In this document: piece by piece, positions 1-64,000 of the stretch | Layout: each line of letters starts with the position of its first letter | Numbering within the stretch: position 1 is the stretch's first letter | NCBI RefSeq assembly: GCF_005543295.1 | Contig: NZ_SRSG01000002.1 | Coordinates: forward strand, 1 to 64,000 | Reading direction: 5' to 3' | Length of the DNA: 64,000 bases | Source: Halalkalirubrum salinum | GTDB taxonomy: Archaea; Halobacteriota; Halobacteria; Halobacteriales; Haloferacaceae | Notes under the pieces: model-generated | The model's database searches: none | Seen by the model: only the letters and a program-made list of their open reading frames with translations | What the model was told of the DNA's origin: nothing | Program-made: the position numbers and the translations under genes

Positions 1-2
1 TA

Positions 3-131
3 TCGGGCCTGTGTGAAGGGGCCGACGCTCACGGAGCGGTTTTCGCTTCGGGTGTTACCGACACGGAGTCGGCACGACCTGAGAAGGGAGTGCGAGCGGA
101 ATTAAAGACTGTTGCGTCCACCGCGGACTAG
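3..131 (+). CDS. C-terminal end of an unidentified protein (partial)
   Basis: An open frame enters from the left edge and stops with TAG at 129-131, giving 42 residues. Composition is typical of haloarchaeal coding sequence: acidic and small residues and mostly G/C third positions. The two other forward frames either stop early or are rich in Arg and Leu. I do not recognise the family, and the fragment is too short to assign a role. It could be a chance open frame. Confidence 0.4.
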   Translation, partial: SGLCEGADAHGAVFASGVTDTESARPEKGVRAELKTVASTAD

Positions 132-142
132 ACACGGACGCT

Positions 143-170
143 ACGGGTCACCCGACCCGTGGTACTTCAC
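143..170. repeat. Stem-loop followed by GGTACTTCAC, a possible solo IS200/IS605-type end
   Basis: ACGGGTC (143-149) and GACCCGT (154-160) form a perfect 7-bp stem with a 4-nt loop. GGTACTTCAC (161-170) follows directly. The same ten bases follow another perfect stem-loop at 30497-30525. Hairpin plus a short conserved motif is how IS200/IS605 elements mark their ends, but no transposase gene is next to either copy. The rest of 132-334 shows no convincing gene and probably holds the promoter of the thioredoxin-like gene. Confidence 0.4.
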
Positions 171-321
171 TCGTTTCGCTCACGGGAGTATGGATCTCCT
201 CCCAAACATGTACCGTCTTCCCTCGAAACAGGATACCACAGCGGCGTTAAGTAGCGAGATCGCATACGCTCGATTAATGACCGAATCGATCGCACGAACC
301 GAGCCACGTCGAAGGCCTCGT

Positions 322-329
322 GGAGGTGA
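322..329 (+). promoter_or_regulatory. Shine-Dalgarno GGAGGTGA deciding the start at 335
   Basis: GGAGGTGA ends 5 nt before the ATG at 335. This favours that ATG over the in-frame GTG at 320 and ATG at 329, both of which overlap the motif. Confidence 0.6.
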
Positions 330-334
330 TGGCG

Positions 335-868
335 ATGCGTCGCCGTGAGGTGCTCGCGGGGCTGGCAGCCGCAGGAGTCGTTGGTGGTGGCGCAGTGATT
401 GCCAGACGAAACGCGCTCGGCGGTGGCACCGATCCGGCGATTCGCCGCCGGGAGGTCGAGACGATCGACGCACCCGGCAGCGACCCCGGAACCGTACAAA
501 TACCCGATCCAGATCGGCCAACCGTGTTGAAATTCTTCGCGACCTGGTGTACCGTCTGTCAGTCGATGATGGAACCAACCGGGGAGGTCTACGATCGGCT
601 CGGTGAAGCGGTCCGCTTTCTGTCGGTAACGAACGAGCCGGTCGGCGACACCGTCACACGCGCGGACGTAGCCACATGGTGGGACAAACACGACGGCCGG
701 TGGACCGTCGGGCTCGATCGAGGACTCGAACTCACAGAGGCGCTTGATGCCTCCGAAGTACCGTACACTTTCGTGGTCGACAGCGAGGGGATCGTCCAGT
801 GGGCCGACTCGGGCTACAAATCCGCAGATGAGCTGTCGGCGGCAATCACAGCCGCGGTGGAGGGCTAA
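335..868 (+). CDS. Exported thioredoxin/TlpA-like disulfide protein
   Basis: A 177-residue protein starting with a twin-arginine-type signal (RRREVLAG, then a hydrophobic Ala/Gly stretch), so it probably acts outside the membrane. The thioredoxin-fold active site is WCTVC, preceded by FFAT, and a cis-Pro region VPYTF lies in the C-terminal half. These match TlpA/ResA-like thiol-disulfide oxidoreductases that keep cytochrome or copper-protein cysteines reduced. The stop is followed 4 nt later by the ccdA start, so the two are one operon: CcdA would pass electrons across the membrane to this protein. Assignment to the thioredoxin superfamily is firm; the client protein is inferred from the nearby SCO1 and halocyanin-like genes. 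Confidence 0.85.
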   Translation: MRRREVLAGLAAAGVVGGGAVIARRNALGGGTDPAIRRREVETIDAPGSDPGTVQIPDPDRPTVLKFFATWCTVCQSMMEPTGEVYDRLGEAVRFLSVTNEPVGDTVTRADVATWWDKHDGRWTVGLDRGLELTEALDASEVPYTFVVDSEGIVQWADSGYKSADELSAAITAAVEG

Positions 869-871
869 GCA

Positions 872-1522
872 ATGACCGCTGGACTCGGAACCGCAGCCTT
901 TGCTGTCGGTGCCGGGGTGTCTGCATTCTTCGCGCCGTGTTCGTACGCGTTGCTGCCCGGCTATGTTGGCTACTATGTAAGTTCAACCGGGACCGACAGC
1001 GTGCCGATCGGCGGCTCGCTTCTCCGTGGGACCGCGGCAGCGGCTGGCGCGCTGGCGGCCTTCGCCGGGTTGTCGGCGATTGCGATCGTCGCAGGCTCGA
1101 CACTCGAACGACTGCTACCGATCGTCGAGCCGTTGATCGGCCTCGGGCTAATCGCGCTTGGGGCGCACCTCCTGTGGAACGGCTGGGGGAGCCTGCACGT
1201 GCCGCTCCCAGCACGGCGATCGACTGTGCTCGGCTTCGGCCTGTTCGGCGCGGTGTACGCGGTCGCCGCGACAGCGTGCGTATTGCCGCTGTTTCTCGCG
1301 CTTGCGCTCCGATCGGTGACGATGGGTCCTGTCGGAACCGCAGGGATACTCGGCGCGTACGCAGGGAGCTTCGCCGTGCTAATGATCGCCGTGACCGTGG
1401 CCGTCGCCGTTGGGCACGATCTTGGGCTCGCACGGATCGGACGATACACCGATCGCCTGTTGACACTCGGCGGCGGATTATTGATCCTTGCAGGAAGTAT
1501 ACAGATTTTTGTGTCTTTTTGA
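872..1522 (+). CDS. ccdA: CcdA/DsbD-type transmembrane electron carrier
   Basis: A 216-residue polytopic membrane protein with about six hydrophobic helices. The two functional cysteines are in FAPCSYALLPGY near the N terminus and ATACVLPL near residue 135, the paired positions used by CcdA to move electrons from cytosolic thioredoxin to an extracytoplasmic partner. The thioredoxin-like gene immediately upstream is the likely partner. The stop codon sits inside the palindrome GTGTC-TTTTT-GACAC (1511-1525), which may act as terminator or belong to the end of the adjacent insertion element. Confidence 0.85.
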   Translation: MTAGLGTAAFAVGAGVSAFFAPCSYALLPGYVGYYVSSTGTDSVPIGGSLLRGTAAAAGALAAFAGLSAIAIVAGSTLERLLPIVEPLIGLGLIALGAHLLWNGWGSLHVPLPARRSTVLGFGLFGAVYAVAATACVLPLFLALALRSVTMGPVGTAGILGAYAGSFAVLMIAVTVAVAVGHDLGLARIGRYTDRLLTLGGGLLILAGSIQIFVSF

Positions 1523-1525
1523 CAC

Positions 1526-2967
1526 CCTCCACACGGCTGAAGCCGTGGGATTCCCACATTGGGATATTACGGTTCACGGTACCGCCTGTTCTTGTGGGAC
1601 TATTCGTCCCGTTGATTTGTCGAACAGGCGTACCGATGGCTGTGCCAAGCAGCCGTTACTCCTATCCGCAGAGGGATTCGGAGTTACCGTCTTTCGCATG
1701 TTCTCTGCTGCATTTAGATCGCTATTTGCGACCAAGCCACACCCCTCACAGACATACAACCCACGCTCGACACGGTTTGTGCTCGCTTCCAGTCCACATA
1801 CACAGCAGGTTTTCGACGTTTTTAGCGTGGCTTCATCGACTCGTTCCACCGCGATGCCTCGATCTTCAGCCTTGTACTCAATATGGCTGAGCAGAGTCTC
1901 AAACGCCCAGTCGTGCAGCCGTTTGTTGCCGTGTCGCCCCCACTCTACATCCTCACGGATATGCTTAGCATGACCGACTGCGATTGTTCCAACATCACGC
2001 TCTGCACACTGTTCGACAATATCTTTCGACAGAGCGTGCAAGAAGTGCGCTTGCCGCCGTGATTTTTTCTGTCGTGCCCACAGTGCATGGTCGCTTGGGC
2101 CGTTGTCACCTTCTGTCTCGTATTCTTCCTGCCGGAAGTAGTGGGCGTCCTCTTTCAACGCATTCCCCGGATACAACAGCGTCTCATCACCGACAGAGAC
2201 AGCCAGAGTATTACAGATACCGAGGTCAACACCTGCGGTTTTCTCCCCGGATGTTTCAGGTGCCTCAACTCGCAGTTTACAGACGAAATGTAGCTCCCAG
2301 TGCTCACCACCCCAGACAGCACGCACAGTCTGAACGTTTTCAACATCTGCAAGCGTTTGGTCGTCGTCTGTCTGCAGCGTGTATTCACAGAGGATGTAGT
2401 CCGCAGCGTACCGCGACACTTTCATATTCGTCCCTTTGGAGAGACGGACACGGTTGTACTGCGTGTCAAGTCTGAAGCCTTGGTTTTTCCACGTCACCGT
2501 TGAGCGTGGATGTTCGTCACCGTACTTGCGGTAGCCGGGGGGGTTGGCATCTGGATCGTCCTGTTTGTACCACGATTTGAACGCTTCTCCGAGTTCCTGA
2601 AGAACTCGTTGACTGGATTGTGAGTGCAAATCCCCGTAGCGATCGTGGCGTTTGAGGTATGAACACAGCTCGTCAGCGTCAGGGATGTGTCCGATAGCGT
2701 CCCAGACCCGCTGAACGGTCCACCGCCCGACATTCCACAATTTTGATGCAGCAAAGCCATGCGAATCAAGATCGTCACAGACTTGCGAGTGATTGCGGAT
2801 ACTCGCCTTGAACGTCCGAGTGACGACTCGATTCGACATACATAACCATAATAGGATTATTTATATAATAATTTCGGAATGTCGCTATTCGTGGAATATC
2901 CAAGCGTAGCGGTGAGCGGGGAAAGACTCACACTTGTCGGCTTCATCCCACCGCTAAAGCAGGTGGG
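1526..2967 (-). mobile_element. IS200/IS605-type (IS1341-like) element with tnpB only
   Basis: Hairpins bracket tnpB as in IS200/IS605 elements. On the tnpB 3' side CACGGC-TGAA-GCCGTG lies at 1532-1547, followed by the palindrome GTGGGA-T-TCCCAC at 1545-1557. On the 5' side CCCACCGC-TAAA-GC-A-GGTGGG lies at 2947-2967. There is no tnpA, so the element is non-autonomous or relies on TnpA elsewhere. It sits between ccdA and the halocyanin-like gene. Exact ends cannot be fixed from one copy because this family leaves no target duplication. Any guide-like omega RNA would come from the tnpB 3' end near 1526-1600. Confidence 0.75.
1574..2839 (-). CDS. tnpB: TnpB, RNA-guided nuclease of an IS1341-type element
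   Basis: A 421-residue OrfB/TnpB protein of usual family length. The RuvC-I aspartate is in GVDLGI (D205). A four-cysteine zinc finger follows (C345, C348, C364, C367), and the RuvC-III aspartate is in NSDLNAAENM (D374). The RuvC-II position, normally a glutamate in a V-V-E-D-L-like strand, reads TIAVGH here (G289). A glutamate in RVDEATLKTSKTC (E336) could substitute, since TnpBs with a relocated glutamate are known. TATATAA at 2862-2868, about 25 bp upstream, suits a near-leaderless promoter. I saw only one CGATCG in the element, unlike the resident genes. Confidence 0.9.
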   Translation of the reverse strand: MSNRVVTRTFKASIRNHSQVCDDLDSHGFAASKLWNVGRWTVQRVWDAIGHIPDADELCSYLKRHDRYGDLHSQSSQRVLQELGEAFKSWYKQDDPDANPPGYRKYGDEHPRSTVTWKNQGFRLDTQYNRVRLSKGTNMKVSRYAADYILCEYTLQTDDDQTLADVENVQTVRAVWGGEHWELHFVCKLRVEAPETSGEKTAGVDLGICNTLAVSVGDETLLYPGNALKEDAHYFRQEEYETEGDNGPSDHALWARQKKSRRQAHFLHALSKDIVEQCAERDVGTIAVGHAKHIREDVEWGRHGNKRLHDWAFETLLSHIEYKAEDRGIAVERVDEATLKTSKTCCVCGLEASTNRVERGLYVCEGCGLVANSDLNAAENMRKTVTPNPSADRSNGCLAQPSVRLFDKSTGRIVPQEQAVP

Positions 2968-3003
2968 CTTTCGCCTCGCTACCACTGTAACGGAGGCTCT
3001 GGG

Positions 3004-3583
3004 ATGTTCCACTCGGTGATCCGGCTAAAATTCCTCGCTGCCAGCGCCGGGACAGTCTCGACTGCGGTTGCCGGCTGTCTTGGCGACGTCGCCACGCGGT
3101 GGAGAGTCCAGGGACGCACTCGAATCAACCGATGGAACCGGCGAGATAGGCGATCCCGCCTCGGCGGTTACTGTCGAGCTCATCTCTCGACCAGTCCCGA
3201 CGATCGAACCGGCGATCGTCCACATCGTGCCCGGTGGAACCGTCGAATGGTTCGGCACCGGGATCAGAAACGCGGTTGCAGCGTATCACCCAGAGACGCA
3301 TGGGCCGCGTCGAATACCCGACGCTGCTGAGCCGTGGGTGAGCGAGATGCTCTATGAGGAGCAGACGGACGCGATGACGCTCGAAACCGAGGGCGTATAC
3401 GACTACGCAGACACTGTCGTCCTCTGTGGGACCCACGAGTCCTTTGGCGCGATCGGCCGAGTCGTCGGCGGCGATCCAGATCTGGACGCCGAACCGGCGC
3501 TGCAGGCCGATCCGGCCGCGCTTCCGGGACGCGCTGAAGCCGTGGCTCGGGATTTCAACGACCGCTGCCGGGCGGTACTATGA
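3004..3583 (+). pseudogene. Halocyanin/plastocyanin-like copper lipoprotein, frameshifted
   Basis: GGAGG at 2992-2996 precedes ATG 3004, which opens a lipoprotein signal ending in the lipobox VAGC. After about 30 codons the good reading moves to the +1 frame, near 3085-3105, and runs to 3583. The second part is a plastocyanin-like domain: VPGGTVEWFG, AAYHPETHG with a copper-ligand histidine, and VLCGTHESFG with the Cys and second His. The usual Met ligand position reads Ala. The two halves are in different frames, so the gene is broken or holds a sequencing error. The neighbours (CcdA, SCO1) fit a respiratory copper protein. Translation from ATG 3068 would lack any signal. Confidence 0.65.
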
Positions 3584-3683
3584 TGGTAGCTGCGAGGCTT
3601 GATCGGCACGCCGTCAACAGTCGGCGTTCGAGACGCATACCACACCGGCTTTGACGGCGACTATCGTATATTCTGTATCCGCC

Positions 3684-4400
3684 ATGACAATGGGCAACCA
3701 CAGCCGCCGATCGATGTTGAAACGCACTGGAGCGGCTGCGATCGGCCTCTCGATTGCGGGGTGTACAGATGCGGTTCCGTTCATCAGTTCGGGGCCTGAC
3801 GGCGTTGTCTTAGACCCACCAGAGAATTACGACCAGATCAAGGACGTTGAGCTTCCGTACCCGATCTACGGCGACGAGCTTCCGGAAGGGACCGTCCAGG
3901 CGCCACACGCCGATCGCACAGTCACAACGACAGAGTTCGTTGGCGAGAGACACGTCATGCTCACGTTCATTTTCACCCGCTGTTCGATGGCGTGCCCGGT
4001 GTTGACCGCGAATCTCCGCCAGGTACAGGCAATGACAATCGAGGAAGACGCAGCCGACGAGTTCGCGTTCATGCCGATCACGTTCGATCCCGAGTACGAC
4101 ACGCCAGAGCGGCTCCGCGAATACGGCGACGATCGCGGCGTCAACTGGGAGGCAGACAACTGGTGGTTCCTTCGACCCGAAACCGAGGCGCGAGCGGCGG
4201 TCGTCGTGGACGAGACGTTTGGAGTGTTTTACGAGTACGTTCCCGAAGACGAACGCGAGAATGACAACATGGCATGGGACCACAGCAACCTCATCGTGCT
4301 CGCAAACGCTGACGGCTATGTCGAACGCGCCTACACCGGAGAGCCGCCGAATCCAGCCGACGTTGTCGAGGATGCTCGGACCCTTCGCGATCGGTGGTAG
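3684..4400 (+). CDS. SCO1/SenC family copper chaperone lipoprotein
   Basis: A 238-residue protein with N-terminal RRSMLKR, a hydrophobic stretch and the lipobox SIAGC, so it is probably a lipid-anchored Tat substrate. The SCO1 copper-binding site CxxxC is present as RCSMACPV, and the third ligand histidine is in WDHSNLIVL near the C terminus. SCO1 proteins deliver copper to the CuA site of cytochrome c oxidase or act as thiol reductases there. I chose ATG 3684 (ATG 3690 is equally possible) because the upstream frame adds a non-signal-like extension. It lies after the thioredoxin-like, CcdA and halocyanin-like genes, a consistent electron-transport group. Confidence 0.88.
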   Translation: MTMGNHSRRSMLKRTGAAAIGLSIAGCTDAVPFISSGPDGVVLDPPENYDQIKDVELPYPIYGDELPEGTVQAPHADRTVTTTEFVGERHVMLTFIFTRCSMACPVLTANLRQVQAMTIEEDAADEFAFMPITFDPEYDTPERLREYGDDRGVNWEADNWWFLRPETEARAAVVVDETFGVFYEYVPEDERENDNMAWDHSNLIVLANADGYVERAYTGEPPNPADVVEDARTLRDRW

Positions 4401-4559
4401 CCCCAGAAGTACGGTCAGTCTCGTACAGCACAGTCTGGATCCTGAGAGGAGTCGTATCGACGAGCAGGTCTGGGTGCAGTGAGTCCGTGGCCAATCGAGG
4501 GTAGGGGTGTGTCAGTCGCGCCGCTGGTTCTTTGTGGACTGCGCTCACAATGAGCGTGT

Positions 4560-5984
4560 ATGGCTGATGGACCCGCTGCCGACTCTGAAGCGCCGTCGTT
4601 GGGTGAAACAACCAATTCAACGACAGTTACAGCGGAAGGCAGCGAACTCGAGCGGACGATCGGACTCACCGGCGGACTCACGATCGGGATCGGGACGATG
4701 ATCGGTGCAGGTATTTTCGTCTTTCCAGGGCTGGCCGCCGGCAACGCGGGCCCGGCGGCTTCCGCATCGTTCGGGATTGGTGCAGTGGTCGCCCTGCTCG
4801 TCGCGCTGCCGACCTCAGAGTTGGCCACGGCAATGCCAAAAAGCGGTGGCGGCTACTACTTCATTTCCCGGGGGATGGGCGCAGCATTCGGGGCGATTGT
4901 CGGGATCAGCCTCTGGCTCGGACTCGTGTTCGCGACGGCATTCTACCTCGTGGGATTCGGCGAGTACGCAGTTGCGGTCCTTATTGAGATCGGCGTCCCG
5001 GCACCGGCAGGGGCCGGGCCGATCGGAATCGTTCCCGTGTTGGGTGTCATCTTCGGCCTGTTGCTGACCGGGATCAGCGTCGCGGGAACCGAAAACACCA
5101 CCAAGCTCCAAAACGCGATCGTCTCGTTGCTGTTGGGGATCCTGGCAGTCTTTCTCGGGTTCGGCGTTTTAGACGCCCTCGGAGTGTTCGGCACGGAGTC
5201 GACGCCGGAGACGTACGCCCCATTCGGTATCGGGCCGGTGTTGTCGACCGCCGCCCTCGTGTTTACCTCGTATCTCGGCTTTGCCCAGGTCGCGACAGTT
5301 GCCGGCGAAATGAAAGAGCCAGGGAGGAACCTTCCGCTCGCAATGGTCGGCTCTGTCGTCGTGGTCGGCGCGCTGTACGTCATTACAATTTTCGTTGCGA
5401 CAAGTGCCTTCCCGAGTGCGACACTGGACGGGTTCGGGGAAACGGCGATCGTCGAGGTCGCCCGGTCGTACCTCGGACGGCCAGGTGCGATCGCGATCTT
5501 GATCGCTGGGCTGTTGGCGACGGTCTCGTCGGCCAACGCCTCGATTCTGAGCGCCTCACGGGCGCTGTACGCGACAAGTCGGGATGCGTTCGTTCCACAG
5601 TCGGTCAGCCGCGTGAACCTGAAGTACGGCACTCCACACCTAGCATTGGCGCTCGTTGGCGGGCCAACGGTCGTGCTCGTCGGCACTGGGCAGACAGAAC
5701 TGCTCGCGGAGGTCGCCTCGTTTTTGCACCTGCTCATGTACGGGTTGATCTGTATCACGCTCATCGTCCTCCGACGACGATCGCCAGCGTGGTATCAACC
5801 CAGCTTCACCGTGCCTGGCTACCCGATCGTGCCGATTGTCGGCGGCATCGCAAGCTTCGCGATGATCGCGTTCATGCAGCCGCTGTCACAGATTATCGGC
5901 GCGTTCGTCATCGTCAGCGCAGGCGGGTGGTACCTATTTTATGCACGAGACGTGACAATAGATGCGGTGGTGAACAATGAGTAA
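4560..5984 (+). CDS. APC-family amino acid permease
   Basis: A 474-residue transporter with about 35 hydrophilic N-terminal residues, then roughly 12 membrane helices. The first helix carries the APC signature [15 protein letters not shown], the unwound substrate-binding segment. [10 protein letters not shown] and the helix-loop [11 protein letters not shown] are further family marks. It should import an amino acid or amine, but substrate cannot be read from the sequence. The next gene overlaps its 3' end by 8 bp and encodes a tandem UspA protein, a common haloarchaeal pairing in which the soluble protein is thought to regulate the permease. Confidence 0.88.
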
Positions 5985-6711
5985 CACGCGTGTGAACGTG
6001 CTCGTGCCGATCGACGTGCTCAGCGGGGAGACAATCCCCGAGCCCGTAATTGAACTCCTCTCGGGAATGGACGTGACGCTTCTCGGGTACCACGTGTTCC
6101 CCGAACAGACCGCGACCGAACAGGCACACGATCAGTTTCACGAGAAGGTTGCGGCGGAGTTAGCAGCGTACGAGGCGCGGTTTGAAAGCCACGGCGGAAC
6201 CGTCCAAAGCCGCTCGGTCTTTACCCACGACAAGGCCGACACGATCGAACGCGTCGCGGTCGAAGAGCGAACGGGAACGGTGCTCCTTTTGAACCCTGCG
6301 CCGAAGATCGAACGCGTGCTCGTCCCGATTAGAGGAGCCGTCAACGTCGATCGGCTGGCCGGCGTAACCGCTGCGCTCGCAGCCACTGCAGGGTTAGAAA
6401 TCCGACTCTTCCATGTGACTGACGAGGACGGCGTCGAGGCGGGTGAAACACTCCTTGCGGACGCTCGCCAGAGTTTCGTCGATGCCGGCGTCAACGAGGA
6501 GCGACTTACGACGGAGGTCGCGGTCGCCGAGCAACCGATCGAGGCACTGAAATCCGCGGCAGACACAACTGATTTTGTCATCATGGGCGAACATGAGCCC
6601 TCAATCCTCGATATCATTCTCGGGGAGGCGTCTACGAAGGTTGCCGACTCGTCGCTGTCCCCGGTGTTGGTCGTCCGGACGGGCAAACACAAAAACACCG
6701 AGAGCGAGTAA
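5977..6711 (+). CDS. Tandem universal-stress (UspA) protein paired with the permease
   Basis: A 244-residue cytosolic protein with two UspA-like halves, about residues 5-110 and 112-236. The second half starts [14 protein letters not shown] and ends [12 protein letters not shown], the usual Usp start and end strands. The ATP-loop is weak ([16 protein letters not shown] in place of G-x2-G-x9-G-S/T). It overlaps the permease gene by 8 bp, so translation is probably coupled, and a regulatory or sensing role for the permease is inferred from that pairing. Its stop codon lies inside the first copy of a 22-bp tandem duplication. Confidence 0.82.
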
Positions 6712-6744
6712 CGAACTCCCGAAGAGCGAGTAACGAACTCCCGA
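6701..6744. repeat. Perfect 22-bp tandem duplication at a gene end
   Basis: Bases 6701-6722 and 6723-6744 are identical. The first copy contains the last codons and TAA stop of the UspA gene, and the second lies in the spacer. It looks like a recent slippage duplication. Confidence 0.9.
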
Positions 6745-6842
6745 TCGCGAGGCTGTCGTTGCGCTGGTCGACCGACAAGCGATCATCGCAGCCGCCCCCC
6801 GGAACCGACGGTCGTTTTACCCCGGCGGGTTGAACCGACACT

Positions 6843-7859
6843 ATGGACGTGCTTGTCATCGGCGGTACTGGCCTCATCAGTACGGCGATCACCCGCCAGC
6901 TCGTCGAGGCGGACCACGACGTGACGTGTTTCACCCGGGGGCGAACGGACGCCGACCTCCCAGCGGCTGTCGAGTTCGTTCACGGCGATCGAACCGACGA
7001 CAAAACACTGAATCGCACAGCTGAGCGAGTTGATCCAGACGCTGTGATCGACATGGTCTGTTTCGACGCCGAACAGGCCGACGCCGCGGTATCCGCGTTT
7101 GCAGATATCGCAGAACAGTACATCTTCTGTTCGACGGTCGATGTCTACCACCGGCCCCTTGCAGAGCAGTTCGCAGACGAGAATGCGCTTCGAGAGACGG
7201 AACACGACGGCGCGCCGGTGAGCGAGTACGGCCTGCACAAAGCGCAGGCCGAGGACGTGTTTTTTGCCGCTGACGGCGAGGCCTTCGCGTCGACGATTAT
7301 CCGCCCCTGGAGCACCTACGGCGAGAGCGGACCGGTGTTGCACACGCTCGGGACCGGCTCGTACTACGTCGATCGGATCCGGCAGGGCAAACCAATTATC
7401 GTCCATGGCGACGGGACCAGCCTCTGGGGGCCGTGTCACCGTGACGACATCGCGCAGGCGTTCGTCGGCGCTGTCGGAACCGAGGCGGCGTACGGCGAGG
7501 CCTACCACGTCACGTCCGAAGAACCGATGACGTGGAACCAGTACCACCGACAGGTCGCAACGGCGCTTGACGCACCTGAACCCGAACTGATCCACATTCC
7601 GACCGCCCAACTTCGGGCAGCACTGCCCGATCGCACTGAGATGCTGGAAGATCACTTCCAGTTCAGCACGATTTTTGACAACATGAAGGCACGACATGAC
7701 CTCGGGTTCGAGTACACGGTCCCGTTCGTCGACGGCGTTCGCCGGACGATCGCAGACATGGAATCCCGCGACGCGATCGAGCCCTGGGACGCTGCAAACG
7801 ACGACGCGGTGATTGACGCATGGCGAGCGGCGACCGATTGCTTCCGGTCCGCTGTGTGA
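6843..7859 (+). CDS. Extended SDR-family NAD(P)-dependent epimerase/reductase
   Basis: A 338-residue cytosolic enzyme. The N-terminal Rossmann motif is GGTGLIS (the Gly-rich GxxGxxG variant) and the catalytic pair is YGLHK. The segment CSTVDVY takes the place of the usual S-S-x-x-V-Y strand, and RPWSTYG follows. This matches NAD-dependent epimerase/dehydratase proteins related to isoflavone-reductase-like and nucleotide-sugar epimerases. The substrate is unknown. It appears to be a single-gene unit: upstream is the tandem duplication, downstream the decayed region starting near 7.9 kb. Confidence 0.82.
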   Translation: MDVLVIGGTGLISTAITRQLVEADHDVTCFTRGRTDADLPAAVEFVHGDRTDDKTLNRTAERVDPDAVIDMVCFDAEQADAAVSAFADIAEQYIFCSTVDVYHRPLAEQFADENALRETEHDGAPVSEYGLHKAQAEDVFFAADGEAFASTIIRPWSTYGESGPVLHTLGTGSYYVDRIRQGKPIIVHGDGTSLWGPCHRDDIAQAFVGAVGTEAAYGEAYHVTSEEPMTWNQYHRQVATALDAPEPELIHIPTAQLRAALPDRTEMLEDHFQFSTIFDNMKARHDLGFEYTVPFVDGVRRTIADMESRDAIEPWDAANDDAVIDAWRAATDCFRSAV

Positions 7860-7912
7860 GCAGTACGCACAACTAACGCAGTTACTTATCGTAACCATCC
7901 GAACTGACTGTA

Positions 7913-8268
7913 TTGACACACCACTCACACGATCAATCGGTGTGCGGAACGACAGATTCCTTCGACGATCACGGCATTGCCGACGGCGGCAAACTCGTCC
8001 GCCGGACGTACTACTGCCTCACCGCAGGGGATACGAGTCCTTCGAGCCGGCACCAGCGGGATTCGATCGGATCGAAGACGCGTTCACGCGAGCGTATCTG
8101 ACAACGACAGACGAGTATGATCTGCCCGAGCGCGTCGCTGCAGCGATCGACGATGCGGCAGCGTGGATAAAAGAAGCGTTCGGTGATCGCCCCGACGCCG
8201 ATCTCCGGACCGAGGTGCTGCCGTCGTTCTATCAGCAGGCCTCGCCGTTCCACTGTCGGTATCGATAA
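7913..8268 (+). pseudogene. Small conserved-looking protein with probable frameshift
   Basis: From TTG 7913 (GTG 7940 also in frame) one frame reads like coding sequence to about 8030 (KLVRRTYYCLTAG). A different frame then continues from YESFEPAPAGFDRIE to the stop at 8268, with acidic, GC3-rich codons. Around the GGGG run at 8027-8031 one base appears to be missing. The joined product would be about 118 residues. I do not recognise the family. The next two kilobases are also decayed, which supports a true pseudogene over a sequencing error. Confidence 0.45.
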
Positions 8269-8294
8269 CCGCTCTCGGCGGACACATTCTGCCA

Positions 8295-8746
8295 ATGGAC
8301 GTCATCTCCGTGCTGCCGAAGGATGCGATTGCGAGCATCGACGAACCACGGTTCGATCGGCAGTTCGAAGGCACACTCGACGAGACGATTCTCGCCGTCG
8401 AACGCGAGCTGGCGCGGGCGTATCCGATTTTGATTCTCAATTATCACGAGATCGTCAACGACCGCGTTGACGATGAGCCAATCGCGGTCACCTGGTGTCC
8501 GATCTGCGGCAGCGCGGTCGTCTACGAGGCGACTGTCGGCGATGCGGCGCTCACCTTCGGCGTGTCGGGAAAACTCGCCGACGTGCACGTGTTGTACGAT
8601 CGCGAGACCGAACCGGATTGGAAACAGACGAATGGCGAGTGTATCACCGGCGATCTCTTGGGCGAACACCTGACTGTCATACCCGCCGCGATGACGACCG
8701 CTCTCGCGTTCGAAGCACGCTACCCCGAGAGAGTATTTTTACAGCC
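8295..8746 (+). pseudogene. DUF3179 protein, N-terminal part interrupted by cassette
   Basis: This is the front half of a DUF3179 protein. The family core is clear: AVTWCPICGSAVVYEA, GVSGKLADVHVLYDRET, then W-K-Q-T-N-G-E. Full-length relatives are about twice this size. Translation reaches RVFLQP at 8746, where the UspA cassette begins; the following nine codons and stop (8765) belong to the cassette end. The matching C-terminal part resumes at 9400 with LQP in the same sense. The biochemical role of DUF3179 is not known. Confidence 0.85.
8739..8746. repeat. Left copy of 8-bp target duplication (TTACAGCC)
   Basis: TTACAGCC here and TTACAACC at 9400-9407 differ at one base and flank the cassette exactly. 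An 8-bp duplication is the length made by IS6-family transposition. Both copies read L-Q-P in the DUF3179 frame. Confidence 0.75.
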
Positions 8747-9399
8747 GACTCTGTTGAAATATTAAATTGGTGACATTTTCTTGGGTCCATGCTGAATACA
8801 GAGTGCGTACTCGGCACTCGACTACGGTATGCTGGAAAACTGAACTGGACCTGAATCAGCGAACAACAATAACTGTAACCGGGGCACGTCGAACAACGCT
8901 TTCGGCGACGTTCCCTAATAACACGCGGGAGACTCCCTCCCGCCCGCGACTTCCGACAACAATCTCTGACACGTCGTTTTCCTCTGCGAAGGAAACTATT
9001 TTTTTAGAGGGCTTGCCAACGACAGTTTCGATCCGGAATTCGACGCCTTCCGCCTCCAGCATTGGCTTGATCTCCTCGGACACCTCGTTTGTCTTCTCAT
9101 CTTGCACCTCTTTGAGCCGCTCCTGAACGATATCAATCCCCGCCTCGAGCATCCCGTCAGCTACTTCAATGACTCGTAATAGGATGATCTCTTCTCCATC
9201 CGCGGCTTTGACTGCACGATTTACCGCTTTTTGTGCTGCGTTAGATCCGTCGTAGGCCACAAGAATTGCCATACGATCATTCGACACTGGGCAAAAATAA
9301 ATCCCTCTCCCCCACTTGTTTTCAGAACACGACTTTGCTGACTACATACTCTGTATTCAGCAACCTGTACCTATCAATCTCCGAGGTTTCAACAGAGCC
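8747..9399. mobile_element. Transposase-less IS6-like cassette carrying a uspA gene
   Basis: The 653-bp element has inverted ends GACTCTGTTGAAA (8747-8759) and, on the other strand, GGCTCTGTTGAAA (9399-9387), one mismatch in 13. A second inverted block, TGCTGAATACAGAGT, lies 43 bp inside the left end (8790-8804) and 37 bp inside the right end (9348-9362). It interrupts DUF3179 and is flanked by an 8-bp near-perfect target duplication. The only gene inside is a UspA gene with its own TATA-like sequence. No transposase frame is present, so it would move only if an IS6-like transposase acts in trans. It has no CGATCG. Its ends match the cassette at 33893-35650. Confidence 0.8.
8856..9272 (-). 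CDS. Universal stress protein (UspA), cassette passenger
   Basis: A 138-residue single-domain UspA protein starting MAILVAYDGS. The ATP-binding loop is intact: VVGSRGREGVSRVLLGNVA gives G-x2-G-x9-G-N, then VVRRAPVTVIVV, the closing strand. I prefer ATG 9272 over GTG 9287 because an AT-rich TATA-like stretch at 9293-9303 is 21-31 bp upstream, fitting leaderless transcription; the longer start would sit too close. Codons are less GC-rich than neighbouring genes. It is the sole passenger of a transposase-less cassette, so it was probably brought in from elsewhere. Role: nucleotide-binding stress or regulatory protein, partner unknown. Confidence 0.88.
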   Translation of the reverse strand: MAILVAYDGSNAAQKAVNRAVKAADGEEIILLRVIEVADGMLEAGIDIVQERLKEVQDEKTNEVSEEIKPMLEAEGVEFRIETVVGKPSKKIVSFAEENDVSEIVVGSRGREGVSRVLLGNVAESVVRRAPVTVIVVR

Positions 9400-9802
9400 T
9401 TACAACCCAGTCCAGCAGCCGCCGAGCGCCATGGCTACGAACAATCTGGATACGCAGCCTACATCGAGCGTGAGGGTGACGGTTGTTGGTGGGATACGGA
9501 TCGTTGTGCTCGCGACCGACGACGGGATGTATGCCTTCGAACACCCTAGCTTTGGGCTGGCGATCGCGGAAAGAGCGATCCACGGAAACAGCACAACGTG
9601 GGACACCACGACGGCCGAAAGTACTGACGGCCGACAGCTCCATAGGCTTCCTACCCGGCGGCTGTACGCGTTCGCCTGGCGAGACGACCACGGTGAGGGT
9701 GCGTTCTACGGCTACTGCTCGAAATATACCAAATTACAAATGTTTAATGTGCAAGGAGATAACAGATACCGTGAAGGGATTGATTTAGGACCGCCGAAAT
9801 AG
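9400..9802 (+). pseudogene. DUF3179 protein, C-terminal remnant
   Basis: The interrupted gene resumes at the right target duplication. Bases 9400-9465 read LQPSPAAAERHGYEQ and YAAYIEREG in one frame. From about 9476 the next forward frame gives the family's C-terminal segment (VVLATDDGMYAFEHP, TTWDTTTAESTDGR, RRLYAFAWRDDHG) to about 9712, then unrelated residues to a stop at 9802. Relatives have about 50-60 more residues between the two blocks, so an internal deletion with frameshift happened as well as the insertion. This is a decaying gene, not a new short protein. Confidence 0.75.
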
Positions 9803-9849
9803 TGTTTATTTATTGATAACACTTTAGTGCTGGAGAGCCGAAGCCCTAT

Positions 9850-10713
9850 GTGGTGCTCGCAGAGAATCTCGTGCTCGTGTTTCTCGCTGGATTGGTGACC
9901 GCGATAGCGACTGGCATCGGGGCCGTGCCGTTCTTTTTTGTCGAGGAGTTCGGCGATCGCTGGAACGTGGTGCTCTGGGGAGTCGCTTCAGGTATTATGA
10001 TGGCTGCATCGCTGTTTGGACTCGTCGACGAGGGGCTTGCCAACTCTGCGGGGGGATTCCCGACGCTTGTGGTCGCCGGTGCGCTCGCTGGGGTCGCGCT
10101 CGTAGAAATTGCAGACTGGATCCTCGATCGGGTTGATTTCAGCAACGACAACAGCGACAGCACCGTCGATGACAGCGATGACGTCGATCGACCGCTCGAA
10201 GCCAAGGCATTCGCAGAGGGCGATCTCAAAACGCTCACGCTTATCCTCGGGATTTTGACGGTCCACAGCTTCCCGGAGGGTGTCGCGATCGGCGTCTCGT
10301 TTGCGGATCTCGGACTCGAAGGCGGGGTTGCGGTCGCCGGCTTTACTGTCCCGGTGTTGGCAGTGTTCATGACGATCGCTATCTCGATCCACAACGTGCC
10401 CGAAGGAACCGCGATCGCGATTCCGATGCGCGCGATGGGCATGTCAAACTGGCGGATGGTGGGCGCAGCCGTGTTTTCGAGTCTCCCGCAGCCGATCGGG
10501 GCGGTCATTGCGTTCGTTTTCGTCACGTGGGCCCGAGAGTTCCTCCCGTTTGGCTTCGGCTTTGCGGCCGGCGCAATGATCTATTTAGTGCTAACAGAGT
10601 TCATTCCAGAGGCGCTGAAAACTGGTCGATCTCTGCCCCACAGCGGACGAATTGAGCTGGCGATCGGATTCGCTGCAGGTGTTATGATTATGACACCGTT
10701 GGCATACATATGA
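9850..10713 (+). CDS. ZIP-family divalent metal transporter
   Basis: A 287-residue membrane protein with about eight helices. The two metal-binding transmembrane motifs of the ZIP family are present: HSFPEG in helix IV and HNVPEG in helix V. An acidic loop (about residues 97-118, D-D-V-D type) separates helices III and IV in place of the usual His-rich loop. It probably imports Zn2+ or a similar ion. The start is a GTG (9850 or 9853), with GGAG about 15 nt upstream; the ATG at 9848 is out of frame. A PhoU-type regulator follows. Confidence 0.87.
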   Translation: MVLAENLVLVFLAGLVTAIATGIGAVPFFFVEEFGDRWNVVLWGVASGIMMAASLFGLVDEGLANSAGGFPTLVVAGALAGVALVEIADWILDRVDFSNDNSDSTVDDSDDVDRPLEAKAFAEGDLKTLTLILGILTVHSFPEGVAIGVSFADLGLEGGVAVAGFTVPVLAVFMTIAISIHNVPEGTAIAIPMRAMGMSNWRMVGAAVFSSLPQPIGAVIAFVFVTWAREFLPFGFGFAAGAMIYLVLTEFIPEALKTGRSLPHSGRIELAIGFAAGVMIMTPLAYI

Positions 10714-10834
10714 ATAGCCAATATAGACACTGTTGTAGTATATATCCATCATAGCATCGCATTTAGCCTCATATTCGGTAGATTTCGATGATGAGGAACC
10801 GGCTGAATGAACAAATGAGAGCAACGTAACACAG

Positions 10835-11851
10835 ATGTCGAACACAAATTGGGACCGAACAAAACGGAAGATCCAGTTCACTGGCAACTCAACGTACTCG
10901 GTGTCACTGCCGAAAGAGTGGGTACAAACCCACCAGATTTGCCGCTCAGATCCGGTTTCGATATACCACAATCACGATCGGCTGGTGATCGCCCCTGAGC
11001 GAATTTTGGACGAACCGAGCTGTCTGAAAATTGAACCACAACAACGCAGCACCGACGTGGTTCTCCAGCGAATCAAAGCAGGGTTCACAGCCGGCTACAA
11101 TCAGATCATCGTCACCGATCCAACTGAGATCGACGATCGACTCCGATATAGGATTCACGCGACAGTTGAGAGCCTGATAGGCATGGAAATCTACGAAGAG
11201 ACAGAAGAACGAATCGAAATTCGCGATCATTTGGATGCCAGCGCCCTCTCAATAAGTCAGTCGCTCGCGCAGCTTCGTCAGTGTGCACTCCGGATGCAAC
11301 AAGACGCGATGGAGGCTGTCAAAACGAACAACCAGACACTCGCCGAATGGGTCCGAGAGCGAGACGATCAAGCTGACCGGCAGTTTGCATTTATTTCCCG
11401 AGAGTTTCACCGTGGACTGACCGATATCACAGAACTCGAGATTCTAAACATTGATCGGACGGAAGGATTTCGCTACTATAAGATCGCAAGACAGCTCGAG
11501 CGGGTTGCCGACCGTGCAGAGCGAGTCGCCGACGTGGCTAACCAGCAACCGAGATCACCAGGCAAAGATATCTCCCAGGCACTGACCCAGGCGGTCTCAC
11601 TTGCGCGTGAGATCGTTGAGCACGCAACCACTGACGAGGGGACCCGAGCATTAACACGCTACCATGAGTTGCTCGGACACATCGATGCAGGCAACGAGGC
11701 GATCATGCGAAGGGCCGATGCCCACGGGCATCTGTATGTCGTCGTCCTCGAGAGCGCGCGTAGAACTGCCGAGTACGGACTTAATATCGTCAATATCGGC
11801 ACAGAGGGATCAGTTAGCGATTTATTGGGCCCGAGTTCAGAACAAGAGTAA
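10835..11851 (+). CDS. phoU: PhoU-domain regulator with N-terminal AbrB/SpoVT domain
   Basis: A 338-residue cytosolic protein. Residues about 8-55 form a SpoVT/AbrB-like DNA-binding domain (FTGNSTYSVSLPKEWV). The rest is two PhoU-like helical bundles (AMRMQQDA-type and R-V-A-D-R-A-E-R-V-A-D repeats in QLERVADRAERVADVAN). Haloarchaea use this fusion as a phosphate-uptake regulator. It lies about 3 kb from three phosphohydrolase genes and the Ugp importer, so control of phosphorus acquisition is a reasonable inference. Confidence 0.85.
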   Translation: MSNTNWDRTKRKIQFTGNSTYSVSLPKEWVQTHQICRSDPVSIYHNHDRLVIAPERILDEPSCLKIEPQQRSTDVVLQRIKAGFTAGYNQIIVTDPTEIDDRLRYRIHATVESLIGMEIYEETEERIEIRDHLDASALSISQSLAQLRQCALRMQQDAMEAVKTNNQTLAEWVRERDDQADRQFAFISREFHRGLTDITELEILNIDRTEGFRYYKIARQLERVADRAERVADVANQQPRSPGKDISQALTQAVSLAREIVEHATTDEGTRALTRYHELLGHIDAGNEAIMRRADAHGHLYVVVLESARRTAEYGLNIVNIGTEGSVSDLLGPSSEQE

Positions 11852-11896
11852 CCCAAGATACCGGCCAGCTGTAGTAAGCTGATTTTGCCGATATGC

Positions 11897-12853
11897 TCAA
11901 CTGTCGCGGTTACTCATGAGTTTCACAGATGTGAGTAAGTCCTCGTGAATCTGGCCATTCGACGCAACGAGACCCGGTGTTTCCCAAGACCACCCGGAGC
12001 CATCAATGTCTGTAACACAGCCACCAGCCGCGCGAACAAGTTCGACCCCGGCGATCGTATCCCACGGAGAAAGCGGGTACGCCGTTACCGCGCCGTCAAG
12101 TGCTCCACTAGCAACGAGAGACAACGTTAGCTGAGCGCTGCCGATTCGTCGGAGGTTGCCAAACTGCAAGAGGAGTTGACTGACTGAGTTCGCGTAGGCT
12201 TCACGGTGTCCAAAATCAGGAAGCCCCATGGCTGCCACTGCCGCCAGTTTGGGATCGTTCCGATCGCTCACGGTGACCGGTGAGCCATTGCGTGTGACCA
12301 CTCCGTCGCTAACAGTGTATGTATCCGACACGGCAGGTGCAGTATTCACCGCGTGAATGGGTCGACCATCCTGGAGGACTGCGACACTACAGGTCCACCC
12401 AATGGCCCCGCGAGCAAAATTGTACGTTCCGTCGATCGGATCGATGACCCAAACGAACCCCTGCTCGGGAACGCGCTTCGGAAGATCGCCTTCTTCACCG
12501 ACGATGGTGTCATCGGGGAACCGTGCGTTGATAGTGGCGACCGCGGCGTCCTGTGCGTGGCGATCGGCTGTCGTCACGATGTCGCCGGGGTTGATTGCCG
12601 GACCGACGCCCCTTTTATTCGATTCTGTAACTGCCGTCCTGAAGAACGATCGGGCGACTGAACCACCAGCCAACGCAGCCGCTACTGCGACTGACTGGCG
12701 ATCGTCGTCGTAGTGTCTGTCTATCTGTTCTTCCTTTGGTGGCTCGTCAGTGTCCATCTGTTTTCCATCAGTTGGTCTGTCAGCGTCTATCTGGTGTTGG
12801 TCTGATGTCTGGTTAGTGTCCATCTGATAATCATTAGTTGAGCTGTCAGTCAT
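11897..12853 (-). CDS. Inositol-monophosphatase family phosphatase with repetitive N-terminal tail
   Basis: A 318-residue Mg2+-dependent phosphatase. Metal-site motifs are complete: GEEGD, the signature DPIDGTYNF, and SPWDTIAG near the C terminus. Family enzymes hydrolyse inositol phosphates, fructose-1,6-bisphosphate, PAP or glycerol phosphate; the substrate here is not decided by sequence. The first 50 residues are a low-complexity acidic tail with repeated Q-M-D-T/Q-I-D motifs that is not part of the fold. It is the last gene of a three-gene operon; its ATG overlaps the preceding stop by 4 bp. The cluster diverges from a glycerol-3-phosphate-type importer, suggesting a role in releasing phosphate from imported organophosphates. 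Confidence 0.85.
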   Translation of the reverse strand: MTDSSTNDYQMDTNQTSDQHQIDADRPTDGKQMDTDEPPKEEQIDRHYDDDRQSVAVAAALAGGSVARSFFRTAVTESNKRGVGPAINPGDIVTTADRHAQDAAVATINARFPDDTIVGEEGDLPKRVPEQGFVWVIDPIDGTYNFARGAIGWTCSVAVLQDGRPIHAVNTAPAVSDTYTVSDGVVTRNGSPVTVSDRNDPKLAAVAAMGLPDFGHREAYANSVSQLLLQFGNLRRIGSAQLTLSLVASGALDGAVTAYPLSPWDTIAGVELVRAAGGCVTDIDGSGWSWETPGLVASNGQIHEDLLTSVKLMSNRDS

Positions 12854-14097
12854 GAGTAAAGCTCCCTCATTGGAACCGTGGTGAACGGAACGAGCAGTTC
12901 AGCCGGATCGAGTCCACCGTGCTGGCCGATCATGTCGAATTTTGTGTCTGTATGCCAAATTGGTGCGTCGCGTGGCACGATGATAAGATCGCCGCAGCGT
13001 TCGCGAAACGTCTCGCTGCAGTCGTGCGTGCCAAACAGTTCAGCGTCGATCGCTTCTGTCTGAGTCCATGTATGAACCGCAAGTGAATCGAGGGCCTGCC
13101 GAACCGGCTCGATCGATCTGTCTTTGAGGTGGAGGTGGACGTTCCTGAGGCTGCCAGTCGGCGGCATCGGTGTGCCGTTCGGCCGCCGACGGAGTCTCTC
13201 ACTTATACGCTCGTCATCAGTGAGCACTGTGCCGACCGAACCAGGGATGTCAATATGCCCATGGTCAGAAACAAACCCAACAGCGGTCTCAGCAGCAATT
13301 TCGGGAGCAAGCCGATCGATCGCGTAGCGGAGACAGCCATCGATCATCTGAAGCGTTGCCTCGTAGTCCGGCGACTCAGTGCCTTCATTGTGTGAGATCG
13401 TATCCACCTCCGGAAGATACAGCGAAACAAACGAGGGACCTGGTTCGGCAAGCGCATCCATTGCCGCAAGTGCCCCGTCAGCAGGGGTGGTATATGGGAC
13501 CTGTGTCGCCCCCTCGTACAGCTGTGCTGCGCCGTCGTGTACGAGTGTGTGTTTCGGCTGTATAACCGTCGATCGAACGTCCATCTCGGCAAGTTCACGG
13601 TGAATCGTCGGCCCATCAAAGAGTTCCACTGGGTCGTCATCAAGCTGAGAAATCGGTGTGCCGTCAACAGTCGCACCGCGGAGCGGCTCGACGACGACAT
13701 CTTGGGGTGGAAGGTATTGCTCCCAGCCAAGTGAGCCGTGTTCGATCGGTTGTCGACCGGTGTGATACGAGACGATCGCCGCAGCGGTTTCCGTTGGAAA
13801 CACCGCCGAAAGTGGGGTCGTCGTCCCGTGCTCACGGGCGCATGAAAACAACAGTGCAGTCGTTTCGAGCCAGCGATCGTACCGGAGTCCGTCAATGAGG
13901 ACGACCAGAACATTTTGTGACTCAGTGATCGCAGGGTCCAGACACTCGGCAGGAAGTGTGTGCTCCGCATCGTACCCAAGGAACGAGGCGAGCGTAGGAG
14001 AGACGTTCGAGAAACATCGATCGCGGTACGGGGGAGTGTGAGGGTCATGATCTTGGCTTACCTCGAACAGCCGATCGGCTGCAGCGGCAGTACTCAT
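12850..14097 (-). CDS. Alkaline-phosphatase superfamily phosphodiesterase/pyrophosphatase
   Basis: A 415-residue protein of the type I phosphodiesterase/nucleotide pyrophosphatase group. Metal-ligand motifs: VLIDGLRYDR, the nucleophile region AVFPTETAAA with Thr, LPEVDTISHN, VSDHGHIDIPG and IGQHGGLDP. There is no clear export signal, so it is probably cytosolic. It overlaps both flanking genes by 4 bp (ATGA), showing tight translational coupling with the metallophosphoesterase and the inositol-phosphatase-like enzyme. A role in cleaving phosphodiesters or phosphonate/phosphate esters taken up by the adjacent Ugp system is inferred. Confidence 0.83.
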   Translation of the reverse strand: MSTAAAADRLFEVSQDHDPHTPPYRDRCFSNVSPTLASFLGYDAEHTLPAECLDPAITESQNVLVVLIDGLRYDRWLETTALLFSCAREHGTTTPLSAVFPTETAAAIVSYHTGRQPIEHGSLGWEQYLPPQDVVVEPLRGATVDGTPISQLDDDPVELFDGPTIHRELAEMDVRSTVIQPKHTLVHDGAAQLYEGATQVPYTTPADGALAAMDALAEPGPSFVSLYLPEVDTISHNEGTESPDYEATLQMIDGCLRYAIDRLAPEIAAETAVGFVSDHGHIDIPGSVGTVLTDDERISERLRRRPNGTPMPPTGSLRNVHLHLKDRSIEPVRQALDSLAVHTWTQTEAIDAELFGTHDCSETFRERCGDLIIVPRDAPIWHTDTKFDMIGQHGGLDPAELLVPFTTVPMRELYS

Positions 14098-15080
14098 GGC
14101 CCCGCGTGATCGTCGACTAGCGGCGCCGACGCCAGTCGGATTGCAGAAAATGCTGTGAGTCCCGCTGAGGTCTCACCAGCTGTCCGACGGGCTGCGTGTG
14201 CTTCGGTCATTCCTTCAATATCAGTCACTGGAACGTATCGAACAGCAACGCCAGTGTGGTCGAAGTCAAAAAGGAGGTATCCCTGCGGATAGCTGCACGT
14301 CGCGGGTGCGGTAACTTCTCGGAGCGCCCCTGTCGTCGCAACGCCAGGCATGTGCAGATGGCCGGTCATGACGAGACGAACGTCGTGAGCTCGAAGCTTT
14401 TCGATCAACGGCTCCGGGTTTCGGAGCGTCGGCGGAATGCCAACGCCCGGATGGACCGCGTCGCGATACTGATCGAACTGTGCGGACATTTTGGGTGTAT
14501 TGTGGTGCATAACCACGACCGGCGTGTCCGCAGTTTCAAGCAGCTGGTCGAGTTGTGCAACCTCTTCAGCAGATACCTCACCGTCGTGAGTCGTCTCAAG
14601 TGACCCATCGGGCATTGAGGCGGTGTTGATTCCGATCACGTCGAGGCCCCCAACTGACATCGAAAACGGGATCGAACCGGGGGTGTATCGATCGACGAAC
14701 CGCGAGACTGGCGGGGTGTCGTGGGCATCGCCATGACGGTACACATCCGGGGATGCTTTCGGCACATCATGGTTGCCGGGAACCGCGAGGAACGGCGTGG
14801 GACAGTTTTCGAGTAGCTCATCAAACAGTTCGTACTCCCACGGCGCACCATCTTTCGTGAGATCGCCGACAGAAATGGTGTAGTCGACGTCCCGATCAGC
14901 GATATCGTCGAACGCTGCACGGAGCCGATCGCCCGTACAGTGATAGAGCTTCGCAGTCCCTGTTTCGCGATCCGTAACGTGTGGGTCCGCGACGACGGCG
15001 AGACGGACCGGATCATCCACCGGTGGCGCGTCCAATCGCGCCAAAAGCGTGAGATTATTGTGAGCTGTGTGCTGGTACAT
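14094..15080 (-). CDS. Calcineurin-like metallophosphoesterase (GpdQ-like)
   Basis: A 328-residue enzyme with the full binuclear-metal motif set: VADPHVTD, SVGDLTKDG, PGNHDV, VMHHN and TGHLHMPG. This domain order is that of class III cyclic-nucleotide and glycerophosphodiester phosphodiesterases such as GpdQ. It is first in an operon with two more phosphohydrolases and is divergent from ugpBAEC. The reading I prefer is a glycerophosphodiester phosphodiesterase releasing sn-glycerol-3-phosphate or alcohol from imported diesters. The TATATATTT at 15089-15097 is too close to ATG 15080 for a standard TATA box, so transcription may begin from an AT-rich site further upstream. Confidence 0.84.
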   Translation of the reverse strand: MYQHTAHNNLTLLARLDAPPVDDPVRLAVVADPHVTDRETGTAKLYHCTGDRLRAAFDDIADRDVDYTISVGDLTKDGAPWEYELFDELLENCPTPFLAVPGNHDVPKASPDVYRHGDAHDTPPVSRFVDRYTPGSIPFSMSVGGLDVIGINTASMPDGSLETTHDGEVSAEEVAQLDQLLETADTPVVVMHHNTPKMSAQFDQYRDAVHPGVGIPPTLRNPEPLIEKLRAHDVRLVMTGHLHMPGVATTGALREVTAPATCSYPQGYLLFDFDHTGVAVRYVPVTDIEGMTEAHAARRTAGETSAGLTAFSAIRLASAPLVDDHAGP

Positions 15081-15200
15081 CGAGTCACTATATATTTGAT
15101 TAGATAGTAAAAATAACGATTTGCAAAAGCAAACGTAGTAAAGCTATTATCTTATATTGTTATATGAAATTAACTGACTATATTCTCCGTACAAAACCGC

Positions 15201-15220
15201 ATATTATATATAAATATATA
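15201..15220. promoter_or_regulatory. AT-only block in the divergent ugp/phosphohydrolase promoter region
   Basis: The 362-bp spacer 15081-15442 is AT-rich to about 15220, with several TATA-like stretches; this 20-bp run is the strongest. Between it and the chosen ugpB start is an ATG-led open frame of 23 codons (15266-15337), possibly an upstream leader. A second TATA-like sequence (AGTATATTC, near 15388) is closer to ugpB. Confidence 0.4.
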
Positions 15221-15442
15221 GCAATTGTACCCACAGAGGCATCCTATCGTTAGGATTCAGTTCACATGATCCCGATTGAGGTGGTCCGATCGCTCAAGCG
15301 GGCCGGTAAACACGAGCGGGGGGACTGGACCGATTGATGATATCGATTGCTCCGTAGACTATAGCGACGGACCAATTTGCAGACACCAGTATATTCGGCT
15401 CATAGCAACGTTCATACTTGTTTCTTAGCCAGCCCTACTTGC

Positions 15443-16879
15443 ATGACGTCGAGAAATCCACTCAGAGATCGGCCGGGAACAAGCGTGAGCCGCCGGCGGT
15501 TCGTCGAAGCCGCGGGAGCAGCCGGGATCGCGGGGTTGGCAGGCTGTACTGGCAACAGCGACCAACCGGCCGAAGCTTCGAGCGGAAACGGCAACGGTAA
15601 CGGTAACGGAGAGAATGAAAGCGGCGTTGATGTTGGCGAGGCCGACGAGGATGACATCGTCCTCGAGTTTTGGCACATCTTCGGGAGCGAGCTTGGGTCA
15701 CATCTGGATCACCTTGTTGCAGAGTACAATGACCGAGCCGACGGGATCCACGTCGAAACCACATCCCAAGGCGGCTATGGTGAGAACTTCGAAGCGACGA
15801 TGTCGGCAATCAATGCGGGGAACGCGCCGCACATCTCGCTTTTCGCATCTGGAGATACTTCCGCCGCGCTGGATGCAGATGCATTCATTCCGGTTGAGGA
15901 TTTACTCGGCGATAACGTCAATTGGAGCGATTACATGGAGGTCGTCGTGGATTACTTTGCGGTCGACGGGACCTGGCACTCGATGCCCATAAACAACTCG
16001 ACGGCGATCATGAGCTACAACCGAGACATGTTCGAAGAGGCAGGCCTTGATCCTGACGAGCCGCCAGAGACAATGGCAGAAGTCAGACAGGTCTCGGAAA
16101 CACTGGTTGAGGAAACCCAAGCCGAGGAGGGCTGTGCGTGGGCAAATGTGACGTGGTTCATCAATCAGTGGTCAGCGATCGATCAAGAGTTCGTGTTCAA
16201 CAACGCCAACGGGAGAGAGGGCGATTCGACCGAGATTCTGCTCGAAACTGAAACCGCACGACGGATTTACAGCTGGTGGAAAGAGATGTACGACGACGAA
16301 CTCTACATGGCAACCCAACAAGGCTGGGGTGACGCATCTGGCGCAGCGTTACAAAGCGGGCGGGTTGGGATCAACCTTGGTTCGACCGCCGGACTCGGAC
16401 GGAATGCTGAGCTCGCCGAGGAGGCCAGCGAGCCATTCGAACTCGGTGCCGCGCCGCTTTTCAGCCCACATGATGACTTCCACGGCGGCCAGATCGGTGG
16501 CGGCTCACTTTGGGTCCCCGAACAGGCAGTTGAGTCACCCGATCAGGAGGAGGCGCTCATCGACTTCTTCTTGTGGATCACTGGTCCGGAACCACAAGCA
16601 GAGTGGCACAAGCGAACCGGGTACTTCCCGCTCCATCGTGAATCCCGCGATATGCTCGAATCTGATGGCTTTTTTGAAGAGAATCCAGCCTGGACCGCCG
16701 GGTTTGACCAGCTCGAAAAGAGCGAATCCTCAGAGTACACGAGAATGCACATGGTCGCGACGACTGGAGAGGTCGGTGACGAGCGGATGGACCTGTGGAC
16801 CGCACTCCGGCAAGGCGAAGATCTCGACGAGATGCTAAGTGAGTACAAACAGCGGATCGGCGACGCGCTGCAGCGCTGA
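15443..16879 (+). CDS. ugpB: Glycerol-3-phosphate-type ABC transporter binding lipoprotein UgpB
   Basis: A 478-residue solute-binding protein. SRRRFVEAAG and the lipobox LAGC give a Tat lipoprotein signal, followed by a Gly/Asn/Glu-rich linker (about residues 45-75) that tethers the domain to the membrane. The body follows E. coli UgpB closely: EFWHIFGSELG, GGYGENFEATM, PINNSTAIMSYNRDMF, EAGLDPDEPPET, GGGSLWVPE and EWHKRTGYFPLH. It should bind sn-glycerol-3-phosphate or glycerophosphodiesters. I start at ATG 15443 because the 22 residues added by upstream start 15377 are not signal-like. It is first gene of ugpBAEC. Confidence 0.88.
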   Translation: MTSRNPLRDRPGTSVSRRRFVEAAGAAGIAGLAGCTGNSDQPAEASSGNGNGNGNGENESGVDVGEADEDDIVLEFWHIFGSELGSHLDHLVAEYNDRADGIHVETTSQGGYGENFEATMSAINAGNAPHISLFASGDTSAALDADAFIPVEDLLGDNVNWSDYMEVVVDYFAVDGTWHSMPINNSTAIMSYNRDMFEEAGLDPDEPPETMAEVRQVSETLVEETQAEEGCAWANVTWFINQWSAIDQEFVFNNANGREGDSTEILLETETARRIYSWWKEMYDDELYMATQQGWGDASGAALQSGRVGINLGSTAGLGRNAELAEEASEPFELGAAPLFSPHDDFHGGQIGGGSLWVPEQAVESPDQEEALIDFFLWITGPEPQAEWHKRTGYFPLHRESRDMLESDGFFEENPAWTAGFDQLEKSESSEYTRMHMVATTGEVGDERMDLWTALRQGEDLDEMLSEYKQRIGDALQR

Positions 16880-16905
16880 ACGGCAAGTGAGGGACTAACC
16901 AATAC

Positions 16906-17796
16906 ATGTCTTCCCGAAAAGCGTATGACAGCACGTGGCAGGCCGCGTTGCTCCTGCTTCCGACGATCGCAATCTTTGTGATCTTCCTGTACTGGCCCGC
17001 GCTTCGAACGATCTGGCTTGGGTTCTACGAAACGCAGTTTTTCGGACAACAGGGGACGTTTGTCGGTCTCCAACAGTACTGGGAGATCCTCATGTGGGAA
17101 AAATATCAAAACAGCGTCATCGTCACGCTCAAGTTTGCAGTTGTGAGCGTCTTTGGAACGCTCATTGTCTCAATTCTTCTTGCGTACTGGATCTACACCG
17201 TCGAACGAGGCAAAACGGCCTACATGATCGCCGTCATCTGGCCGTATGCGATGCCGGGTGCAGTCGCCGCAACAGTACTGCTCATCCTCTTGCACCCCGA
17301 AATCGGGATGATAAGCGCCCCGATCGAATCACTAACTGGGATGGAGTGGGACTGGCGGGTACACGGTACCCAGGCGTTCTGGCTCGTCGCGCTCGGGACG
17401 ATCTGGTTTACACTCGGCTATGACATTATTTTCCTGCTGGCAGCGTTTCACGGCATCCCAGAATCGCTCAACGAAACAACTCGCCTTGACGGCGTCCCGC
17501 AGTGGCGCATGCTCGTGAGCGTCTACCTGCCGCTTATTTCACCGACACTGTTGTTCTTGCTTGTCATCAATACACTCGGTGGCTTCTTTGGCGGGTTTGC
17601 GATGGTCGATCTCGTAACTAATGGCGGGCCGCGGGGGGCAACCAATCTAATGATATACCAGCTGTATGAAAGCGGTTTCCGGAACTTCAACATCGGCGAA
17701 GCCGCCGTCCAGTCGGTGTACCTGTTTGCAATCGCCGTCGTGTTGGCCGTCGCACAGATCGTCTTCTCAGACAAGCGGATACACTACGGAGGCTAA
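16906..17796 (+). CDS. ugpA: Ugp ABC transporter permease UgpA
   Basis: A 296-residue inner-membrane permease with about six helices, starting with a short cytosolic tail and helix I at residues 15-35. The cytoplasmic EAA loop that docks on the ATPase is ESLNETTRLDGVPQWR followed by ISPTLLFLLV. It is the MalF/UgpA type subunit. It lies 26 bp after ugpB and 3 bp before ugpE, so the operon is compact. Confidence 0.87.
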   Translation: MSSRKAYDSTWQAALLLLPTIAIFVIFLYWPALRTIWLGFYETQFFGQQGTFVGLQQYWEILMWEKYQNSVIVTLKFAVVSVFGTLIVSILLAYWIYTVERGKTAYMIAVIWPYAMPGAVAATVLLILLHPEIGMISAPIESLTGMEWDWRVHGTQAFWLVALGTIWFTLGYDIIFLLAAFHGIPESLNETTRLDGVPQWRMLVSVYLPLISPTLLFLLVINTLGGFFGGFAMVDLVTNGGPRGATNLMIYQLYESGFRNFNIGEAAVQSVYLFAIAVVLAVAQIVFSDKRIHYGG

Positions 17797-17799
17797 CAG

Positions 17800-18699
17800 A
17801 TGGCAATCAAAGACGCATTTGACATCACCCAAACCGATCGCACCGACACACTCGTGACGAACCTTGATCGATGGAGATCCGACGTGCTCGCCCATCCGGG
17901 CTCACACATCGCGTTACTCATCTCAAGTACCGTACTCGTCGCGCCAATCGCGATGGCACTGCTTTTGACAACGCAGACGACCGCGCAAGTGTACGACCTG
18001 AACTACGTTCGGCCCGGAAGCCTCGAGACGATGTATCAGAACTACTACCAAGTACTCGTCACCTGGGGCTTTTGGCGGCTGACGCTCAACACGCTGTTCG
18101 TTGCCGGCGCATCAACGCTGGGCGCGATCGGCTTGTCGCTTCTGGCAGCGCTTGCGATCGTATTCTACGACTTCAAACTCGATCGGGTCACATTCTACTT
18201 TATTTTGCTCACCCTCATGGTGCCGTTCGTCATCCGTGTGGTTCCGCTGTACGAACTTGTTGTCTCGGTCGGCTGGCACAACACCTACTGGGGGCTCACG
18301 ATTCCGTTCCTCGCGAGCGCAACCGGGGTATTCCTGTTGCGACAACACTTCAAATCAATTCCAGTTGAGTTGGTCGAGACCTGTCGCTTGGACGGGGTTG
18401 GACCGATCGGGTTCCTGAGACATGTGCTGATTCCGATGACAAAAGGGATGATTTCGGGGCTCGCGGTGATCATGTTCATCGGGACCTGGAACGCGTACTT
18501 TTGGCCGCTCATCGTCATCAACACCGAGAGCAGACAGATGATACAGGTCGGCCTTCGGATGTTACAGAGCGCACAGATGGGAACGCTAACGCAGTACAAT
18601 CTGATGATGGCTGGTGCGGTTATCTCGCTGCTACCGGCGCTGGCACTGCTTTTGGCGCTCCGAAAGAACCTGCTGACGACAATGGGACTCAAGCTTTGA
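17800..18699 (+). CDS. ugpE: Ugp ABC transporter permease UgpE
   Basis: A 299-residue MalG/UgpE-type permease with six predicted helices. The EAA loop is VELVETCRLDGVGPIGFLRH, then LIPMTKGMISGLAV. ALRKNLLTTMGLKL at the extreme C terminus resembles the usual ending of this family, which touches the ATPase. It forms the channel with UgpA. Confidence 0.87.
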   Translation: MAIKDAFDITQTDRTDTLVTNLDRWRSDVLAHPGSHIALLISSTVLVAPIAMALLLTTQTTAQVYDLNYVRPGSLETMYQNYYQVLVTWGFWRLTLNTLFVAGASTLGAIGLSLLAALAIVFYDFKLDRVTFYFILLTLMVPFVIRVVPLYELVVSVGWHNTYWGLTIPFLASATGVFLLRQHFKSIPVELVETCRLDGVGPIGFLRHVLIPMTKGMISGLAVIMFIGTWNAYFWPLIVINTESRQMIQVGLRMLQSAQMGTLTQYNLMMAGAVISLLPALALLLALRKNLLTTMGLKL

Positions 18700-18726
18700 G
18701 TCTTTGCTGAAACACCAATCCAAACC

Positions 18727-19941
18727 ATGGCAACAATTGAGCTACAAGACGTACGAAAAGAATACGAAGACGTAGTCGCGGTCAACGACGTCGACCTCAC
18801 AGTCGAAGACGGAGAGTTCCTCGTGTTAGTTGGCCCGTCTGGCTGTGGAAAAAGCACCACACTCCGACTTATTGCGGGGCTGGAAACGTGTACGAACGGC
18901 GAGTTGTCGATCGGCGAGACGGTCGTTAACGACCACGAGCCGAAGGAACGAGACATCGCGATGGTATTTCAAAACTACGCGCTGTTTCCACATATGACCG
19001 CCCGAAAGAACATCACGTTTGGGATGCAGTACTCCGGATCATACACCGACGAAGAGATTGACGAGCTCGTATCCCACGCTGCGGAGGTACTCGACATTGC
19101 GGAGCTGCTCGACAGAAAGCCGAGTGAATTGTCGGGAGGCGAAAAACAACGCGTCGCAATGGGTCGATCACTGGTCCGAGACCCAGAGGTGTTCCTTATG
19201 GATGAACCGCTTTCGAACCTAGACGCGAAGCTTCGCGTACAGATGCGGACAGAACTCTCGACGCTCCACGAGCAACTGGGGACGACAACCGTCTACGTAA
19301 CACACGATCAGATCGAGGCAATGACCCTTGGAACCCGCGTCGCGGTGATGAACAAGGGGAAAATCGAGCAGATTGACCCGCCACAGCAGCTGTATGACTT
19401 CCCGGAGACACGGTTTGTCGCAGAGTTCATTGGCAGTCCAGCAATGAACATTATTGAGGCACACGTCAGCACAACCGGACCGACGGTCGATGCCGTCCAC
19501 GAGGCGTGTTCGATTCCGTTACCGCAGCAGTCAGCGCTCGACCAGCTCTCAGATGGCCACTACCTCTTAGGCGTCCGTCCAGAGGATTTTACCGTCGTCG
19601 ACAACCCAACCACATCAGAGAACGAGCAGCTGGATGTGCATGTCGATCTGGTCGAATCACTTGGAGACACATTGTTGCTCCATACGAGCCTTGGCAATGA
19701 CGATCTACAGGTCGTGAGTTACCAACCAGGGCGAACAGTCGAACGGGGCGATATGCTGACAGTCACGTATGATCCCGATCGGCTCCACCTGTTCGATCCA
19801 GAAACCGGCGAGGCAGTGTACCACTCGGGGAGCGATCGTCGTGGAACTGCGTCAACAGCTGCCCGAAACGGGGCAGGGAACACAGAGATGACTGTCGGGA
19901 GCGGTCAATCCGATCGCAAATCCACGGAAACAACCCAGTAG
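18727..19941 (+). CDS. ugpC: Ugp ABC transporter ATPase UgpC
   Basis: A 404-residue MalK/UgpC-type ATPase. Walker A is GPSGCGKST, the signature LSGGEKQRVAMGRSL, Walker B VFLMDEPLSNLD and the switch histidine YVTHDQIEAM. The C-terminal part (about residue 240 on) is the OB-fold TOBE domain (GVRPEDFTVVD, LGDTLLLHT). The last 40 residues are a low-complexity Ser/Thr/Gly tail not needed for the fold. It completes ugpBAEC, 27 bp after ugpE. In bacteria UgpC-type ATPases can be inhibited by cytosolic phosphate; whether that holds here is unknown. Confidence 0.88.
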   Translation: MATIELQDVRKEYEDVVAVNDVDLTVEDGEFLVLVGPSGCGKSTTLRLIAGLETCTNGELSIGETVVNDHEPKERDIAMVFQNYALFPHMTARKNITFGMQYSGSYTDEEIDELVSHAAEVLDIAELLDRKPSELSGGEKQRVAMGRSLVRDPEVFLMDEPLSNLDAKLRVQMRTELSTLHEQLGTTTVYVTHDQIEAMTLGTRVAVMNKGKIEQIDPPQQLYDFPETRFVAEFIGSPAMNIIEAHVSTTGPTVDAVHEACSIPLPQQSALDQLSDGHYLLGVRPEDFTVVDNPTTSENEQLDVHVDLVESLGDTLLLHTSLGNDDLQVVSYQPGRTVERGDMLTVTYDPDRLHLFDPETGEAVYHSGSDRRGTASTAARNGAGNTEMTVGSGQSDRKSTETTQ

Positions 19942-20014
19942 TCTTCAAACTGCAACAAATCAAAACGGACCTTGTCCACTCAGCATTCAAACCTGTGCAC
20001 CTGCTACATTGTGC

Positions 20015-21475
20015 ATGGCTACTCCGACCATCTGGTGGGTTCGCAGCGACTGTCGACTCCACGACAACGAGGCACTCCGATCAGCGGCCGCAACAGTCGG
20101 CCCCGTTATCCCCGTCTACGTGTTCGATCCGCGAGCGTACGGCGAGCAGGGATATGGCGGGGCAGACTCGTTTACGTTTCAAAAGACCGGATCACACAGG
20201 GCCCGGTTTCTCCAAGAATCCGTCCGCGATCTCCGTGAGTCGCTTCGAGAGCAGGGTTCGGATCTCATCGTCCGTCACAACCACCCAGAGACAGTCATTC
20301 CCGAACTGGCCGATCGTGTCGGTGCCGATCGGGTCGTGATGGCGACGTACCCCGCCCCCGAGGAGATGGCCGTCGAGACCGAGGTGAAGACGGCTCTTCG
20401 TGCGGCAGATGTCGCTGTCGAGCGGGTGTGGACCCACACGCTGTATCACCTCAACGATCTGCCGACGGATTACCGGTCGATCAGCGACACATACACCAGC
20501 TTTCGCAAGTCCGTCGAGCGCGAGAGCACCGTCCGCGAACCGATCGAAACGCCGGAAGTCGACGGTGGTCCGATCGCCGAGATCGATCCTGGCACGGTTC
20601 CATCGCTCGAGGAGTTGGATCCGAATCTGGAACCGCCGGCGCGGGACGATCGCGCCGTCCTCTCATTCGAGGGCGGTGAAACCGCGGGGATCGATCGTCT
20701 CGATCAGTACCTCTGGGGCGAAGATCGGCTTCGTGAGTACAAGCAGACGCGAAACGGGATGCTCGGGCAGGGATACTCCTCGAAGCTGTCGGCGTGGCTC
20801 AACGCCGGCTGTCTGTCGCCGCGGCAAGTCGAACGGGAGGTGCGCCGCTACGAGGACGAACGCGTTTCGAACGATTCGACGTACTGGCTGTTGTTCGAAC
20901 TCATCTGGCGAGATTTCTTTCAGTTCCAGGTCGCAAAACACGGCCGATCGTTCTTCGCCCCGGGAGGGCTACAGCAGCGAACTGATATCGAGTGGCGACA
21001 CGACGAGACGGCGTTCGATCGCTGGACCCGCGGCGAGACTGGCATTCCCTTCGTCGACGCAAATATGCGCGAACTCAATCGGACGGGATACATGTCGAAC
21101 CGTGGCAGACAAAACGCCGCGTCGTTTCTAGTCAACCACCTCCGGATCGACTGGCGGTGGGGCGCGGCGTACTTTGAGACCCAACTGGTCGACTACGATC
21201 CAGCGTCGAACTACGGCAACTGGTCGTACATTGCGGGGGTCGGCAACGACTCGCGCGATCGGTACTTCAATAGCAGCAAACAGGCGAAACAGTACGACAG
21301 TGACGCAAAGTACGTTACCCACTGGCTCCCCGAATTGGCCGTCCTTCCGCCGCGGTATGCCCACGAACCGTGGACGATGAGCGCAGATGAACAGACCGAC
21401 TACGGCGTCCAACTTGGGAGTGATTATCCGGAGCCGATAGTCGATCCGTCTGTGCCTCCTGAGCCGTATCGGTGA
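20015..21475 (+). CDS. DASH-type cryptochrome / DNA photolyase
   Basis: A 486-residue flavoprotein of the photolyase/cryptochrome superfamily. The N-terminal alpha/beta antenna domain starts TIWWVRSDCRLHDNEAL. The FAD-binding C-terminal domain carries ELIWRDFFQF, TGIPFVDANMREL, MSNRGRQNAASFLV, YGNWSYIAGVGNDSRDRYF and the DASH-type KQAKQYDSDAKYVTHWLPEL. It should repair UV-induced cyclobutane dimers, DASH members preferring single-stranded DNA, or sense blue light. ATG 20015 is preferred to TTG 20009. CGATCG is especially dense here: nine copies in 1.4 kb. Confidence 0.88.
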   Translation: MATPTIWWVRSDCRLHDNEALRSAAATVGPVIPVYVFDPRAYGEQGYGGADSFTFQKTGSHRARFLQESVRDLRESLREQGSDLIVRHNHPETVIPELADRVGADRVVMATYPAPEEMAVETEVKTALRAADVAVERVWTHTLYHLNDLPTDYRSISDTYTSFRKSVERESTVREPIETPEVDGGPIAEIDPGTVPSLEELDPNLEPPARDDRAVLSFEGGETAGIDRLDQYLWGEDRLREYKQTRNGMLGQGYSSKLSAWLNAGCLSPRQVEREVRRYEDERVSNDSTYWLLFELIWRDFFQFQVAKHGRSFFAPGGLQQRTDIEWRHDETAFDRWTRGETGIPFVDANMRELNRTGYMSNRGRQNAASFLVNHLRIDWRWGAAYFETQLVDYDPASNYGNWSYIAGVGNDSRDRYFNSSKQAKQYDSDAKYVTHWLPELAVLPPRYAHEPWTMSADEQTDYGVQLGSDYPEPIVDPSVPPEPYR

Positions 21476-21498
21476 GCCCTCAGTTGTGTATCGATGAA

Positions 21499-22743
21499 TC
21501 AGTTCGCTGGCCCGCGAACAGTCGAGGAGCCGGTTGCTTGTGCACCCGTTCGCAGCGTCTCGATACCGTTCACGTACGCCCGCTGGACCGTTGGGGCGGG
21601 TTCCAAATCAACGACGAGCACGTCCGCGCGTGCACCAGGTTCGATTCGACCACGATCGGTCAGCCCAACCGCATCAGCGGGGTTCTTGGTGACCCGGGCA
21701 ACTCTGGTCGAGAGCGGTTCACCGGTTTCGACGAACGGCGAAGCGAGCATCGACGGCGGGTGATAATCAGAACAGAGCACGTTGCACACGCCGGCCTCGA
21801 TCGCATCGCGGACGCTGAGGTTGTCCCACAGGCTTCCGCCGCGAATGAGGTTCGGCGCACCCAATGCGGTTGTCATACCACACGCTTTCGCCCGATCAGC
21901 CGCAGCCAACGTCAGGGGAAACTCTGAGATATCGACGTCGAGGCGGTCCATCCACTCGACGGTTTCGACGGTGTTGTCGTCGTGTGATGCCAGCGGTACT
22001 CCTGCGGATTCGGCAACCTCGGCTGCGCGGGCAGCGCATGCTGTGAGGGTCGCTTCAGAGACTGTCCGTCGATCGGCAATGAGGTCGTCGATCGCCTCCC
22101 GAGGGACGTTCCGATCGTTGATGTAGTGATCTCGAAACGAGGCATCATCGAACTGTCCCTCGTCAGGACCGTGGTGCATAATAGAGACAAGGTCCGCGGT
22201 GCCCTCATTGACAAGCGCTGCGACAGCATCAACGCTCGGGCACGAAAGCTCACACCGCGCGTGCACCCGGTTATCAACGAGCAGTCCGTCAGTGCGTTTG
22301 ATGCTCCGGGCCAGCTCCGTCGCCTCGGAGATCGACCGGTTGTCCTCTGGGGTTTCTTCGAAGGCGATCGCGTGAAACTTGGTCGTGATCCCATTGAGGG
22401 CGTTAATCCGATCAGTACTCAAAAGTGCAGTGTCAATAGAAACCTGCGCAGACGATCGTGGATTGCGTTCGCTTTCGATATCATCACCATGGAGATCGAC
22501 AATACCCGGCATCACAACCGCTCCGGACACATCGACAGAGGCTGCACCGGAGCGTGGTGGGTCAGTAGTTGGCCCCACGTCAACGATCGTTCCCCCAGAA
22601 AAAAGCACACAGCCGTCGGAAATAACCGTCTCGGGGGTGACGACACGGCCGTGTCGGAGCTCAACTGGAGGCGCTGACGACGACGGTTCGCGCCGGCGAT
22701 CGCTCACATTTTGGGGATAATCAGGGTGCGACATTAAACACAT
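21499..22743 (-). CDS. phnM: PhnM-type phosphonate pathway diphosphohydrolase
   Basis: A 414-residue amidohydrolase. Signature motifs of alpha-D-ribose-1-methylphosphonate-5-triphosphate diphosphatase are present: MPGIVDLHGDDIE, VHARCELS, MHHGPDEGQF, SHDDNT, GAPNLIRGGS and CSDYHPPSML. Metal ligands lie in the D-L-H, H-A-R, S-H-D-D and S-D-Y-H segments. In bacteria PhnM works with the C-P lyase set PhnGHIJL, none of which is in this window. A lone copy near the Ugp cluster suggests organophosphate scavenging or a different substrate. Starts at 22743 or 22734 are both possible. Confidence 0.86.
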   Translation of the reverse strand: MCLMSHPDYPQNVSDRRREPSSSAPPVELRHGRVVTPETVISDGCVLFSGGTIVDVGPTTDPPRSGAASVDVSGAVVMPGIVDLHGDDIESERNPRSSAQVSIDTALLSTDRINALNGITTKFHAIAFEETPEDNRSISEATELARSIKRTDGLLVDNRVHARCELSCPSVDAVAALVNEGTADLVSIMHHGPDEGQFDDASFRDHYINDRNVPREAIDDLIADRRTVSEATLTACAARAAEVAESAGVPLASHDDNTVETVEWMDRLDVDISEFPLTLAAADRAKACGMTTALGAPNLIRGGSLWDNLSVRDAIEAGVCNVLCSDYHPPSMLASPFVETGEPLSTRVARVTKNPADAVGLTDRGRIEPGARADVLVVDLEPAPTVQRAYVNGIETLRTGAQATGSSTVRGPAN

Positions 22744-22805
22744 CGTCCCGCTATATGGAGTTAGTTAAGCACCCGCTTCAACGGCTGTGTCGATCCATAT
22801 CCCAC

Positions 22806-22979
22806 TCACCGACACGTTGATAATGGGACAAACGACCCCTCGAGTGCAGTGATCCACGCAGTCGTTCGACAGTCGTCGTCAGCCCGTCTCGGATGGATCG
22901 TACACTCATCAGGACCGTCCTCGTATCTAACGATCGTTGCAGTGAACCGATCGTCGGTTGTGGCTTCCGAATGGGACAT
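22806..22979 (-). CDS. DUF7511-type small haloarchaeal protein
   Basis: A 57-residue frame from ATG 22979 to TGA 22806. The middle reads RYEDGPDECTIHP, then TTAWITALEGSFVPL, which matches the short haloarchaeal DUF7511 pattern as I remember it (Y-E-D-G-P-D-E-C-T-I-x-P, then T-T-A-W-I-T-A-x-E-G-S-F-V-x-L). The function of the family is unknown. It occupies much of the gap between phnM and glmS on the same strand. The rest of the gap (22980-23082) shows nothing recognisable. Confidence 0.65.
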   Translation of the reverse strand: MSHSEATTDDRFTATIVRYEDGPDECTIHPRRADDDCRTTAWITALEGSFVPLSTCR

Positions 22980-23082
22980 TGATTGGTGACACGAGGAACA
23001 GGGATATTGTTAATATGGGATTATACCGCCAGACGAAAGCAGTATCCGATCGGGTGTGAAGAGCATCAAACAAGTATGTGCA

Positions 23083-24885
23083 TCACTCGACAGTCACGCT
23101 TTTTGCGAGGTTCCGCGGCTTGTCGATCGCACGATTTCGGAGGTTTGCTGCATGATACGCTAACAGTTGTAGATGAATGTTGAGCAGTAGGCCGGCGAGT
23201 TCTGGGTGAACCGAGGGGATTGAAAGGTACTCATCAACAGCGGCTTGGACTTCTGTCCCAGCGGGTCCAATTCCAATGACGGACGCACCACGACTCCGTG
23301 CCTCTTCGACGTTGTGTAGTGTGAGATGGTCGTTCCGTCCGGTAAATAACGCGATAACGACTGTATTGGGGGTCACGAGTGCCAGCGGGCCGTGTTTGAG
23401 TTCTCCCGCGGCGAACCCCTCGGCGTGGTCGTAGGTGATCTCTTTGAATTTCAACGCACCCTCGCAGGCAACCGGGTACCCGACCCCACGGCCGACAAAA
23501 AAGTATGCGTCTGCATGGCGATAGCGTTCTGCGAGGTGGGCGGCTTCGGTCGAGTCGATAACAGACTGGATCGCTTCTGGTACCTGGGTTAGTTCCTCGA
23601 TCGCCGCTGGCATGCTGGAAGCAGGATCTGCATCAACAGCGATCTGCTCGGCCAAAAGCGCCAAAACACCCACCTGCGAAGAGAACGTCTTGGTGGCGGC
23701 GACGCCGATCTCTGGTCCTGCCCTAATAAAGATCGAATCGTCGGCTTCCCGTGCAGCGGTCGATCCAACGACATTTGTGATTGCGAGCGTGTGGGCGTCG
23801 GTATCATTTGCGACCCGAAGCGACGCAAGCGTATCCGCCGTTTCTCCACTCTGGGTCACCGCAATCACGAGCGAGTGCTCATCAAGTGGGACTGGGTCGT
23901 ATGCGAACTCGTTTGCGCGGACTGCAGTCGCCCGAATTCCTCGGCGGCGAAACAGTCGTGTTCCGTACAGTGCCGCGTGATAGGATGTCCCGCAGGCAAC
24001 AAATACGACATCTTGGATTCCCGAGAGCATCCCGTCAGGAATTGCGTCGAAATCGACTACCCCGTCGGCGGTTCGACCCTCGATCGTCTGTCTGAATGAA
24101 ACCGGCTGTTCATCGATCTCTTTTCGCATGAAGTGACTATATCCGGCCTTCGAGGTATCATTCGCGTCCCACTCGACAGTCTCGACAGGGTGGTCGACAG
24201 AATCGCCACCGAGGCTTGTCACCTCGAACCCGTCTGGGCGAACAATCACGACATCGTCGTCTTCCACGTATACCACACGATCGGTAAACTCCAAGAACGC
24301 GGGGACGTCGCTCGCGAGAAACAGCGCCTTTTCGCCAAGGCCGAGGACGAGTGGAGAGCCGTTCCGAGTGGCATAGACCGCAGTTGAGCCCTCAACGACA
24401 GCCGCAATGGCGTAGCTTCCGTCGAGCTGCTCAACCGCACCACGGAATGCGTCTTCAGGAGATTTCCCCTCACGGAGTCCTGCGGCAATGAGATGCGGGA
24501 TCACCTCCGTATCAGTTTCACTTGTGAAGGTGTGTCCGGCCGCCTGTAATTCGGTTTTGAGCGCCTCGTAATTATTTATAATTCCGTTGTGAACAACACT
24601 TACACGACCGGAGTCGTCTGTATGTGGGTGCGCGTTCGCGTGAGTTGGTGGCCCATGCGTGCTCCAGCGCGTGTGTCCAATCCCAACTGAGCCCGCAAGC
24701 GATCGCTCTTCGAGTGCCGAGTGAAGCGCGTCGATCTCTCCATGAGTTTTACACACATCGATCTGAGCGCCATCGGTCACAGCAATACCAGCAGAGTCGT
24801 AGCCGCGGTATTCGAGGTTTTTTAACCCAACCATCAGCTCGTTGACGGCGTCTGTAGCGCCAACACGTGCGATAATTCCACACAT
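23083..24885 (-). CDS. glmS: Glutamine-fructose-6-phosphate aminotransferase GlmS
   Basis: A 600-residue two-domain enzyme. The N-terminal glutaminase begins with catalytic Cys2 in MCGIIARVG, with GHTRWSTHG and HNGIINNYE. Tandem SIS sugar-isomerase domains follow (ACGTSYHAALYG, VTQSGETADTLASL, FVGRGVGYPVACEGALKFKE in pieces) and the C-terminal active-site lysine is in DKPRNLAKSVTVE. It makes glucosamine-6-phosphate from fructose-6-phosphate and glutamine, the entry point for UDP-GlcNAc. It opens the polysaccharide island and supplies the precursor used by WecB and WecC about 4 kb away. Confidence 0.95.
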   Translation of the reverse strand: MCGIIARVGATDAVNELMVGLKNLEYRGYDSAGIAVTDGAQIDVCKTHGEIDALHSALEERSLAGSVGIGHTRWSTHGPPTHANAHPHTDDSGRVSVVHNGIINNYEALKTELQAAGHTFTSETDTEVIPHLIAAGLREGKSPEDAFRGAVEQLDGSYAIAAVVEGSTAVYATRNGSPLVLGLGEKALFLASDVPAFLEFTDRVVYVEDDDVVIVRPDGFEVTSLGGDSVDHPVETVEWDANDTSKAGYSHFMRKEIDEQPVSFRQTIEGRTADGVVDFDAIPDGMLSGIQDVVFVACGTSYHAALYGTRLFRRRGIRATAVRANEFAYDPVPLDEHSLVIAVTQSGETADTLASLRVANDTDAHTLAITNVVGSTAAREADDSIFIRAGPEIGVAATKTFSSQVGVLALLAEQIAVDADPASSMPAAIEELTQVPEAIQSVIDSTEAAHLAERYRHADAYFFVGRGVGYPVACEGALKFKEITYDHAEGFAAGELKHGPLALVTPNTVVIALFTGRNDHLTLHNVEEARSRGASVIGIGPAGTEVQAAVDEYLSIPSVHPELAGLLLNIHLQLLAYHAANLRNRAIDKPRNLAKSVTVE

Positions 24886-25218
24886 ATTATCGCCTCATAG
24901 TTGTCTTGTTGTGATTTGGCCGGCCGAGTATTCCTCCTTTGATGTCGGTCATTGGTGAGACTACGTGCCTGTACGGATGGCTCATGGCGTGTGACACCTA
25001 AACACCGATTGGGGTTTTGTTATGCGTAAGACTACCATCTGAGGGGCAGCATAATCACTCACTGGGCCTGTTGGCTGTAGTGGGTGACCGTCTCTGTACA
25101 TTGGTACGTGTCAGCCACTCATGTGGTATTATCTGGTTATTTTTAGAAACGAACAGTTAACAAAGCGTCTTGTTGTGAAACGACTTTCTCGAACACACAG
25201 CGAGACTCCTGATTTCGA
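24886..25218. other. Intergenic region between glmS and the DUF7344 gene
   Basis: This 333-bp divergent spacer shows no convincing coding frame. TTATTTTTAG at 25138-25147 is AT-rich but lies some 70 bp before the DUF7344 start, so its use as a TATA box is uncertain. No repeats were seen. Confidence 0.5.
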
Positions 25219-25725
25219 ATGTCATACAACGATACGTTCCAGCTGTCCCAAGACACCGTCTTTGATCTGCTGAGCAGTTCACGGCGTCGATTTATCATTC
25301 GTCGACTCAAGAGTAGATCAACCGGGATCGATCTACAGACACTCGCAGGCGATCTCGCGGCCCAGGAGGCAGATATCGACCGAGACGAACTCACCGCCCA
25401 GCAACGAAAACGGATATACGTCTCGTTATATCAGACACATATTCCGAAACTCGCAGATGCTGATGTTATCCAATACGACCCAGACACTAGTGTAGTGCAT
25501 CCGGGACCCAAACTTGACTCGCTTGAAGCGTATCTTACTCAAACCGACGATCGAAACCGGTTGGTCTGGGTTCACATTGGTATTACGCTCGTGGGGACAG
25601 TTATTGTCACTTTTGCCATACTACTGGGAGCATTTCGTACAGCCGCGATTATCGGAGCGATTGCGCTGGGTGCTGCGACGGCAATCACTGCAATCACGAC
25701 TGTCCAAACCAACTCCGATCGGTGA
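25219..25725 (+). CDS. DUF7344 membrane-anchored winged-helix protein, copy 1
   Basis: A 168-residue protein. The N-terminal 100 residues are a winged-helix-like DUF7344 domain: FDLLSSSRRRFIIRRLK, RKRIYVSLYQTHIPKLAD and VIQYDPD. Two hydrophobic helices follow (about residues 113-135 and 138-158), placing the domain in the cytosol at the membrane. The domain is presumed DNA-binding from its helix-turn-helix-like pattern; no target is known. Two paralogues lie in this island (29906 and 40295). Confidence 0.75.
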   Translation: MSYNDTFQLSQDTVFDLLSSSRRRFIIRRLKSRSTGIDLQTLAGDLAAQEADIDRDELTAQQRKRIYVSLYQTHIPKLADADVIQYDPDTSVVHPGPKLDSLEAYLTQTDDRNRLVWVHIGITLVGTVIVTFAILLGAFRTAAIIGAIALGAATAITAITTVQTNSDR

Positions 25726-25790
25726 CCGTTAGACCTGCTGGTGCAGATCGCGATACTCGTATAATGAAAAGCCGAACGCCCCGTTTTGTC

Positions 25791-26096
25791 TCAAGACTGT
25801 TCGTACAGGTCAATTGTTCCGACACCTGTGGCATCAAGACTGACCCACCGATTTGTATATTTAAATGACACTTCAACCGTTTCGTTGCCCGAGCTAAGAC
25901 ACGTCTCAAGAGCGTCTGGATCAATCACCTCTGCCAGTGGTGGCAGTGTTGTTGGGTTGTCTCCGGTCACCGCTGCGATTGCCTCAACAATCGCAACAAT
26001 GACATTATCCCCAGTTGGATCAAAATCAAACGATACAGTCGTTCCCGAAACGTGCCCGAAATTTTCCGTAATGCGATCTGACTGACAGTTGCCCAT
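25791..26096 (-). CDS. Solo HalOD1 output-domain protein, copy 1
   Basis: A 101-residue protein consisting almost entirely of a HalOD1 (haloarchaeal output domain 1): VIVAIVEAIAAVTGDNPTTL, LAEVIDPDALETCL, then a beta-rich end VSFKYTNRWVSLDATG. I start at MGNCQSD (26096), since the upstream extension is not conserved-looking and crosses an AT-rich promoter region (26097-26244). HalOD1 usually ends sensor or regulator proteins; here it stands alone. Function unknown, presumably signalling. A second solo HalOD1 gene is at 32080. Confidence 0.75.
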   Translation of the reverse strand: MGNCQSDRITENFGHVSGTTVSFDFDPTGDNVIVAIVEAIAAVTGDNPTTLPPLAEVIDPDALETCLSSGNETVEVSFKYTNRWVSLDATGVGTIDLYEQS

Positions 26097-26244
26097 TTTA
26101 CGTTTCCCGTTCGACAGTACAACGAATTCATATATAAGTATTCTTAAATTAGCGTATGATTTGTTTGTTGAGTATAATAAACTCACGGACATACACAGTC
26201 GTATGGACACGCATATATTAGTTCGTCGTACACCAGTCGATCGA

Positions 26245-27069
26245 TTAGTCTCTAATTCGCGCAAACTCAACTGCTATTGCTCGAATGAGATTGAATCCGT
26301 GTGCAAATGGATTATGCGTGCTCGATCCGTCGATATCGTAGTTGATTGTCGTGGGAATTTCCGTGATGTTGTGTCCACAGTTGACCACGTGAAACAGGAT
26401 ATCCAAACTCGCATCCATCCCAAAACCGATATTCTCCGTCTCAACGACAGCCTCGATTGCGCTTGCGTCGTATGCTCGGAAACCGCTTTGGGTGTCTGAA
26501 ATTGTCGTGTTTCCGCCCCGAACCCGAATCGCAAGGTTTGACAACAAATTGATAACTGCTAATCCAAATCGGCGATACAGGGGAATATTCGACGTTGATC
26601 CACCGAGAAACCGGCTGGCGATAACAACTGATGCGTCGGTGTTACGGCACGTCTCAACAAGGGCACTACTGTCGGAGATCTCGTGTTGGCCATCTCCATC
26701 GAGAGTTACGAGATAGCTTGCATTAGTGTCGTGAGCTCGTGCAAAAAGCGTCTGTATTGTTGCGCCGTATCCCTTGTTTTGCGGATGGACAATTACCGTT
26801 GCACCAGCCGCTTGAGCGAGCTGTGCAGTCTCGTCGGTACTCCCATCATCGACAACAACCACTTCGTCGGCGTACTGCAGTGCGTCAGCCACGACGGATT
26901 CGATCGTGTCACCCTCGTTGTATGCTGGAATACCGATGACCACACCAGAGCGTTGTACCGATGATTCTGTGAGTGAGTTTGACTGGACTTGTGCACGATC
27001 GCCGCTTATCGCCTGGCTTAGCTCAGGAGCCCCGGGAGGCGCTCGAAGTGGTTCCTTTTCAGTTGACAT
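26245..27069 (-). CDS. GT2 glycosyltransferase, dolichyl-phosphate hexosyltransferase-like
   Basis: A 274-residue GT-A fold enzyme starting at MSTEKEP. Family motifs: VVIGIPAYNEGDTI, VVVVDDGSTDETA, LVTLDGDGQHE (the DxD metal site) and the acceptor region DTQSGFRAYD. This pattern is shared by DPM1-type polyprenyl-phosphate mannosyl- or glucosyltransferases, including haloarchaeal AglJ-like enzymes that start N-glycan assembly on dolichol phosphate. No C-terminal membrane helices are seen, as in short DPM1 forms. Upstream in-frame codons to 27426 overlap the divergent wecB promoter and look non-coding. Confidence 0.85.
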   Translation of the reverse strand: MSTEKEPLRAPPGAPELSQAISGDRAQVQSNSLTESSVQRSGVVIGIPAYNEGDTIESVVADALQYADEVVVVDDGSTDETAQLAQAAGATVIVHPQNKGYGATIQTLFARAHDTNASYLVTLDGDGQHEISDSSALVETCRNTDASVVIASRFLGGSTSNIPLYRRFGLAVINLLSNLAIRVRGGNTTISDTQSGFRAYDASAIEAVVETENIGFGMDASLDILFHVVNCGHNITEIPTTINYDIDGSSTHNPFAHGFNLIRAIAVEFARIRD

Positions 27070-27407
27070 AGGTGGATTGTGTTGGACGATCGCCTGTGTG
27101 ATCGTGTCCACACCACGGATCTGAGACGTATTGTTATACGCAAAATAACCACCACTGGTCTCAACCGGCCGTTTTCCACCGAATTTTGGGGCCCGTGAGG
27201 GTGTACATAACGAAGCCCCGACGTTGTCTGCGTCGAAGTAGCCGGCACTACCCCGGTCACAAGACCAATCCGTTCGCATATCATGACAAAAAGCTACTAT
27301 TCCAGCACCTGTCGAAACGGTATCGTCTGCAGTGGACAGCTCACAGCAGGCGCATTGATCGTATTCTGGGCCAAAAACATCGGAGGTCGGAAAACCGGTG
27401 CAGACGA
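27070..27407. other. Divergent spacer between GT2 and wecB
   Basis: This 338-bp spacer has no convincing gene. GTTATACGCAAAATAACC near 27133-27150 is the most TATA-like part toward the GT2 gene. A purine-rich GGAGG lies at 27382-27386, about 20 nt before the wecB ATG. Confidence 0.45.
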
Positions 27408-28505
27408 ATGAGTGAACATATTGCAATCGTGCTCGGAACCCGTCCGGAAATAATCAAACTCGCCCCTGTTGTCCGTGCGTGTGAAGCCGGCGAAATCCAG
27501 TACACACTCATCCACACTGGCCAACACTACTCGAAGTCAATGGATGAGGTCTTTTTTGACCAGCTTGAGCTTCCAGCACCAAACTACAACCTCGCGGTTG
27601 GGTCTGCAGGCCATGGGAGACAGACAGGCCAGATGTTGATTGAACTCGAAGAGATCCTCGAAACAATCCAGCCCAGCACCGTTCTCGTTCAAGGTGATAC
27701 GAATAGCGTACTGGCAGGGGCGCTCGCTGCAGGCAAACTTGACGTGACGGTTGGGCACGTCGAGGCTGGCCTCCGTAGCTTCGACCGAGATATGCCCGAG
27801 GAACTCAACCGGGTCGTCGCCGATCACGTGGCCGATCGCCTCTATGCGCCGACAGACCGAAGCCGACAACAGCTCCGTGACGAGGGCATCCCGCACGATC
27901 GAATTACGGTCACAGGCAACACGATCGTCGACGCAGTCTCTCAGCATCGAGGGATCGCCGCCGAACGCAGTAGCATTTGTGCAGAGCTCGATATCACAGA
28001 CGATTTTTTCATTCTGACCGCCCACAGAGCCGAGAATGTCGACGATCCCGATCGATTCGAACGCCTGCTTGAGGGTGTTGGGCGAGCTGCTGCGGCACAC
28101 GAAACAGAGGTGATCTATCCAATCCATCCTCGATCTGCGAAGCGTCTCGAAACGTTTGGACTCACAGTCCCCGATCGAATTCGAACAGTCGAGCCACTCG
28201 ATTATCTCGACTTCCTTCGATTAGAATCCGCTGCAGCCCTCATCTTAACCGACTCAGGGGGCGTCCAAGAGGAGGCGTGTATTCTTGGTGTACCGTGTGT
28301 GACCCTCCGCGACAGCACCGAACGACCCGAAACGATCTCCGTTGGCGCGAACCGCTTGTGTCCGCCTGACGGCGGTGAAATCCAGGAGGCGGTCCTAGAG
28401 GCGCTTTTCACAGACCGCAGTTGGGACCCACCATTCGGTGACGGAACCGCTGGGCGACGCATCGTCGAAGACGTGACTGGGAAACAGCTGACCCCGATTC
28501 CATGA
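27408..28505 (+). CDS. wecB: UDP-N-acetylglucosamine 2-epimerase
   Basis: A 365-residue enzyme. Motifs: GTRPEIIKLAPVV, HTGQHY, VQGDTNSVLAG, HVEAGLRSFDRDMPEELNR, TAHRAENVDD and TDSGGVQEEACILGVP. It converts UDP-GlcNAc to UDP-ManNAc. The start is ATG 27408 (MSEHIAIVLGTRPE); the 74 codons before it in the same frame are not part of the fold. Its stop overlaps the wecC start by 4 bp, so the two enzymes are coupled. UDP-GlcNAc would come from the GlmS product. Confidence 0.92.
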   Translation: MSEHIAIVLGTRPEIIKLAPVVRACEAGEIQYTLIHTGQHYSKSMDEVFFDQLELPAPNYNLAVGSAGHGRQTGQMLIELEEILETIQPSTVLVQGDTNSVLAGALAAGKLDVTVGHVEAGLRSFDRDMPEELNRVVADHVADRLYAPTDRSRQQLRDEGIPHDRITVTGNTIVDAVSQHRGIAAERSSICAELDITDDFFILTAHRAENVDDPDRFERLLEGVGRAAAAHETEVIYPIHPRSAKRLETFGLTVPDRIRTVEPLDYLDFLRLESAAALILTDSGGVQEEACILGVPCVTLRDSTERPETISVGANRLCPPDGGEIQEAVLEALFTDRSWDPPFGDGTAGRRIVEDVTGKQLTPIP

Positions 28506-29758
28506 GTGAGGTTTGCGTCCACGGACTCGGGTATATTGGTCTCCCAACGGCAGCGATGCTCGCCAATTACGATCACCGCGTGGCTGGGTACGACGCAAAT
28601 CCAGCGGTCCGATCCCGGCTGCGGGACGGCGAGGTGCACCTCGACGAGCCGGGGCTTCGCGCGTTCGTTACCCAGGCCCGAGAGTCTGGGAATCTTCGGA
28701 TTGTCGATGAAGGAGTTCCGGCGTCGTATCACGTAATTTGTGTCCCAACTCCGTTCGACCACGAAACCAAACAAGCGGATCTGGAGTATGTCGAATCTGC
28801 GGGCCGCGCCGTGTCGGAGTTAATTCGGCCGGGTGATACGGTCGTCTTGGAGTCGACAGTCCCACCGGGAACGACGACAGATGTGCTCGCCCCGATTCTT
28901 GAGGAATCAGGCCTTGTCTCTGGGTCAGATTTCGGCCTCGTCCACTGCCCAGAGACCGTGCTCCCGGGTGATATCATCGCCGAGTTGCGCTCAAACGATC
29001 GAATCATCGGCGGGATCGCCCAACCGTCGATCGACGCAGCAGTGCAACTGTACGAGCCTTTCGTCACCGGCGAGATAAGCACTGTCGAGGACCCAACGGT
29101 CGCAGAGTTCGTGAAGCTTATCCAAAACACCTATCGGGACGTCAACATCGCACTCGCAAACGAGATTGCACGTCTCGCGGGAACCCACGAGATCGACTCA
29201 CGAACAGCGATCGAGCTTGCGAACGGACACCCACGGGTCGAACTCCACCAACCAGGCCCTGGCGTCGGCGGTCATTGCCTGCCGATCGATCCGTGGTTCC
29301 TCGACGACGGGATGGGCACCCTCAATCTCATTTCGACCGCCCGAGCGGTCAATGACGGAATGACCGGCTACGCAATTGAGCTACTGTGTGACGTGCTTGG
29401 CTCACTCGACGGCCGTCGGATTGCAGTTCTTGGGGCAGCGTACAAAGGAAACGTCGATGACACGCGAAACAGTCCGGGTGTGAAACTCGCCCGCGAACTC
29501 CACGCCCATGGAGATGTAGGAACGACTGTTGCCGTGGCTGACCCCCTCGTATCCGATCCAACACTCGCGCTCACAGACGTCGAAACGGCAACGACCGACG
29601 CAGATGCGATCGTGCTGACAGCAGATCATGACGCGTTCAAAACACTTGATCCAAACGCCATGGTCGACCGGATGCGACGCCCAGTCATCGTCGATACAAA
29701 AGCGATAATCGATACCGATAAGTGGCAGACTGCCGGCTTCGAGGTTCGGCGGATCTGA
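28502..29758 (+). CDS. wecC: UDP-N-acetyl-D-mannosamine dehydrogenase
   Basis: A 418-residue UDP-sugar dehydrogenase. N-terminal Rossmann HGLGYIGLPTAAML; VPTPFD and ESTVPPGTT in the NAD domain; EFVKLIQNTYRDVNIA in the dimer domain; catalytic cysteine 259 in GGHCLPIDP; C-terminal LGAAYKGNVDDTRNSPG. Oxidises UDP-ManNAc to UDP-ManNAcA, an acidic sugar of surface polymers. Coupled to wecB by ATGA overlap. UDP-glucose or UDP-GlcNAc dehydrogenase activity is an alternative, but the pairing with an epimerase argues for WecC. Confidence 0.9.
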   Translation: MSEVCVHGLGYIGLPTAAMLANYDHRVAGYDANPAVRSRLRDGEVHLDEPGLRAFVTQARESGNLRIVDEGVPASYHVICVPTPFDHETKQADLEYVESAGRAVSELIRPGDTVVLESTVPPGTTTDVLAPILEESGLVSGSDFGLVHCPETVLPGDIIAELRSNDRIIGGIAQPSIDAAVQLYEPFVTGEISTVEDPTVAEFVKLIQNTYRDVNIALANEIARLAGTHEIDSRTAIELANGHPRVELHQPGPGVGGHCLPIDPWFLDDGMGTLNLISTARAVNDGMTGYAIELLCDVLGSLDGRRIAVLGAAYKGNVDDTRNSPGVKLARELHAHGDVGTTVAVADPLVSDPTLALTDVETATTDADAIVLTADHDAFKTLDPNAMVDRMRRPVIVDTKAIIDTDKWQTAGFEVRRI

Positions 29759-29873
29759 CACGAAAAGATCGGATTATCGAAGCAGTCGGCGACACAAACG
29801 GCTGCTGGCAGTAGGTGTTAATAGATTGTTTACTCTCAGCGAGGATGGCCTGTATCCAAGTATGCAGGTATTA

Positions 29874-29880
29874 TTTATAA
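29874..29880 (+). promoter_or_regulatory. TATA box of the second DUF7344 gene
   Basis: TTTATAA is centred 29 bp before ATG 29906, so transcription would begin within a few bases of the start codon (leaderless mRNA, common in haloarchaea). Confidence 0.5.
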
Positions 29881-29905
29881 GCGTACAACATGTTAACCGA
29901 TAACG

Positions 29906-30484
29906 ATGAGTTCCAGCGCGTCAGTGGGAGACGAAAGCAAGGGGGGGAGCATCGAGACGGACACGGCCCCAAGTATAAATGACTTACTCGGTCCGGAACG
30001 CGATGCGCAGACAGACCTCGAGATCGGAGAAGTATTCGAGATACTAAAAAACGATCGCCGTCGAATGGTTATTGAGTATCTAAAAAATCAAGAAGACGGC
30101 TGCGCAACCTTAGATGTTGTAGCCGAGCATATCGCGGCGATCGAAAACGGCGTTGACGTCTCACAGATATCCTCGAGCCAGCGCAAGCGCGTCTACATTG
30201 GATTGTATCAGTGTCACCTCCCAAAGATGGATGAGTACGGGGTCGTCGACTACGAAAAGAGCCGAGGGACGATCGAGCTCAAAGACATCTCTCAGTTTGA
30301 TCGATACCTCGATACCGATGCGGAACCGACGAATGACGGGCAAGCCGAACTTGCAATCGCGGTCGGCGTCTCTGGGATCGTCCTCGTCGGACTCTCTGGT
30401 ATCGGGCCCCTCACAGCCGTTCCGAGTATCGCTTGGACACTTGTTGCCCTTTCTGCGTTGCTCGGGCTCGGAATCTACAGATGA
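29906..30484 (+). CDS. DUF7344 membrane-anchored winged-helix protein, copy 2
   Basis: A 192-residue paralogue of the proteins at 25219 and 40295. An acidic N-terminal tail of about 40 residues precedes the domain: FEILKNDRRRMVIEYLK, SSSQRKRVYIGLYQCHLPKMDEYGVVDYE. Two hydrophobic helices end the protein (LAIAVGVSGIVLVGLSGIG; WTLVALSALLGLGIY). A leaderless promoter is likely. It sits between wecBC and a GalE-like gene. Probably a membrane-linked transcription regulator of the island; this is inference. Confidence 0.78.
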   Translation: MSSSASVGDESKGGSIETDTAPSINDLLGPERDAQTDLEIGEVFEILKNDRRRMVIEYLKNQEDGCATLDVVAEHIAAIENGVDVSQISSSQRKRVYIGLYQCHLPKMDEYGVVDYEKSRGTIELKDISQFDRYLDTDAEPTNDGQAELAIAVGVSGIVLVGLSGIGPLTAVPSIAWTLVALSALLGLGIYR

Positions 30485-30496
30485 GCAAGGCGAGTG

Positions 30497-30525
30497 CCTC
30501 GGGGCTTGACCCCGAGGTACTTCAC
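30497..30525. repeat. 8-bp perfect stem-loop followed by GGTACTTCAC between convergent genes
   Basis: CCTCGGGG (30497-30504) pairs with CCCCGAGG (30510-30517) around a CTTGA loop, and GGTACTTCAC spans 30516-30525. The trailing ten bases are identical to those after the stem-loop at 143-160. Position between convergent genes would also suit a bidirectional terminator. Confidence 0.55.
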
Positions 30526-30541
30526 AAACGGCAGTAGCGTG

Positions 30542-31444
30542 TTAGCTCCCATCGCAGGGAAGTGATGCAAGCCCTTCGTCGATAGATACGGTGGGCTGAT
30601 AGCCAAGTGACTCACGTGCGCGAGTGATATCTGCACAGCTGTGCTGGATATCTCCTGCCCGGGGCTCTGTGTGGACGAGTTCGGAGCGGCTTTCAGTGAC
30701 TGATTTGATCCGTTCGGCCAACTCGCGGATGGTGATCGGATTCCCGGTTCCGACGTTGTACGCGCCACCGACTGCATCTGTGGTCGCGGCTGCGATGTTT
30801 GCGCGGACGATGTCGTCAACGTGGACAAAATCGCGCGTCTGGGTTCCGTCACCGTGAATTGTGATCGGGTCGTCCTGTCGTGCTTGGCTCAAAAACGCAC
30901 GAATAACGCCAGCATACTGCCCGCCCCGCTGACCCGGACCGTACACATTAAAATACCGGAGCGAAACCGTTTCGAGCCCGTAGAGGTCGTGATACAGTTT
31001 GGCGTATCGATCGGTTGCGAGCTTGTCCAGTCCGTACGGAGACGTCGGTTCCAATGGATCCGTTTCGGCGATTGGTACGCGATCGGGCTCGCCGTAGACT
31101 GCTGCGCTCGACGCAACGACAACACGGGTGTCGTGTTCACGGGCAGCCTCAAACACATTCAAACTACCTGTTGCATTGATTTCGTGGGAGCGACAGGGAT
31201 TCGCAACTGATTCAGCGACGCTTACCAGTGCTGCCTCGTGAAAGACGATGTCGCATCCAGCAACCGCCTGTTTGACCGTCTCCTGGTCTCGGATGTCGCC
31301 TTGAATAACCCGGACCGATGTCGGATCAGTCGGTCGATCAACGTCCAATACAGTGACACGGTTTGCCGGCGTTAATGAATCTGCCAGATGGCTGCCGATA
31401 AACCCTGAACCGCCGGTGATCAAGATATCAGTCTCTGTGAGCAC
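30542..31444 (-). CDS. galE: UDP-glucose 4-epimerase-like SDR enzyme
   Basis: A 300-residue extended SDR. Rossmann GGSGFIGSHLAD, catalytic Y-x3-K in SPYGLDKLATD, SSAAVYG, RYFNVYGPGQ and HGDGTQTRDFVHVDDI define the GalE/WbpP-type nucleotide-sugar epimerase family. It would interconvert UDP-Glc and UDP-Gal or the N-acetyl forms for surface glycan synthesis. The start is GTG 31444. The symbol is tentative because relatives include UDP-GlcNAc 4-epimerases and dTDP-sugar dehydratases. Confidence 0.82.
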   Translation of the reverse strand: MLTETDILITGGSGFIGSHLADSLTPANRVTVLDVDRPTDPTSVRVIQGDIRDQETVKQAVAGCDIVFHEAALVSVAESVANPCRSHEINATGSLNVFEAAREHDTRVVVASSAAVYGEPDRVPIAETDPLEPTSPYGLDKLATDRYAKLYHDLYGLETVSLRYFNVYGPGQRGGQYAGVIRAFLSQARQDDPITIHGDGTQTRDFVHVDDIVRANIAAATTDAVGGAYNVGTGNPITIRELAERIKSVTESRSELVHTEPRAGDIQHSCADITRARESLGYQPTVSIDEGLASLPCDGS

Positions 31445-31611
31445 AACTGAATCTCAGCCAGCGGAGGGTTTGTTATAGGCTGGCTGATGAGGAACGCACC
31501 AACAGAATCGATTCAAATTCGGAGAATTCCGACCCACAGAATCGGCGTATTCCCCTGTTAGCGGGAATTTCACTCATATTAACCAAATGACTCCCTCCCG
31601 TGTCCTCGTAC

Positions 31612-31890
31612 ATGTTCGAACTGACGGGGTTTCAACGAGACCTGTTGTATGTGGCCGCTGGATTGGATCACCCATCGGGACAGACGATCGGTTCCGAGCT
31701 ACAAAAAGAGATCGACACCATCACCCACGGGCGGTTATATCCAAATTTGGATACACTCGTCGAGCTCGGATATCTCGAACAGGGGCGTATGGATAAACGG
31801 ACGAACTATTACGAACTCACAGAGGCCGGCAAAACAGCGCTAGAGGAGCGTCGAAGCTGGGAAAATCAGTACGTTGATTTGACCGATTGA
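31612..31890 (+). CDS. PadR-family transcription regulator
   Basis: A 92-residue winged-helix protein: MFELTGFQRDLLYVAAGL, then HGRLYPNLDTLVELGYLEQG and RTNYYELTEAGKTALEER, the haloarchaeal PadR pattern (the wing is TNYYELT). ATG 31612 is chosen over GTG 31600. It has no C-terminal helical extension, so it is the minimal PadR form. It stands alone next to a solo HalOD1 gene and convergent to it. Targets are unknown. The segment 31891-32079 after it shows nothing I recognise. Confidence 0.85.
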   Translation: MFELTGFQRDLLYVAAGLDHPSGQTIGSELQKEIDTITHGRLYPNLDTLVELGYLEQGRMDKRTNYYELTEAGKTALEERRSWENQYVDLTD

Positions 31891-32079
31891 TAAGGAAATT
31901 ATCGGAGCCACCCAGAGGATTCGATACCATCCGCTAACCCAGTACCTCGATCCACCACCAGAAAACGAGGAACTCCTCGGATAACCCCGATACGACAGTC
32001 ACTAGTACCGTTTGCGGTTGTGTTCGCACTGCAGTGGCCCAACTGCGGCGCAACCGCGCTCGAAGCCCTCAACAGTCTG

Positions 32080-32412
32080 TTATCTGTCTGTGATCCTCGA
32101 ATGATGGTGATCGATCGGAGAAACAAGTATGTGACCGTCGCGGTACACCACAACGGTACAGCCTTGATGGGTAAACACGACGTGATCAGTGCGGTACTCC
32201 TCGGACTGATAGATCGTAAAAAGCTGATCTAGGCTGTCGGTGTTGATCGCCTCTGATAACGGCGGGCCACGTTCGGGGGTTGTTCGGTTGCATTCGGCGA
32301 TTGCCTGTACAACTGAGTGGCTGAGCGGCTCCGAAGCACTCCAGTCGTGTTGATGGTGATAGATGTTTAGGACGTAGTCCACTGGGCCAGTGTTCGAGGG
32401 ATCTTTGGTCAT
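32080..32412 (-). CDS. Solo HalOD1 output-domain protein, copy 2
   Basis: A 110-residue protein with the HalOD1 pattern: PLSHSVVQAIAECN, GPPLSEAINTDSLDQLF, then VVFTHQGCTVVVYRDGHILVSP. MTKDPSN (32412) is taken as start; the 17 residues upstream are AT-rich and basic. Like the copy at 25791 it lacks any sensor or receiver domain. Function unknown, likely a small signalling or adaptor protein. Confidence 0.72.
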   Translation of the reverse strand: MTKDPSNTGPVDYVLNIYHHQHDWSASEPLSHSVVQAIAECNRTTPERGPPLSEAINTDSLDQLFTIYQSEEYRTDHVVFTHQGCTVVVYRDGHILVSPIDHHHSRITDR

Positions 32413-32635
32413 GATCACACGGATCTTAGTAGGATATATCAATGTGTGTGCTTTGTTATACACCCTCCCACAGTAGGGTGAAAAAAATGCTCACGGATAA
32501 TCTCCGGTTTGCAATGAGAATATCCGTTTCTGACATCTCTACTACAAATATTGCGTCGAAGGACGGTCTGGTTCTGCCGACGTTAGTACATACATATCTT
32601 AGAACATCTATGGGAAATCAGTTGTATACTTCAGT

Positions 32636-33592
32636 ATGCGTGAGACGGCGACCGTCGCGGCGGTAATCGCGACAATGAATCGGCCGGGATACGTACGAGA
32701 AGCGATCGAGAGCGCCTGTGAACAGACCTACGGCCACATTGAGATCGTCGTCGTTGATGGCAGCGATGATCAACGAACAGCAACTGTCGTCTCCGAGCTC
32801 CGATCAACCTATCCCGAGCGCCGCATTGTCTATCGACACAACGACGAACCGAAAGGACTCCCTGCGGCACGGAACCAGGCGATCGCCGAAACAGACGCAG
32901 CGTACATCGCGTTCCTTGACGACGACGATCGGTGGCATCCCCAGAAGACAAAAAAACAACTATCGCGGTTCGAATCGAGTGATGGATCAGTTGGACTGGT
33001 GTATACTGGAGCCTATCACATCGACGAGCGCGGAACGAGACTTCGAACGATCCGTCCGTGCTCAGATGAGTTGACAATTCTCGAACTATCCGTCGAAAAC
33101 GTGATCGGCACACCCTCCAGCGTGATGGTGACGAGAGAGGCCTTCGATTGGGTCGGTGGGTTTGACGAATCTATGCGGTACTGCGAGGACTGGGACTTCT
33201 ATCTCAGAGTTGCTTCTGCGTACGACATTGCGTGCATCGCCGAACCGCTCATTGATCGGCGATATCACGACGAGTCGATGATCGCTGATCTCGACTCATT
33301 GTTTCGATACCGAAAACAGTTACTAGCGAAACATGCCGACACGCTGGACGCTCACGGAACCACCGCGCGTGCATGGAACAAACACCGCAGGGACGCGGCT
33401 GAAACACACCTCAACGCTGGCAACAGGGCACAGGCCAGAGAATTATACTATACCCTGTTTGTTACTGATGGTGACCGTAGAGCCGGTATTGCCTACCTCA
33501 TCCTTTCATTGTTTTCAGCCGATCGAGCCCGATCGGCTATTCATGCGCTCTCGGCTATCGAACGCCAGTTCAAAAACGAAGGTACCGCGTAA
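32636..33592 (+). CDS. GT2 family glycosyltransferase
   Basis: A 318-residue GT-A enzyme. VAAVIATMNRPGYVREAIES, EIVVVDGSDDQRT, LPAARNQAIAE, IAFLDDDDRW (DxD metal site) and WVGGFDESMRYCEDWDFYLR (acceptor/catalytic base region) follow the GT2 order. The C-terminal 80 residues are helical. It probably adds one sugar of the repeat unit; specificity is unreadable. A similar GT2 gene is at 39113 (LDDDDRWN, W-F-F-R-L). Confidence 0.86.
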   Translation: MRETATVAAVIATMNRPGYVREAIESACEQTYGHIEIVVVDGSDDQRTATVVSELRSTYPERRIVYRHNDEPKGLPAARNQAIAETDAAYIAFLDDDDRWHPQKTKKQLSRFESSDGSVGLVYTGAYHIDERGTRLRTIRPCSDELTILELSVENVIGTPSSVMVTREAFDWVGGFDESMRYCEDWDFYLRVASAYDIACIAEPLIDRRYHDESMIADLDSLFRYRKQLLAKHADTLDAHGTTARAWNKHRRDAAETHLNAGNRAQARELYYTLFVTDGDRRAGIAYLILSLFSADRARSAIHALSAIERQFKNEGTA

Positions 33593-33892
33593 ATAGGCCA
33601 CACAGGATATCAGATGAACTACTCAGCTTCGAGTTCGAGACGTGGAACGTGTTTTGTGCGTGGGGACGGCAGCGTTCTGATCTGTGACAGAACAAAACTG
33701 ACGGAGTTAGAACCGGTCTTCGGACCACAGTAATTATACTAGCGTTCACAATCGTGTTGCCACTGCTGTTCATGAACCACCGGCGCAAACGCTCTTGGAC
33801 CCGATACCGTACGATTTGTTGTACAGGCTGACAACCGCTGCGATACGCTCGCGACTGAGAACGCAATGGCGAACGGTACAGTATGTCAACTT
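33593..33892. other. Spacer left of the serine-hydrolase cassette
   Basis: These 300 bp hold no recognised gene. A 39-codon frame (33614-33733, MNYSASSSRRGTCFV start) has acceptable codons but no family I know. The last eight bases, GTCAACTT (33885-33892), are the left target duplication of the cassette. Confidence 0.5.
33885..33892. repeat. Left copy of perfect 8-bp target duplication (GTCAACTT)
   Basis: GTCAACTT is repeated exactly at 35651-35658, directly outside the other end of the cassette. Eight base pairs is the IS6-family duplication length. Confidence 0.88.
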
Positions 33893-35650
33893 GGCTCTGT
33901 TGAAATCATTTGTTTCTGATATGTCTCAGACTACTGAATATAGAGGTTGTAGTCGGCAGATCGGTACCAGTAGGCTCAAACTATAACAGTAGTGGCATAC
34001 ACCCTCGTATGTTCGAATAACTGGTCGCATACACTCACTACCCAGCGACTTTTTTGAGTTGTAATAATAAGCAGTGGTGTGACGTTCGACAATCTCTCCA
34101 ACAATCGGAGTACGGCAGTTGAGACATTTATTGCGGACTGGCTGACTCAACACCGGATTCCGGGTGCTGCGGTCGCTATCGTTGATGCTGACGGTGACCC
34201 GTCCGTGTCTGCGGAAGGATTCGGTGCTCGAACACTTGAGACCAATACACCGGTCACAGCAGATACTTTGTTCGGGGTTGGGTCGTGCACGAAGCCGTTC
34301 ACGGCAACGGCGATTATGCAACTCGTGGAAGCAGGCGATCTCGCAGTTGATGATCCTGTCTCGGAGTACCTCCCGCATTTGGCGGACGCGCCCGGTGACT
34401 TGATCACAATCGAAGAATTGCTCACTCATACGTCGGGGATGCCCAGTGACGGTGCAGCAGGCCCGCTTATTACTCGGTGGCTTGGCGTCGGCGGTGGAGA
34501 AATCCCGTTGTCGAGTGAGGCTGATTTCCGCCGACACGTGCAGGGTTCGACTGATCGCCGGGTCACTGACCGAGATACGTTCTTTTATTACAACTCCGGG
34601 TACATCATGCTCGGTCAGATTATCGAGCAAATCACCGGTCAAGACTTCTCCACATACGTCGAAGAGGAAATCCTTGCGCCACTAGGGATGGATCGAGCTA
34701 CATTCGATCAGGATGCGTTTGAGGCGGATTCGAATCGCATGACGCCATACATGAAGCAGGAGGGAGCCTCCACGGAGGCTGGGTTCCCGTTTGACCCACT
34801 TATTCACCCGGCTGGAGGACTTATTGCCTCGGTTCGAGACCTCGCCAAATATATGCAAGGCGTGTTTGGAGGGACAGCACTCGGCGCAGACAGGGTCGTT
34901 ACTGCCAAGAGCCTAGAGATGATGACGAAGCACGTCGGAAGCTTGAGTGCGTATTTCGACGGACAGGATCTTGGATATGGGTACGGCTTTATGATGCAGG
35001 AGTTCCTTGACGATCGGTGGATCGGCCATGGTGGCTCTATCGGTGTCTCGACCGCGTGGTTCGGCTACCTTGAGGACGCTGACGTAGGGGTTGCTGTTGC
35101 CTGCACAACCAGTCCAGAGACCCGTCCAATGGATGCTGGGATGGCTGTTATGGGGCTACTTCAGGACAAGACGCCCGAAACAGTCCAACCTCATTATCGG
35201 TTGATGAGCACGCTGGAAGCTGTCACGGGCAAGTACGCAGGGTACCGGAACACTATGGGGGCATCAGTTGAACGAGTCGGTGGCGGACTCAAAATTGAGG
35301 TTGATGGTGCTGTCGGTGGGCAAGAACTATTGCTTACGCCGACACGTATTGAGGACGACCTCCTCGTGTGTACAACAGTCACAGCGGCTGGAATGGAGCG
35401 CGAGATTCGTTTCGAATTCGGTGACGGGAACGTTGATCTCTTCGTTGGTCGGCTTCGCCTTCGGCACGCAGCGTAACACCTCGTCGGGTTGTTTTGCATT
35501 CACAGCCACTAACGGGTGCCACAGGTGACCATGGCATCATTACCTACGTGTGTATCAATAGAACATCAGCTACAGCCTCATTATTCGCAAGAGTCGCGCG
35601 TTGTATTTAGCACACATAATATATCAGATTCTAAGGTTTTCAACATAGCC
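33893..35650. mobile_element. Transposase-less IS6-like cassette carrying a serine hydrolase gene
   Basis: The 1758-bp element begins GGCTCTGTTGAAA (33893-33905) and ends, on the other strand, GGCTATGTTGAAA (35650-35638), one mismatch in 13. Perfect 8-bp duplications GTCAACTT flank it. A subterminal CTGAATATAGAG (33934-33945) at the left and CTAAATACAACG (complement of 35599-35610) at the right correspond in position to the inner repeats of the uspA cassette at 8747. Only one gene lies inside and no transposase is present. CGATCG occurs once in the element, far below the resident level. It landed between convergent glycosyltransferase genes. Confidence 0.85.
34079..35476 (+). CDS. Class C beta-lactamase-family serine hydrolase, cassette passenger
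   Basis: A 465-residue protein starting at GTG 34079. Active-site motifs of the serine beta-lactamase/D-aminopeptidase/esterase group are complete: SxxK as S69-C-T-K72, YxN as Y170-Y-N172 and HGG at 317-319. The first 330 residues are the catalytic domain; about 365-465 is a separate beta-rich C-terminal domain (TGKYAGYRNTMG start) as in Pab87-like peptidases. No signal peptide is visible, so it is probably cytosolic. Archaea lack murein, so peptidase or esterase activity is likelier than a wall role. Codon use and lack of CGATCG point to a foreign origin. Confidence 0.85.
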   Translation: MTFDNLSNNRSTAVETFIADWLTQHRIPGAAVAIVDADGDPSVSAEGFGARTLETNTPVTADTLFGVGSCTKPFTATAIMQLVEAGDLAVDDPVSEYLPHLADAPGDLITIEELLTHTSGMPSDGAAGPLITRWLGVGGGEIPLSSEADFRRHVQGSTDRRVTDRDTFFYYNSGYIMLGQIIEQITGQDFSTYVEEEILAPLGMDRATFDQDAFEADSNRMTPYMKQEGASTEAGFPFDPLIHPAGGLIASVRDLAKYMQGVFGGTALGADRVVTAKSLEMMTKHVGSLSAYFDGQDLGYGYGFMMQEFLDDRWIGHGGSIGVSTAWFGYLEDADVGVAVACTTSPETRPMDAGMAVMGLLQDKTPETVQPHYRLMSTLEAVTGKYAGYRNTMGASVERVGGGLKIEVDGAVGGQELLLTPTRIEDDLLVCTTVTAAGMEREIRFEFGDGNVDLFVGRLRLRHAA

Positions 35651-35684
35651 GTCAACTTATATACTAACTTGGTTTCGAGGATAA

Positions 35685-36875
35685 CTATCTTTTGTTCTGT
35701 GCTGATGCAAAAACCCCCTCGAGTGCGTTGGCTTCAGTGGCAATATTGAATCGCGTGGCAACGGTTTCTTGTGCACCACGGGCAAGCGAATGTCGCGCTG
35801 TGGTACGAGTCAATAATCGAATGACTTCCGTCGCGATCGCTGCTGGGTCCCTCGGCTCGACGAGTAGGCCATTTTCATCATGAGTGATAAGTTCTGGAAT
35901 CCCCGAAATGCGCGTCGAAACCGGCGGAACGCCGGCAGCCATCGCCTCCATGAGCGCGACTGGAATACCGTCGCGGTCCCCGGATTCGGCGATGACGCAG
36001 GGGAGCAAAAAACACTGCGCCTCGGCGAGTTCTCGTCGAAGTGTCTTGTCATCAACTGTCCCGAGGAATTCAACACGATCGGCAACGCCAAGCGCTCTGG
36101 CCTGCCGTTGCAGTGTCGCTTGCTGTCGGCCAGTTCCGACAACGTGGTACGTGGCATCTGGCAACTGTGCGAGGATCGTTGGAAACGCCGCCAGTGCGTC
36201 TGCGATCCCCTTTTTTTCGACGAGACGGGCGACAGAGAGGATACGGTTATTGATTGATTTGTCGGGTAGATCGAACTTTTCAGGGCGGATTCCCGCTCGG
36301 ACAATATCAATCGGCGTTGCTTCGACGAATCGGTCTTTAAGATACTGTTGATTGGCTGAAGAGATCGTAACGATCCGATCGGCACTGCGGAGCAACGGAC
36401 CGGTGTATGCGCCGATCGGTTCACGATAAATATCGTTGGCGTGGACCGTGATCGTAAACGACGTGTCGTAATGTGCTGCAACGTATGCAGCCGGAAACTG
36501 GGTTATATCAGCGAAGTGGGTGTGAAGGTGGTCAATCTCCCAGTCAAGACTGTCGACGAAGCGGATACAGCGATCGGCCCGATAGAGGTTGCCGAGATGT
36601 TGCCGTAGTGTCGCCCGGTATCGCGCCTGTGAGAGGACCTCATGGCAGATCACGTCGCCAGTAAGGATCGACACAAGTCGCTTTGGGGTGGGCGGTTCAA
36701 TGTACTGCACTGGTACGTCGAGATCAGTGAGCTCTTGGTGTGTTGGCTCTTCGGTAGGCTCATACACCGAACAGACCGCGACATTGTGTCCAGCCCGACT
36801 GAGCTCGTAGATCTCGTTGAGGACGAAGCTCTCAGAGAGCTTTGGAAACACCCGGAGATAATACAAGAGATTCAT
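35685..36875 (-). CDS. GT4 family glycosyltransferase
   Basis: A 396-residue GT-B enzyme. N-terminal acceptor domain begins YYLRVFPKLSESFVLNEI; HTHFADITQFPA and VHANDIY follow. The C-terminal donor domain has SVARLVEKKGIADAL, HVVGTGRQQ, and the GT4 E-x7-E loop around ESGDRDGIPVALMEAMAAG. This is the colanic-acid/capsule-type GT4 (WcaL/AmsK-like opening). The 3' end lies 34 bp from the serine-hydrolase cassette. Confidence 0.87.
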   Translation of the reverse strand: MNLLYYLRVFPKLSESFVLNEIYELSRAGHNVAVCSVYEPTEEPTHQELTDLDVPVQYIEPPTPKRLVSILTGDVICHEVLSQARYRATLRQHLGNLYRADRCIRFVDSLDWEIDHLHTHFADITQFPAAYVAAHYDTSFTITVHANDIYREPIGAYTGPLLRSADRIVTISSANQQYLKDRFVEATPIDIVRAGIRPEKFDLPDKSINNRILSVARLVEKKGIADALAAFPTILAQLPDATYHVVGTGRQQATLQRQARALGVADRVEFLGTVDDKTLRRELAEAQCFLLPCVIAESGDRDGIPVALMEAMAAGVPPVSTRISGIPELITHDENGLLVEPRDPAAIATEVIRLLTRTTARHSLARGAQETVATRFNIATEANALEGVFASAQNKR

Positions 36876-37072
36876 TAGTGTCTATCTGAGCAGTTTGATC
36901 GCGTTGCACCACTAGTAGAATTCCCACCTGGAGAGCGTTTTCGCCGACAGTTCCTGAACAGCACTATGCACAGACTTGCAACCGATACAATCAGCACAAA
37001 CGCGACGGTAGAGGTCTCCGCAGAGTCAGACAGTCCATCACGGCAAGACACACCTCCTCCGTCTATCGGCAT
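36875..37072 (-). CDS. Possible small single-span membrane protein upstream of GT4
   Basis: A 65-residue frame with one hydrophobic helix (STVAFVLIVSVASLCIVLF) followed by RNCRRKR. Its TAA overlaps the GT4 ATG as TAATG, a coupling-type junction, which is the main reason to list it. Codon use is not clearly native and I know no family. It contains a 19-bp sequence (36944-36962) repeated in inverse orientation at 46698-46716. The remaining spacer 37073-37316 holds nothing recognisable. Confidence 0.3.
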   Translation of the reverse strand: MPIDGGGVSCRDGLSDSAETSTVAFVLIVSVASLCIVLFRNCRRKRSPGGNSTSGATRSNCSDRH

Positions 37073-37316
37073 CTTGTGTCCACGTGTGTCTGCGTGTCAC
37101 GTAGTTAAGATACGTTTAATCGAATGTCCCAAGGATGCCAATTGATTCAGTCAGTTCAGCCGGAGGAACGACTGATCGGTCGAGTATATTACAGATTACT
37201 GATGGTGTCTCCGGAAAGTGAGCGGCGATTACTGTGGTATTACGCTTGTGGGTCGCTGACTGGTATGCGGTGTATACCTTTTGTAACCGCTTGGGTATGT
37301 CAGACCACCTCTGTAT

Positions 37317-39113
37317 ATGACGACCCAATACACGTTCCGTCGGAAGGTGATCGCGCTATATCGCGTTGCCCGGTATCGCCCCAAGTATGCCGCCGCAATT
37401 GTTGTGTTAAGTATCGGCGCGGCGGCACTTGAGGGGATCGGACTAGGGTTTTTATTGCCAATTGTCGAAAGCTTCGAAAGCGGCGGCTCGATTGATCCCT
37501 CCGGGGGATTACTGGGACTGTTTCAATCCGCGTACGCCGCGGCTGGCGTCCCGTTCACGATGGGGTATCTCGTCGCCGGCGTAATGACGGCCATGGGGAT
37601 TCGATACTCGCTCAGTTTTATTGTCGCTTGGCTTCGTGCGGCTATCCGCGTCCACTACGTCACACATATCCGGCTCATTGCGCTTGATCGAGCGCTCGAC
37701 GCGAAGATGAGCTATTTCGATCAGGAAGGCTCTGATGAGATTTTGAACACGATCATCACCGAGGCAAAGTACGCAGGCAAATCAATAAGTACGCTTGTGT
37801 CGCTGACCCAGCGAGGGCTGTTGGCAGCGGTGTATCTCACAATCGCGCTGTACTTCGCCCCGGTTCTCACCGTGGTCGTGTTCACCCTGTTCGGGACGCT
37901 CGTGATTGGTTCGCGCTACATCGTCGAATCCGGCTACTCGGTTGGCGATCGTCTTGCAACGGCAAACGAACAGATTCAGCGGTCTGCACAGGCCGGAACA
38001 CAGGGGATCGGTGCTGTCAAGCTCTTCGGAATGAAATCGCGAATCCGATCGGAGTTCGCCGCGGCAACCGATCAATTCACGGAAGCTAAAATAGGGGTCG
38101 AGCGGAACAAGGCGGCGATTACTGACGGCTACCAACTCGCTGCGGCCGTGTCACTTTTTGCGCTCATCTACCTCGCGTTTGCGTTTGCGAACCTTTCGCT
38201 CGCGTCATTTGGAGTCTTTTTGTTCGCGATCTTCCGGCTGACGCCGATGGTAAACAGCATCAATGAGAGCATCTACGACCTCGAACAGCGACTTCCACAC
38301 CTCATACGGGTACAGGAGTTCACAGACGAACTCGAGCGCGAGCGCGAACCGAGTTCGGGGGCCCGGCACTTGCCGGTGCCGGTCGAGACAGTCACGGTGT
38401 CCGACGTTTCGTTTGCGTATCCGACGTCCGAGCGTGTGTTGTCGAACCTCTCTTTCGAGGTGAGTCGAGGAGAGTTCATTGCGTTTGTTGGCCCCTCCGG
38501 GGCAGGCAAGTCGACGATCGCCTCGCTTTTGACTCGTCTCTACGAACCGGATAGCGGCCGAATCTACGCAAACGGTGTCCCAATAGACGAGGTAGATATG
38601 GCTGCGTGGCGCGACCGGGTGTCAATCGTCAGACAGCAACCACATCTATTTAACGCAACCCTCGCAGAGAACGTTATGATTGGGCAATCAGATGCGACTC
38701 GTGCGGAGGTCGAACAGGTCTGTGCTGTCGCACAAGTCGATGAGTTCGTCGACAACCTCGAAGACGGGTATGACACTGCACTCGGCGACAACGGAGTTCG
38801 ACTCTCCGGTGGCCAACGCCAGCGCGTCGCGATTGCGCGTGCATTGTTAAAAGACGCAGATCTGTTGGTGATGGATGAAGCAACGAGCGACCTCGACACC
38901 GCACTAGAAAAACGAGTACATACGGCCATCGAACAGATGGATCGAGACTTTGCGCTCGTCGTGATCGCACACCGCCTGTCAACCGTAACCGACGCAGATC
39001 GGATATATACTGTCGAAGACGGATCCATAACAGAAGTAGGAGGACATGGAGAGCTCCTTGAGGCTGGTGGGCAGTACGCTGACTTCTACGCACTGCAAGC
39101 GGAGACCAACTGA
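37317..39113 (+). CDS. MsbA-like ABC exporter (fused membrane and ATPase domains)
   Basis: A 598-residue half-transporter. Residues about 20-320 contain six helices; the ATPase follows: Walker A GPSGAGKST, Q-loop IVRQQPHLFNAT, signature LSGGQRQRVAIARALL, Walker B LLVMDEATSDLD and switch IAHRLSTV. It works as a dimer. In polysaccharide clusters such exporters flip lipid-linked oligosaccharides or export the polymer (PglK/MsbA-like), and no Wzx flippase gene was seen here, so this is the best flippase candidate. The GT2 gene downstream overlaps by 1 bp (TGATG). Confidence 0.88.
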   Translation: MTTQYTFRRKVIALYRVARYRPKYAAAIVVLSIGAAALEGIGLGFLLPIVESFESGGSIDPSGGLLGLFQSAYAAAGVPFTMGYLVAGVMTAMGIRYSLSFIVAWLRAAIRVHYVTHIRLIALDRALDAKMSYFDQEGSDEILNTIITEAKYAGKSISTLVSLTQRGLLAAVYLTIALYFAPVLTVVVFTLFGTLVIGSRYIVESGYSVGDRLATANEQIQRSAQAGTQGIGAVKLFGMKSRIRSEFAAATDQFTEAKIGVERNKAAITDGYQLAAAVSLFALIYLAFAFANLSLASFGVFLFAIFRLTPMVNSINESIYDLEQRLPHLIRVQEFTDELEREREPSSGARHLPVPVETVTVSDVSFAYPTSERVLSNLSFEVSRGEFIAFVGPSGAGKSTIASLLTRLYEPDSGRIYANGVPIDEVDMAAWRDRVSIVRQQPHLFNATLAENVMIGQSDATRAEVEQVCAVAQVDEFVDNLEDGYDTALGDNGVRLSGGQRQRVAIARALLKDADLLVMDEATSDLDTALEKRVHTAIEQMDRDFALVVIAHRLSTVTDADRIYTVEDGSITEVGGHGELLEAGGQYADFYALQAETN

Positions 39114-40117
39114 TGACAGACCCGAACGACAATCGAGCTCGAGATAGCCCACCAAACGGCTTTGAGCTCGACGGCCGAGTGCCAGGGCGACTCAGTGTTG
39201 TCGTTCCGACGTATGAGCGTTCGGAGATGTTGAATGTGGCTCTCGAGAGTGTCTGTACACAAACGTATACAAACATCGAACTGATCGTCGTCGACGACGG
39301 CTCGTCTGTACCAGTCACTGAATCGATGCTTCCGTCTACTGCCGATCGGCTGACCTCGGTTAAAATACGAAGACACGAAACAAATCGCGGCGCAAACGTC
39401 GCCCGAAACACCGGAATTTGTGCATCGACCGGCGAATACATCGGGTTTCTCGACGACGATGACCGGTGGAACAAACAAAAGGCCGAACGCGTCGTTTCAC
39501 GATTTGAGTCGACAGATCCGGCCGTCGGAGTCGTATATACAGGAAAGCAAACCGAACGGAGCAACGGAATCGAGTCGATAACAGTGCCGACCTGGAGTGG
39601 CGACGTGACGAAGAAACTGCTTGTCGGTAAGAACTTTGGGCAGTTCTCAGCGGTGACAGTCCGAGCACGCGTGATCCCCGACGCGGGGCTTCCAGACGAG
39701 CGGTTTCCGGCATGGCAAGACCGCGAGTGGTTCTTCCGGCTCAGTCAGAACTGCCAGTTTGAACCGATCGAAGCGCCGTTGACAATCCGGAAGGTTACGC
39801 ACACCAATCGGATTGGATATGGATTCAAAGCACAGCGTGACATCGCTTATCCCCTTTTCATAGACAAACACTACCAGATGGCCCGCGAGTACGGCCGGTA
39901 CTACGCACGGTCCTTCGTCGCATCGCTCCGGCGGGCACTCGCAGGAACCGCGCTCCGCTGTGGCCGCTATCGGGAGGCACGAAAGTACTATCTGTTATCA
40001 CTCGCCGCAAATCCGCTGCAGTGGAGGTCATATCCATACGTCGCTGCGACGATCGGCGGTCAGTGGTCATACCAGCCTATACGTCGACTGAAACGTACTA
40101 TTACGGGGGTTGCATAA
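39113..40117 (+). CDS. GT2 family glycosyltransferase
   Basis: A 334-residue GT-A enzyme: LSVVVPTYERSEMLNVALES, ELIVVDDGSSVPVTES, GANVARNTGICASTG, YIGFLDDDDRWN (DxD) and PAWQDREWFFRLSQ (acceptor region). An N-terminal tail of about 25 polar residues precedes the fold. Its start overlaps the ABC exporter stop by one base, so both are translated from one mRNA. Confidence 0.87.
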   Translation: MTDPNDNRARDSPPNGFELDGRVPGRLSVVVPTYERSEMLNVALESVCTQTYTNIELIVVDDGSSVPVTESMLPSTADRLTSVKIRRHETNRGANVARNTGICASTGEYIGFLDDDDRWNKQKAERVVSRFESTDPAVGVVYTGKQTERSNGIESITVPTWSGDVTKKLLVGKNFGQFSAVTVRARVIPDAGLPDERFPAWQDREWFFRLSQNCQFEPIEAPLTIRKVTHTNRIGYGFKAQRDIAYPLFIDKHYQMAREYGRYYARSFVASLRRALAGTALRCGRYREARKYYLLSLAANPLQWRSYPYVAATIGGQWSYQPIRRLKRTITGVA

Positions 40118-40204
40118 TGCTGGCCGCAGCGAGAAATTCGATCGCCCTCCTGGACGAACAAAGGGTACACATAGTCGTAGACGGTCACAATCAGTGGTCA
40201 AGGT

Positions 40205-40225
40205 GTCGCAAGCTGCGCTTGCGAC
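40205..40225. terminator. 9-bp perfect stem with 3-nt loop after the exporter/GT2 operon
   Basis: GTCGCAAGC (40205-40213), loop TGC, GCTTGCGAC (40217-40225). It lies 87 bp after the GT2 stop and 70 bp before the next gene. No T-run follows, so it may be an RNA-processing or attenuator structure and not a classical terminator. Confidence 0.4.
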
Positions 40226-40294
40226 GGCGGTCCTCCCTGATCGATCGGGGGCCACTATTCGGCCAGCCACAAGTCACTGGGGGTGGCGTGCGTC

Positions 40295-40828
40295 ATGAGT
40301 GAGGATGAGCGGTTGGAAACTGCGGAGTTATTTGAAGTCCTGAGCAGCGACCGGCGACGGGCACTGATTTATTTCCTCCGCTCTCGAGGAGGCGACGCTG
40401 ACCTTCGCGAACTCGCCGCAGAAATTGCAGCGTGGGAACAGGACATCGATCCTGCGGCGGTGTCTGACGATGACAAAAAACGGGTATACATCTCGCTGTA
40501 CCAATCACACCTCCCGAAGCTCGAAGAACATCAAATTGTAACATACGATTCGGACACCAAACAGGTCTCGTCGACTGAACAGGTCGATCACGTGATGGGA
40601 CTGTTTACGCATCCGACTACCCGGTGGGACCGATTCTATCTGGCCGTATCGGCGCTTGGGTTCGTCGTCTTTGGGTTACACCTCTTTGGCGTCATTGCGG
40701 TCCCGGTTGTTCCGTTCACTATTGTACTCCTCTGTACGTTGCTTGGGCTGTCGATCGTCCACTACTACCAATATCGGCTCATGATGAAAACAGTGCTGTC
40801 AGAGTTCTCGTATCGGTCAGAGCGTTAG
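40295..40828 (+). CDS. DUF7344 membrane-anchored winged-helix protein, copy 3
   Basis: A 177-residue protein: FEVLSSDRRRALIYFLR, DDDKKRVYISLYQSHLPKLEEH, IVTYDSD, then two hydrophobic helices (FYLAVSALGFVVFGLHLF; VPFTIVLLCTLLGLSIVHYY) and a short basic tail. ATG 40295 (MSEDERLE) is preferred to GTG 40283. Same architecture as copies 1 and 2. It precedes a Gfo/Idh/MocA gene on the same strand. Confidence 0.78.
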   Translation: MSEDERLETAELFEVLSSDRRRALIYFLRSRGGDADLRELAAEIAAWEQDIDPAAVSDDDKKRVYISLYQSHLPKLEEHQIVTYDSDTKQVSSTEQVDHVMGLFTHPTTRWDRFYLAVSALGFVVFGLHLFGVIAVPVVPFTIVLLCTLLGLSIVHYYQYRLMMKTVLSEFSYRSER

Positions 40829-40868
40829 CGAGCATATACTTTTTTTCCGATACCCGGTGGGGACACGT

Positions 40869-42029
40869 ATGACATACGACGTTGCGATTGTTGGAACTGG
40901 CGCTGATCCGGAGACCCGAAATCGCGATGGATACGCAATGGCGTATCGACACGCCGGCGGATACGAACGGCTCAATCACTGCTCGCTCGTCGCGTGTGCG
41001 GACATCGTTCCGGAGAACGCGGAGGCATTCGCCGACCACCACGGTGTCGAAGGAGTCTACGAGGACCACGAAACGATGCTCGAATCTGCTGAACCCGACA
41101 TCGTCAGCGTCTGTGTCCCGCCAGCGGTCCACGCGAAAATCGTCGTCGACTGTGCACGAGCACCATCGGTACAGGCAGTTCACTGTGAGAAACCGATGGC
41201 GACGACCCCTGCAGACTGCCGCCGAATGGTCGACGTCTGTGAAAAAGAAGCCGTACAGCTAACAATTGATCACCAACGACGGTTCGCAGAGCCGGTCCGA
41301 GAAGCCAAACGGCGGCTCAACGCAGGTGACATTGGTGAGCTTCAACGTCTCGAGTGGTCAGAGGTCAACCTCTTTGATGCGGGCTCACACCTGTTCGATC
41401 TGTGTGATTTCTTCACCGACGGCGAGCGCGTCGAATGGGTGTTGGCTGGCATCGACTGCGCGCGTGAAAATCGGTGGTTCGGAGCACTCAACGAGACACG
41501 GGCGATCGCCCAGTGGCGCTACAATGACGGGACACTCGGGTTCGCCTCCACGGCCGAGGAGGGCCGATCACTCGTCGATGCGTATCTACGGCTTGTCGGG
41601 ACCGATGGTGAGATTGAGATTCAACCAACTGAGGGACCGCCGCTTCGGATGCGAACAGACGGTGGGTGGAGCGCAATTGGAAGCGGTGGTGAGAACGTAT
41701 ACGGACCGAATGAGGGTCGTATTCGACGAATTGCAGATATTGCTTCAGAGCGTATTCCCCTTATTCCAGATCCGTTCGACGACCCAGTAACCCACTACGA
41801 GCGTGCGATCGAACATCTCGTTACGTGCCTCATAAACGGAGACGAACCGCTCATTTCAGGACGGACGGCGATCAGAGGGACAGCGCTTGTATTCGCCAGT
41901 TGGGAATCGTCCAGACAGCGCGGTCGAGTCCATCTGCCGCTTTCGATCGACGACAACCCCCTTGAATCGATGTACGAAGACGGCGAGCTCGCAGGCACGC
42001 CGTCACTCCGAACACCCGAGCAGGCGTAA
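40869..42029 (+). CDS. Gfo/Idh/MocA-family sugar oxidoreductase
   Basis: A 386-residue NAD(P)-dependent enzyme. The Rossmann start is VAIVGTGADPETRN, with PDIVSVCVPPAVHA and the catalytic-lysine motif HCEKPMA. DHQRRFAEPV and NLFDAGSHLFDLCDFF are in the C-terminal alpha/beta domain, where H in G-S-H-L-F-D-L is the likely catalytic base. In a polysaccharide island it may oxidise a nucleotide sugar (WbpB/WlbA-like 3-oxidation) or a free sugar. Start ATG 40869 gives MTYDVAIVG. Confidence 0.85.
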   Translation: MTYDVAIVGTGADPETRNRDGYAMAYRHAGGYERLNHCSLVACADIVPENAEAFADHHGVEGVYEDHETMLESAEPDIVSVCVPPAVHAKIVVDCARAPSVQAVHCEKPMATTPADCRRMVDVCEKEAVQLTIDHQRRFAEPVREAKRRLNAGDIGELQRLEWSEVNLFDAGSHLFDLCDFFTDGERVEWVLAGIDCARENRWFGALNETRAIAQWRYNDGTLGFASTAEEGRSLVDAYLRLVGTDGEIEIQPTEGPPLRMRTDGGWSAIGSGGENVYGPNEGRIRRIADIASERIPLIPDPFDDPVTHYERAIEHLVTCLINGDEPLISGRTAIRGTALVFASWESSRQRGRVHLPLSIDDNPLESMYEDGELAGTPSLRTPEQA

Positions 42030-42080
42030 ATTGTCTAAGAAACGAACACTCATCGCTCCGAGAATATGTAAGAAACGTAA

Positions 42081-42087
42081 TATTTAT
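42081..42087 (+). promoter_or_regulatory. TATA box of the secreted beta-domain gene
   Basis: TATTTAT is centred about 31 bp before ATG 42115, in an AT-rich patch (42065-42090). A second ATG at 42111 is in another frame. Confidence 0.42.
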
Positions 42088-42114
42088 TGGTAGTATGAAC
42101 AGATTAACGTATGC

Positions 42115-42600
42115 ATGGCACACGATCTGGCACACGATCGCGCTCACACCGACCGAACTGACGTTGACAGCGATAGTTCACGGAATTTCGGTCGTCGAGC
42201 GTGTCTACGACTCGTCTCGGCGGCGATTAGTTCGCTCGTCGCGGTGACGGCCGGCAGCGTAGTTTCAACAGCGAAGCGCCCGACCAATCTACACCCACGC
42301 GTGTTGACAATCACGGGCTTCGGCGACCTCTCGAAATTCCGGATTACCGTCGATGGGACCCTCGAGTCAGTGGCAGCAACTGATTCGATGGGGACCCAAC
42401 ACGTGTCCGGAAGCAGCGCCGAAGGTGTCGTCGTCGACGACGACCGCCGCTATCTGGTGGACGGTGACATAACCGATTTGACTGTTGACGGGACAGCGTC
42501 CGTTTCAGTCTCACGTCACGACAAACCACTTGCGTTCACGGATGCAGAAAAGAACCGCATATCCCATCGAAGCCTCTCAGCGATCGCACTCGAGCGGTAG
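42115..42600 (+). CDS. Exported protein with one beta-rich domain shared with the 706-residue repeat protein
   Basis: A 161-residue protein with a twin-arginine-like signal (FGRRACLRLVSA plus hydrophobic stretch). Residues about 62-135 read VLTITGFGDLSKFRITVDG, then GVVVDDDRRYLVDGDITDL and VDGTASVSV. This aligns by eye to each repeat of the protein at 49741 (R-I-V-A, Y-E-F-T-V-S-G, G-W-V-S, Y-D-D-F-x-F-T-G-D-I-E, G-D-A-D-V-F-V). Probably a surface or cell-envelope beta-sandwich protein. Function unknown; next to two GT4 genes. Confidence 0.65.
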   Translation: MAHDLAHDRAHTDRTDVDSDSSRNFGRRACLRLVSAAISSLVAVTAGSVVSTAKRPTNLHPRVLTITGFGDLSKFRITVDGTLESVAATDSMGTQHVSGSSAEGVVVDDDRRYLVDGDITDLTVDGTASVSVSRHDKPLAFTDAEKNRISHRSLSAIALER

Positions 42601-42651
42601 CGAGCGGCTACTTTTCAACATTCGCGGTCGAGTCCGGATCACACCAGTCCA

Positions 42652-43842
42652 ATGTACTCGATCATCGCAGGTGCAATAAACCACCCCGATCCACTTCATC
42701 CGTATCGGGGGCTATTCAATTACCGTAGCCTCCGGTCGTTATCTGCGGCCGGCACAAACGTCTCTGTCGTCTCTCCACGGCCGTACGCGCCGCCAGTCGG
42801 CCCGTATGCAGAATACCGTTCAATCCCGAAAACGAAGTCGTGGGGGCTGTACACAGCGCATTATCCACGATTTTGGTATCTGCTTCCAAAGCGACTACTG
42901 TACGCGGTATCCGGACGCTCGTATGCAAAACGTATCCCCCAATATATCGAGCGAACACTCGAGATCCCAGCAGTGGTCCACGCATGCCATATCTATCCAG
43001 ACGGCTACGGGTTATTGCCGTACGCCCAGCGTCACGACGTGCCGCTTTTTGTTGTCTCTCACGGCAAACTGTTGAACGACTTCGATGACCTTCCACCAGG
43101 AGTCTCGAAGAAGATTAAATCAACCCTGGAAGCCGCGACCGGCGTGTTTTGCGTCAGCGACGCGCTGCAACGAAAAGCTGAACAACTCACTGATCCACGG
43201 AAAGTTCGGACGGTCCCGATCGGTGCCGATCCAGAATCATTCCCCGTCGACGAGCGCAAACAGATTCGTCGAACACTTGGGATCGATCCGGGGACAACGC
43301 TCGTGCTCTTCGTCGGTCAGTTCACCGATCGAAAGGGGATTCCTGAGATCTGTGAACTGCTTCGACGGACAGAGTTCGACAGCATCGAATTCGCCTTTAT
43401 CGGCCACGGCGGTACCCAACGCGAGAAACTACAGGAAGCGCTGGAATCGAGCGCATATTCCGCCGAGCACCTGTACACGGGCGTGAGCTCAGAGACACTT
43501 CAGCGGTGGTATGCCGCCGCAGACCTGTTGTTGTTGCCGAGCCACGCGGAGGGCCGCCCGACCGTCATATACGAGGCGATGGCGAGCAAAACCGCGGTCC
43601 TCGCCTCCGCAGTTGGCGGCGTCCCCGAACAGGTCAACGATGGCATCACCGGGGCGCTCGTCCCACCGGGAGATGTGGGCGCGCTCGTTGAGACACTCGA
43701 ATCGACGGTCGCCGATCCCGAGGCACTCGCAAGGATGGGCCGTCGGGGGTTCGATCGGCTTCAGTCGGAGGGATGGACCTGGGCCGATCACGCCGATCGG
43801 GTGCAGGCAATCCACATGGAGGCGATCGATGATAGAACGTAG
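42652..43842 (+). CDS. GT4 family glycosyltransferase
   Basis: A 396-residue GT-B enzyme. Acceptor domain: DPLHPYRGLFNYRSLRSL start and HACHIYPDGYGLLP; donor domain: LFVGQFTDRKGIPEICELL, FIGHGGTQRE, LPSHAEGRPTVIYEAMA and VPEQVNDGITGALVPPGD. The E-x7-E pair in EGRPTVIYEAM is intact. The following GT4 gene starts 14 bp before its stop, so they are coupled. Confidence 0.88.
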   Translation: MYSIIAGAINHPDPLHPYRGLFNYRSLRSLSAAGTNVSVVSPRPYAPPVGPYAEYRSIPKTKSWGLYTAHYPRFWYLLPKRLLYAVSGRSYAKRIPQYIERTLEIPAVVHACHIYPDGYGLLPYAQRHDVPLFVVSHGKLLNDFDDLPPGVSKKIKSTLEAATGVFCVSDALQRKAEQLTDPRKVRTVPIGADPESFPVDERKQIRRTLGIDPGTTLVLFVGQFTDRKGIPEICELLRRTEFDSIEFAFIGHGGTQREKLQEALESSAYSAEHLYTGVSSETLQRWYAAADLLLLPSHAEGRPTVIYEAMASKTAVLASAVGGVPEQVNDGITGALVPPGDVGALVETLESTVADPEALARMGRRGFDRLQSEGWTWADHADRVQAIHMEAIDDRT

Positions 43843-44983
43843 TCAGAGCCGATCAAGATCGACGGCCCGGACAGCCCCGATGGCGGAAACGGGACTCTCG
43901 ATTCTCGTCGTCACCGGCCACCGGCCCGCAGAGGTCCGTGGCTCCTTCGTCGGCCTCGATACAACAATAATCGAGCTGAGCAGTGCCTCGATTCGGAGGC
44001 GAATTCGAACAATTAGAAAGGACGTCCGTCACGCGTTCGAGACTCAGGATCCGGATATTGTTGTGCTCGACTGTCACGAACTCAGTGGTGCCCTCGTTGC
44101 TCTGCTTGCAGCGAGATTTTCGGTCCCGATTGTCCCACGGATCGTCGGGGATAACTGGCGTGGGCTCGAAGAAGATGGGATTAGCGCTGGACGCCGACGT
44201 GGTGACTTCGTGACTCAACTGCGAGCTCATGGAGGGCTCTATTTGAATGCGTGTACCTACAAGCGTGCGGCCGGTTTTCTTGTTGTTTCGAATGAATTAC
44301 GACACACAGTCAACACTAGAACAGGCGTCGGCCACGATCGCATCGCTGTCGTTCCTGTGCCTGCAACCGAAAAGACCTTCGAATCGGGCACGGCAGCGCG
44401 GGCACGAGCTGCATTCAATATCGGAGAAGAATCAGTTCTTCTCACCGTGACAAACCTCTCGTTCGACGCCAAACTCAGTGGCACGATAACAGTAATTGAT
44501 GAGATACTACCGTTGCTCTCAGAGAATCCAGACCTCGCATACGTGATCGCTGGGAGCGGTCTTCGTCGAGATAAGCTACTCTCGTTTCTGGATCGACGCG
44601 TGAACGACCCGGCAGTCAGAAATCGAATATATGCTCCTGGGTTCGTCGATCAGATTGGTGACCTATATGCCCTCGCGGACGCATTTATATACGTCTCGTA
44701 TCGTGACGGCTACCCGAATGCAGTCCTCGAAGCACAAGCAGCCGGGCTTGCAGTCGTCGCCAACGAAGCGTACGGAATGTGCGAGCAGATAACGGACGGA
44801 GAAACCGGATTATTGATTGATCCAACAGTCCCAGGAGCGCTGCGTAGTCGGGTCGAATCGTTGCTTTCGGATTCACAGCAACGCGAGCGTCTCGGTCGAA
44901 ACGCCGCTGAACGCGTTCGTCGAGAAAACGATCCGTTCGTCGTTAGCAAACAGACCGCAGCAGCGCTCGAGCGGTTCGTCTGA
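43829..44983 (+). CDS. GT4 family glycosyltransferase
   Basis: A 384-residue GT-B enzyme from ATG 43829 (MIERSQS); ATG 43880 (MAETGLS) is an alternative start. Motifs: LSILVVTGHRPAEV, PRIVGDNWRGLEEDG, VTNLSFDAKLSG, VIAGSGLRRDKL, FVDQIGDLYALADAFIYVSY, DGYPNAVLEAQAAG (E-x7-E region) and ITDGETGLLIDP. It overlaps the upstream GT4 by 14 bp. After its stop, 86 bp separate it from the convergent beta-helix lipoprotein gene. Confidence 0.86.
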   Translation: MIERSQSRSRSTARTAPMAETGLSILVVTGHRPAEVRGSFVGLDTTIIELSSASIRRRIRTIRKDVRHAFETQDPDIVVLDCHELSGALVALLAARFSVPIVPRIVGDNWRGLEEDGISAGRRRGDFVTQLRAHGGLYLNACTYKRAAGFLVVSNELRHTVNTRTGVGHDRIAVVPVPATEKTFESGTAARARAAFNIGEESVLLTVTNLSFDAKLSGTITVIDEILPLLSENPDLAYVIAGSGLRRDKLLSFLDRRVNDPAVRNRIYAPGFVDQIGDLYALADAFIYVSYRDGYPNAVLEAQAAGLAVVANEAYGMCEQITDGETGLLIDPTVPGALRSRVESLLSDSQQRERLGRNAAERVRRENDPFVVSKQTAAALERFV

Positions 44984-45069
44984 CCGGTCGACTCAACGGA
45001 ACTCTCGTACGAACCAGCCCACAGTAGCGTTTGTATCGCTTCCCACCAGCAATCTCGATCGTCAGCTTC

Positions 45070-46479
45070 TCAGATGCCGTCAAGACCGTCTGGTACCGCA
45101 CCTCGACCCGCACCGAACATAGAGATATCTGGTACGTTTGGTTCGGCCCCGCGTTGTTCGAGTGCTTCTTTGATGTCTAGGTTGTGTAACGTGCTCCCAT
45201 CGAATCCGCCGAGGGCATTGTTTATGTGCGAATATCGCTCGATCGAGGTTTGCCTCTCGCTACGGTAATAGAAGCCGTACCCGTTGGCTGCATTAGATGA
45301 AATAATGTCGGCAGCAGACACTTCTGCCCGTCCAAGGACCTCGATGTTGCCTTCCTGTTCCCCAGAGATGTTGTTGCCTTCAGCGACGAGACAGCCAACA
45401 TCGTAGCGTGCATCACCCGAGAGCCAGAATCCTGCATACCCGTTGTTTTTTGCAACAATGTTATCCAATTTCACACGAATTGTCTCATCTGGTGGATCAG
45501 ATCCGTTATAGCGAAATCCCATGGTCCGATTTGCGACAAAAAATCCGTTTGTTACTGTCGTGTTGGCAGCATTCCATGAAAACTTCATACCTCCTTGGTG
45601 GTTCCCTGCCGAATAAAATCGATCCAGCAGGGCGTCTCCGCCATTGTGATTTATGCCCAACCCACCATTGTTGATTGACAAAACGTTTGTCGCTTCTACT
45701 GACGGGTCTTGGATAATCGATCTGTTACTCAGGTTTATTCCGTGTCGTCCGTTGTTCATCGCGGTACAGTGGTTGATCCGCGTTCCAGCAGCCCTTAGTT
45801 GTATTCCGATCTCCGGACAGTCTTGTGCCCATATATTTTCAATCAGCACATCACTGTGGGAACCGCCAGGCCAACATGAGATTCCAATAATCGTATATGA
45901 TGGGTTTTCAGACCGGTTTCCATCGATGGTAAGATCTTGGACCGCAACGTTCTCAACCGCAGTTTCACAATCGATCTGTATGACGAAACTATTATGATCT
46001 GCAGGGTGTTGACCTGCCATCTGTATTTTTGAGTTTCGGCCCTCACCTTGAAGTGTCACACCACTATTCGAACTATCGAGATATACCGCGGGCCCCCAAT
46101 CGTCTTCAGGATCTGGCCCTATTCCGTGTCGTGCGGAGACAACCGTCGTTCCCGCAGGAAAAAACACAGTCTCTCCAGGCTCGGCCGCTTCGATCGCCTC
46201 AGCGACCGCGACTGTGTCGTCGGTCTGGCCGTCAACCGCAGCGCCATACTCGCGGATATCAATCGCGTCTTTGTCGGCAGCGTCTTCGTCGGCATTCCCT
46301 TGTTTTGTCGGATCATTTTCAGTCTCTTGCGGCGATTGTCCGTTGCCACCATCGTATGATCCACATCCGGAGAGCCCTACAGTCATAGCAAGTCCTATTT
46401 GCAGCGCTCTCCGCCGAGAAATAGCCCCATCCTTCCCCTCTGCTTGGCTATTTGTGTTTTGTTTAGTATTGTCCAACAT
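45070..46479 (-). CDS. Parallel beta-helix lipoprotein (pectate-lyase-like fold)
   Basis: A 469-residue protein. ISRRRALQIGLAMTVGLSGC is a Tat-type signal with lipobox, then an acidic linker to about residue 75. IDIREYGAAVDGQTDDT begins the fold, followed by many right-handed beta-helix coils (NNGRHGINLSN, NNGGLGINHNGG, ANRTMGFRYNG, NNGYAGFWLSGDARYDVG). The same order of landmarks recurs in the protein at 47925, which lacks a signal, so they are paralogues. Such folds bind or cleave polysaccharides; no lyase residues can be assigned. Start chosen at MLDNTKQ (46479). Confidence 0.82.
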   Translation of the reverse strand: MLDNTKQNTNSQAEGKDGAISRRRALQIGLAMTVGLSGCGSYDGGNGQSPQETENDPTKQGNADEDAADKDAIDIREYGAAVDGQTDDTVAVAEAIEAAEPGETVFFPAGTTVVSARHGIGPDPEDDWGPAVYLDSSNSGVTLQGEGRNSKIQMAGQHPADHNSFVIQIDCETAVENVAVQDLTIDGNRSENPSYTIIGISCWPGGSHSDVLIENIWAQDCPEIGIQLRAAGTRINHCTAMNNGRHGINLSNRSIIQDPSVEATNVLSINNGGLGINHNGGDALLDRFYSAGNHQGGMKFSWNAANTTVTNGFFVANRTMGFRYNGSDPPDETIRVKLDNIVAKNNGYAGFWLSGDARYDVGCLVAEGNNISGEQEGNIEVLGRAEVSAADIISSNAANGYGFYYRSERQTSIERYSHINNALGGFDGSTLHNLDIKEALEQRGAEPNVPDISMFGAGRGAVPDGLDGI

Positions 46480-46869
46480 TGGTTGCAAGAGCAAATTATG
46501 TTCGAATAGAGCTCATTCGCGTACAGGCACATTCGATACCTGGATATATTGTTAGTCACATCCAAGACCTCGAAATAAGGAAATATCGAGACGAATTATG
46601 CGAACGTGTATCACTATTATTAAGCTATTTAGGACACAGAGGGTTTTGTTACTAACCACTCCAGACAACAATAGTAGCGTTTACAAGAACGCCACAGCTG
46701 TTCAGGAACTGTCGGTGCAGATGCGCTCAAACCGAATAGTAGAGCTTTGATATTTTGTGACAGCTACCAGAGCCTCTTGATTGGTCGTTAATAAAAAGAT
46801 ATGAGATACGTCTCCCTATTACGATTTATATAAAAAATAACTATGCTTTCTATTCAGTAAGTTAGTTCT
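46480..46869. other. AT-rich divergent spacer with TATA-like block
   Basis: This 390-bp spacer is the AT-richest stretch around and shows no gene. TTTATATAAAAA at 46825-46836 is 34-45 bp before ATG 46870 and is the likely promoter of the rightward gene. A 19-bp sequence at 46698-46716 is the exact reverse complement of 36944-36962. Confidence 0.5.
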
Positions 46870-47856
46870 ATGAAATCACAACCCGGAGCATGGTTACGAA
46901 CAGTAACAGGCCACTCCGATCCGGAATACGATTCGGGGATATTAAATTTCATTCGTGGCGCGCACAACGGTCTATTTTTCACCCTTACCTCAAGATTCCC
47001 ACTCGGAACCAACGTCTTCTCCTTAGAATGGGATGTCCTCATTATCCTCGATGCCTGTCGCGTTGATGCCCTGCGTGCAGTCGCGCCCGAGTACGCGTTT
47101 CTCGATGAGATCGGTTCGATCTGGTCGGTTGGTAGTTCCTCACACGAATGGATGTGCAAAACGTTCACAAAAAAATATCTCGAAGAAATCGAAGAGACGC
47201 TTTATATCTCGACAAATCCAAACACGCCAGCGACGTTCAGAGACGGCGAGCGCCCGCCTCGAAAATATCCCGTTCCGATTATGGCCGCGGAGTGGAATGT
47301 CGTTGACGAGGACAATTTTGGTCGGATCATTCAGATACATCGACATCCCTATAAAGAATATTTCGAGACGATCGATCCCGAAACCGTGACCGATTATGCA
47401 ATTCACGCATGCAGACAGACTAATTTCAATCGAAAAATCATACATTACTTTCAGCCACATCGACCGTACATCGGCGCCGCATATCCTGAGAAGCGACCAG
47501 TGTCCCCAATTGAGGATCAGCCATGGGACAGTATTCGAAGCGGAGATACCACCAAATCCGAGATCTGGGAACTGTATCTCGATAACTTGCGCCTAGCGCT
47601 CGATTCGATCGAACAGCTGTTAGAAAACGTAGACGCAAAAAAGGTCGCTATTACCGCCGATCACGGCGAACTCTTCGGTGAGTTGAGCCAATACGGTCAC
47701 CCAGAGGGTGTCGTCCACCCGAAATTAAAAAGAGTGCCGTGGGCGGTCACGTCCGGAACTGACAAGCGAAAAAGCGAGCCCGAGGTCGATATCGCAGTGC
47801 AGGATAAGTCGAAAATTGAAGTAGAAGACCAATTAAAACACCTTGGATATATTTAG
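46870..47856 (+). CDS. Alkaline-phosphatase/sulfatase superfamily protein of envelope clusters
   Basis: A 328-residue protein. The first metal motif is VLIILDACRVDALR and the second KVAITADHGELFGE, followed by YGHPEGVVHPKLKRVPW, the layout of short haloarchaeal sulfatase-like proteins. The C-x-P-S-R formylglycine motif of true sulfatases is absent. No signal peptide or membrane helix is evident. It ends VEDQLKHLGYI, an L-x2-L-G-Y tail also seen in the 74-residue protein at 57714. A transfer of phosphate or sulfate groups on a glycan is a guess. Confidence 0.72.
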   Translation: MKSQPGAWLRTVTGHSDPEYDSGILNFIRGAHNGLFFTLTSRFPLGTNVFSLEWDVLIILDACRVDALRAVAPEYAFLDEIGSIWSVGSSSHEWMCKTFTKKYLEEIEETLYISTNPNTPATFRDGERPPRKYPVPIMAAEWNVVDEDNFGRIIQIHRHPYKEYFETIDPETVTDYAIHACRQTNFNRKIIHYFQPHRPYIGAAYPEKRPVSPIEDQPWDSIRSGDTTKSEIWELYLDNLRLALDSIEQLLENVDAKKVAITADHGELFGELSQYGHPEGVVHPKLKRVPWAVTSGTDKRKSEPEVDIAVQDKSKIEVEDQLKHLGYI

Positions 47857-47924
47857 TTATAGGATCTTCCTCACCCGCCGTGGATGGCGGCTGAGGAGAG
47901 CATACAGACTCAACAGTGGTTTTG

Positions 47925-49166
47925 CTACCTCGTCTGAATGAGCCCTCCTGCGGTGTGTATACCGCCACCGTCGAGCGATAGCGTTGCACTGTAGCTCTTC
48001 GGGCTGGTATTGTTACTCCACGCACCGAGTTCGTCTTTTTGTGGAAGTGACTGTGCCGGAGGACGGCCCGATTCCATCGTCTTGATATCGACGTTCGACT
48101 GATCGGGGCCGCTTATTGGTCCATCTGGGTTATTTGCGTGCTGGTACCGAGAAATGGTCGATTGCGAGTCAGATGCAAAGAACATTCCGGTACCGTACCC
48201 TGCATCTGCAGCGTAGATTGACCCTGCCTTGAGCTTGGCCTTATGACGCACATCGATATTGCTGTGCTGCTCGTCGTTGCGGTTGTTCTCGATAGAGACG
48301 AGGTCGTCGATATCGTATTCGACGTCACCGGCGAGCCAGAACCCTCCGTACGGGTGTTCTCGGGCGCGCACGTTGTTCAGGTGAATACGCATCGGCGAGT
48401 ACCGCTGGTTGCTGTAGTCGCCGTTGAACCTGAATCCCATCGTTCGATTTCTCACGAAGGTCCCGTCTTTCCACCACGATTCTTTGACTTTCCACGGTAC
48501 TTTCGCACCGCCTTGTCCGTTGTTTTCAAGCCAGAACCGTTCGATAAACGCTGAGCCACCGTTGTGGTCGATCCCAAGTCCGCCGTTATTTTCTGCGAGA
48601 ACATCACTCGCGTGCACTGCCCACTCACCCCAGGATCGACTCGGTGCTCGGAACTCAACACCGTGTCGAGTATTCCCAGTTGCGGTAATGCGTTCAAGTC
48701 GGACTGTGCCGCCGCCGATAGCAAACCCCTTGCCAGAGCTGTCGATGGCCGCAACGTCGTGGATGTAAATATCGTGTCCATCACCTCGTGGATACACTTC
48801 GAGGCCAAACGAGGACTTGTTACTGTTCACCGACTTGTTACCCGAGATACGCATGTCACGTATCTCTAGGCCCCGGATCGTTCCGCCGCTCGCATCGATT
48901 CCAATACACCGACTGTTTCGGCTATCGTCGACGTCGCCCATCTCTACGAGCGTGTCTGGGCCGACCCCAGCAATAGCCACATCATCTGCGATCGAGCCGT
49001 CGATCGACACCGCCGAGCCGCTGTTGGCGGCGACCCGTGTCGTACCAGCAGGTATCAAGACTGTGTCACCGGATGCTGCCGCGTCGATCGCGGCATTTAC
49101 TGCGTCGGTGTCGTCGGATTGGCCGTCAACGCGCGCACCGAAGTCACGGATATCTTGTGTAGCCAT
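47925..49166 (-). CDS. Parallel beta-helix protein without signal peptide
   Basis: A 413-residue paralogue of the lipoprotein at 45070. It starts directly with the fold, QDIRDFGARVDGQSDDTDA, then PAGTTRVAANSG, NTRHGVEF, NNGGLGIDHNGGSAF, RNRTMGFRFNG and GGFWLAGDVEYDID. The C-terminal 60 residues are a separate tail. It is the last gene of a three-gene operon, 6 bp after the fibre-like gene, and lacks an export signal. Beta-helix domains with this entry motif are common in phage tailspikes and surface glycan-binding proteins. Confidence 0.8.
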   Translation of the reverse strand: MATQDIRDFGARVDGQSDDTDAVNAAIDAAASGDTVLIPAGTTRVAANSGSAVSIDGSIADDVAIAGVGPDTLVEMGDVDDSRNSRCIGIDASGGTIRGLEIRDMRISGNKSVNSNKSSFGLEVYPRGDGHDIYIHDVAAIDSSGKGFAIGGGTVRLERITATGNTRHGVEFRAPSRSWGEWAVHASDVLAENNGGLGIDHNGGSAFIERFWLENNGQGGAKVPWKVKESWWKDGTFVRNRTMGFRFNGDYSNQRYSPMRIHLNNVRAREHPYGGFWLAGDVEYDIDDLVSIENNRNDEQHSNIDVRHKAKLKAGSIYAADAGYGTGMFFASDSQSTISRYQHANNPDGPISGPDQSNVDIKTMESGRPPAQSLPQKDELGAWSNNTSPKSYSATLSLDGGGIHTAGGLIQTR

Positions 49167-49172
49167 GGTGCG

Positions 49173-49733
49173 TCACCGCCGAATGTTGACCCACACCTTG
49201 GGAACAACGTTGACGGATTCGTCTTTGCGGTTCGTCACGGTCACCGAGACTGGCGAGTCAGACACGACCCAAGGGGCGCCATCGCTCGTTGCCGCGGCTT
49301 TGAGTTCGTTTCCGGAAACCGAAGCGATCGTCGAACCATCTGCCGATACCTCGAGTGTAATATCGTCGTCGACCGCTGTCGTTCCTTTCACCGGGAGAGA
49401 CAGCCGCACGACCTCAAGTTGTTCGTTGGTGTCGAGGATGAACCGGTTGATTTCTTCATTCAAACCGCTTTCGTACGTCACGTAGTGACCGAAGTCACCG
49501 CCACCCGCGCGGGTGACGTATCCGACGAGGTTCCAAGAGTCGCCGTCGCCCGTGTACGTCGCGCCTGAGTCGGTTGCGAGGAACTTCGCACCGAGGGTCG
49601 GCTCGTAGTCGGATTTGTTCGCATCGAGATCGCGAAACTCGACGTCGCGATCAAGCCGCTCGAAGTTTTCGTTTAGTGGGATGTGCCAGTCGAGAGTGCC
49701 TTGTTCCGGAACGTTGTATCTGTGGTTTGTCAT
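49173..49733 (-). CDS. Tail-fibre/collar-like protein with conserved N-terminal module
   Basis: A 186-residue protein. YNVPEQGTLDWHIPLNENFE, then RDLDANKSDYEPTLGAKFLA and TDSGATYTGDGDSWNLVGY resemble the N-terminal attachment module of haloarchaeal and haloviral fibre or beta-helix proteins. The second half (SLPVKGTTAVDDDITLEVSA on) looks like a small beta-sandwich. No signal peptide. It lies 7 bp after the exported repeat protein and 6 bp before the beta-helix gene, and may serve as an adapter joining them. No capsid, portal or terminase genes are nearby, so a provirus is unlikely. Confidence 0.62.
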   Translation of the reverse strand: MTNHRYNVPEQGTLDWHIPLNENFERLDRDVEFRDLDANKSDYEPTLGAKFLATDSGATYTGDGDSWNLVGYVTRAGGGDFGHYVTYESGLNEEINRFILDTNEQLEVVRLSLPVKGTTAVDDDITLEVSADGSTIASVSGNELKAAATSDGAPWVVSDSPVSVTVTNRKDESVNVVPKVWVNIRR

Positions 49734-49740
49734 TGTTCTA

Positions 49741-51861
49741 TTAGCTCGAAATGCCGCCGTATTCGTACATGCCGTACCCCTGCGCGCCGAGGTTCTCGTC
49801 TATTTCTGCGGGATCCGTCGGCGTCGGCGTCTCCACCGAGCCGTCGGATTCGATGTCGACGGATTCGCCGTCGACTCGCAGCTCCGCGTCGCCCTCGAGA
49901 ATTGTGAACGACTCAATCTCTCCACGATAGTAGAAATTGTCGTAGTTGACGTCCATATCGTTCGAGACCCACCCGTCGGCTGTGTTGCCTGTGATGGATT
50001 CCCAGTTGCCGTCAGGGAACTGATCGCCGCCCCGAAGCGTGTCTGTCACGCTAAAGTTGTAATGGGCGCTGTCTTCACCGACCGCGATGATGATAAGGCG
50101 GTGCTCAAGAAGCTCGGCGTCTATTGTCGTGTCGCCGCCGTCGGATTCTACCGTATCGCCGTCGTCGGATTCTACCGTATCGCCGTCGTCGGATTCTACC
50201 GTATCTCCGTCGTCGGATTCTACCGTATCTCCGTCGTCGGATTCTACCGACTCCCAGGGTTCGTCGTCGACAAAGACATCTGCGTCCCCCTCGAGGAGTT
50301 CGAACGCTTCGATGTCTCCGGTGAACAGGAAGTCGTCGTAGTTGACGTCCATGTCATTTGAGACCCACCCGTTCGCCGTCGAGCCGTCGATCGCTTCCCA
50401 ATCTCCGTCTGGGAAGTGTTCGCCCGCCTCGAGTTCACCGGAGACGGTAAACTCGTAATTGGCGCTTTTATCGCCCACGGCGACGATTCGGATCGTCCGC
50501 TCGGTGAGTTCGTTCGTCGATCCATCTGTGTCACCGGACGAATCGTCGGTCTCTGCAGATGAATCGTCGAGTTCCGCGGGATCCCAGGGGTCATCATCTA
50601 CGAAAACGTCCGCCTCCCCCTCGAGGAGTTCAAAGGCTTCGATGTCGCCGGTGAACAGGAAGTCGTCGTAGTTGACGTCCATGTCATTTGAGACCCACCC
50701 GTTCGCCGTCGAGCCGTCGATCGCTTCCCAATCTCCGTCCGGGAAGTGTTCGCCCGCCTCGAGTTCCCCAGAGACAGCGAACTCGTAGTTGGCGCTTTCT
50801 TCGCTCACAGCAACGATTCGAATCGTCCGCTCGGTGAGTTCGTCTGTCGATCCATCTGTGTCACCGGACGAATCATCGGCCTCTGCAGATGAATCGTCGA
50901 GTTCCGCGGGATCCCAGGGTTCGTCGTCGACAAAGACATCTGCGTCCCCCTCGAGGAGTCCGAACGCTTCGATGTCTCCGGTGAACCGGAAGTCATCATA
51001 GTTGACGTCCATGTCGTTCGAGACCCACCCGTTCGCCGTCGAGCCGTCGATCGCTTCCCAGTCGCCGTCAGGGAAGTGCTCGCCTGCTTCGAGTTCACCG
51101 GAGACAGTGAACTCGTAGTTGGCGCTTTCTTCGCTCACAGCAACGATTCGGATCGTTCGCTCGGTAGATTCGTCTGTATCGGCTTCCTCGAAGTCGGTGA
51201 ATTCGTCGCTCTCTTCGGCGTCCGGCGTCGATTCACCAACCGACGCTGTGAATGTGTAGTCGCCGTCCCCGTTTTGCACATCAACGATCTGCAGGTATGC
51301 TGTTTCACTTGTCTCAATTGTGTCAAGGAGCTGTACAGGCGCGTCAGTCGCTGTGTACCGCAGCGAGCAGAAATCACCATCTGCGTCGTACAGAACCAAC
51401 GCCGTAACACCGCTGGGATCGGAACGCTGGAAATCAACCTGTATGGTCTGCCCTTCGGTTACCGAAAGGGCGTACCATCGAGACGTATCTGCTGGTAAGG
51501 TACTATTAACGGCCGTATCAAGCGATATTTCTTCTGCAGTTGTAATCGTCTTATTGGTAGAATCTCTGCTCGAATCAGACTCTAGCGGTCTGATTGCAGT
51601 AATCTCCGGTGCGGTCGGCTGTGAAAGGACCGATCCGCCACCGTACCCGTACGTGTCGGGAGCATTGACCGTTGTCGCGTCCGCGGTCTTCGCGGACGCC
51701 ACTCCGGAATCTCCTGTTTGCCCGGCAACGGTTGCCACCGCCGTTCCAGCTAGGAGGAGATACGATCGCCTACTGAGCTTCGGCTGGTCGTCACCGCCGT
51801 CGTCGTCAGGCGGGTCAGCCGTCGCTCTCGCCGTCAATCTGCGTGCCAGTTTGCGTGCCAT
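49741..51861 (-). CDS. Tat-exported protein with PPC-like domain and four copies of a beta-rich repeat domain
   Basis: A 706-residue secreted protein. LSRRSYLLLAGTAVATVAG is a Tat signal. About residues 115-210 resemble a bacterial pre-peptidase C-terminal (PPC) domain (DTSRWYALSVTEGQTIQV, YLQIVDVQNGDGDYTFTASV). Four domains of about 85 residues follow, each R-I-V-A, A-N-Y-E-F-T-V-S-G-E-L, W-E-A-I-D-G-S-T-A-N-G-W-V, D-M-D-V-N-Y-D-D-F, G-D-A-D-V-F-V. The first three are nearly identical with a 110-residue period; the fourth is more diverged, after a D-D-G-D-T-V-E-S linker. Acidic linkers suit a halophile surface protein. It is first in the operon. Confidence 0.78.
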   Translation of the reverse strand: MARKLARRLTARATADPPDDDGGDDQPKLSRRSYLLLAGTAVATVAGQTGDSGVASAKTADATTVNAPDTYGYGGGSVLSQPTAPEITAIRPLESDSSRDSTNKTITTAEEISLDTAVNSTLPADTSRWYALSVTEGQTIQVDFQRSDPSGVTALVLYDADGDFCSLRYTATDAPVQLLDTIETSETAYLQIVDVQNGDGDYTFTASVGESTPDAEESDEFTDFEEADTDESTERTIRIVAVSEESANYEFTVSGELEAGEHFPDGDWEAIDGSTANGWVSNDMDVNYDDFRFTGDIEAFGLLEGDADVFVDDEPWDPAELDDSSAEADDSSGDTDGSTDELTERTIRIVAVSEESANYEFAVSGELEAGEHFPDGDWEAIDGSTANGWVSNDMDVNYDDFLFTGDIEAFELLEGEADVFVDDDPWDPAELDDSSAETDDSSGDTDGSTNELTERTIRIVAVGDKSANYEFTVSGELEAGEHFPDGDWEAIDGSTANGWVSNDMDVNYDDFLFTGDIEAFELLEGDADVFVDDEPWESVESDDGDTVESDDGDTVESDDGDTVESDDGDTVESDGGDTTIDAELLEHRLIIIAVGEDSAHYNFSVTDTLRGGDQFPDGNWESITGNTADGWVSNDMDVNYDNFYYRGEIESFTILEGDAELRVDGESVDIESDGSVETPTPTDPAEIDENLGAQGYGMYEYGGISS
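50144..50249. repeat. 24-bp tandem repeat encoding an acidic linker
   Basis: Four complete 24-bp units (50144-50239) plus a partial fifth encode E-S-D-D-G-D-T-V repeats between the third and fourth domains of the secreted repeat protein. Units differ by single bases. Copy number is likely to vary between strains. Confidence 0.85.
50250..51170. repeat. Three 330-bp direct repeats inside the secreted repeat-protein gene
   Basis: The same DNA segment recurs at 50341, 50671 and 51001, exactly 330 bp apart, with only scattered differences. It corresponds to one domain plus linker (110 residues). High DNA identity suggests recent duplication or gene conversion. A fourth diverged copy is near 49941. 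Confidence 0.85.
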
Positions 51862-52113
51862 CGCGTCTGGTAATCAGATATTACCGCCCATAAACCTTCC
51901 TATTTTCAGATACTATTTGTTATGGAATTTATTATTGTTTTGATGACTGTACTGAATTTATGAAATTCATAGATTCTTAGCAAAGAAAATGGTTTGTTCT
52001 AAAATCACTAGACAGGCACAAGGTAACGCCATGTTTACTATGATTAATAAGGAATTATTGCGTTAGTTGCACCGGGCAGGGGATCGTGTTTCGTCGAGAG
52101 TATCGAATCATAG

Positions 52114-53286
52114 TTACGTCGATGCAGCAGTGTCCGCCTCCGCCGCGTGTAAAAGCGCATCTGCCAGGAATTTTGCGGCCCAGTTGGGATATCGTAGATA
52201 CATGTATGGGCCCCACACCGGTACGGAGCCTGAGAGTCCCCCACGTATCACAGGGGGGCCCGTGAGCGGCTGCCGGTGTTTCAGAAACCGTACTGTTCGA
52301 TCGGCTTCGGTTCGGTACCTCGGTACCCCAGTTATGTCAAATAGACGGTACCATATGATCGCCATCTGTGCGTTACCGGTCAGACAGTAGAAGTTCGACC
52401 CCTGAAAGGAACTGTCGAACCGACCGGTGAGTATGCCGGTCCGCTGTTGGATGTCGACGAAGGCCGCTGCGGAACGAATCGCAGCGTCGAGGAGTTCGTC
52501 ATCGTCGAGTATGACAGCGCCTTCCAGTAGCCCTCTGATCGTGTATGCGATCGTATGCAAAAACGGATCGTCCCCTCGGTCGAACCCCGCACGCCGGAAC
52601 CAGCCGTCTTCGCGCTGTTGATCTGCAACCCACCGAAGGTTTCGCATGGCGGTCGATCGAACCGTTGGCGAGCCAACGTGTTCGTTCGCCGCGAGGAGTC
52701 CCCATGCGATCCTGGAGCTGTAGCTGTGGACGACGCCGTTGTAGTCGTAGCGATCCCAGTACCCGTCTGGATGTTGGACCGAAACCAGCCACTCCCCCGC
52801 CTGTTCGGCCGCATCGAGATACGCCTGCTCGCCGGTCACTTCATACGCCCTAGCGAGGCCGAAGAGGATCTGTCCGGTATTAAACACGCTGGGCTCGCGC
52901 TCGCTCTGCGGGGCATCTCCTTTCGGAAACGCACCCGTCTCGAACTGCGTTTCACACAGCCATTCGGCCATCCGATCGGCGCGACGGCGGGCCTCAATCG
53001 AGCCGTACCTGTCGGCATAATCGTACAGTGTCGGTGCGATGTAGCCTGTCGTTTCGGGATAGGGGCCACCCCAGCCGAGGACGAGGTTGTAGTTCGATGC
53101 ACAGCCACCGGTTCCGGTCGCATTCTGGCTTCGATATAGCCACCTAATCGCCGCATCGAGATGCTGCCGATCGCTCTGAATGAAACTGTCCCGTCCACGG
53201 ATGTCAGACCACAACTCCTTGCCGAGGATTGGAAGTCGTACCGACAGCGACGGTTTTGATCCGACCATACGACCCGCCGCCATCAC
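52114..53286 (-). CDS. Alpha/alpha-toroid protein, possibly a glycan-active enzyme
   Basis: A 390-residue protein made of repeated helix pairs: DAAIRWLYRSQNATG, GGCASNYNLVLGWGGPYPET, ADRMAEWLCETQFETGAFP, AEQAGEWLVSVQHPDGYW and RWVADQQREDGWF. This is an (alpha/alpha)6-type toroid like GH88, mannose-isomerase-like or glucuronyl C5-epimerase folds; squalene-cyclase-like is the other option. There is no signal peptide. It is on the same strand as the downstream surface-protein operon and upstream polymer genes, so uronic-acid or glycan processing is a reasonable guess. No catalytic residue can be assigned. Confidence 0.6.
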   Translation of the reverse strand: MMAAGRMVGSKPSLSVRLPILGKELWSDIRGRDSFIQSDRQHLDAAIRWLYRSQNATGTGGCASNYNLVLGWGGPYPETTGYIAPTLYDYADRYGSIEARRRADRMAEWLCETQFETGAFPKGDAPQSEREPSVFNTGQILFGLARAYEVTGEQAYLDAAEQAGEWLVSVQHPDGYWDRYDYNGVVHSYSSRIAWGLLAANEHVGSPTVRSTAMRNLRWVADQQREDGWFRRAGFDRGDDPFLHTIAYTIRGLLEGAVILDDDELLDAAIRSAAAFVDIQQRTGILTGRFDSSFQGSNFYCLTGNAQMAIIWYRLFDITGVPRYRTEADRTVRFLKHRQPLTGPPVIRGGLSGSVPVWGPYMYLRYPNWAAKFLADALLHAAEADTAAST

Positions 53287-53447
53287 CAGCCCACCCCACG
53301 GTGTCTTCGGCTATTCCTGATTTGGTAACGAGACATTCGGCGATATTTCAATGTCCAACGTGAGGTGTTTCGCCACATTCTGTTCTGAAATACTGTCTCA
53401 CTATACCGGATTTACTATCTACTGCCTAACACCCGCAGCCGTCGACA

Positions 53448-53509
53448 ATAGCGTACAGCACAGCGGATATTGGGACTATAGCGTACCGCACAGAGGATCT
53501 ATTGGAACT
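53448..53509. repeat. Two-copy imperfect 30-bp direct repeat
   Basis: Units start ATAGCGTAC at 53448 and 53478 and share most of 30 bp. They lie in the 245-bp spacer between two minus-strand genes. No gene was seen in the spacer. Confidence 0.65.
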
Positions 53510-53531
53510 AATTGACACCGCCGTGACGAAA

Positions 53532-55292
53532 TCAATCGAGATGGGTAGCGATCCACCGTTCGAGCGTCGTGATCTGTGATATCATCGAGACATTGTTTTC
53601 GCCATTCATATGTGCAGAGTAGAGCTCCGATACAGCGTCAGCATTGAACAATGCTCGTGAGCAGGCGTCGTCGACGAGACCTTTGACGATGTCGTGTAGT
53701 TCCGAGTCGCGATCGCGGAGCCAGAAGTCTGCGAGTTGCCCGCTCCCGTAGGTGGCTTTCGATCGCAGCCGTCCGGTCACGACGTTGCCGACAAATCCAG
53801 CAACATGGAAAAGATACGGCCAAGATGGCTTCATTTTTGTCCGTTCGTAGGTGATCTTCGAGAGTTCGGGGTCGATCCGTCGAATCAACTCAAGTTTTGC
53901 CCGGCTGGTTCCGTACGGGACAGATTCACCGGTGAGCGGAAAGGTTCCTTTTCGGTACGCCCGTGGTAGTCGTGCACACCACTCCAGATACGAGCCGTCG
54001 ACGTGCGGAAACCGAGTTCCAAACCGGTCACGCATGAGCCGGTTACTTGTCGCTGTGTGTTTTGTGTAATAGTTCTGAAAGTGGATATCCAAGATTTGTC
54101 TGCGGGCACCTTGCTCGTCGCTCTCGTGCAGTTCGGTTCTGAATGATCCGTACGGGTCTACCCGTGGTGAGAGGAGCTCTCTGACGAGCCCTGCGCTCGA
54201 TCCAGCCTCGCTTGCATACTGGGACTCGATTGGCGACCGGCCTGAGCGAAGATGCGGCCGAAGCAAGTGGTCGCCAATCAACTCGCCCTGCATCCCCTCC
54301 ATCACCACACCAGGTGTTGGTTCGAGATGATATGACGGTGAGAGATTTACCGACGTACTCCACCGCATCATCCCATCGGTCGATTCAATAACGCGACCGA
54401 AACAATCCGCAAATGTCCTCGCCGAAAGCGGCACCTCACTCAGCTCAATGTTGAGCGTTTCAGCAACCGCTGCGGCGAGTTTTGGGTTATCGCTGGTCGG
54501 CGGATTGGCATCGTACGTATATGCTCCGAGTGACCAATCGTTTCCGTCTGCCGACAAAAGCGCGGCCGCCGTTGTTCGGCTGTCAAGCCCCCCTGACAGC
54601 CAGATACCGTTTTGATCAGGCAGCGTTTTACCGATTCGCGCGGTTGCCTGGAGGTACCGATCGGCAAGTTCGTCAAGATATGCAGAACCCGGAGAGGCCT
54701 CGTCGTACCGTGGTTTCCAGTACCGGGCCGTCGATCGCTCACCGTTAGTCACTTCGAGGACAGTCGCGGGTCGAATCGACTGGATACCCTCGACAAGTGT
54801 TCTGTCGCCCCACAGATGACCCATGAGAAGCATGTCGCTGGCGGCCTGTAAATCGAGCACTGGTGTAACATCTTCAGTTAGGATCGGGGCCACCGCTGTA
54901 CCAAACAGGAACTGTCCAGACCGCGAATAATAACACGGCCGGGTCCCGAGTTTGTCCGTGATAACGAGTGTTCGGTCCGCAGAGAAACACGCGATGAGGA
55001 AACAGCCCTGCAGCCGCGAGGCGACCTCAACGGGCCGATCGAACAGTGATTCAAACATTGCTTGGTGATCGATCCGAAGTTCGTCGAGATTCGTGACAAC
55101 GCCATAAAGCACCCCGCTACGGTTGCCGTCCGACCACGTCGCCATGCTGCGTGGATCGCCTGGATCGCTTGTCACAACGACGCCATTAGTGCCGTGCTCG
55201 AACCGCTCTGTGCGACTGTCGTCGGAATCGATCGTTTCCTGTGCGACTCGTAGCGCTTGTCCGGTGATGTGTCCACCAATTAGTCCACTCAT
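53532..55292 (-). CDS. Asparagine-synthetase-like protein with inactive glutaminase site
   Basis: A 586-residue AsnB-like protein. The start at 55292 makes an ATGA overlap with the upstream gene and gives MSGLIGG, where active family members have M-C-G-I; the nucleophile Cys2 is Ser. The glutaminase-like domain (about 1-190: SRLQGCFLIACFSADRTLV, GTRPCYYSRSG) is otherwise present. The synthetase domain has the ATP pyrophosphatase loop SGGLDS at 233-238. It may use ammonia or another amine, or amidate or transfer onto an acidic sugar; similar proteins occur in exopolysaccharide clusters. It is coupled to the polytopic GT-C-like gene upstream. Confidence 0.8.
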   Translation of the reverse strand: MSGLIGGHITGQALRVAQETIDSDDSRTERFEHGTNGVVVTSDPGDPRSMATWSDGNRSGVLYGVVTNLDELRIDHQAMFESLFDRPVEVASRLQGCFLIACFSADRTLVITDKLGTRPCYYSRSGQFLFGTAVAPILTEDVTPVLDLQAASDMLLMGHLWGDRTLVEGIQSIRPATVLEVTNGERSTARYWKPRYDEASPGSAYLDELADRYLQATARIGKTLPDQNGIWLSGGLDSRTTAAALLSADGNDWSLGAYTYDANPPTSDNPKLAAAVAETLNIELSEVPLSARTFADCFGRVIESTDGMMRWSTSVNLSPSYHLEPTPGVVMEGMQGELIGDHLLRPHLRSGRSPIESQYASEAGSSAGLVRELLSPRVDPYGSFRTELHESDEQGARRQILDIHFQNYYTKHTATSNRLMRDRFGTRFPHVDGSYLEWCARLPRAYRKGTFPLTGESVPYGTSRAKLELIRRIDPELSKITYERTKMKPSWPYLFHVAGFVGNVVTGRLRSKATYGSGQLADFWLRDRDSELHDIVKGLVDDACSRALFNADAVSELYSAHMNGENNVSMISQITTLERWIATHLD

Positions 55293-57181
55293 TGTGTATG
55301 CTCCCATGTACTCCGCTGTTGTTCTGTCTCGAGCGCTCCGGGCTCGGCGATACCGTTGACTCGGTAGGCGGTGAATTCTCCGTTATCGTACATTTTCATC
55401 ACCGTTGGATCGGTTTCGATTCGATCGAAGTCTGCAGGCCTGAAATTCCAGTACTGCTCGTAGTTCGGGAAGTTCACGGGGTAGAGAATTCGGCCTCGCT
55501 CGGTCAAAAGCAAATACCGATCAGCCTCGTAACTTGCCCCGAAGGTCGATCGCTCGGTGTAGTTGAACCGTGGTGGCGGCGGCGAGCCGGCGTTTCTGAT
55601 AGCACCGCTCCGGTTCGTGACGCCGTAGTGGAGGTCGTGAAATCGATACTGGGTTAGCCCGAACTCCGAAATCTCTCGGGTTTCCTCGCGGTTTTCGAAG
55701 AACCACTCACTGCCGTCGATTTCCATCTCTGTCGTTTGGTGACTCATTTCAGATCCTGCCGGCGTGTGGAATACCGTACCAACAGAAATAACAGAGAGCA
55801 CCAGGACGATCGCAAGCACCGAGCCAACCGCGACGCTGTTTTTATTCCAGGAATTATCACTGCCCATCAACAGCGAACAGAATACAGCAACGAGAACGAT
55901 ACCGAAAACTTGTGCAAAAATGACAAGTCTTCCCCAGCCGATGATCAGGTCCATTGTTAAAAACGGGACCGAACCGAGCGTAAACACCCAAAACACGACG
56001 ACAAATAAGAGTACGAGCGGCCTCATCTCATCTCGTCTTTGCCACCATAACAAGACGAGCACAAGTGTGCATAGTCCGACAACTCCAGACACCACAACCT
56101 CCGATCCGTAGTTGAACACAATTACCTCAATGAGGTCTTGTGTCCCCGGTGACGTTCGAGAGACGGTATCAGTGTACGTGTCCAGCTGATTTTCGCCCGG
56201 ATCGTTTCCCACGATGGTTTCGAGGACCGACTGGAACCGAAGAATGATCCCGACGAACTGGGTATACCACGCCGAAAACACGACAAACCCGAGTGAAATA
56301 ACGTACGTTGGTTGGATGTGAATATGATCTGCTGTCCAGACCCACCTGAGGACCTTATATATTCCAAATGTGACCAATAAAAACAGTGAAGTCAGCGGAT
56401 GGTACGTTATTAATGCGATAAGTGAGATTACGAGCGCTGCCCGGATAGCCAGCGAGGGCGCTCGACGCTCGGTAACAAAGAGGTACAAAAAGAACGGGAC
56501 GTAGAAGATGCTCAATATGTACGGAACCATAGTCACATGTGCGGTTCCAGCGATGGGGAACAAGGCAATTGCAAGCCCAACCAACACGGCCGATCGATTC
56601 TCGAAGAACGCGGTCATCAAAAGGCACGTTCCACCAAAATACACGACGGCAAAAACGGGGAAGACCCAGTTGATGATTACCTGTGGATCGACCCCAGTCA
56701 CACTGCTAAATATCCAAATGAGGATGTGTGTGTTTGGATAGATGTTTCCCTCGATCGATCCGGTGAGCGCAATATTTTTTACATACCCAATGTGTGTCAA
56801 CGTGTCCGCTCTACCGTATACAGGATATCCACGGATTACAGGCAGCAGTACCACGACAGCATTCCCAAGAATCATCAATGTAACACCAAAAACCCACCAG
56901 CGGATCTCGCTGCCCGCTGTCGACCACCGCCTCACGCCAGAGGAGCGACCGAAGTCGGGGTTATGGTGCAGATTCCACGCGCTTGTGATGATCGTCGCGG
57001 CTCCAAAAAACAGCGTCAATATCAACAGAACCCAAAAGAATCGCGGGAACGCACTGTACACTGACGGCTCATACCCTCGTGCAGGTGGCGTCACCACAAG
57101 TATTACCATCACAATTACGAGTGCGATCACGCCAAGTAGCGCACAGATTGCTGGCACGATTCGTTGAGTAGCGTCTTTCAT
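55289..57181 (-). CDS. Large polytopic membrane protein, GT-C-like, of polysaccharide clusters
   Basis: A 630-residue protein with about 12 hydrophobic helices from residue 10 to about 470, then an extracytoplasmic region of about 150 residues. The first large loop contains YPVYGRADTLTHIGYVKN, with an acidic residue in the position used by GT-C glycosyltransferases, followed by YPNTHILIW. The C-terminal part (SEWFFENREETREI, RYLLLTERGRILYP) resembles soluble ends of haloarchaeal oligosaccharyltransferase-like proteins. It could transfer or polymerise lipid-linked glycans outside the membrane. This is inference from topology and context. Its stop overlaps the AsnB-like start. Confidence 0.7.
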   Translation of the reverse strand: MKDATQRIVPAICALLGVIALVIVMVILVVTPPARGYEPSVYSAFPRFFWVLLILTLFFGAATIITSAWNLHHNPDFGRSSGVRRWSTAGSEIRWWVFGVTLMILGNAVVVLLPVIRGYPVYGRADTLTHIGYVKNIALTGSIEGNIYPNTHILIWIFSSVTGVDPQVIINWVFPVFAVVYFGGTCLLMTAFFENRSAVLVGLAIALFPIAGTAHVTMVPYILSIFYVPFFLYLFVTERRAPSLAIRAALVISLIALITYHPLTSLFLLVTFGIYKVLRWVWTADHIHIQPTYVISLGFVVFSAWYTQFVGIILRFQSVLETIVGNDPGENQLDTYTDTVSRTSPGTQDLIEVIVFNYGSEVVVSGVVGLCTLVLVLLWWQRRDEMRPLVLLFVVVFWVFTLGSVPFLTMDLIIGWGRLVIFAQVFGIVLVAVFCSLLMGSDNSWNKNSVAVGSVLAIVLVLSVISVGTVFHTPAGSEMSHQTTEMEIDGSEWFFENREETREISEFGLTQYRFHDLHYGVTNRSGAIRNAGSPPPPRFNYTERSTFGASYEADRYLLLTERGRILYPVNFPNYEQYWNFRPADFDRIETDPTVMKMYDNGEFTAYRVNGIAEPGALETEQQRSTWEHTQ

Positions 57182-57359
57182 TGTGTCTCAGCCATCATCG
57201 ACAACCGCCGGTACCCAATGTCGGGTAGTATTCATCAGTTGGATGCTCCACAGTACTACTGACTGAGACAGTCCCGTATGGAAGTAATCACCCACCTAAT
57301 GTTTTGGATACGATGGTAGTAATGGCATTACTACGCGTTCTTCGTGCGGAGGTTCCGGT

Positions 57360-57620
57360 ATGGCTTTGAGTTGTCGAATCCATATTCTCGGGGCGTTAAT
57401 CCTCTGGATGAGTGCGATCTTTGGCGTATTGGTGTTTTTCCGAGCGTTCTCATTCGAGTCGTATTTTGTGCTCTCGTTTATTGGACTCCTCATTGTGATA
57501 CAGCTTTTTGCACCGGTCGAAGAGCGTCCGGCTTGGTGGCAGTATATACGCATGACCACCGCAGCGGGATTTGTCGTATTTGGGTATATTCTCTACCGTC
57601 AGATCACTGCCGTATTGTAA
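57360..57620 (+). CDS. Small three-helix membrane protein
   Basis: An 86-residue protein with three hydrophobic spans (GALILWMSAIFGVLVFF; FVLSFIGLLIVIQLF; TTAAGFVVFGYILY) and the motif EERPAWWQ between the second and third. Short haloarchaeal membrane proteins with this layout are common, but I cannot name a function. It is the only rightward gene in a leftward region. The opposite-strand frame over it is not protein-like. Confidence 0.6.
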   Translation: MALSCRIHILGALILWMSAIFGVLVFFRAFSFESYFVLSFIGLLIVIQLFAPVEERPAWWQYIRMTTAAGFVVFGYILYRQITAVL

Positions 57621-57713
57621 GACGACGAATACGGTCTATCGAACCGCGTTACCTTGATCGGCTCACAGTACACCCATTTTCGATATCGAAACAGCCACGC
57701 GTTTGATTGTACG

Positions 57714-57938
57714 TCACAGATATCCCAGATCCTCAAGTCTCGCTTCTAAGTCTGCATTCGTGTTTGTCTGCTCGGTTTGGCGCTCAGCGGAGGTTTCGTC
57801 GGCTACGAGGATCACCTCAAGAATGAATTGGAGATATGCCTCGACGGACTCAAAATCAGTACCGTCGATCCGCGCTTCGAGTTTCGTCTGTAGTTCGGTC
57901 GGAATGTCGATTTCTATTGTTTGAGTGTTGTCAGTCAT
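57714..57938 (-). CDS. Small acidic protein ending in DLGYL
   Basis: A 74-residue protein: IEIDIPTELQTKLEARIDGT, FESVEAYLQFILEVIL, then ADLEARLEDLGYL. The first part resembles a ribbon-helix-helix-like strand and helix found in small haloarchaeal proteins, possibly DNA- or partner-binding. The C-terminal L-x2-L-G-Y-L matches the tail of the alkaline-phosphatase-superfamily protein at 46870. It is next to a DUF1616 gene on the same strand. Function unknown. Confidence 0.62.
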   Translation of the reverse strand: MTDNTQTIEIDIPTELQTKLEARIDGTDFESVEAYLQFILEVILVADETSAERQTEQTNTNADLEARLEDLGYL

Positions 57939-58073
57939 GTGCGTGTGTCACATCCGTTCGTCGTCTGGTGTCGATCGCCTCTGCATTGTGATCTGAGTCA
58001 TCAATCGCTGTGTCGGCGTGTCGTTCTAAAGTCGGGCAGCCAAAGTACAGCGCCATGTTAGATGGACTCACTG

Positions 58074-59078
58074 TCACGTCCCAGTCTCGTCTGTGTCTCC
58101 ACCGGCCGAGAGATGGACGGTCCGGTAGGCTGTTTCGGCTGTCGGTTCATCCGGTGGCTCGCCAACGTACAGTAAGTACGCGATCCGGGCGTTATCGGAC
58201 GATTCGGTGGGGATGACCTCCAGCTGTTCGCTCCAAGTCTCGCCAGCGCCAACAGTCACATCGAGGCGATCGAGTTCAGTTCGATCGGTGACCTCGTAGC
58301 CGTCGGTTGTTTGACCCAGTTGCTGTTGTTGAACGACAATGGTATACTCGACAGTCTCTCCTTCTTGATTCGTCAGCCCGACAACCACGTCAACCGGCTC
58401 AGCAACCGCCCACGCATTGGGGTACGCATCTGGCTCAATCGCACCCGAATCAGCGTCCTGTGCCTGGATATGGAACTCGGTAAATCGTTCACCGTTTCCT
58501 GGAACGGTTGCGGCGAACCCGATCCCAGCAGTCGAGACCACGAGTCCCAAAATAATCACCACTACCAGCGTCTCTTCGCGGGATGTCGCTGGCTTCCCAA
58601 TAAATGCTGCAAAGTGAGTTGGGATTGACACAGTTGGAACAATAAATCGCTGATCTGACGGTACCGTCCACCGTCGGATTGTGCCAGCGATCGCCGCGAT
58701 AATCGTTAGAGAGGCGATCGTGACGGTAAGTACCGTTGGATTGTAACCCCACGGGGAGTACCCCAATACCAATCCAGCCAGTGGGACGATAGCGACGCTG
58801 AGCCCGACAGAGACGACAAGCCGTTCGACGAATGTGATCAGGCCCCATGTTCCCTCCTGCTCGGTCAAAACCGCTCCGTGCTTGCTCCGGTTGCCATTAT
58901 ATGGGAACAGCACCGCCGCGAGGGCGTATCCAGGGGCAAAAAGCACAAAGATGAATCCAAGCGGTATCCGGATTACCGCCGGTCCGGTATGTTGTATAAT
59001 AAGACTCGTCACGACGCCACAGAGAGCGACAACCGAGACGAGATCGATCGGGACTATGGCTCCCGGGTCGTGTTCCAT
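58074..59078 (-). CDS. DUF1616 membrane protein
   Basis: A 334-residue protein. Four hydrophobic helices in the first 190 residues include the DUF1616 mark PLGFIFVLFAPGYALAAVLFP in pieces, with ERLVVSVGLSVAIVPL. The C-terminal 140 residues are an extracytoplasmic beta-rich domain (FTEFHIQAQDADSGAI, VVVGLTNQEGETVEYTIVVQ). DUF1616 proteins accompany archaeal surface-glycan genes; the role is not established. It faces the three-copy 28-bp repeat and the heparinase-like gene. Confidence 0.8.
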   Translation of the reverse strand: MEHDPGAIVPIDLVSVVALCGVVTSLIIQHTGPAVIRIPLGFIFVLFAPGYALAAVLFPYNGNRSKHGAVLTEQEGTWGLITFVERLVVSVGLSVAIVPLAGLVLGYSPWGYNPTVLTVTIASLTIIAAIAGTIRRWTVPSDQRFIVPTVSIPTHFAAFIGKPATSREETLVVVIILGLVVSTAGIGFAATVPGNGERFTEFHIQAQDADSGAIEPDAYPNAWAVAEPVDVVVGLTNQEGETVEYTIVVQQQQLGQTTDGYEVTDRTELDRLDVTVGAGETWSEQLEVIPTESSDNARIAYLLYVGEPPDEPTAETAYRTVHLSAGGDTDETGT

Positions 59079-59151
59079 ACCTTCGAGTCCGTTGGGAGAA
59101 AAAAAAGTAGCCGTCGACTAACAAGTCAGTCATCAGTTCTAGAAGAATGAT

Positions 59152-59230
59152 ATTGGCTACGTGCCTCTGTGTGAATAGTATTGGCTACGTGCCTCCGTGT
59201 AAATGGTATTGGCTACGTGCCTCCGTGTAT
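59152..59230. repeat. 28-bp tandem repeat, three copies, running into a gene's stop codon
   Basis: ATTGGCTACGTGCCTC recurs at 59152, 59180 and 59208, period 28 bp. The third unit encodes the last residues and TAG stop of the heparinase-like gene; the first two lie beyond it. Confidence 0.88.
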
Positions 59231-61267
59231 ATCGAGCGCAGAACCAAGAGGTGGGAGGATATCAGACCAACACTGGGTTCCATCGACTCCCAGCAGTGTT
59301 GACCGAGAAGTTGCAGTATCCGGCGGAGAGAGAAGGCACCCAAGCGCAACCTGCTCGTCTTGAGAGCCAGCATTCTCAAGGGTGATCACAGTCCGATCGT
59401 ACGCGACTCCAAAACGTGGGAAGTACTCGCCGGGGCTTGTGTGGACTGTGGTCTCGCCGAGCGGCGTAATTGTGAGCAGGGGCTCATCATCAACCGATAA
59501 CTCGATCGTTTCCGGGCGGATACACGTCTCTACTGAGGGGTGCAGGTGCAGTCGACTACGGATACACTGACCATCGTGGTTATCAACGGCGTCACGAAGC
59601 ACCCACCATCGGTCTCCACCAGCGATCGATCGGCGGTGTGTGTATCCGTTTGTGTCGTACTGGCCTTCGAAAAGCGTGGTATTGGCCGTTGCGATCGCCC
59701 CTGCAGTTGGTTTGGGTTGTCTGCCCATCAGGAATCGACCGCCGAGGTCGATCGGTTCGTCGTCGCCAACCTGTACGGTGTTATGTCCTCGGACACCGCG
59801 TGCGTACATCCGCCGGAGACCGGCCTCGTAATCGAACGTTCCGGTATCGGTCACAATTGGCTGTCCGTCGATCCATAGCAGGATTGAAAGACAGTCGCTA
59901 TGGGCGTGGCCCGGAAGGTGTGGGGGACCGACGGGGCCACAGTCAACCAAGATCGATCCGAGTTCAGTGCGTATCCACCGGTATCCACCCCCGGTACCAA
60001 GCGGTCGTGGGCCTACTGTCGAAAGGTCGGGCGGATCTAGTTGGGCGATCCCAACGCGGTCTGCGTACCGGAGGCACGCATCAAGTGGAATGGCTTCGTC
60101 GTATACCGAGTCGTTTAGCAGTGGAATCTGTCCGTCAGGCGGACGGAGCGCGCGGAGGTATGCGGCACCCGCTGCGGTTGTGGTCGAGATTTTTTCGTCG
60201 ATCGGCTCACCAGCCAACGAACAGAGGTTACAGGCAGTGATGAGCCGGGTCAAAACAAGTACGTGGTACATCGGGCTCCGCTCGAAGTGACAGCCATCAT
60301 CAAGGAACTGCCGCTCGCAGACCATTTTGAGAATCGACTGACCAGTGTCGAGCCAATCGTGGGCATCCGGTTCACCGTCGAAGGCAACGCCTGCAGCAAT
60401 GAGTGCGACGCCGTTTTCAACCAGGTGGTTGCCGCCAACGTCTTGCTCGACGTGATTTCGAAGAAATAACGCGTTTTTGTATATTTCACGCGCCAGCTCA
60501 CGCTCGAAGGCACTCGGGCCCTCTCGATCTTCTGGCTCCACCGACTGAGAAGGCAATGGGTGACTATTTTGAGTCGGGATTCGGATGGTCGACGAGATAC
60601 CTGGCGAAACACGTCTGGTCTGCCAGGATAGTGGCCCAAAATTACGAACGATCTGCTGACGCCACGTGAGGTATCGAAGCCAGTGTTGGATGCGAAGCGA
60701 CACCGCGTACGGCGTCCAATCGCGTCTGAGGTAGTGGGAACTGGCGATCTCGGCATGGCGTATCCAGCTTCGAATCCAGTTGTCGAACGCCGATAGAACA
60801 GATTTGATTTGATCGTGTTCAGGGTCGACGCTGATTGCGGCCTCCCCAAGTGGCTCGAACGCACACAGTTTGAGCCGCCACAGCCGCGGGAGCGCATCGA
60901 GCTGATCGTCGTTCCAGTCGATCGAGCCGTGGTTATCGATGTCGAGCGATCGATTCAAAAACTGTGGGGTGCCTGCGGCAGCATCCATCGTACGAGCCCG
61001 GAGCAGGCTGACGGTTTTAGGCCCGAGTGACGCTTGGAGCGTTTCAGTGTCCGACTCGAATGGCTCGGTCTCAGGATGCAGTACTCCGGGTACACGCGCT
61101 TCGTACCGCCGATCAAAATCAAACGGCACGTGTGTGAGCACACGTTCACGGAGCGTCCGTTCTGCGATTCCGACGAGTTGTTGGGTGTGCATCCGACCGA
61201 TCGTTTGTGCGTACAGCGAAATGACCCCGAGCGGGCCGCTGTCGGTCGCTCGGTTAGATCCGGCCAC
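59213..61267 (-). CDS. Heparinase II/III-like polysaccharide-active protein
   Basis: A 684-residue two-domain protein. The N-terminal 400 residues are a helical toroid (HDWLDTGQSILKMVCERQFL, DGCHFERSPMYHVLVL). The heparinase II/III domain follows: GHAHSDCLSILLWIDGQPIV, DTGTFDYEAG, RMYARGVRGHNTVQVGD and RWWVLRDAVDNHD. The H-S-D and R-x-H-N-T pattern is the family signature. No signal peptide is seen, as in haloarchaeal relatives inside biosynthetic clusters. It could cleave or remodel a uronic-acid polymer during assembly. Its start overlaps the upstream sulfatase-like gene by 14 bp. Confidence 0.86.
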   Translation of the reverse strand: MAGSNRATDSGPLGVISLYAQTIGRMHTQQLVGIAERTLRERVLTHVPFDFDRRYEARVPGVLHPETEPFESDTETLQASLGPKTVSLLRARTMDAAAGTPQFLNRSLDIDNHGSIDWNDDQLDALPRLWRLKLCAFEPLGEAAISVDPEHDQIKSVLSAFDNWIRSWIRHAEIASSHYLRRDWTPYAVSLRIQHWLRYLTWRQQIVRNFGPLSWQTRRVSPGISSTIRIPTQNSHPLPSQSVEPEDREGPSAFERELAREIYKNALFLRNHVEQDVGGNHLVENGVALIAAGVAFDGEPDAHDWLDTGQSILKMVCERQFLDDGCHFERSPMYHVLVLTRLITACNLCSLAGEPIDEKISTTTAAGAAYLRALRPPDGQIPLLNDSVYDEAIPLDACLRYADRVGIAQLDPPDLSTVGPRPLGTGGGYRWIRTELGSILVDCGPVGPPHLPGHAHSDCLSILLWIDGQPIVTDTGTFDYEAGLRRMYARGVRGHNTVQVGDDEPIDLGGRFLMGRQPKPTAGAIATANTTLFEGQYDTNGYTHRRSIAGGDRWWVLRDAVDNHDGQCIRSRLHLHPSVETCIRPETIELSVDDEPLLTITPLGETTVHTSPGEYFPRFGVAYDRTVITLENAGSQDEQVALGCLLSPPDTATSRSTLLGVDGTQCWSDILPPLGSALDIHGGT

Positions 61268-62675
61268 GGCGCTTCAGCTCCATTATTTTCGTCGTGACGC
61301 GGTGTTTTTCGTGGATCGTTCGCGTATTTCGGGTTCGGCGCTCTCGGGCGCGATCGAGATCCGCATGCAGTCGATCGGCGACCACCGGCTGCTCGCCAGC
61401 GAGATCAATCGATTCGGCTGGATCATCTGCAAGATGATACAACTCTCGCGTGCCGTGCTCGTCGTTGACAATGAGTTTCCACGGTGGATCGACATGGGCT
61501 CGAAGCAAATCGTTGTCCGCATTCGACCCCGACGCAGGCTCATAGTCGTAGACGACCTCCGCGCTCGCAGCGTCTCCCGTACTGTCGAATACAGAGTGAC
61601 CCGCATACACCGGTGGCGGATCGATTTCCGCGAGGGCAAGCAGCGATCGCGGTACGTCGACGAGTGAGGTTACACGATCGATCTGTTGGGTTGGGGCGGT
61701 CGATCCGCCGAAGACGAGCGGAACGCGTAACAGCTCGTCGTACAGTTTCCGCGGCCCATGGCTGAATCCGCCGTGGTCGCCGAGCTCTGTGCCGTGATCG
61801 CCGACGATCCCAATAGCGGTTTCAGCGCGATCGCTATTCGTTTCTGCCGCGTTCAACAGCCGCGAGATGGATTCATCAGTCCGACGGACTTCCGCATCGT
61901 ACAGGTCGGTGATCCGCTCGTGGTCTCGTGTCGAAACGGTGACTGCGTCCCCCTCGGCGTGGTTGAGCGACGCCACCGTGTGCCACAACGAGCCAATCGA
62001 CCACGTCCCGATCGGCTCCTCGCGGAACGGCTCGATGTCGCGCTTTCGCGGTACCCACGGGTAGTGTGGGTCCATATAGTGAATCCACAGAAAGAACGGC
62101 TGTTCGTTAGTGCGGCGCTCAAGCCACGCGATCGCCTCATCGGTCACGGTCTCGGCGGTCTCAAGCGGCGTGTGTCCAGCTGCAGCGAAGGCGACGCGGG
62201 CCGCAAAGCCCGCCGTATCTTTTAGGAGTTCACTGCGTTCGACGATCGGCTGCGCCCGCCGAGCGAGAGCCATCACCATTGACCCAGCGTCTGCTCCATC
62301 GTCGGATACCTTGTCAGTGAGAAAGTCTCGGAAGGTCTCGAACCCACGATTGTAGCCATACCCACGGGTGAGCCAGGGGTTCCCCGCGTTGAATCCCGCG
62401 GTTTCGTAGCCGGCGTTGCGGAAGACTTCGGCGATCGGCGTCGTCTCTTTTGGCATCCCGATGTCGTGCGAACAGCCGAGCGATCGAACCCCACCCAACA
62501 GAGATTTGAACGAATAGAAGGTTGGAATGCCGTTTGCGACCGCGTGGGTACACGCAGTTCCTTGTTTGGCCAACTGGTCGATCGCTGGGGTCGTCTCACG
62601 ATTGTACCCCAGGTGACCGACGTGATCAGCGCGAATCGAGTCGATGGTCACGTAGAGCACGTTCGGACGGCTCAC
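61254..62675 (-). CDS. Sulfatase-like protein without formylglycine motif
   Basis: A 473-residue alkaline-phosphatase-superfamily protein: VLYVTIDSIRADHVGHLGY, PFFLWIHYMDPHYPW, IGIVGDHGTELGDHGGFSHG, LYDELLRVPLVF and DPPWKLIVNDEHGTRELYHL. The usual C/S-x-P-S/A-R site is GIPTF (residues 49-53), so no cysteine or serine can become formylglycine; a threonine nucleophile is possible, giving phospho- or sulfotransfer activity. Its ATG overlaps the GT4 stop by 4 bp and its 3' end overlaps the heparinase-like gene. Confidence 0.85.
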   Translation of the reverse strand: MSRPNVLYVTIDSIRADHVGHLGYNRETTPAIDQLAKQGTACTHAVANGIPTFYSFKSLLGGVRSLGCSHDIGMPKETTPIAEVFRNAGYETAGFNAGNPWLTRGYGYNRGFETFRDFLTDKVSDDGADAGSMVMALARRAQPIVERSELLKDTAGFAARVAFAAAGHTPLETAETVTDEAIAWLERRTNEQPFFLWIHYMDPHYPWVPRKRDIEPFREEPIGTWSIGSLWHTVASLNHAEGDAVTVSTRDHERITDLYDAEVRRTDESISRLLNAAETNSDRAETAIGIVGDHGTELGDHGGFSHGPRKLYDELLRVPLVFGGSTAPTQQIDRVTSLVDVPRSLLALAEIDPPPVYAGHSVFDSTGDAASAEVVYDYEPASGSNADNDLLRAHVDPPWKLIVNDEHGTRELYHLADDPAESIDLAGEQPVVADRLHADLDRARERRTRNTRTIHEKHRVTTKIMELKRRGRI

Positions 62676-63961
62676 TGGCTCGACACCCCCGAGATATCGA
62701 CTAATTCAGCAGCCAGTTGTCCGGCGATGGCGGAGCGATCGTATTGTTCAACCACGTGCTGTCGCCCGGCGGTTCCCATCCGTGCGCGACGTGCGTCATC
62801 GGCCAACAAGTCGTCGAACGCTCGGGCGATTGCCACTGGGTCGTTGTCGACGTGTATGCCGCCACCTGACGATTTGATGAACTCTTTGAGTTCTCCGCGT
62901 CCGGTGGTCACTGTCGGCAGCCCACAGGCGAGGTATTCGTATACTTTTGTGGGCATGGCATACGCTAGCTCCTCGGTGTCCGCGAGCGGTGCAATCCCGA
63001 TCGTTGCGGTGGCGAGGATATGCGGAATCGCTGCACGATCGACAGTACCGGCGAACTCGACGCAATCTTCCAGGCCAAGCTCGTCAGTCAGCGCGCGCAG
63101 TCGGGACTCCAGATCGCCACTACCGACAAGCCGAAGCACCGCATCGTCTCTCGAGAGGTGTGCCATCGCTCGAATACACGACTCGAGATCCTGGGCAGCA
63201 CCGAGGTTCCCTGTATACACGATCACAGGTCGCTCACCGGTGGCAGTCACCTTCGAGCCGTCAGCTGGATCTGTCGCATCGACGACCGCCGTTCCACCGT
63301 CGCTTTCGGGGGCCGGTTGAAATTGCTCGGTGTCGACCCCGTTCGGGAGGACGAGCGTTTTCTCCCCGAGTGATTCGCCATATCGGTCGCGGATTGTGGC
63401 CGCTGTCGCGGGGGTGGTGACCGAGATCCGATCGGCGGTTTCGAGCACTTTTTGTTGGAACCTCCGACTGAGCCGTTCGATCCGACTCCCCGCGCGAAGG
63501 TACCCGAGCGAAATCGATGCGTCGATCCAGAGGTCGCGGACGTCAACGATCCATGGGACGCCGAGAATGGAGCCAACCAACCCTGGTGCACCCGTCGAAA
63601 TCGGCGGCGTTGAGGTTACGACGACGTCGTGTCGGCGAGCGTTCCACAGCAGCCACCACATCACGTGAATCCCAAAAAGCAAATAATATGGCAGCCTGCG
63701 GGCCATCCCGGGGTTCTCTGTGCGGGGCTGCCACGTCCAGAGGCGGTGGACAATGACCCCATCCCTCACCTCGGTGTCGGTCCGCCGCCAGGTCGGGGCA
63801 AATTCGCCAGGCGGATAGCTCGGTGGCGGGGTGACGACCGTTACGCTCCAGCCGTGCTCTTGTAGATTCCTCGCAGTGTCGTGGATCCGCGAGGCGTTAC
63901 CCCCCTTCTCTGGCGGATACATCTGTGAGATGAACACTACGTGGCCGCGATTGCCGCTCAT
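62672..63961 (-). CDS. GT4 family glycosyltransferase (WbuB-like)
   Basis: A 429-residue GT-B enzyme. VVFISQMYPPEKGGNASRIH opens the acceptor domain; VVVTSTPPISTGAPGL and IVDVRDLWIDASISLGYL are typical of WbuB/FnlC-neighbour fucosaminyltransferase-like GT4 enzymes. VYTGNLGAAQDLESCI, LVGSGDLESRL, EFAGTVDR and AMPTKVYEYLACGLPTV form the donor site. It overlaps neighbours by 4 bp on both sides, part of a leftward operon entering from beyond the window. Confidence 0.87.
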   Translation of the reverse strand: MSGNRGHVVFISQMYPPEKGGNASRIHDTARNLQEHGWSVTVVTPPPSYPPGEFAPTWRRTDTEVRDGVIVHRLWTWQPRTENPGMARRLPYYLLFGIHVMWWLLWNARRHDVVVTSTPPISTGAPGLVGSILGVPWIVDVRDLWIDASISLGYLRAGSRIERLSRRFQQKVLETADRISVTTPATAATIRDRYGESLGEKTLVLPNGVDTEQFQPAPESDGGTAVVDATDPADGSKVTATGERPVIVYTGNLGAAQDLESCIRAMAHLSRDDAVLRLVGSGDLESRLRALTDELGLEDCVEFAGTVDRAAIPHILATATIGIAPLADTEELAYAMPTKVYEYLACGLPTVTTGRGELKEFIKSSGGGIHVDNDPVAIARAFDDLLADDARRARMGTAGRQHVVEQYDRSAIAGQLAAELVDISGVSSQ

Positions 63962-64000
63962 GATCGGTCAGCGCGTGGCTCGGTTCGATCGAGGTGATCG
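63958..64000 (-). CDS. C-terminal end of an upstream operon gene (partial)
   Basis: Reading leftward, an open frame enters from the right edge and ends D-H-L-D-R-T-E-P-R-A-D-R-S followed by TGA at 63958-63960. The stop overlaps the GT4 start codon as ATGA, the same junction seen at other operon boundaries here. Only 13 residues are visible, so no family can be given. Confidence 0.45.
   Translation of the reverse strand, partial: DHLDRTEPRADRS

Follow-up and report, generated by a model that had tools for sequence, protein, structure and literature searches.

The DNA analyzed in this study, referred to below as the window, comprises positions 1 to 64,000 (forward strand) of contig NZ_SRSG01000002.1 of Halalkalirubrum salinum (GCF_005543295.1). 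On direct reading, an element at 33893-35650 is flanked by the identical 8-bp sequence GTCAACTT at 33885-33892 and at 35651-35658, and its terminal inverted repeats, GGCTCTGTTGAAA (33893-33905, plus strand) and GGCTATGTTGAAA (35638-35650, minus strand), are identical at 12 of 13 positions. These boundaries, ends and exact duplication are as the initial annotation had described them. It had also named a beta-lactamase-family gene as the sole passenger, which was confirmed by the ORF and a profile match, with the active-site motifs intact as SCTK (SxxK), YYN (YxN) and HGG; no transposase was found inside 33893-35650 among the ORFs or by protein comparison. The features are as follows.

33885..33892, no strand: target duplication, left copy GTCAACTT, 8 bp (sequence; pair scan)
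33893..33922, plus: left end, GGCTCTGTTGAAATCAT followed by a spacer and GATA at end positions 26-29 (sequence; consensus of 100 ends)
33934..33945, plus: subterminal motif CTGAATATAGAG at end position 42 (motif count over 100 ends)
34079..35476, plus: cargo, S12/CubicO-type serine hydrolase of 465 aa with a GTG start and a C-terminal Pab87-type domain (ORF, profile and structure match)
35621..35650, minus: right end, GGCTATGTTGAAAACCT followed by a spacer and GATA at end positions 26-29 (sequence; pair scan; consensus)
35651..35658, no strand: target duplication, right copy GTCAACTT, 8 bp (sequence; pair scan)

The hydrolase matches the Pfam Beta-lactamase family (1e-65) together with a Pab87 octamerisation domain. 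The nearest solved structure is 2qmi, entitled 'Pbp related beta-lactamase', which we take to be Pab87 of Pyrococcus, and the alkaline D-peptidase structure 4y7p also matches by sequence (3e-20). The term beta-lactamase should be read here as a family label and not as a demonstrated activity. Homologues of the hydrolase in 28 other genomes were considered as further cassettes and rejected, as paired ends were absent from around all of them; the hydrolase thus looks like an ordinary chromosomal gene that was captured in Halalkalirubrum salinum.

The window also holds a second element of the same type, 653 bp in length, which the initial annotation had missed.

8739..8746, no strand: left duplication TTACAGCC of the stress-protein cassette (sequence)
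8747..9399, no strand: stress-protein cassette, 653 bp, with ends GACTCTGTTGAAA and GGCTCTGTTGAAA (end search; pair scan)
8856..9287, minus: cargo, universal stress protein of up to 143 aa (profile match)
9400..9407, no strand: right duplication TTACAACC, 7/8 identical to the left copy (sequence)

The subterminal motif CTGAATACAGAG is present at both ends of this cassette.

Elements with the same ends in the genome

The whole genome (3.4 Mb in 62 contigs) contains 59 occurrences of the 17-bp end when up to 3 mismatches are allowed, compared with 3 for a reversed control. A pair scan requiring an end match and an 8-bp duplication, applied to the window and 20 further stretches of the same genome, returned 8 elements, and the same end read backwards returned none. 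The ends and duplication of the hydrolase element are not a product of chance. Altogether 12 complete, duplication-flanked elements were found in the genome, and in the stretches scanned the reversed end gave none; the duplication carries a one-base mismatch in four of them (the stress-protein, MazE-PIN and BrkB cassettes and the C12 element). Two of the 12 contain an IS5 transposase, intact on contig C10 and degenerate on C12, and the other ten contain no transposase.

These ten elements differ in their contents, and copies with other passengers, which the initial annotation had proposed as a check, do therefore exist. Two carry serine hydrolases, that of 33893-35650 and a second one on C59 that is 61% identical to it. 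Two others carry toxin-antitoxin genes (DUF7387 with HicA; MazE with PIN) and two encode membrane proteins (a BrkB-family membrane protein; an Rce1-like membrane protease). The remainder comprise the universal stress protein cassette of the window, an AsnC-type regulator with a HalOD1 protein, a secreted-looking protein that has no Pfam match, and a 348-bp MITE-like unit.

Two further loci were noted. On contig C58 (L207:1679-3057), two ends surround two universal-stress-protein-like ORFs with no matching duplication, as in a decayed or composite element. On contig C5 (L201:1-1257), the gene for a serine acetyltransferase is found on the inner side of a single cassette end, the contig being cut off short of the other, so this is a possible further cassette.

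The transposase family of the ends

A full-length insertion sequence with the same ends, anticipated by the initial annotation as an IS6-like element, is indeed present on C10, but it belongs to the IS5 family. This element is 1586 bp long, has cassette-type ends and an exact 8-bp duplication, TCTCATGT, and encodes a 273-aa transposase (NCBIfam IS5_2, 5e-65). An apparent IS5 copy with one end missing, seen in a short stretch (L005), was rejected when the wider stretch (L018) proved to hold a complete 1586-bp element. Other haloarchaea have homologous IS5 transposases (identity mostly 76-86%) enclosed by the same ends and accompanied by duplications; the elements with these ends may belong to the ISH1 subgroup of IS5. 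Among 50 curated elements with cassette ends, IS5 transposase sequence is present in 14 and an IS6 transposase in none. The 8-bp length of the cassette duplication is also that listed for ISH1 (IS5) in PMC10264941.

It is very improbable that an IS6-family transposase moves the cassette, as the initial annotation had supposed. An 8-bp duplication is also made by IS6 elements and is seen with two of them in this genome, and the initial bases GGC(T)nTGTT give IS6 and cassette ends a vague resemblance. However, of the three IS6 transposases in the genome, the two with identifiable ends are bounded by sequences unlike those of the cassettes (GGCACTGTCTAGTT in one case, GGCGGTGTTCAGATAAG/GGTAGTGTTCAGATAAG in the other). 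Because IS5 transposases sit between the cassette ends, the IS6 ends differ and none of the 50 elements holds an IS6 transposase, the cassette ends are IS5-type, and an IS6 mover is already largely refuted.

From the 100 ends of the 50 curated elements we derived the consensus GGCTCTGTTGAAATCCT-N8-GAYA, with GAYA at positions 26-29, in a sample that over-represents canonical ends because most of it was collected by exact matches to 17-18 bp patterns. The subterminal motif occurs within 1 mismatch in 14 of the 100 ends, whereas about 0.1 would be expected from shuffles, and in a subset of ends, among them the left end of the hydrolase element, the motif CTGAATAYAGAG occupies positions 40-48. 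Beyond the terminal block, the subterminal sequences of the C10 IS5 element and the cassettes diverge, so the mover may be another IS5 copy, perhaps since lost from the genome.

Our results make it highly probable that 33893-35650 is a mobile insertion cassette, a chromosomal-type gene within IS5-family ends that lacks a transposase of its own and was most likely moved by an IS5 transposase made elsewhere. We infer the action in trans, the movement of this particular copy and the route by which its cargo was acquired. In such a mechanism, an IS5 transposase produced elsewhere in the cell, where the intact C10 copy exists, would act on the cassette by binding its bipartite ends, consisting of the 17-bp terminal block and GAYA at 26-29. 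It would then excise or copy the unit and join it to AT-rich target sites cut 8 bp apart, and repair of this stagger would give the duplication. Cargo could possibly be gained when IS copies take up an adjacent gene and later drop the transposase. Four IS5 copies (L018, L066, L110 and L151) have an extra ORF beside the transposase, and L125 has a cyclase-like gene with only a 31-aa transposase stub, which suggests a route of capture of this kind. Taken over the genome, at least ten transposase-less units are probably mobilised in trans by an IS5-family transposase encoded elsewhere.

Empty sites and the age of the insertions

Element flanks were joined with one duplication copy and compared with the sister species. 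Clean empty sites with a single target copy were found for six of the 12, at 90-99.5% identity across the junction, with five alignments extending over all 400 bases and one over 352. The six are the MITE, the second serine-hydrolase cassette, IS5, MazE-PIN, BrkB and Rce1-like elements. The empty sites proposed as a check in the initial annotation were thus obtained for siblings but not for the hydrolase element itself, as its site is without a counterpart in the sister species and its flanks match relatives only partially. The case for the movement of the hydrolase element therefore rests on its anatomy and its siblings. In contrast to the six empty sites, the HicA cassette has an identical location in both species, which indicates that the insertions differ in age. 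The siblings, their empty sites and the IS with the same ends bear out the initial view of a transposase-less mobile gene cassette.

Two observations concern the sister species. One is a cassette of 1325 bp (L299:2306-3630), with ATGAATTC exactly duplicated, about 300 bp from the site that the second serine-hydrolase cassette occupies in Halalkalirubrum salinum, and these neighbouring insertions are a possible hot spot. Directly left of the HicA cassette there is an extra insertion of about 1.46 kb (L300:1351-2816), which contains two TnpB-like ORF pieces and is not cassette-type.

An alternate explanation is that the hydrolase gene replaced the transposase of an old IS5-type element long ago and that the unit is now an immobile relic. 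The ends of the hydrolase element differ from the 17-bp consensus at 1 and 2 of 17 positions, so it may be old or inactive; its site is absent in the sister species, so that any recent movement is undatable; and the HicA cassette has kept one site in both species. The target duplication nevertheless remains exact, the hydrolase gene has an intact reading frame, and six siblings either arrived after the two species had diverged or were precisely lost from the sister species, and on balance we regard a dead relic as possible yet rather unlikely.

Short units with cassette ends, 200-400 bp in length, are common and could provide one route of gene capture. It could then be argued that two MITE-like units were inserted independently, one on each side of a resident gene. 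Such insertions would not share a single 8-bp duplication at their outer boundaries, no inner ends or inner duplications are present in 33893-35650, and at the siblings' empty sites both the gene and the ends are missing, which makes this explanation extremely improbable. A single IS5-type cassette unit remains the reading that we prefer.

Known systems and spread across haloarchaea

A mobile insertion cassette (MIC) is defined by inverted repeats on both sides, the lack of a transposase and, usually, a target duplication (PMC3913671). The element 33893-35650 has the inverted repeats, the duplication, a passenger with no transposase and, on C10, a cognate IS with the same ends. MIC231 of Bacillus cereus (IS231, IS4 family) is attributed to Chen 1999 and De Palmenaer 2004 where it is cited in PMC3913671 and PMC2266710. 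The first MIC described, MIC231A1, carries a D-stereospecific endopeptidase and its transposition in trans has been demonstrated (PMC3913671). MIC231 and the haloarchaeal cassettes alike combine inverted IS ends, target duplication, a cargo gene without a transposase and a cognate IS in the genome, and the cargo of MIC231A1 resembles our hydrolase in that the latter matches an alkaline D-peptidase structure by sequence. Unlike MIC231, the cassettes have an archaeal host, IS5-type instead of IS4-type ends and more than 20 unrelated cargo types, and movement in trans, shown for MIC231A1, is here what we infer. As judged from its sequence, the hydrolase cassette appears to work like MIC231 and agrees with the anatomical definition of a MIC, in a new host lineage and a new IS family.

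Haloarchaeal MITEs (Haloquadratum, Halobacterium; PMC3119063, PMC10264941) likewise have no transposase, canonical IS-like ends, a duplication and presumed mobilisation in trans. In Haloquadratum, four of five MITE families lack coding sequence and stay below 500 bp (PMC3119063), whereas the cassettes are up to 2.2 kb long and contain recognisable genes. The name transporter IS, or tIS, is used for insertion sequences that bring along passenger genes (PMC3129680, PMC7986276), with only one listed for the IS6 family, ISDsp3 (PMC7986276). The four IS5 copies with an extra ORF are tIS-like; the hydrolase element differs in being without a transposase.

Exact ends were found in 67 of 146 genomes across the order, with none for the reversed control among the matches listed, and close or distant relatives of the transposase in 114 of the 146. 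Several bacterial and methanogen matches to the 18-mer end were rejected, as the mate was missing and they look like chance or coding matches. In many pairs of elements with different cargo, the ends share 75-96% identity over 50-85 bp. In a set of 24 elements that lack a transposase and measure 500 bp or more, the longest ORFs, which in small cassettes may not all be genes, are mutually unrelated except for the two serine hydrolases. Among the other cargo are an FMN-dependent enzyme, an AstE/AspA-type hydrolase, a sodium/bile-acid-type transporter and acetyltransferases. Viral contigs gave seven end matches and only one element with a duplication, a 916-bp element with exact duplication TGGTACTC and an HNH-like ORF (L256:9928-10843, on a contig listed as viral, IMGVR_UViG_2554235474_000003). 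Cassettes may thus ride on viruses or proviruses.

Integron gene cassettes are single-gene units with conserved ends and very diverse cargo, including toxin-antitoxin pairs. The haloarchaeal cassettes share these properties, but they have no attC sites, integrase or arrays; their insertions are dispersed and show 8-bp duplications and DDE-transposase ends. No gene-carrying cassettes of this type in archaea are described in the open-access papers searched, and since the search covered open access only, their novelty is provisional.

Whether single-gene cassettes form an economy that spans the haloarchaeal order, in which IS5 transposases move them in trans and their cargo is swapped freely between conserved ends of 50-80 bp, we consider evenly balanced. 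If true, it would be a functional counterpart of integron cassettes without the integron, with enzymes, regulators, stress proteins, toxin-antitoxin pairs and transporters as cargo. Haloarchaea exchange genes horizontally on a large scale, but few one-gene mobile units have been described in them; since the cassettes are probably moved by an IS5 transposase encoded elsewhere, single genes could spread in this way. Because the ends are recognisable, cassette cargo can be catalogued across genomes, and mobilisation in trans is directly testable in genetically tractable haloarchaea.
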